From a bacterium (GTDB lineage Bacteria; JALSQH01), in NCBI GenBank assembly GCA_026985515.1, contig JALSQH010000097.1, forward strand, positions 1 to 14,421: DNA of 14,421 nt, written 5' to 3'. The position numbers and the translations under genes were made by a program. The notes beneath the pieces were generated by a model, which ran no database searches, was not told the origin of the DNA, and saw only the letters and a list, made by a program, of their open reading frames with translations. The stretch's first letter is position 1. Every line of letters starts with the position of its first letter. Below are positions 1 through 14,421 of the stretch, in pieces.

Positions 1-204
1 ATATTTTTCAGGAAGGGTGTTATCTACTGGCAGATGGAGAAGGGGGGGTTTTACCTTGCTTCTGGAAGTATTGTCCTTACCTCCATTATGATACTCAGCA
101 TTCTTTCTCCACCCAGAAAAACCTTTCTTGGCAGATTGAGTCTCGGCACTTTATTGATTTTAATACTCTATTTTGTTACTATATATGCGTCATGGCACGG
201 GTAA
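1..204 (+). CDS. C-terminal end of a membrane protein (partial)
   Basis: Frame 1 is open from the window edge to a TAA at 202-204, giving about 67 residues of a protein whose start lies outside. The visible part has two hydrophobic stretches, around residues 18-36 (ASGSIVLTSIMILSIL) and 49-62 (TLLILILYFVTIYA), separated by a short basic loop (PPRKTFLGR), so two membrane helices with a very short tail. Its last 13 bases overlap the start of the SppA gene, which suggests one transcript and translational coupling. I do not recognise the family. It is judged real from the open frame, the membrane pattern and the coupling, not from a motif. Confidence 0.55.
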   Translation: MFFRKGVIYWQMEKGGFYLASGSIVLTSIMILSILSPPRKTFLGRLSLGTLLILILYFVTIYASWHG

Positions 205-1097
205 AAAAAAGGATTATCCTCGGAGTAGGATTGTTCTTCCTTCTCCTTTTCTTCGGTTTTCTTCCGCTATTTCTGACTAAAGGTGAGATTACAGCTGGTT
301 CATCCTCTTCTAAAATCGGTCTCGTTAAAATTAACGGTGTAATAGTTTCCTCACAGCCATATGTGAGGGAGATCAGAAAATTTGCCAAAGATGATGATAT
401 AAGGGCTATTTTGCTCAGGATAAACAGTCCAGGTGGGGCAGTGGCACCTTCGCAGGAGATTTACAGGGAGATATTGAGGGCGAAAAAGAAAAAGATGATT
501 GTGGTTTCAATGGGTAATGTGGCTGCCTCCGGTGCCTATTACATCTCTTCTGCAGCCTCATATATCTTTGCAAATGCTGGTACACTGACGGGGAGCATTG
601 GAGTTATAATGGAGTATATGAATGTGGGGGAACTTATGAGCTGGATGAAGATAAAACCTGTTGTCATAAAAAGCGGCAGGTTCAAGGATACAGGTTCACC
701 CTACAGGGCTCCCACCCCGGAGGAGAAGAAGTATCTTCATACAATAATAATGGATGTTTATGATCAGTTCATCAATGATGTTTACAATGCAAGGAAAAGC
801 GCCGGCCTCAAAAAATCGTTGTTGAGAAAGATAGCTGATGGACGGGTTTTTTCTGGAAGAATGGCTTTGAAGTACCATCTGATTGATGCCATTGGAGATC
901 TTTATGACGCTGTTGATTATATAAAGAAGAAACTGCACTTAAAGGGTGAACCAAAGCTTGTAAGGTTCAGAAGAAAGGAGAATATATTTTCCATGCTTGT
1001 GGATTCACTTGCACATTTTTCAGGTTTTTCAGGGGAGGCAGGTCTGGGAGAAAATATGCTTTTCACAGGTTATAATATCTTTTACCTCTGGAGATGA
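192..1097 (+). CDS. sppA: Signal peptide peptidase SppA, S49 family
   Basis: A membrane-anchored serine protease of the S49 family, 301 residues, the short single-domain SppA type. Such enzymes cut leftover signal peptides and some membrane proteins at the outer face of the inner membrane. One N-terminal helix (about residues 8-28) follows a basic start (ARVKKR). The catalytic Ser-Lys dyad is visible: Ser113 in NVAASGAYYIS and Lys165 in SGRFKDTGSP. They are 52 residues apart, the same spacing as the Bacillus subtilis dyad as I recall it. The RINSPGG and LTGSIGV blocks typical of the family are also present. The ATG at 192 has no clear ribosome site and overlaps the upstream gene by 13 bases, so coupling is likely. 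The next gene begins 4 bases after the stop. Confidence 0.95.
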   Translation: MARVKKRIILGVGLFFLLLFFGFLPLFLTKGEITAGSSSSKIGLVKINGVIVSSQPYVREIRKFAKDDDIRAILLRINSPGGAVAPSQEIYREILRAKKKKMIVVSMGNVAASGAYYISSAASYIFANAGTLTGSIGVIMEYMNVGELMSWMKIKPVVIKSGRFKDTGSPYRAPTPEEKKYLHTIIMDVYDQFINDVYNARKSAGLKKSLLRKIADGRVFSGRMALKYHLIDAIGDLYDAVDYIKKKLHLKGEPKLVRFRRKENIFSMLVDSLAHFSGFSGEAGLGENMLFTGYNIFYLWR

Positions 1098-1101
1098 GAA
1101 A

Positions 1102-1599
1102 ATGGAAAGATTATGGGCACCATGGAGAATGGAGTATATTGATAAAGTGAATGAGCCAAAGGAGTGTATTTTCTGTGTTGACAATCCTTCGGAAGAGGAG
1201 ATGTTTGAAAGATTGATCCTGGTTGTGGAGGATCTTTATGTCATTATTATGAACAAATTTCCCTACAATACCGGGCATCTCCTGATTGCTCCCCGCAGAC
1301 ATGTTGGTGATTTTCTTGATCTCACTGAAGAGGAGGGGAAAGCCCTCTTTGAGGGTACCCGGAAGTCCATTGAAGTTCTTAAAAAAGTGATGAAGCCCCA
1401 TGGTTTCAATGTGGGATTGAATCTGGGGAAAGTTGCAGGTGCGGGTATTGTTGATCATCTTCATGTGCATGTTGTACCGCGCTGGAATGGAGATACGAAT
1501 TTCATGCCAGTTGTGGGTGAAACAAAGGTGATGCCCCAGTTACTCAAAGAGCTGTATCCCAGATTAAAGGAAGCCTTTGATAAATTGCGGGGTAAATGA
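1102..1599 (+). CDS. HIT-family nucleotide hydrolase/phosphorylase (Ap4A phosphorylase-like)
   Basis: A histidine-triad protein of 165 residues. The signature DHLHVHVVPRW holds His119, His121 and His123; the middle His is the usual nucleophile that takes up AMP. The N-terminal block RLWAPWRMEYI with the ECIFC pair (Cys22, Cys25) is typical of the bacterial branch often named Ap4A phosphorylase, where the cysteines help bind zinc. Substrates in the family are dinucleoside polyphosphates or adenylated small molecules; the actual substrate cannot be read here. The frame stays open upstream to 997, but the extra residues would lie inside sppA and match nothing. The ATG at 1102 begins the family-typical N terminus, so I chose it. 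The stop overlaps the next start by ATGA. Confidence 0.9.
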   Translation: MERLWAPWRMEYIDKVNEPKECIFCVDNPSEEEMFERLILVVEDLYVIIMNKFPYNTGHLLIAPRRHVGDFLDLTEEEGKALFEGTRKSIEVLKKVMKPHGFNVGLNLGKVAGAGIVDHLHVHVVPRWNGDTNFMPVVGETKVMPQLLKELYPRLKEAFDKLRGK

Positions 1600-2768
1600 G
1601 CTATATCATAACCATCCTTATTCTACTGCTTCTCCTTCTTCTCGTTCTCTACTATCTTGTGAGGGAAGAGTCCAGAAAAAGCGCCAAGGTTCACAGAAGT
1701 CTTGTCAGAGGAATAGATTACGCCCTGTCCAACGATTTTGACAAAGCCATAGAAGAAATGCTGAAAGTGGTAAACAGATATAGAGAACTTGCTGAGCCCT
1801 ACATAAGCCTTGGAAATCTCTACAGGGCCAAAGGAGAGCTTGAAAATGCAATTCAGATTCATGAAAAAGTGGCAGCAAACAACCGTGTACCCGATTCTCT
1901 ACGCAGGGAGGCGCAGTACTTTCTCGGGGTTGACTACAGCAGAGCAGGTTTTTATGATCGTGCAGTGAATATTTTCCGTGAACTGAGTGAAAAGAGTGGT
2001 GAGGACATCCGGCCCCTCATAGAACTTGAGAAGATCTATGTTGAACTGGGCGACTGGGAGAAGGCGATTGAGATAAGATTGAAATTGATGAATCTTGAAA
2101 AGGATAGTGAGTCTCTGGTTAAAAGCGGCAATCTCCTTGCCCACTACATAACGGAGAAGAGTAAAGAATTGATTGCTTCTGGCAAACTGGATGAAGCTGA
2201 AGATATTTTAAAGAGGGCTCTGGAAAGAGCCCCCAATTTAGTTGATACTGTGCTGACCTATTCTGATTTATTGTACCGAAAAGGTGATTATGATGCACTG
2301 CTGCCCCTTTTTGATGGTATACTTGATACAGCTTTTGATTACCATTTTCTCATTCTTGATAGCATGGAGAGGATTTTTTCTGGTAGTGGCGAGTATGAGA
2401 AGTATGGTGAATTGCTGGAAAAGAAAATTAACTCTGGCAACTATTCTCCTCAGATATATGTTGCCTACTGCAAGTTTTTGAGAAAAAAAGGTGAAAAAGA
2501 AAAGGCAAGCAGAATGTTAAAGGAGTTTGTTTCAAAGTTCCCATATCAGGTTGAGGCGATTCAACTTCTTGCGGACATACTGCTTGAAATGGGTGAAGAG
2601 GAGGAGGCGCTGGAGTATTATAGAAAACTATCAAGGCTCGGATTAAATGATCCCCGTCCCTTTGTGTGCACCAGTTGCGGGTACAGAATGGAAGAGATGA
2701 GCTGGAGATGTCCAAAATGTGGCATGTGGGATAGTGTTAAATATATGCCTGTAAGGGCAGGATCATGA
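1596..2768 (+). CDS. lapB: LapB-like TPR protein with N-terminal membrane anchor and C-terminal zinc ribbon
   Basis: A protein of 390 residues with the layout of LapB (YciM): one membrane helix at residues 3-22 (mostly Leu and Ile), then tetratricopeptide repeats from about 35 to 345 (for example AEPYISLGNLYRAKGELENA and AIQLLADILLEMGEEEEALE), then a rubredoxin-like metal site with Cys358, Cys361, Cys372 and Cys375. Length and order match E. coli LapB (about 389 residues). There LapB sits in the inner membrane facing the cytoplasm and controls FtsH-dependent breakdown of LpxC, setting the rate of lipopolysaccharide synthesis. The same role here is inferred; it assumes that this organism makes lipid A. 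The start overlaps the HIT stop and the stop overlaps the larB start, both as ATGA, so translation is coupled. Confidence 0.85.
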   Translation: MSYIITILILLLLLLLVLYYLVREESRKSAKVHRSLVRGIDYALSNDFDKAIEEMLKVVNRYRELAEPYISLGNLYRAKGELENAIQIHEKVAANNRVPDSLRREAQYFLGVDYSRAGFYDRAVNIFRELSEKSGEDIRPLIELEKIYVELGDWEKAIEIRLKLMNLEKDSESLVKSGNLLAHYITEKSKELIASGKLDEAEDILKRALERAPNLVDTVLTYSDLLYRKGDYDALLPLFDGILDTAFDYHFLILDSMERIFSGSGEYEKYGELLEKKINSGNYSPQIYVAYCKFLRKKGEKEKASRMLKEFVSKFPYQVEAIQLLADILLEMGEEEEALEYYRKLSRLGLNDPRPFVCTSCGYRMEEMSWRCPKCGMWDSVKYMPVRAGS

Positions 2769-3517
2769 AGGATCAGATTGGAAAATGGTTGGACAGGTTT
2801 AAAGAGGGAAGTATTTCAAAGGAAGAATTAATTGAAAAATTGAAAAAACTTCCTTTTGAGGATCTCGGCTTTGCCAAAATAGATCATCACCGGGAACTGC
2901 GGCACGGTTTTCCCGAAGTTATATTTGGGAGCAGTAAGAGCACAGAGCAGCTGGAAAGTATTGTTAAGAATTTTTTTGAAAATAACAGGAAAATACTGAT
3001 TACCCGCCTTCCAGAGGATAAGGCCAGTTACCTCAAAAACAGGTTCCCCGAACTGAACTGGTTTCCCGAAGCAAAATTGATGACATTTCCCCATCCTGAT
3101 GAAGTAGAAATAAAGTCCGGAAAGGTGATCCCTGTTGTGTGTGCAGGTACCTCTGATTATCCTGTTGCCATGGAGGCATATATTACCGGGAGGATGCTTG
3201 GTAACCGGATGGAGCTCATAACTGATGTTGGCGTTGCAGGTATCCACAGAATCACCCCCTACCTGGACCTTTTCAATAGTGCGAGAATAATAATAGTGGT
3301 GGCGGGCATGGAGGGTGCACTCCCAAGTGTTATTGCAGGTATGGTTTCTAAACCTGTTGTTGCCGTTCCCACCAGTGTGGGATATGGTGCAAGTTTTGGT
3401 GGTCTTTCGGCACTTCTTGCCATGCTGAATTCATGCGTTTCTTCCGTTGTTGTGGTCAACATAGATAATGGATTTGGTGCCGCATATTTCGCTTCAATGA
3501 TAAACAGGGAGGATTAA
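2765..3517 (+). CDS. larB: LarB, pyridinium-3,5-biscarboxylic acid mononucleotide synthase
   Basis: LarB (250 residues) carboxylates nicotinic acid adenine dinucleotide and splits off AMP, the first step to the nickel-pincer nucleotide used by lactate racemase and related enzymes. The C-terminal half has the PurE-like fold: PVVCAGTSDYPVA (124-136), DVGVAGIHR (154-162), VVAGMEGALPSVIAG (178-192) and the closing NIDNGFGAA block. Cys224 in MLNSCVSS sits where the catalytic Cys of Lactobacillus LarB is known. The N-terminal part contains the conserved DHHRELRHGFPEVI. It is coupled to lapB by a 4-base overlap and followed after 2 bases by larC. Older databases label this family 'AIR carboxylase', which is misleading. 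Confidence 0.93.
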   Translation: MKDQIGKWLDRFKEGSISKEELIEKLKKLPFEDLGFAKIDHHRELRHGFPEVIFGSSKSTEQLESIVKNFFENNRKILITRLPEDKASYLKNRFPELNWFPEAKLMTFPHPDEVEIKSGKVIPVVCAGTSDYPVAMEAYITGRMLGNRMELITDVGVAGIHRITPYLDLFNSARIIIVVAGMEGALPSVIAGMVSKPVVAVPTSVGYGASFGGLSALLAMLNSCVSSVVVVNIDNGFGAAYFASMINRED

Positions 3518-3519
3518 GG

Positions 3520-4674
3520 ATGAAAGCAGGAATTGACCCGATTGGTGGAGCAAGCGGGGATATGTTTCTTTCAGCGCTGGCTGATATTGGAATTGACCTG
3601 GGGGCTATTTTCAGGCGAGTGGCAAAGTACATACCGGGAGAGTTTAAATGGGAGATCGATACGGCTGAAAAGTATAAACTTTATGGTAAAAAAGTTAAAA
3701 TCATTGCTCCTCCTGAGAGAGGTCATAAAAGGACTTTCAAAATAATAAGTGAGATGGTTGACACTACAGATTTTTCCTCGCAGGTTAAGAGTCTTATAAA
3801 GGAGGTCTTTTACTACATAGCCGAAGCGGAGGCAAAAATTCATAATAGAGATATTGATTCTGTTCATTTCCATGAGACGGGAGCTGTGGATTCCATTGTG
3901 GACATTTTCTCCTTTGCCCTTGCATGGGAGGAACTTGGCTTCCCGGAGAGTGTACTTCTAAGGGACATTCCTTTAGGGAAGGGGTACGGTATTGCCCAGC
4001 ATGGACCAATTCCATATCCTGCTCCTGCCACCATTGAGATTTTGAAGGGTGTGAGGGTGGAGTGGATAGATATTGAGAATGAAACTGTGACTCCCACAGG
4101 TGCGGCAATAATTAAAGCCTTAAAACCTTTTACAATTCCCGCGTCCGGGGTCATAGTTAAATCTGGTATTGGCATCGGTGATCATGATTTTAAGAATGTT
4201 CCCAATATATTGAGAATAGTTTTACTTGAAGAGGAGGGAGAAAGGGACCTTATCTGGGTGGTGGAAACCAACATCGATGATATGACTCCCCAGCAGGTAA
4301 GTGAGTTGCAGGAGAGATTGATAAATGATGGAGCCCTTGATGTTTACATCTATCCTGCGATGATGAAGAAGGGAAGGAGTGGTTTTAAATTTGAAATTCT
4401 AATTTCTCCAGAGCAGAAAGAAAAGGTTGTGAAAGATCTTTTCACCTTTTCAACAACCATTGGGGTGAGGGAGAGAATTGTCTGGAGAAAGCTACTTCCC
4501 CGCAGGTACCTTGAGCTTGATACCAGGTATGGAAAGGTAAGGTATAAAGAGATAGAGAAGAATGGAAAGAAATTTTTAATCCCTGAATTTGACGATGTTA
4601 AGAGAATAGCAAAGGAGAAAAACATTTCATCTTTTGAAGTATATAATGAACTGATGAAAGTGGGTTCATCCTGA
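3520..4674 (+). CDS. larC: LarC, nickel-pincer nucleotide nickel insertase (single intact frame)
   Basis: LarC is the CTP-dependent metallochaperone that inserts nickel into the dithiolated pincer precursor. The 384-residue frame has the family start IDPIGGASGDMFLSAL, the block VHFHETGAVDSIVDI (115-129), ETVTPTGAAI (188-197), then the C-terminal domain with ETNIDDMTPQ (249-258) and YPAMMKKGRSG (278-288). In Lactobacillus the two halves (LarC1, LarC2) are joined by programmed frameshifting; here they form one continuous frame. LarE (sulfur transferase) and LarA (racemase) are not in the window, so the pathway is incomplete locally. The ATG at 3520 is preceded by GGGAGG inside the end of larB. 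It is the last gene of the operon, facing tatC. Confidence 0.93.
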   Translation: MKAGIDPIGGASGDMFLSALADIGIDLGAIFRRVAKYIPGEFKWEIDTAEKYKLYGKKVKIIAPPERGHKRTFKIISEMVDTTDFSSQVKSLIKEVFYYIAEAEAKIHNRDIDSVHFHETGAVDSIVDIFSFALAWEELGFPESVLLRDIPLGKGYGIAQHGPIPYPAPATIEILKGVRVEWIDIENETVTPTGAAIIKALKPFTIPASGVIVKSGIGIGDHDFKNVPNILRIVLLEEEGERDLIWVVETNIDDMTPQQVSELQERLINDGALDVYIYPAMMKKGRSGFKFEILISPEQKEKVVKDLFTFSTTIGVRERIVWRKLLPRRYLELDTRYGKVRYKEIEKNGKKFLIPEFDDVKRIAKEKNISSFEVYNELMKVGSS

Positions 4675-4714
4675 CTTTTGTTAATTTTGATAAAGGTCAG
4701 TCAGAAGTTTTTTT
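4671..4714 (+). terminator. Possible weak terminator after larC
   Basis: CTGAC plus TTT (4671-4678) can pair with AAA plus GTCAG (4692-4694 and 4696-4700) with one bulged G and a 13-base loop. A run of seven T follows only after a 7-base gap (4708-4714). The stem is weak and AT-rich. It lies between two convergent operons, where termination is expected, but the structure alone is not convincing. Confidence 0.3.
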
Positions 4715-5416
4715 CTTTCTTCCAAAGATACCTGCAATTATCACGCTGATTTCGTAAAGTATCAGAAGAGGAATAGCCATCATTATCTGGCTCATAACAT
4801 CAGGTGGTGTCAGAATAGCTGAAACAGTAAAAATCACGACAACTGCGTACTTTCTCCAGCGGGAGAGCATCTCTTTTGTTATTATTCCAAGTCTTGCAAG
4901 AAAAAGGGTTATGAGGGGAAGTTCAAAAATTATTCCAAAGGCAAGGAGCATCCTGGTGGCAAAGGAGAAGTATTTCCCCATGGAAAGAGAGGGAACAATT
5001 GTCTGATTGGCAAAACTCACGAAAAATTTAAAGGCAAATGGAAAAACTATAAAGTAACCGAAAAAAGCTCCTCCGATAAAAAAGAATGTGGCTGATACAA
5101 CAAAGGGAATAACATACTTCCTTTCATGCGGATAGAGGCCTGGAGCTATAAACTTCCATATTTCCCAGAAAATCACCGGAGAGGCAAGAAAAAGACCCGA
5201 TACAAGGGCAACTTTAAGATAGGTTATGAATGGTTCCGTTAAGGTGAGAAACACCATTTTCCCGTTTTTTGGTGGAAGTACCTTTATCAGAGGATCAATA
5301 AGGACCCAGTAAATATCTTCTGAAAAATGATAACTGATGGCAAAGCCGATCAGGATGGCAATGAAGGAATTTATAAGTCTTTTGCGGAGTTCTGCGAGGT
5401 GTTCGGTGAGGGTCAT
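4697..5416 (-). CDS. tatC: Sec-independent protein translocase TatC
   Basis: TatC is the six-helix inner membrane receptor that recognises twin-arginine signal peptides and recruits TatB and TatA. The family order is clear: an N-terminal HLAELRKRL (6-14), first helix at 16-30, the LTLTEPF block with Glu61, ASPVIFWEIWKFIAPGL (78-94) leading into the HERK turn, IIFELPL with Glu165 in helix four, and AILTPPDVMSQ (200-210) before helix five. I chose the ATG at 5416 because the 239-residue product then begins MTLTEHLAELR, very close to the start of Aquifex TatC as I remember it, and leaves 10 bases after the tatA/B stop. Earlier starts in the same frame (ATG 5476, GTG 5485) would add a charged Glu/Lys-rich leader and overlap tatA/B by 50-59 bases. 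Confidence 0.92.
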   Translation of the reverse strand: MTLTEHLAELRKRLINSFIAILIGFAISYHFSEDIYWVLIDPLIKVLPPKNGKMVFLTLTEPFITYLKVALVSGLFLASPVIFWEIWKFIAPGLYPHERKYVIPFVVSATFFFIGGAFFGYFIVFPFAFKFFVSFANQTIVPSLSMGKYFSFATRMLLAFGIIFELPLITLFLARLGIITKEMLSRWRKYAVVVIFTVSAILTPPDVMSQIMMAIPLLILYEISVIIAGIFGRKKKTSD

Positions 5417-5426
5417 CTCACCCAGA

Positions 5427-5717
5427 TCATCCTTCCTCTTCTCTTCCTCCTGCTCCAGATTCTTCTCCTCTTTCATTTTCTCCACTACCTTCTGGATTTT
5501 GAAGTTCCGATTCCATATTATTTGCCTCTTTCTCTATTTCCTCATCAAGATTTTTCACTTCTTCCTCAATGTCAAATTTAACACTCTCCATCGTTTTTCT
5601 GAATTCATAGTATGCCTTCCCAAGGGAAGTTGCAATTTTTGGCAACTTCTCCGGTCCAAAGATGATCAGAGCAATGACAAAAATAAGAACTAATTCCCAG
5701 AATCCGATTCCGAACAT
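5427..5717 (-). CDS. tatB: TatA/TatB-family translocase subunit (TatB-like)
   Basis: A 96-residue single-pass protein of the twin-arginine pathway. It has a short N-terminal helix with a polar residue at position 8 (MFGIGFWELVLI), the Gly21-Pro22 hinge after IIF, then the amphipathic helix PEKLPKIATSLGKAYYEFR, and a highly charged Glu-rich tail. Glu8 is the TatB-type residue, but TatA and TatB cannot be told apart safely and this may serve as the only TatA/B near tatC. It is the first gene of the minus-strand pair. No Shine-Dalgarno sequence precedes the ATG at 5717. A promoter-like site ends 7 bases before it, so a nearly leaderless transcript is possible. Confidence 0.9.
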   Translation of the reverse strand: MFGIGFWELVLIFVIALIIFGPEKLPKIATSLGKAYYEFRKTMESVKFDIEEEVKNLDEEIEKEANNMESELQNPEGSGENERGEESGAGGREEEG

Positions 5718-5724
5718 CAGTAAT

Positions 5725-5753
5725 AGGATATCATTTAGACTCTATTTGTGCAA
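5725..5753 (-). promoter_or_regulatory. Promoter candidate for tatB-tatC
   Basis: On the minus strand TTGCAC (5753-5748) and TATCCT (5730-5725) are separated by 17 bases. Each matches the housekeeping consensus at four of six positions. Transcription would start near 5718, immediately before the tatB ATG, leaving no room for a ribosome site. Confidence 0.45.
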
Positions 5754-5764
5754 TTGAAATTGTA

Positions 5765-5793
5765 TTGACAGGTAGCTGAAAAATCGTTATTCT
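5765..5793 (+). promoter_or_regulatory. Promoter candidate for the ExbB/ExbD/TonB-like operon
   Basis: A perfect -35 hexamer TTGACA (5765-5770) is followed after 17 bases by TATTCT (5788-5793), four of six for the -10 element. The expected transcript start is about 5799-5803, so the ATG at 5804 would be at or very near the 5' end. No Shine-Dalgarno sequence is present in front of this ATG. Confidence 0.6.
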
Positions 5794-5803
5794 ATATTAT
5801 GAA

Positions 5804-6052
5804 ATGAAAAGGATAGTGCTTGTAGCGGGTTTAGTTGTTCTCTTATTTTCTCCTGTTCAGGTGAAAGGAGAAACGGTTTTGAAATTCAAAGCCATTGAAA
5901 TTAAGGGTAGGATTCAGAAACCTCAGGTAACTTACATTCTCCCGAGGTCAAATCTTATCAGAATAGGAGAAAACCTCAAAGATCTCGAACCTGATTTTAT
6001 GGATCAGGTCTGGAAGAATCTTTCGGAAGAACCAAAGGAAAATTTTAAGTAA
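5804..6052 (+). CDS. Small exported protein at the head of the proton-channel operon
   Basis: An 82-residue protein with a clear signal peptide: MKR, a hydrophobic core at residues 4-16 (IVLVAGLVVLLFS) and a likely cut near VKG-E (about 22). The mature part is about 60 residues, with VLKFKAIEIKGRIQKPQVTY and ILPRSNLIRIG followed by an acidic-basic tail. I recall similar short secreted proteins with a KGRIQKPQ-like motif beside ExbB/ExbD genes in delta-proteobacteria, but cannot verify this. It probably acts in the periplasm with the machine encoded downstream; its biochemical role is unknown. The ATG at 5804 lacks a ribosome site and fits a leaderless start from the promoter at 5765-5793. The next gene begins 12 bases after the stop. 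Confidence 0.75.
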   Translation: MKRIVLVAGLVVLLFSPVQVKGETVLKFKAIEIKGRIQKPQVTYILPRSNLIRIGENLKDLEPDFMDQVWKNLSEEPKENFK

Positions 6053-6064
6053 AGGAGGAATTTG

Positions 6065-6706
6065 ATGCTGGTATCAATTGCTCGTGCTTTTCAGCAGGGT
6101 GGTCCATTTATGTATGGAATAGGACTTGTTTCAGCTTTTGCCTTCGCAATAATAGTTGAGAGGACATATTACCTTTTCTTTAAGTTTGATGTTAAAGCAG
6201 ATGCTATCTGGCCGGAAATTCTGAATCATCTGAAAAAGGGAGATATAAAGGGAGCAATAAAAATTGCCGATGATGTAACAGTACCCTTTTTCTATGTGGT
6301 GAGACATGCTCTGGAACACATTGATACTGGAAGGATTAAGGATTTTGCCATGGAGGCCTACTACGAGGTTGAACCTGAACTGAATAGAAGAATCGGGTAT
6401 GTGTCACTCCTTGCCAATATAGCCACTCTTCTTGGACTTTTAGGAACAATTACCGGTTTAATAGCTGCCTTCATGGGTGTTGCTGCTGCTGACCCTGGAG
6501 AGAAACAGAGAAAACTTGCCAGCGGGATTGCAACGGCAATGAATACCACAGCCTTTGGACTTATTGTTGCAATTCCATGTTTAATAGCTTTTTCTATTTT
6601 AAAGGCTAAAGCGGATAATATCCTCAACAAAGTGGAGGAGTACAACAGGAAGCTTGTGGATTATGTTACACATCACATTTACAACAGCAATTCGGGAGGA
6701 GAATAA
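6065..6706 (+). CDS. MotA/TolQ/ExbB family proton-channel subunit
   Basis: A 213-residue inner membrane protein with the TolQ/ExbB plan: helix one at about 16-38 (ending before ERTYYLF), a large cytoplasmic loop (40-110) with KGDIKGAIKIADD, helix two at about 112-140 (LLANIATLLGLLGTITGLIA) and helix three at 155-180 (GIATAMNTTAFGLIVAIPC). The helix-lining threonines (T128, T130, T161, T162) are at the usual places. In the family a pentamer of this protein surrounds two ExbD/TolR helices and uses the proton gradient to drive motion. The start is the ATG at 6065, 6 bases after the strong AAGGAGG at 6052-6058; the TTG just before it is in frame but less likely. It overlaps the next gene by one base. 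Confidence 0.93.
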   Translation: MLVSIARAFQQGGPFMYGIGLVSAFAFAIIVERTYYLFFKFDVKADAIWPEILNHLKKGDIKGAIKIADDVTVPFFYVVRHALEHIDTGRIKDFAMEAYYEVEPELNRRIGYVSLLANIATLLGLLGTITGLIAAFMGVAAADPGEKQRKLASGIATAMNTTAFGLIVAIPCLIAFSILKAKADNILNKVEEYNRKLVDYVTHHIYNSNSGGE

Positions 6707-7287
6707 TGGCTTTTAAACCAACTGCAAGAAGTGAAAGGGAAATAAAATCCCAGGAACCAAACCTTATCCCAATAATGAATCTTATGGTTATTCTGATCCC
6801 GATGCTTCTGCTGAACTATCATTTCATTACTCTTGCCATGCTTAATACATCACTTCCCGCTTCTGGTGAGGGAGCAGCCGAAAATCAGCAGAAAAAGAAG
6901 AAAGAGGAGAAGCCAAGACTGAATCTCACAATATCAATCACTGATAAAGGGTTTATAATTGCAGGTGCAGGGGGTGTCCTTGTAAAGGGTAAGGGACCCA
7001 CCATACCTCTGAAAACCACTGACCCAAATGTGCCTCAGTGGAAGAGATATAATTATAAAGCCCTCAACGAAGAACTTATTAAGATAAAGAAAAAGTATCC
7101 TTATGAACAGGATGCAATTATTGCAGCTGAACCAAACATTAAATATCAGACTATCATATCCACAATGGATGCGACACGTAAGGTGATGTCAGATAAACCC
7201 ACTGAAGATCTGAACGGTGACGGTAAGATTGACAGCAGGGATCTGATTCTATTTCCAGGTATTAATTTGAGTCCCGGTATTTTTTAG
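6706..7287 (+). CDS. ExbD/TolR-like protein, first copy, with Asn replacing the membrane Asp and an EF-hand-like loop
   Basis: A 193-residue protein placed like ExbD. A short cytoplasmic N terminus leads into NLIPIMNLMVILIPMLLL (19-36), one membrane helix, then a Lys-rich linker (62-69) and a periplasmic domain. In working ExbD/TolR proteins the helix begins P-x-x-D, and that Asp carries protons; here the position is Asn25. The periplasmic domain has LNLTISITDKGFIIAG as in the family, then unusual extra sequence. Near the C terminus is an EF-hand-type loop at 168-179 with Asp168, Asn170, Asp172, Asp176 and Asp179, which could bind calcium. GGGAGGA precedes the ATG, which overlaps the ExbB stop by one base. 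It likely pairs with the second, Asp-bearing ExbD copy. Confidence 0.87.
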   Translation: MAFKPTARSEREIKSQEPNLIPIMNLMVILIPMLLLNYHFITLAMLNTSLPASGEGAAENQQKKKKEEKPRLNLTISITDKGFIIAGAGGVLVKGKGPTIPLKTTDPNVPQWKRYNYKALNEELIKIKKKYPYEQDAIIAAEPNIKYQTIISTMDATRKVMSDKPTEDLNGDGKIDSRDLILFPGINLSPGIF

Positions 7288-7298
7288 GAGGTGTGAAA

Positions 7299-7844
7299 AT
7301 GGCGAAGTCTCCATCAAAAAGGCCAGGTGTAGGGAGAAGAAAACAGGAGGAAGCCAAACTTACTCTGACATCAATGATGGATATGTTTACAATTATTCTT
7401 GTTTTCCTTATGAAGAGTTATTCAACAGATGTGGAGGTTAATGTTGATGCATCCATGGCACAGAGACTCCCCGTATCTATATCAGAGGCCAAACTTGAAC
7501 AGGATGCTGAGGCGGTGGTGCAGATTACACCTGACGCCATTCTCGTTAAAAATAAGCATGTGGTAACCCTTAACAATTTTAAGGTTCCAAAAACTGCCCT
7601 TGATCCCACAAATCCTTTTCTTATCGTTCCCCTCTATGATGAGTTAAACAATCTGAAGGAAATGGCTTTAAAGCTTGAAGAAGCTGGTGCCATAGTTAAT
7701 GGAAAACCATATAGATTTCAGGGGATTCTTGTCATAAAGGGTGATAAAAATATGCCAAGTTCTCTATTGATGAAGGTGATGTATACCGCCGGTCAGGCTG
7801 AGTTTGCCAAAATTTACCATACTGCCATAAAGGAAGGTGGATAA
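7299..7844 (+). CDS. ExbD/TolR-like protein, second copy, with the conserved membrane Asp
   Basis: A 181-residue ExbD/TolR relative. A basic cytoplasmic start (KSPSKRPGVGRRK) is followed by one helix, LTLTSMMDMFTIILVFLMKS, with Asp28 at the proton-carrying position. The periplasmic part (from about 42) includes LPVSISEAKL, VVQITPDAILV and GILVIKGDKNMPSSLLMKVMYTAGQAEF, the last being the usual TolR/ExbD final helix block. It should be the energised partner of the ExbB-type channel. AGGAGG (7286-7291), which overlaps the previous stop, sets the ATG at 7299 as the start; an in-frame GTG at 7293 lies inside the extended ribosome site. The TAA at 7842-7844 is one base away from the next ATG. Confidence 0.92.
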   Translation: MAKSPSKRPGVGRRKQEEAKLTLTSMMDMFTIILVFLMKSYSTDVEVNVDASMAQRLPVSISEAKLEQDAEAVVQITPDAILVKNKHVVTLNNFKVPKTALDPTNPFLIVPLYDELNNLKEMALKLEEAGAIVNGKPYRFQGILVIKGDKNMPSSLLMKVMYTAGQAEFAKIYHTAIKEGG

Positions 7845-7845
7845 G

Positions 7846-9273
7846 ATGGGTGTGAAACTTTTTGTTATTGAGAATGGTTCGATAACAAAGACTTATGAAG
7901 TGGATGGGCAAAATGTAACCAGGGTTGATGCTGGTCTGCGAGGGAAAAATATTCTGTTGAGTAAAGGACCTGATAATTTCCCTCTTGTTATGTTCCACAA
8001 CGATAAATTTTACTTTTCCCTTCCTCCGTACACTTTTAATGGATTTGTTGAGAAAAGATCTGGCAGATATTCTATTGATGAACTTGTTCAGAAGGGAATT
8101 GGTAAGGAATCTCAGGGATTGATCTGGGGAATAGTTGATCCCTCCACACTGGTAGAAATTGAGAATCAGAATTTAAAAGTGGTCATTGCAGGTGAAAACA
8201 GAGTCTCAGAGATAGAAAAGAGATACTCTGAAAGCAGGGAAAAAAGCGAAAGTAAAGTCGCAGAGGGAAAAACCAGACAAAAGCAAACTGTGACATCCGC
8301 TCAACCCCTTTCTCTTGCCGGTGCTGGTGGACCTTCAGTTGGTTATTTTGATTTCCATGAAATGCGGAAGAGGACAGCTTTTGTTTATTTTGTCATTCTT
8401 TCTATATCTGTTGTAATTGCAGTGGTTATGATGGGGATTCTGGGAAGTATGAAGCTTCCTCCTGAAAAGGCAGATATAACAGCTATCCCCACGAGGTTTG
8501 CAAAATTAATTGTGGAAAATGTACCCAAGCCCGAGAAAAAGAAGGAAGTCGGTACAGGGGAGAAGAAAGAGGAGAAACAGACGAAAGCCCAGAAGATGGA
8601 AGAGACAAAAGAACAGGAGAAGGCTGCAACTGGTAATGTAAGTGAAAAGGCCAGGAAAGAAGCTATCAGAAGAAAGATAAGGCATGTTGGGGTTATTGCA
8701 ATTCTCACATCAAAGGGTGGTCAGGGAATAGTTAAGGATGTTGTAAGTGCGGCCAATTCCATTGGTGACCTTGATCAGGTGCTGTCAAGTATGGGAGGTG
8801 TGGAAACTGCCAAAGCAGGGATGGACATAGAGGCCATTAAAAAAACGAGAGTGGGAGGGGCGGTTGCATCGGCTGATATTGGAAGCCTTGGAGTGGGTCC
8901 CGGACAGAAGGTTGCTCTTGGAAGTAAAAAGATCAGAAGAGTTAGAGCATCCATAAATCTTGGTGGTGGTAAAATCAGCGGAGCCCTTGCCGGAGAAGTT
9001 ATCAGAAGAACGGTTAGAAGGAATATTAATGGAGTTAAATACTGTTATGAAAAGGAGTTGAAGAGAAACCCCAAATTACAGGGGAAAATTGTTGTTCTTT
9101 TCACAATTGGCAGGGATGGAAGGGTAAAGAAAGCGAGAATACAGTCCACGACGATGCACAATGAGGCTGTTGAATCATGTATTTTAAGAATGATAAGAAG
9201 ATGGCGATTTCCAAGACCAGAGAAGGGCAGTGTTACTGTTAGTTATCCTTTTATTTTCACTCCAGGTTCATAA
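7846..9273 (+). CDS. TonB-like energy transducer with AgmX/PglI-type C-terminal domain
   Basis: A 475-residue protein in four parts. Residues 1-120 are a cytoplasmic, beta-rich domain perhaps related to FHA folds (not certain). A charged linker leads to one membrane helix at about 177-199. Then come a Lys/Glu-rich spacer (227-262), a Gly-rich segment (285-360), and a TonB-C-like end domain (384-472). That last domain carries the marks of the AgmX/PglI tail: VKYCYEKELKRNPKLQGK, GRDGRVKKARIQST, ESCILRMIRRWRFPRP and VSYPFIF, with Cys400 and Cys445 likely bonded. Such proteins couple ExbB/ExbD motors to the outer envelope; relatives occur in Myxococcus gliding machinery. The ATG at 7846 follows GGAAGGTGG. 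The last 44 bases also encode the signal peptide of the next gene. Confidence 0.88.
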   Translation: MGVKLFVIENGSITKTYEVDGQNVTRVDAGLRGKNILLSKGPDNFPLVMFHNDKFYFSLPPYTFNGFVEKRSGRYSIDELVQKGIGKESQGLIWGIVDPSTLVEIENQNLKVVIAGENRVSEIEKRYSESREKSESKVAEGKTRQKQTVTSAQPLSLAGAGGPSVGYFDFHEMRKRTAFVYFVILSISVVIAVVMMGILGSMKLPPEKADITAIPTRFAKLIVENVPKPEKKKEVGTGEKKEEKQTKAQKMEETKEQEKAATGNVSEKARKEAIRRKIRHVGVIAILTSKGGQGIVKDVVSAANSIGDLDQVLSSMGGVETAKAGMDIEAIKKTRVGGAVASADIGSLGVGPGQKVALGSKKIRRVRASINLGGGKISGALAGEVIRRTVRRNINGVKYCYEKELKRNPKLQGKIVVLFTIGRDGRVKKARIQSTTMHNEAVESCILRMIRRWRFPRPEKGSVTVSYPFIFTPGS

Positions 9274-9772
9274 CCTGTATGGGGGTTCACCTGTAACTTC
9301 CCCCACCCGGAAAGAGGTGAGTGAGGTTGCCAGAAAGTTAAAATTTCCCTTTTCATACTATTCTCTTTCTGTAACTCCAGAGGGGAATTTGAGTTTACCT
9401 CTTGAATTCGATTTCAGAAAATATGTGAAAGGTGAAATAAAGGAGTATTCCACCAGAGTTTCTGAGGCAATTTTAAATCTGGAAGATTTAAAGAAAAAGG
9501 CTGAAGAAAAGAATTTTGTAGTGCCCCTGAGATTCATTGAAGCCAATTTACGGGCTGCCCGGGATCTTTATGAATTGTTTAAAGGAAATATTGAGGAAAT
9601 AGATGAACTTTTAAAGGGTCCTTTACACCATCGTGAAATTGATTTAATAAAGGAAAAATTGAGAAATATCAGGCTGTTATCTGAAAGAATCGGAGTGATG
9701 TGGAAATCCTCAAGCGATTTTTACAGAAAAACAACCAATTTTGTTCCATTTAGAGTGGAACTTGTCGAGTAA
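9230..9772 (+). CDS. Predicted exported helical protein, unknown function
   Basis: A 180-residue product with no family I recognise. Its first 10 residues (MLLLVILLFS) are hydrophobic and look like a signal peptide, ending near LYGGS, although the usual Lys/Arg before the core is missing. The rest has a short beta-like part (LSVTPEGNLSLPLEFDFRKYV) and then mostly charged helix, roughly 70-165. The only start that keeps the signal peptide is GTG at 9230, inside the end of the TonB-like gene, with AGAAGGG just upstream. A GTG near 9316 would give a cytoplasmic form. Its place between the TonB-like gene and the YhaM-type nuclease suggests a periplasmic part of the same machine; that is inference only. 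Confidence 0.72.
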   Translation: MLLLVILLFSLQVHNLYGGSPVTSPTRKEVSEVARKLKFPFSYYSLSVTPEGNLSLPLEFDFRKYVKGEIKEYSTRVSEAILNLEDLKKKAEEKNFVVPLRFIEANLRAARDLYELFKGNIEEIDELLKGPLHHREIDLIKEKLRNIRLLSERIGVMWKSSSDFYRKTTNFVPFRVELVE

Positions 9773-9787
9773 CAGGAGGGAATTGTA

Positions 9788-10819
9788 TTGAAGGAAATCT
9801 TTGTGAAGGATCTTTCTTCGGGGAAAAGGATTCAGGGTGTTTTCTTTGTAAAGAACAAGGTGATGGCCATTGACAGACAGGGAAAACCCTACCTGATTGT
9901 TCTCCTTTCAGATAAAACAGGGGATGTTGAGGCGAGATTGTGGGAAAATGTGGAGCATTTTTCAAAACTTTTTGAAGTGAATGATGTGGTAATGATTGAT
10001 GGATGGACCCAGACATATCAGGGTAAGTTACAGATAAAGTTGATAAAAATTATGAGAAGCGAAGAGGAATGGAATTTTGAAGATTTTTTCCCGGGAAGGA
10101 GAAGGGAAAAGAAGGAGTTAATCAGGGAGTTTAATGCTCTTTTCAACATGTATCTGAGGGATGTTTATTTAATTGAACTGGTTGATCTTTTCCTAAAAGA
10201 CCAGGATTTCATGGAAAAGTTTCTCACTGTTCCTGCGGCCAAGTCTCTTCACCATGCCTATATTGGTGGACTTGCGGAACATACACTTTCGGTGATGAAG
10301 GCAGTGGTAAAGCTATCTGAACATTATAGGAGGTTTTACGGAGAGAGTTTCAATCATGAGGTGGCTCTTGTGGGAGCTTTTTTGCATGATGTGGGGAAAA
10401 TAAAAGAACTTTCATATGAGAAGAGTTTCAACTATACTGATGAGGGAAGACTTCTCGGACATATTATCCAGGGAATCCAGATGGTTGATGAAAAAATAAA
10501 GTCCATAAAAGGATTTCCTGAACTTCTGAGATTGCATATTCTTCACATTATCGCAAGTCATCACGGAAATTATGAATTTGGTTCTCCCAAGAGGCCCAAA
10601 ACCATAGAGGCTCTAATTGTTCATTATGCTGATGATCTTGATTCAAAAATTGAGAGTTTTCACTCTCATATGAAGGAAATCAGAGATACATCTGATGACA
10701 GATGGACCGGCTATCTCAAACATTACGACAGGTTTTTATTTGTGGAGCCCTACGAAAGTTCCGAACTTGAACCTTCTGAAAGTACCCAGCTTGAATTCTT
10801 CTCTGACTTTGATGAGTGA
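9788..10819 (+). CDS. yhaM: YhaM-type 3'-5' exoribonuclease, OB-fold plus HD domain
   Basis: A 343-residue protein with the two YhaM domains: an N-terminal OB-fold (about 4-90: VLLSDKTGDVEARLWEN, DVVMIDGWTQTYQGKLQIKL) and an HD hydrolase domain (155-290). Metal ligands are visible at His165 (GGLAEHTLS), His200-Asp201 (GAFLHDVGKI), His258-His259 (IIASHHGNYEFGS) and Asp282-Asp283 (HYADDLDSK). Bacillus YhaM is a manganese-dependent 3'-5' nuclease acting on single-stranded RNA and DNA, and the length is similar (about 314). The start is TTG at 9788, supported by AGGAGGG at 9774-9780 with 7 bases of spacing. It is the last gene of the operon, 1 base from the convergent lipoprotein gene. It may ride along rather than belong functionally. 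Confidence 0.88.
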   Translation: MKEIFVKDLSSGKRIQGVFFVKNKVMAIDRQGKPYLIVLLSDKTGDVEARLWENVEHFSKLFEVNDVVMIDGWTQTYQGKLQIKLIKIMRSEEEWNFEDFFPGRRREKKELIREFNALFNMYLRDVYLIELVDLFLKDQDFMEKFLTVPAAKSLHHAYIGGLAEHTLSVMKAVVKLSEHYRRFYGESFNHEVALVGAFLHDVGKIKELSYEKSFNYTDEGRLLGHIIQGIQMVDEKIKSIKGFPELLRLHILHIIASHHGNYEFGSPKRPKTIEALIVHYADDLDSKIESFHSHMKEIRDTSDDRWTGYLKHYDRFLFVEPYESSELEPSESTQLEFFSDFDE

Positions 10820-10820
10820 G

Positions 10821-12680
10821 TCACTTTTCTCCCTTCATTTTCAGTAATGTGGGTACGGTTCTGTATTTACTTTCAATATATGGGATGAGCTCTTTGATTA
10901 TATAGTCTTCGTACCTGTAACCATCCTGACCTGAATTGTCAACATGGTTAACAAAGAAACTTCCCTGCACCTTTTTGACACTGTGACCATCGGGAAAAAC
11001 TATAATCATATGTTTTAATTTACCCATAGCCATCAGATATGTCAGAACCAGCCCTGTCTGCCACATATCACTTGCTTTCATTCCATACCCGTGAAGAAAG
11101 TATACCACAGGATAGTATCTTTCCGGGAAATCATCATAACCTGGGGGGAGGGTCACAGAGAATTCCCTGTAAACTCCCAGAATCTTGCTCTTAAAACCAT
11201 CAACAAATGCCTTGCCAATTTCAGTTGAGGTTTCGAGGTACGAATATTGAGGAGGAATATGGTGGGAAATGTACATGAAAATTCCAAGAACCCTCATAAC
11301 AACCTGTGAGAAGTTACCCACATGGCCGCCATCTCCACCCCTGTGTTTTGCCTGGTCAATGGTCAGGTTCTGGTGTCCATACAGAACCAGAAAATTATCT
11401 GGTGTTTTGCTCCAGTCAATTCTGAAGAATATGTTTTCATCTCCGGGATAATGAGGTATCTGATCAAAGCCGTTGTAAATCGCTGCATCTCCATTTGTGA
11501 GATATTTTATTTTTCCAATGAACCTCTTTGCACCCTCCTGAAAGAAGAAGGTGTCTTTAACACCGGCATCAAGATAAAATTTGGTGTGCCTGAAATCCAC
11601 ATTATCAAGGAGAGTGTATGGGTCAGCTCTGAACATGTTGTATATATTGGGATTGTAATCAAATTTCCCGTTTCCCTCACCATAATCGTACGGTGAATTT
11701 TCTGTACCATAAATGCCATCTATTCCAGTGTCTTCAAAGGGTTCACCCGGTCCTGTCTGGGGATTATCGTAGCTTATCGGTCCCGGGCCATCATATACTA
11801 AATTCCCCTCTGTTCCCGTTGGATTTGTCCAGAAGTTGTAGTCATCATGGTCTGGATCGGGATTGGTGACTGGATCATAGCCTGGTTCTTCTGGATCAGG
11901 TATTCCATCTCTTCCGTAATCCAGAAACGGTTCCGATATTTGTCTTATGACAGGTTCACCCTTATCTCTTTTCCCATTTCCATTGCAGTCCACTGCGAGA
12001 CCAACTTCCACAGGTACATCCGGGTCAGGATCATCAAAGATACCATTTCTGTTCACGTCATTTCCATCACAGTAGGTTATAACGGGCCAGAGTCCTTTTT
12101 CATCTGGTGGGATATGTCCGGAATAGGATTGACAGAAGGGATGTTCAGGGTTGTTGTACTCACCGTCGTAAAAGTCATTGAGAACCAGAGGAGCAGGACA
12201 CCCTTTTTGAGTAATTCTCTTGATTAAGTCAATATCTCCATTAGTAACGGGTGGGGGCCAGTAGGTGGAGTATGGGTTATATACAAGAAAATTTCCAAAA
12301 GCCAGGACAAGATCTTTTATGAGTTTAAGATGGGAATCCCTGTCAAAGATGTCGTCTATACCTGTGAACCATTTTTCGTAAGTTATCGGGTCATTTTTCT
12401 CAGATGGAAGGAATCCACCCATCAGATTGTGTCGGATGTGCCACAGGAGATAACCCCAGTCTGTAGGTCCACCCATTATTGCAACTATATCAAACATCCT
12501 GGAATATTTTGTACCTAAATATGCTGCTCCATAGCCACCCATTGAAACTCCAGCCATAATTCGTCCTGTAAATTCGCTACTGTTTTCCGGTTGTTTCTTT
12601 TCCCTGTTTTTACCGGTACAGCTGAAAAGGAGTATCGTGGCCAGAATAATAACAAAAACGGTTCTGATAGTTGACCTCAT
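10821..12680 (-). CDS. Lipoprotein esterase with circularly permuted catalytic domain and Asp-rich insert
   Basis: A 619-residue predicted lipoprotein: hydrophobic signal (8-19), then LLFSC with Cys21 as lipid site. The esterase signals belong to the esterase D / PF00756 group of alpha/beta hydrolases but are in unusual order. The nucleophile elbow AGVSMGGYGAAY (Ser46) comes right after the signal peptide. An Asp/Asn/Gly-rich section follows (about 205-345) with calcium-type loops such as DVNRNGIFDD and DCNGNGKRDKGE. Next are YLDAGVKDTF with candidate Asp376 and GGDGGHVGNF with candidate His453. Only then comes the usual N-terminal half: REFSVTLPPGYDDF, YYPVVYFLHGYG (oxyanion-hole His530-Gly531), IIVFPDG and YEDYIIKELIPYIESKYRT at the very end. 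ATG 12680 has GAGG 5 bases upstream; GTG 12686 is in frame. The substrate is unknown. Confidence 0.85.
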   Translation of the reverse strand: MRSTIRTVFVIILATILLFSCTGKNREKKQPENSSEFTGRIMAGVSMGGYGAAYLGTKYSRMFDIVAIMGGPTDWGYLLWHIRHNLMGGFLPSEKNDPITYEKWFTGIDDIFDRDSHLKLIKDLVLAFGNFLVYNPYSTYWPPPVTNGDIDLIKRITQKGCPAPLVLNDFYDGEYNNPEHPFCQSYSGHIPPDEKGLWPVITYCDGNDVNRNGIFDDPDPDVPVEVGLAVDCNGNGKRDKGEPVIRQISEPFLDYGRDGIPDPEEPGYDPVTNPDPDHDDYNFWTNPTGTEGNLVYDGPGPISYDNPQTGPGEPFEDTGIDGIYGTENSPYDYGEGNGKFDYNPNIYNMFRADPYTLLDNVDFRHTKFYLDAGVKDTFFFQEGAKRFIGKIKYLTNGDAAIYNGFDQIPHYPGDENIFFRIDWSKTPDNFLVLYGHQNLTIDQAKHRGGDGGHVGNFSQVVMRVLGIFMYISHHIPPQYSYLETSTEIGKAFVDGFKSKILGVYREFSVTLPPGYDDFPERYYPVVYFLHGYGMKASDMWQTGLVLTYLMAMGKLKHMIIVFPDGHSVKKVQGSFFVNHVDNSGQDGYRYEDYIIKELIPYIESKYRTVPTLLKMKGEK

Positions 12681-12713
12681 TTCCACCTCGCATTTTTCTG
12701 GTGGTTAGAGGAA

Positions 12714-12742
12714 AATATACAATTTTAATTTCTTATTGTCAA
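12714..12742 (-). promoter_or_regulatory. Strong sigma70-type promoter for the lipoprotein esterase
   Basis: On the minus strand a perfect TTGACA (12742-12737) and TATATT (12719-12714, five of six) are exactly 17 bases apart. The transcript would begin near 12707 and give a leader of about 27 bases containing the GAGG ribosome site before the ATG at 12680. This is the best promoter match in the window and suggests steady expression of a single-gene transcript. Confidence 0.8.
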
Positions 12743-12794
12743 GCTTGAAGCTTTTTATTCATTTAAAACATGAAATTTCTATTCCCCCTTTTTT

Positions 12795-12817
12795 AGAGGC
12801 ACCTTGAAAAGGTCTCT
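12795..12817. repeat. Inverted repeat upstream of the zinc-ribbon/hsp20 pair, possible operator
   Basis: AGAG and ACCTT (12795-12798, 12801-12805) pair with AAGGT and CTCT (12809-12817) around a GAA centre, with two unpaired bases (GC, 12799-12800). It overlaps a TTGAAA that could be a -35 element, so a repressor bound here could block transcription. It does not match CIRCE. No T tract follows, so it is not an intrinsic terminator on the plus strand. Confidence 0.4.
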
Positions 12818-12831
12818 TTCACGGTTAAATT
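12804..12831 (+). promoter_or_regulatory. Possible promoter for the zinc-ribbon/hsp20 pair
   Basis: TTGAAA (12804-12809) is followed after 16 bases by TAAATT (12826-12831). The longer -35 form CCTTGAAA recalls the heat-shock sigma32 element, but no CCCCAT-type -10 follows. The gene order (stress-like genes) makes heat control plausible; the exact promoter remains uncertain. Confidence 0.35.
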
Positions 12832-12852
12832 ATTTTACAGGAGGTAAAGGAA

Positions 12853-13287
12853 ATGGCAGAAAAAAGAAAACTTGAAGAAAGAGAAAAATTAAAAGAGGAA
12901 CTGCTTGAAAAACTTGAAAAATTAAAAGAAGAGGTAAGAAAGAGCGGTGAAAAAACAGCCTCCGAGTTAGAAAAGACAATTGGAGAAATAGGGAAAGATC
13001 TTGAGTATCTAAGTAAAGATTTTGCGGAATTTTTTAAAGAAACTTTCGAGAAGCCTCAGGTAAAGGAGGCTATAGCTCGAACAAGAAGCTGGCTTACCTC
13101 TGCTCTGAAAAATGCAGCAGATTCACTTCTAAGATATGGAAAAGAGCTTGATGGATTGTATGACGCAGGTGATCTACCTGCGGGTAAATATGAATGCATC
13201 AGATGTGGACGAGTTGTTGAACATAAAGGTGGGAAACTGACCGGTTGTCCCACCTGTGGAGGGACAACCTTTAAAAAGATAGATTAA
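12853..13287 (+). CDS. Coiled-coil zinc-ribbon protein, probable stress-related
   Basis: A 144-residue soluble protein. Residues 3-65 are almost entirely charged helix with coiled-coil character (KLEEREKLKEELLEKLEKL). A second helical part follows (70-105), and the end holds a zinc ribbon with Cys115, Cys118, Cys132 and Cys135 (YECIRCGRVV and GCPTCGGTTF). The layout resembles the DUF1451 / YbeL family of helical proteins with a C-terminal ribbon, though I cannot confirm membership. AGGAGG at 12839-12844 lies 8 bases before the ATG. It is followed after 43 bases by hsp20 with no visible terminator between, so the two are probably co-transcribed and may respond to the same stress. Its function is not known. 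Confidence 0.8.
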   Translation: MAEKRKLEEREKLKEELLEKLEKLKEEVRKSGEKTASELEKTIGEIGKDLEYLSKDFAEFFKETFEKPQVKEAIARTRSWLTSALKNAADSLLRYGKELDGLYDAGDLPAGKYECIRCGRVVEHKGGKLTGCPTCGGTTFKKID

Positions 13288-13315
13288 ATGACTGATTAAA
13301 TAAAAAAACCAAAAG

Positions 13316-13327
13316 AAAGGAGGTGAT
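13316..13327 (+). promoter_or_regulatory. Full-length Shine-Dalgarno site of hsp20
   Basis: AAAGGAGGTGAT is a 12-base match to the complement of the usual 16S rRNA 3' end. GGAGG ends 7 bases before the ATG at 13331. This predicts very strong translation and fixes the start. It is much longer than the other ribosome sites here. Confidence 0.9.
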
Positions 13328-13330
13328 ACT

Positions 13331-13777
13331 ATGGCACTGACAAGGTGGGATCCTTTCAAAGATCTGCTGAGGTTACAGGATGAGTTAAATAGACTCTTTG
13401 AATCTGAAATTTCAAGGAGAATGGGTGAAGAAGGTTTAACATCCTCATCATGGATTCCTCCGGTAGATATTTACGAAGATGAGAATAACATTGTGGTGAA
13501 GGCTGATCTGCCCGGAATGGATCAGAAGGATATTGAAGTGAAAGTCGAAAATAATTCCCTGGTGATCAAGGGAGAAAAGAAATTTGAGGATGAGGAAAAG
13601 AAGAACAACTACCACAGAATAGAAAGATTCTATGGTACATTTCAAAGAGTTTTCACGCTTCCCGATACTGTGGATGTTGAGAAGATAAAGGCAACCTACA
13701 AAAACGGTGTTCTGGAAATTACCATACCAAAGAAACCTGAAACCAAACCGAAGCAGATCAAAGTGGAAGTCAAGTAA
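13331..13777 (+). CDS. Small heat-shock protein, Hsp20/alpha-crystallin family
   Basis: A 148-residue ATP-independent chaperone that holds unfolding proteins in large oligomers. The N terminus (TRWDPFKDLLRLQDELNRLF) is the common bacterial class A form. The alpha-crystallin domain spans about 43-135: PPVDIYEDENNIVVKADLPG, the LVIKGEKK strand, ERFYGTFQRVFTLP and the conserved NGVLEITIPK (125-134). The tail ends IKVEV, an I-x-V type motif that docks neighbouring subunits. It has an exceptionally strong ribosome site and its own intrinsic terminator directly after the stop. Heat or stress control is expected for the family, but no sure sigma32 or CIRCE element is seen. Confidence 0.95.
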   Translation: MALTRWDPFKDLLRLQDELNRLFESEISRRMGEEGLTSSSWIPPVDIYEDENNIVVKADLPGMDQKDIEVKVENNSLVIKGEKKFEDEEKKNNYHRIERFYGTFQRVFTLPDTVDVEKIKATYKNGVLEITIPKKPETKPKQIKVEVK

Positions 13778-13780
13778 TTT

Positions 13781-14421
13781 TCAGGCCAGCCCATTGTGGC
13801 TGGCTTTTTTTATTATCCAGAGAAGAAAAATTCCTCCCATAATTGCGGTAATTATTCCCACGGGGAGCTCCGAAGAGAGAAGGATAACTCTTGAAAGAGC
13901 ATCGCTCAGAGAAAGAATTATTCCTCCAGCGAAGTAATTGAAAATGATGGCTTCCCTCGCTCTTCTAAATCCACCATTGCGTAGAAGGTGGGGAACTATA
14001 AGCCCCACAAATCCAATGGGTCCGGTAATGGCAACAATGGTTGAGGTGAGAAGTGTGGCAGTAACAACGACTGATGAGAAAATCAAATCATAGTTTATTC
14101 CGAGAGAAATGGTTTCTTCTCTTCCGAGGGAAAGGATGTCAATTTCCCTTCCAAATAACCACAGAATGATTATGATAACCATGCTCACGATGGAAATGTA
14201 GATAAGGGATGTGATGGGCTGGACAGTTATGTTACCCATTATCCAGTGAAGTATCTCTATAATGACCCCCCGGGGAGCTATGTAGTAGATCAAGAGAATT
14301 ATTGAAGAGAAAATAACATTAATCACAATTCCTGCGAGGATCAGAGATTCCCGGGAAAGAAGGGGTCTTGATATGAAGTATGCTATGGTTACGCTTGCAA
14401 TTCCTCCTGCAAATGCTGCCA
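13781..14421 (-). CDS. FecCD/BtuC-family ABC transporter permease (C-terminal part)
   Basis: The minus-strand frame is open from the window edge to a TGA at 13781-13783, giving about 212 residues of a usual 320-340. It is the inner membrane permease of a binding-protein-dependent importer for iron-siderophore, heme or cobalamin; the substrate cannot be told. The family blocks are clear: LAGIVINVIFSS, ILHWIMGNI, LGREETISLGIN (coupling region), ITGPIGFVGLIVPHLLR, then LSDALSRVIL and ELPVGIITAIMGGIFLLWII before the end. A GTG at 14326 is not the start, because the frame and the family likeness continue upstream. The neighbouring ATPase and binding protein must lie beyond the window. The last codons overlap the hsp20 terminator. 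Confidence 0.92.
   Translation of the reverse strand, partial: AAFAGGIASVTIAYFISRPLLSRESLILAGIVINVIFSSIILLIYYIAPRGVIIEILHWIMGNITVQPITSLIYISIVSMVIIIILWLFGREIDILSLGREETISLGINYDLIFSSVVVTATLLTSTIVAITGPIGFVGLIVPHLLRNGGFRRAREAIIFNYFAGGIILSLSDALSRVILLSSELPVGIITAIMGGIFLLWIIKKASHNGLA
13785..13811 (+). terminator. Intrinsic terminator of hsp20
   Basis: GCCAGCC (13785-13791) and GGCTGGC (13798-13804) form a perfect 7-base-pair stem with a 6-base loop CATTGT, followed at once by seven T. It lies 7 bases past the hsp20 stop. On the other strand the same bases encode the last residues of the permease (KKASHNGLA). Confidence 0.92.

What the first reader, a model, noticed from the sequence alone, without database searches (positions are those of the whole stretch)
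10821..12680. Circularly permuted esterase in a lipoprotein
In PF00756-type esterases the order is lPpGY, HG oxyanion motif, PDG, YEDYI..ELIPYI, then GxSxGG, Asp, His. Here GVSMGGYGA comes first (Ser46), Asp376 and His453 follow, and the lPpGY / HGYG / PDG / ELIPYI half is at the C terminus. The protein ends (KYRT plus a short tail) just where the Ser strand would normally continue, and it begins (after the lipid Cys and a short linker) exactly at that strand. So both halves are complete and only the break point has moved. One route is duplication of an esterase followed by loss of the outer halves. I know of no described family with this order, but cannot search.
Basis: partly seen in the sequence, partly recalled or inferred. 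Interest (0 to 1): 0.85.

Follow-up and report, generated by a model that had tools for sequence, protein, structure and literature searches.

The report
Circularly permuted lipoprotein esterase family
A bacterial surface esterase has its chain order rotated so that the active-site serine half comes first; dozens of other genomes carry the same rearranged enzyme, and it arose separately from the one rearranged family of this kind already known, the type-2 PHB (bioplastic) depolymerases.

Summary
Minus-strand ORF 12680-10821 encodes a 619-aa lipoprotein with the nucleophile/Asp/His half first and the lPpGY-HGYG-PDG-ELIPYI half last. Models built only from normal-order CE1 esterases find both halves, serine half first, in 39 of 39 testable family members. 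It is not a misassembly: a second genus has it full length at 75% identity, and distant members occur in three more phyla, about 75 of 282 genomes in one of them. AlphaFold gives one joined alpha/beta-hydrolase fold (pLDDT 86, pTM 0.89). The best solved match, in order over nearly the whole model, is Penicillium PHB depolymerase 2d81 (Z 16.6; next 9.0), whose type-2 class is already described as having the oxyanion hole after the triad (PMC2666664). So "no described family with this order" is wrong for the fold. By sequence, both halves belong to CE1/PF00756, not to PHB depolymerases, and one shared permuted clade is rejected (AU p 0.002). Best reading: a second, independent permutation at the same break point, in an unnamed family of probable Ca2+-loop lipoprotein esterases. 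Substrate unknown.

The parts
10821..12680 (-). Coding sequence of the permuted esterase lipoprotein (619 aa from ATG 12680; an in-frame GTG at 12686 is the alternative start)
   Evidence: full-length relative at 75% identity in another genus
12714..12742 (-). Sigma-70-like promoter match TTGACA-17-TATATT (11 of 12)
   Evidence: a consensus match only, counts near chance in the region as a whole
12618..12680 (-). Signal peptide and lipobox ending at Cys21 (LFS-C; LSS-C in the relative)
   Evidence: sequence reading; no signal-peptide predictor was run
11247..12575 (-). Serine half (canonical beta5 to alphaF): nucleophile elbow, insert, Asp strand, His loop
   Evidence: CE1 serine-half model; secondary structure
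12543..12545 (-). Nucleophile Ser46 (48 from GTG) in GVSMGG
11592..12449 (-). Large insert between beta6 and the Asp strand, rich in Asp/Asn/Gly loops
11955..11990 (-). EF-hand-like 12-residue loop D-C-N-G-N-G-K-R-D-K-G-E (233-244 from GTG), nearly invariant in the family
11553..11555 (-). Catalytic Asp376 (378)
   Evidence: column invariant
11322..11324 (-). Catalytic His453 (455)
   Evidence: lost in most of the degenerate clade
10851..11195 (-). Canonical N-terminal half (beta1 to alphaB) placed at the C terminus
   Evidence: PF00756 1-115, CE1 N-half model
11088..11093 (-). Oxyanion-hole His-Gly of HGYG

Best explanation
This is a naturally circularly permuted CE1/PF00756-type serine esterase on a lipid anchor. 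The chain was cut between helix alphaB and the nucleophile strand beta5, and the old C-terminal helix was joined to the old beta1 by a linker of about 15 residues. The serine half (Ser46, Asp376, His453) and the N-half (oxyanion HGYG) pack into one alpha/beta-hydrolase sheet and one active site. A large insert with an EF-hand-like loop lies after beta6, where caps usually lie, and probably binds Ca2+ and shapes the substrate cleft. It most likely hydrolyses ester bonds of an external polymer or glycan outside the cytoplasm. Shown: order, conservation, predicted joined fold, CE1 ancestry. Inferred: activity, Ca2+ binding, location, substrate. The permutation is a single event for this family and independent of the one in type-2 PHB depolymerases.
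For: Both halves are found by models made only from normal-order esterases, with S before N in 39 of 39. The order is conserved at 75% identity in a second genus of the phylum and at roughly 27-38% in three other phyla. The AlphaFold model has pLDDT 86, pTM 0.89 and strands in the permuted order. In-order match to 2d81: Z 16.6, 237 residues, model 16-586, against at most 9.0 for the other rows, nearly all half-domain matches. Ser, Asp, His, HG and PPGY are kept in nearly all members. In one phylum Ser and HG are lost together, as expected if they share one active site. CE1 affinity: hhalign scores 171.6 (N-half) and 57.8 (S-half), against 10.3 and 0.9 to type-2 PHB depolymerases. Tree: permuted family 100/98, joined with CE1 at 100/100; type 2 with type 1 PHB depolymerases at 100/100. 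One permuted clade rejected, p-AU 0.00216.
Against: No experiment. The CE1 sample was picked by similarity to the family's N-half, which may favour the CE1 placement, although the S-half gives the same answer. The tree rests on 199 columns of deeply diverged sequence. The lipobox has an unusual Phe at -2.
Confidence: 0.87

Rival explanations
1. It is a divergent member of the known type-2 PHB depolymerase family, so its permutation is the already known one and its substrate is a polyester.
For: Same catalytic order and, in the predicted fold, the only strong in-order match is 2d80/2d81; the order is described for type 2 (PMC2666664).
Against: NF050059 (type 2) does not match the protein or its genome; the A3 profile does not list 2d80 at E up to 10 while CE1 7xrt scores 5e-21; both halves sit with CE1; a joint clade is rejected.
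Confidence: 0.08
2. Assembly artefact or fusion of two esterase fragments.
For: The window is a whole contig of a 268-contig draft genome.
Against: Same order in an independent draft of another genus, in all 5 genomes of a second phylum, in about 75 genomes of a third including one 10.3-Mb single contig, and the ORF is open throughout.
Confidence: 0.01
3. The protein is an inactive esterase-fold lipoprotein used for binding or structure rather than hydrolysis.
For: A whole branch (phylum of G315/G181) has lost Ser, HG and mostly His yet keeps the architecture and the Asp-rich loops, so the scaffold has a use without catalysis.
Against: The window protein and nearly all members outside that phylum keep the full triad and HGYG.
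Confidence: 0.12
4. The two halves do not pair within one chain but between two chains (domain-swapped dimer).
For: Not excluded by any single-chain prediction made here; no positive evidence.
Against: The linker from alphaF to beta1 looks long enough for pairing within the chain, and the monomer model is confident.
Confidence: 0.05

Closest known systems
CE1 / PF00756 feruloyl and acetyl-xylan esterases (e.g. BT_4077, 7xrt)
   Same: Sequence of both halves, GxSxGG, lPpGY, HG, PDG, ELIPYI motifs
   Different: Halves in swapped order; large insert after beta6; lipid anchor at the new N terminus
Type-2 extracellular dPHA-SCL depolymerases (2d80/2d81; NF050059)
   Same: Order Ser-Asp-His-oxyanion and, in the model, the same break before beta5; in-order fold match Z 16.6 (PMC2666664)
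   Different: No detectable sequence kinship beyond the superfamily; groups with type-1 PHB depolymerases; domain of about 300 aa without the EF-hand-like insert
Tandem CE1 esterases in one ORF (L005, L145, L146)
   Same: Two N-S units in a row, the kind of intermediate from which a permuted gene could be cut
   Different: Full normal-order domains; they do not branch with the permuted family

Membership tests
PF00756 / CE1 esterase | Profile match over the curated cut-off | tested here: met
   63.8 bits against 22; N-half i-E 5e-32, S-half i-E 4e-10 with home-made CE1 models
PF00756 / CE1 esterase | Linear order N-half then serine half | tested here: not met
   S-half at 41-79 and 338-394, N-half at 498-612; same order in 39 of 39 testable members
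PF00756 / CE1 esterase | Ser-Asp-His triad and oxyanion HG | tested here: met
   by alignment
PF00756 / CE1 esterase | Esterase activity on feruloyl, acetyl or similar esters | not testable with these tools
   needs the purified protein
Type-2 PHB depolymerase | Oxyanion hole C-terminal to the triad | tested here: met
   definition from PMC2666664
Type-2 PHB depolymerase | Match to NCBIfam NF050059 | tested here: not met
   no match up to E 0.1, none in the genome
Type-2 PHB depolymerase | Common ancestry of the permuted domain | tested here: not met
   joint clade rejected, p-AU 0.00216; type 2 groups with type 1 at 100/100
Type-2 PHB depolymerase | Same permuted fold | tested here: met
   2d81 Z 16.6, 237 aligned, rmsd 3.7, over model 16-586; predicted model only
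Type-2 PHB depolymerase | PHB hydrolysis | not testable with these tools
   needs assay
Bacterial lipoprotein | Signal peptide with lipobox Cys | tested here: inconclusive
   LFS-C here, LSS-C in the relative by eye; no predictor run

The most novel reading that the evidence does not exclude
Nature permuted the alpha/beta-hydrolase fold twice at the same place, just before the nucleophile strand: once in PHB depolymerases and once in CE1 esterases. The second event founded a widespread, unnamed lipoprotein family in at least four phyla, with an EF-hand-like Ca2+ loop and, in one phylum, a branch that turned into pseudoenzymes.
Probability: 0.8. Interest if true: 0.7.

Novelty: new variant of a known kind. 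Interest (0 to 1): 0.64.

Why it matters
Natural circular permutations that cut an enzyme's catalytic core are uncommon (own knowledge), and two independent ones at the same break point would suggest that this site is a preferred place to cut the alpha/beta-hydrolase fold. That can be tested directly with permuted esterases in the laboratory. The family is also mis-seen by profile annotation, which reports only a partial esterase domain (115 of 251 profile positions in the window protein), so many genes of this kind may sit in databases as half esterases. The catalytically dead branch gives a natural comparison for what the scaffold does without hydrolysis.

Tried and rejected
Misassembly: rejected by independent genomes. 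Membership of type-2 PHB depolymerases: rejected by sequence and tree, though the fold order is the same. Viral collection: no relative. Plasmid collection: only partial matches; the one read in full, in Novosphingobium (H1), is a normal-order protein. Conserved neighbours: none shared across the phyla (only the esterase itself recurs in most loci); only the closest genus shares the TonB-system genes and the HD/OB nuclease, so context gives no function. N-terminal extension of the larger members: predicted Ig-like beta domains with only generic matches. Second N-half upstream in long members, as a trace of duplication: none convincing. Literature searches for a permuted CE1 or feruloyl esterase found none in the open library; subscription papers are not covered.

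Full report
1. Observation. The ORF is on the minus strand, 12686 (GTG) or more likely 12680 (ATG, GAGG upstream) to 10821. Pfam finds PF00756 in the protein with profile positions 1-115 at residues 500-613, that is, the front half of the family at the back of the protein. The nucleophile motif GVSMGGYGA is at residues 46-54. To avoid circularity I built models of each half from normal-order esterases alone. In the window protein they find the N-half at 498-612 (5e-32) and the serine half at 41-79 (4e-10), with a weaker second stretch at 338-394. Of 41 proteins examined, 39 give both halves at E below 1e-3, and all 39 have the serine half first. Numbering below is from the GTG; subtract 2 for the ATG.

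2. Not an artefact. The whole protein, signal peptide included, recurs in another genus of the same family and phylum at 75% identity (G001, JALTID010000094.1). Searching with the serine half alone, and then with alignments, brought in full-length members with the same order from other phyla: 5 of 5 genomes in the phylum of G128, about 75 of 282 in the phylum of G247 (my count of genomes above 130 bits), and 6 of 7 in the phylum of G315, one of them broken. One member lies in a single contig of 10,327,335 bases (G559); that length fits Sandaracinus amylolyticus (10.33 Mb, PMC5010890), which would make that phylum Myxococcota. In a wide survey of 386 genomes, 7 have the family (best match of each 189 bits or more), while ordinary esterases reach at most 63 bits on the N-half alone. 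The window genome has no other PF00756 protein.

3. Anatomy. Lipobox Cys23, a linker of about 18 residues, strand beta5 and the elbow Ser48, beta6, a long insert, Asp378, His455, helix alphaF, a linker of about 15 residues, beta1-beta4 with PPGY, HGYG and PDG, alphaB, end. Ser, Asp, His, HG and PPGY are conserved in nearly all members. The insert holds a loop D-x-N-x-N-G-x-R-D-x-x-E-P that fits the 12-residue EF-hand pattern and is nearly invariant; calcium binding is an inference. In the phylum of G315/G181 the nucleophile is Gly (GIGLGG, GVGDGA, GFGEGA), HG is gone and His is mostly gone. That both halves lost their catalytic residues together is natural evidence that they serve one active site.

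4. Structure. AlphaFold2 on 39 permuted relatives gives mean pLDDT 86.2 and pTM 0.89 for residues 24-621, with strands and helices in the order expected for a permuted alpha/beta hydrolase. Foldseek finds CE1 esterases over about 130 columns, that is, one half. The second look with VIA-align puts Penicillium funiculosum PHB depolymerase (2d81, 2d80) far on top: Z 16.6 and 16.5, 237 residues, model range 16-586; all other rows are at most 9.0 and nearly all cover one half.

5. What is known. [quoted passage not shown] funiculosum there (PMC2666664). From my own knowledge the 2d80 structure paper (Hisano 2006, not held) describes a circularly permuted variant of the fold. So the order as such is known. 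A recent survey of the superfamily mentions permuted peripheral strands; the passages I read name no permuted CE1 group (PMC11878206).

6. Same event or another? Type-2 sequences were fetched with NF050059 (L180) and from plasmids. Half against half, the family is close to CE1 (hhalign scores 171.6 and 57.8) and shows next to nothing to type 2 (10.3 and 0.9), whereas type 2 is close to type-1 PHB depolymerases (86.4 and 105.6). In a tree of 72 sequences put into one common order, the permuted family is one clade (100/98) joined with CE1 (100/100), and type 2 is one clade (100/98) among the PHB depolymerases (100/100). Holding the two permuted groups together costs 71.7 log units, p-AU 0.00216. 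So two independent permutations at the same place are the best reading. Limits: deep divergence, 199 columns, and a CE1 sample chosen by N-half similarity.

7. Function. Proposed: a lipid-anchored esterase outside the cytoplasm acting on a large or polymeric ester, with the insert as a Ca2+-stabilised cap. Gene context does not help. Larger relatives carry Ig-like N-terminal domains, which by general knowledge are common in secreted polymer-acting enzymes. Substrate is unknown.

8. Verdict. Real, conserved, and a new, independently derived variant of a known trick.

Noticed in passing
L002 (G000:C180, about 1775-2116), L023 (G001:C33), L017 (G015:C106): The Asp-rich stretch of the insert (EPGYDPxTNPDPDHDDYN...GTEGN) recurs at up to 60% identity in other, non-esterase proteins of the same genome and of other phyla: perhaps a mobile, Ca2+-binding cassette.
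   Followed up: partly
L020/L035 (G054:C8, about 136818-137009): The same Asp-rich cassette sits inside a TonB-dependent-receptor-like ORF of 1087 aa.
   Followed up: no
L075, L076, L120-L124 (phylum of G315/G181): Whole branch of the permuted family without nucleophile Ser, oxyanion HG and mostly without His, yet with intact ORFs: conserved pseudoenzymes.
   Followed up: partly
G670:C23:585924-587150 (L125, L131): A copy of the degenerate branch spread over three frames (225, 88 and 300 aa ORFs): a frameshifted gene or assembly errors.
   Followed up: no
L005 (G054:C18), L145 (G292:C33), L146 (G334:C1): Single ORFs with two complete normal-order CE1 esterases in tandem, possible models of a permutation-by-duplication intermediate.
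   Followed up: partly
window 6062-10819: MotA/ExbB, ExbD and TonB_C genes (with one unsearched ORF between them) followed by an OB-HD nuclease, in the same order next to the esterase in G001.
   Followed up: partly
L073, L091-L119 (N-terminal about 300 aa): Many members in the large phylum carry an extra Ig-like beta N-terminal region that the window protein lacks.
   Followed up: partly
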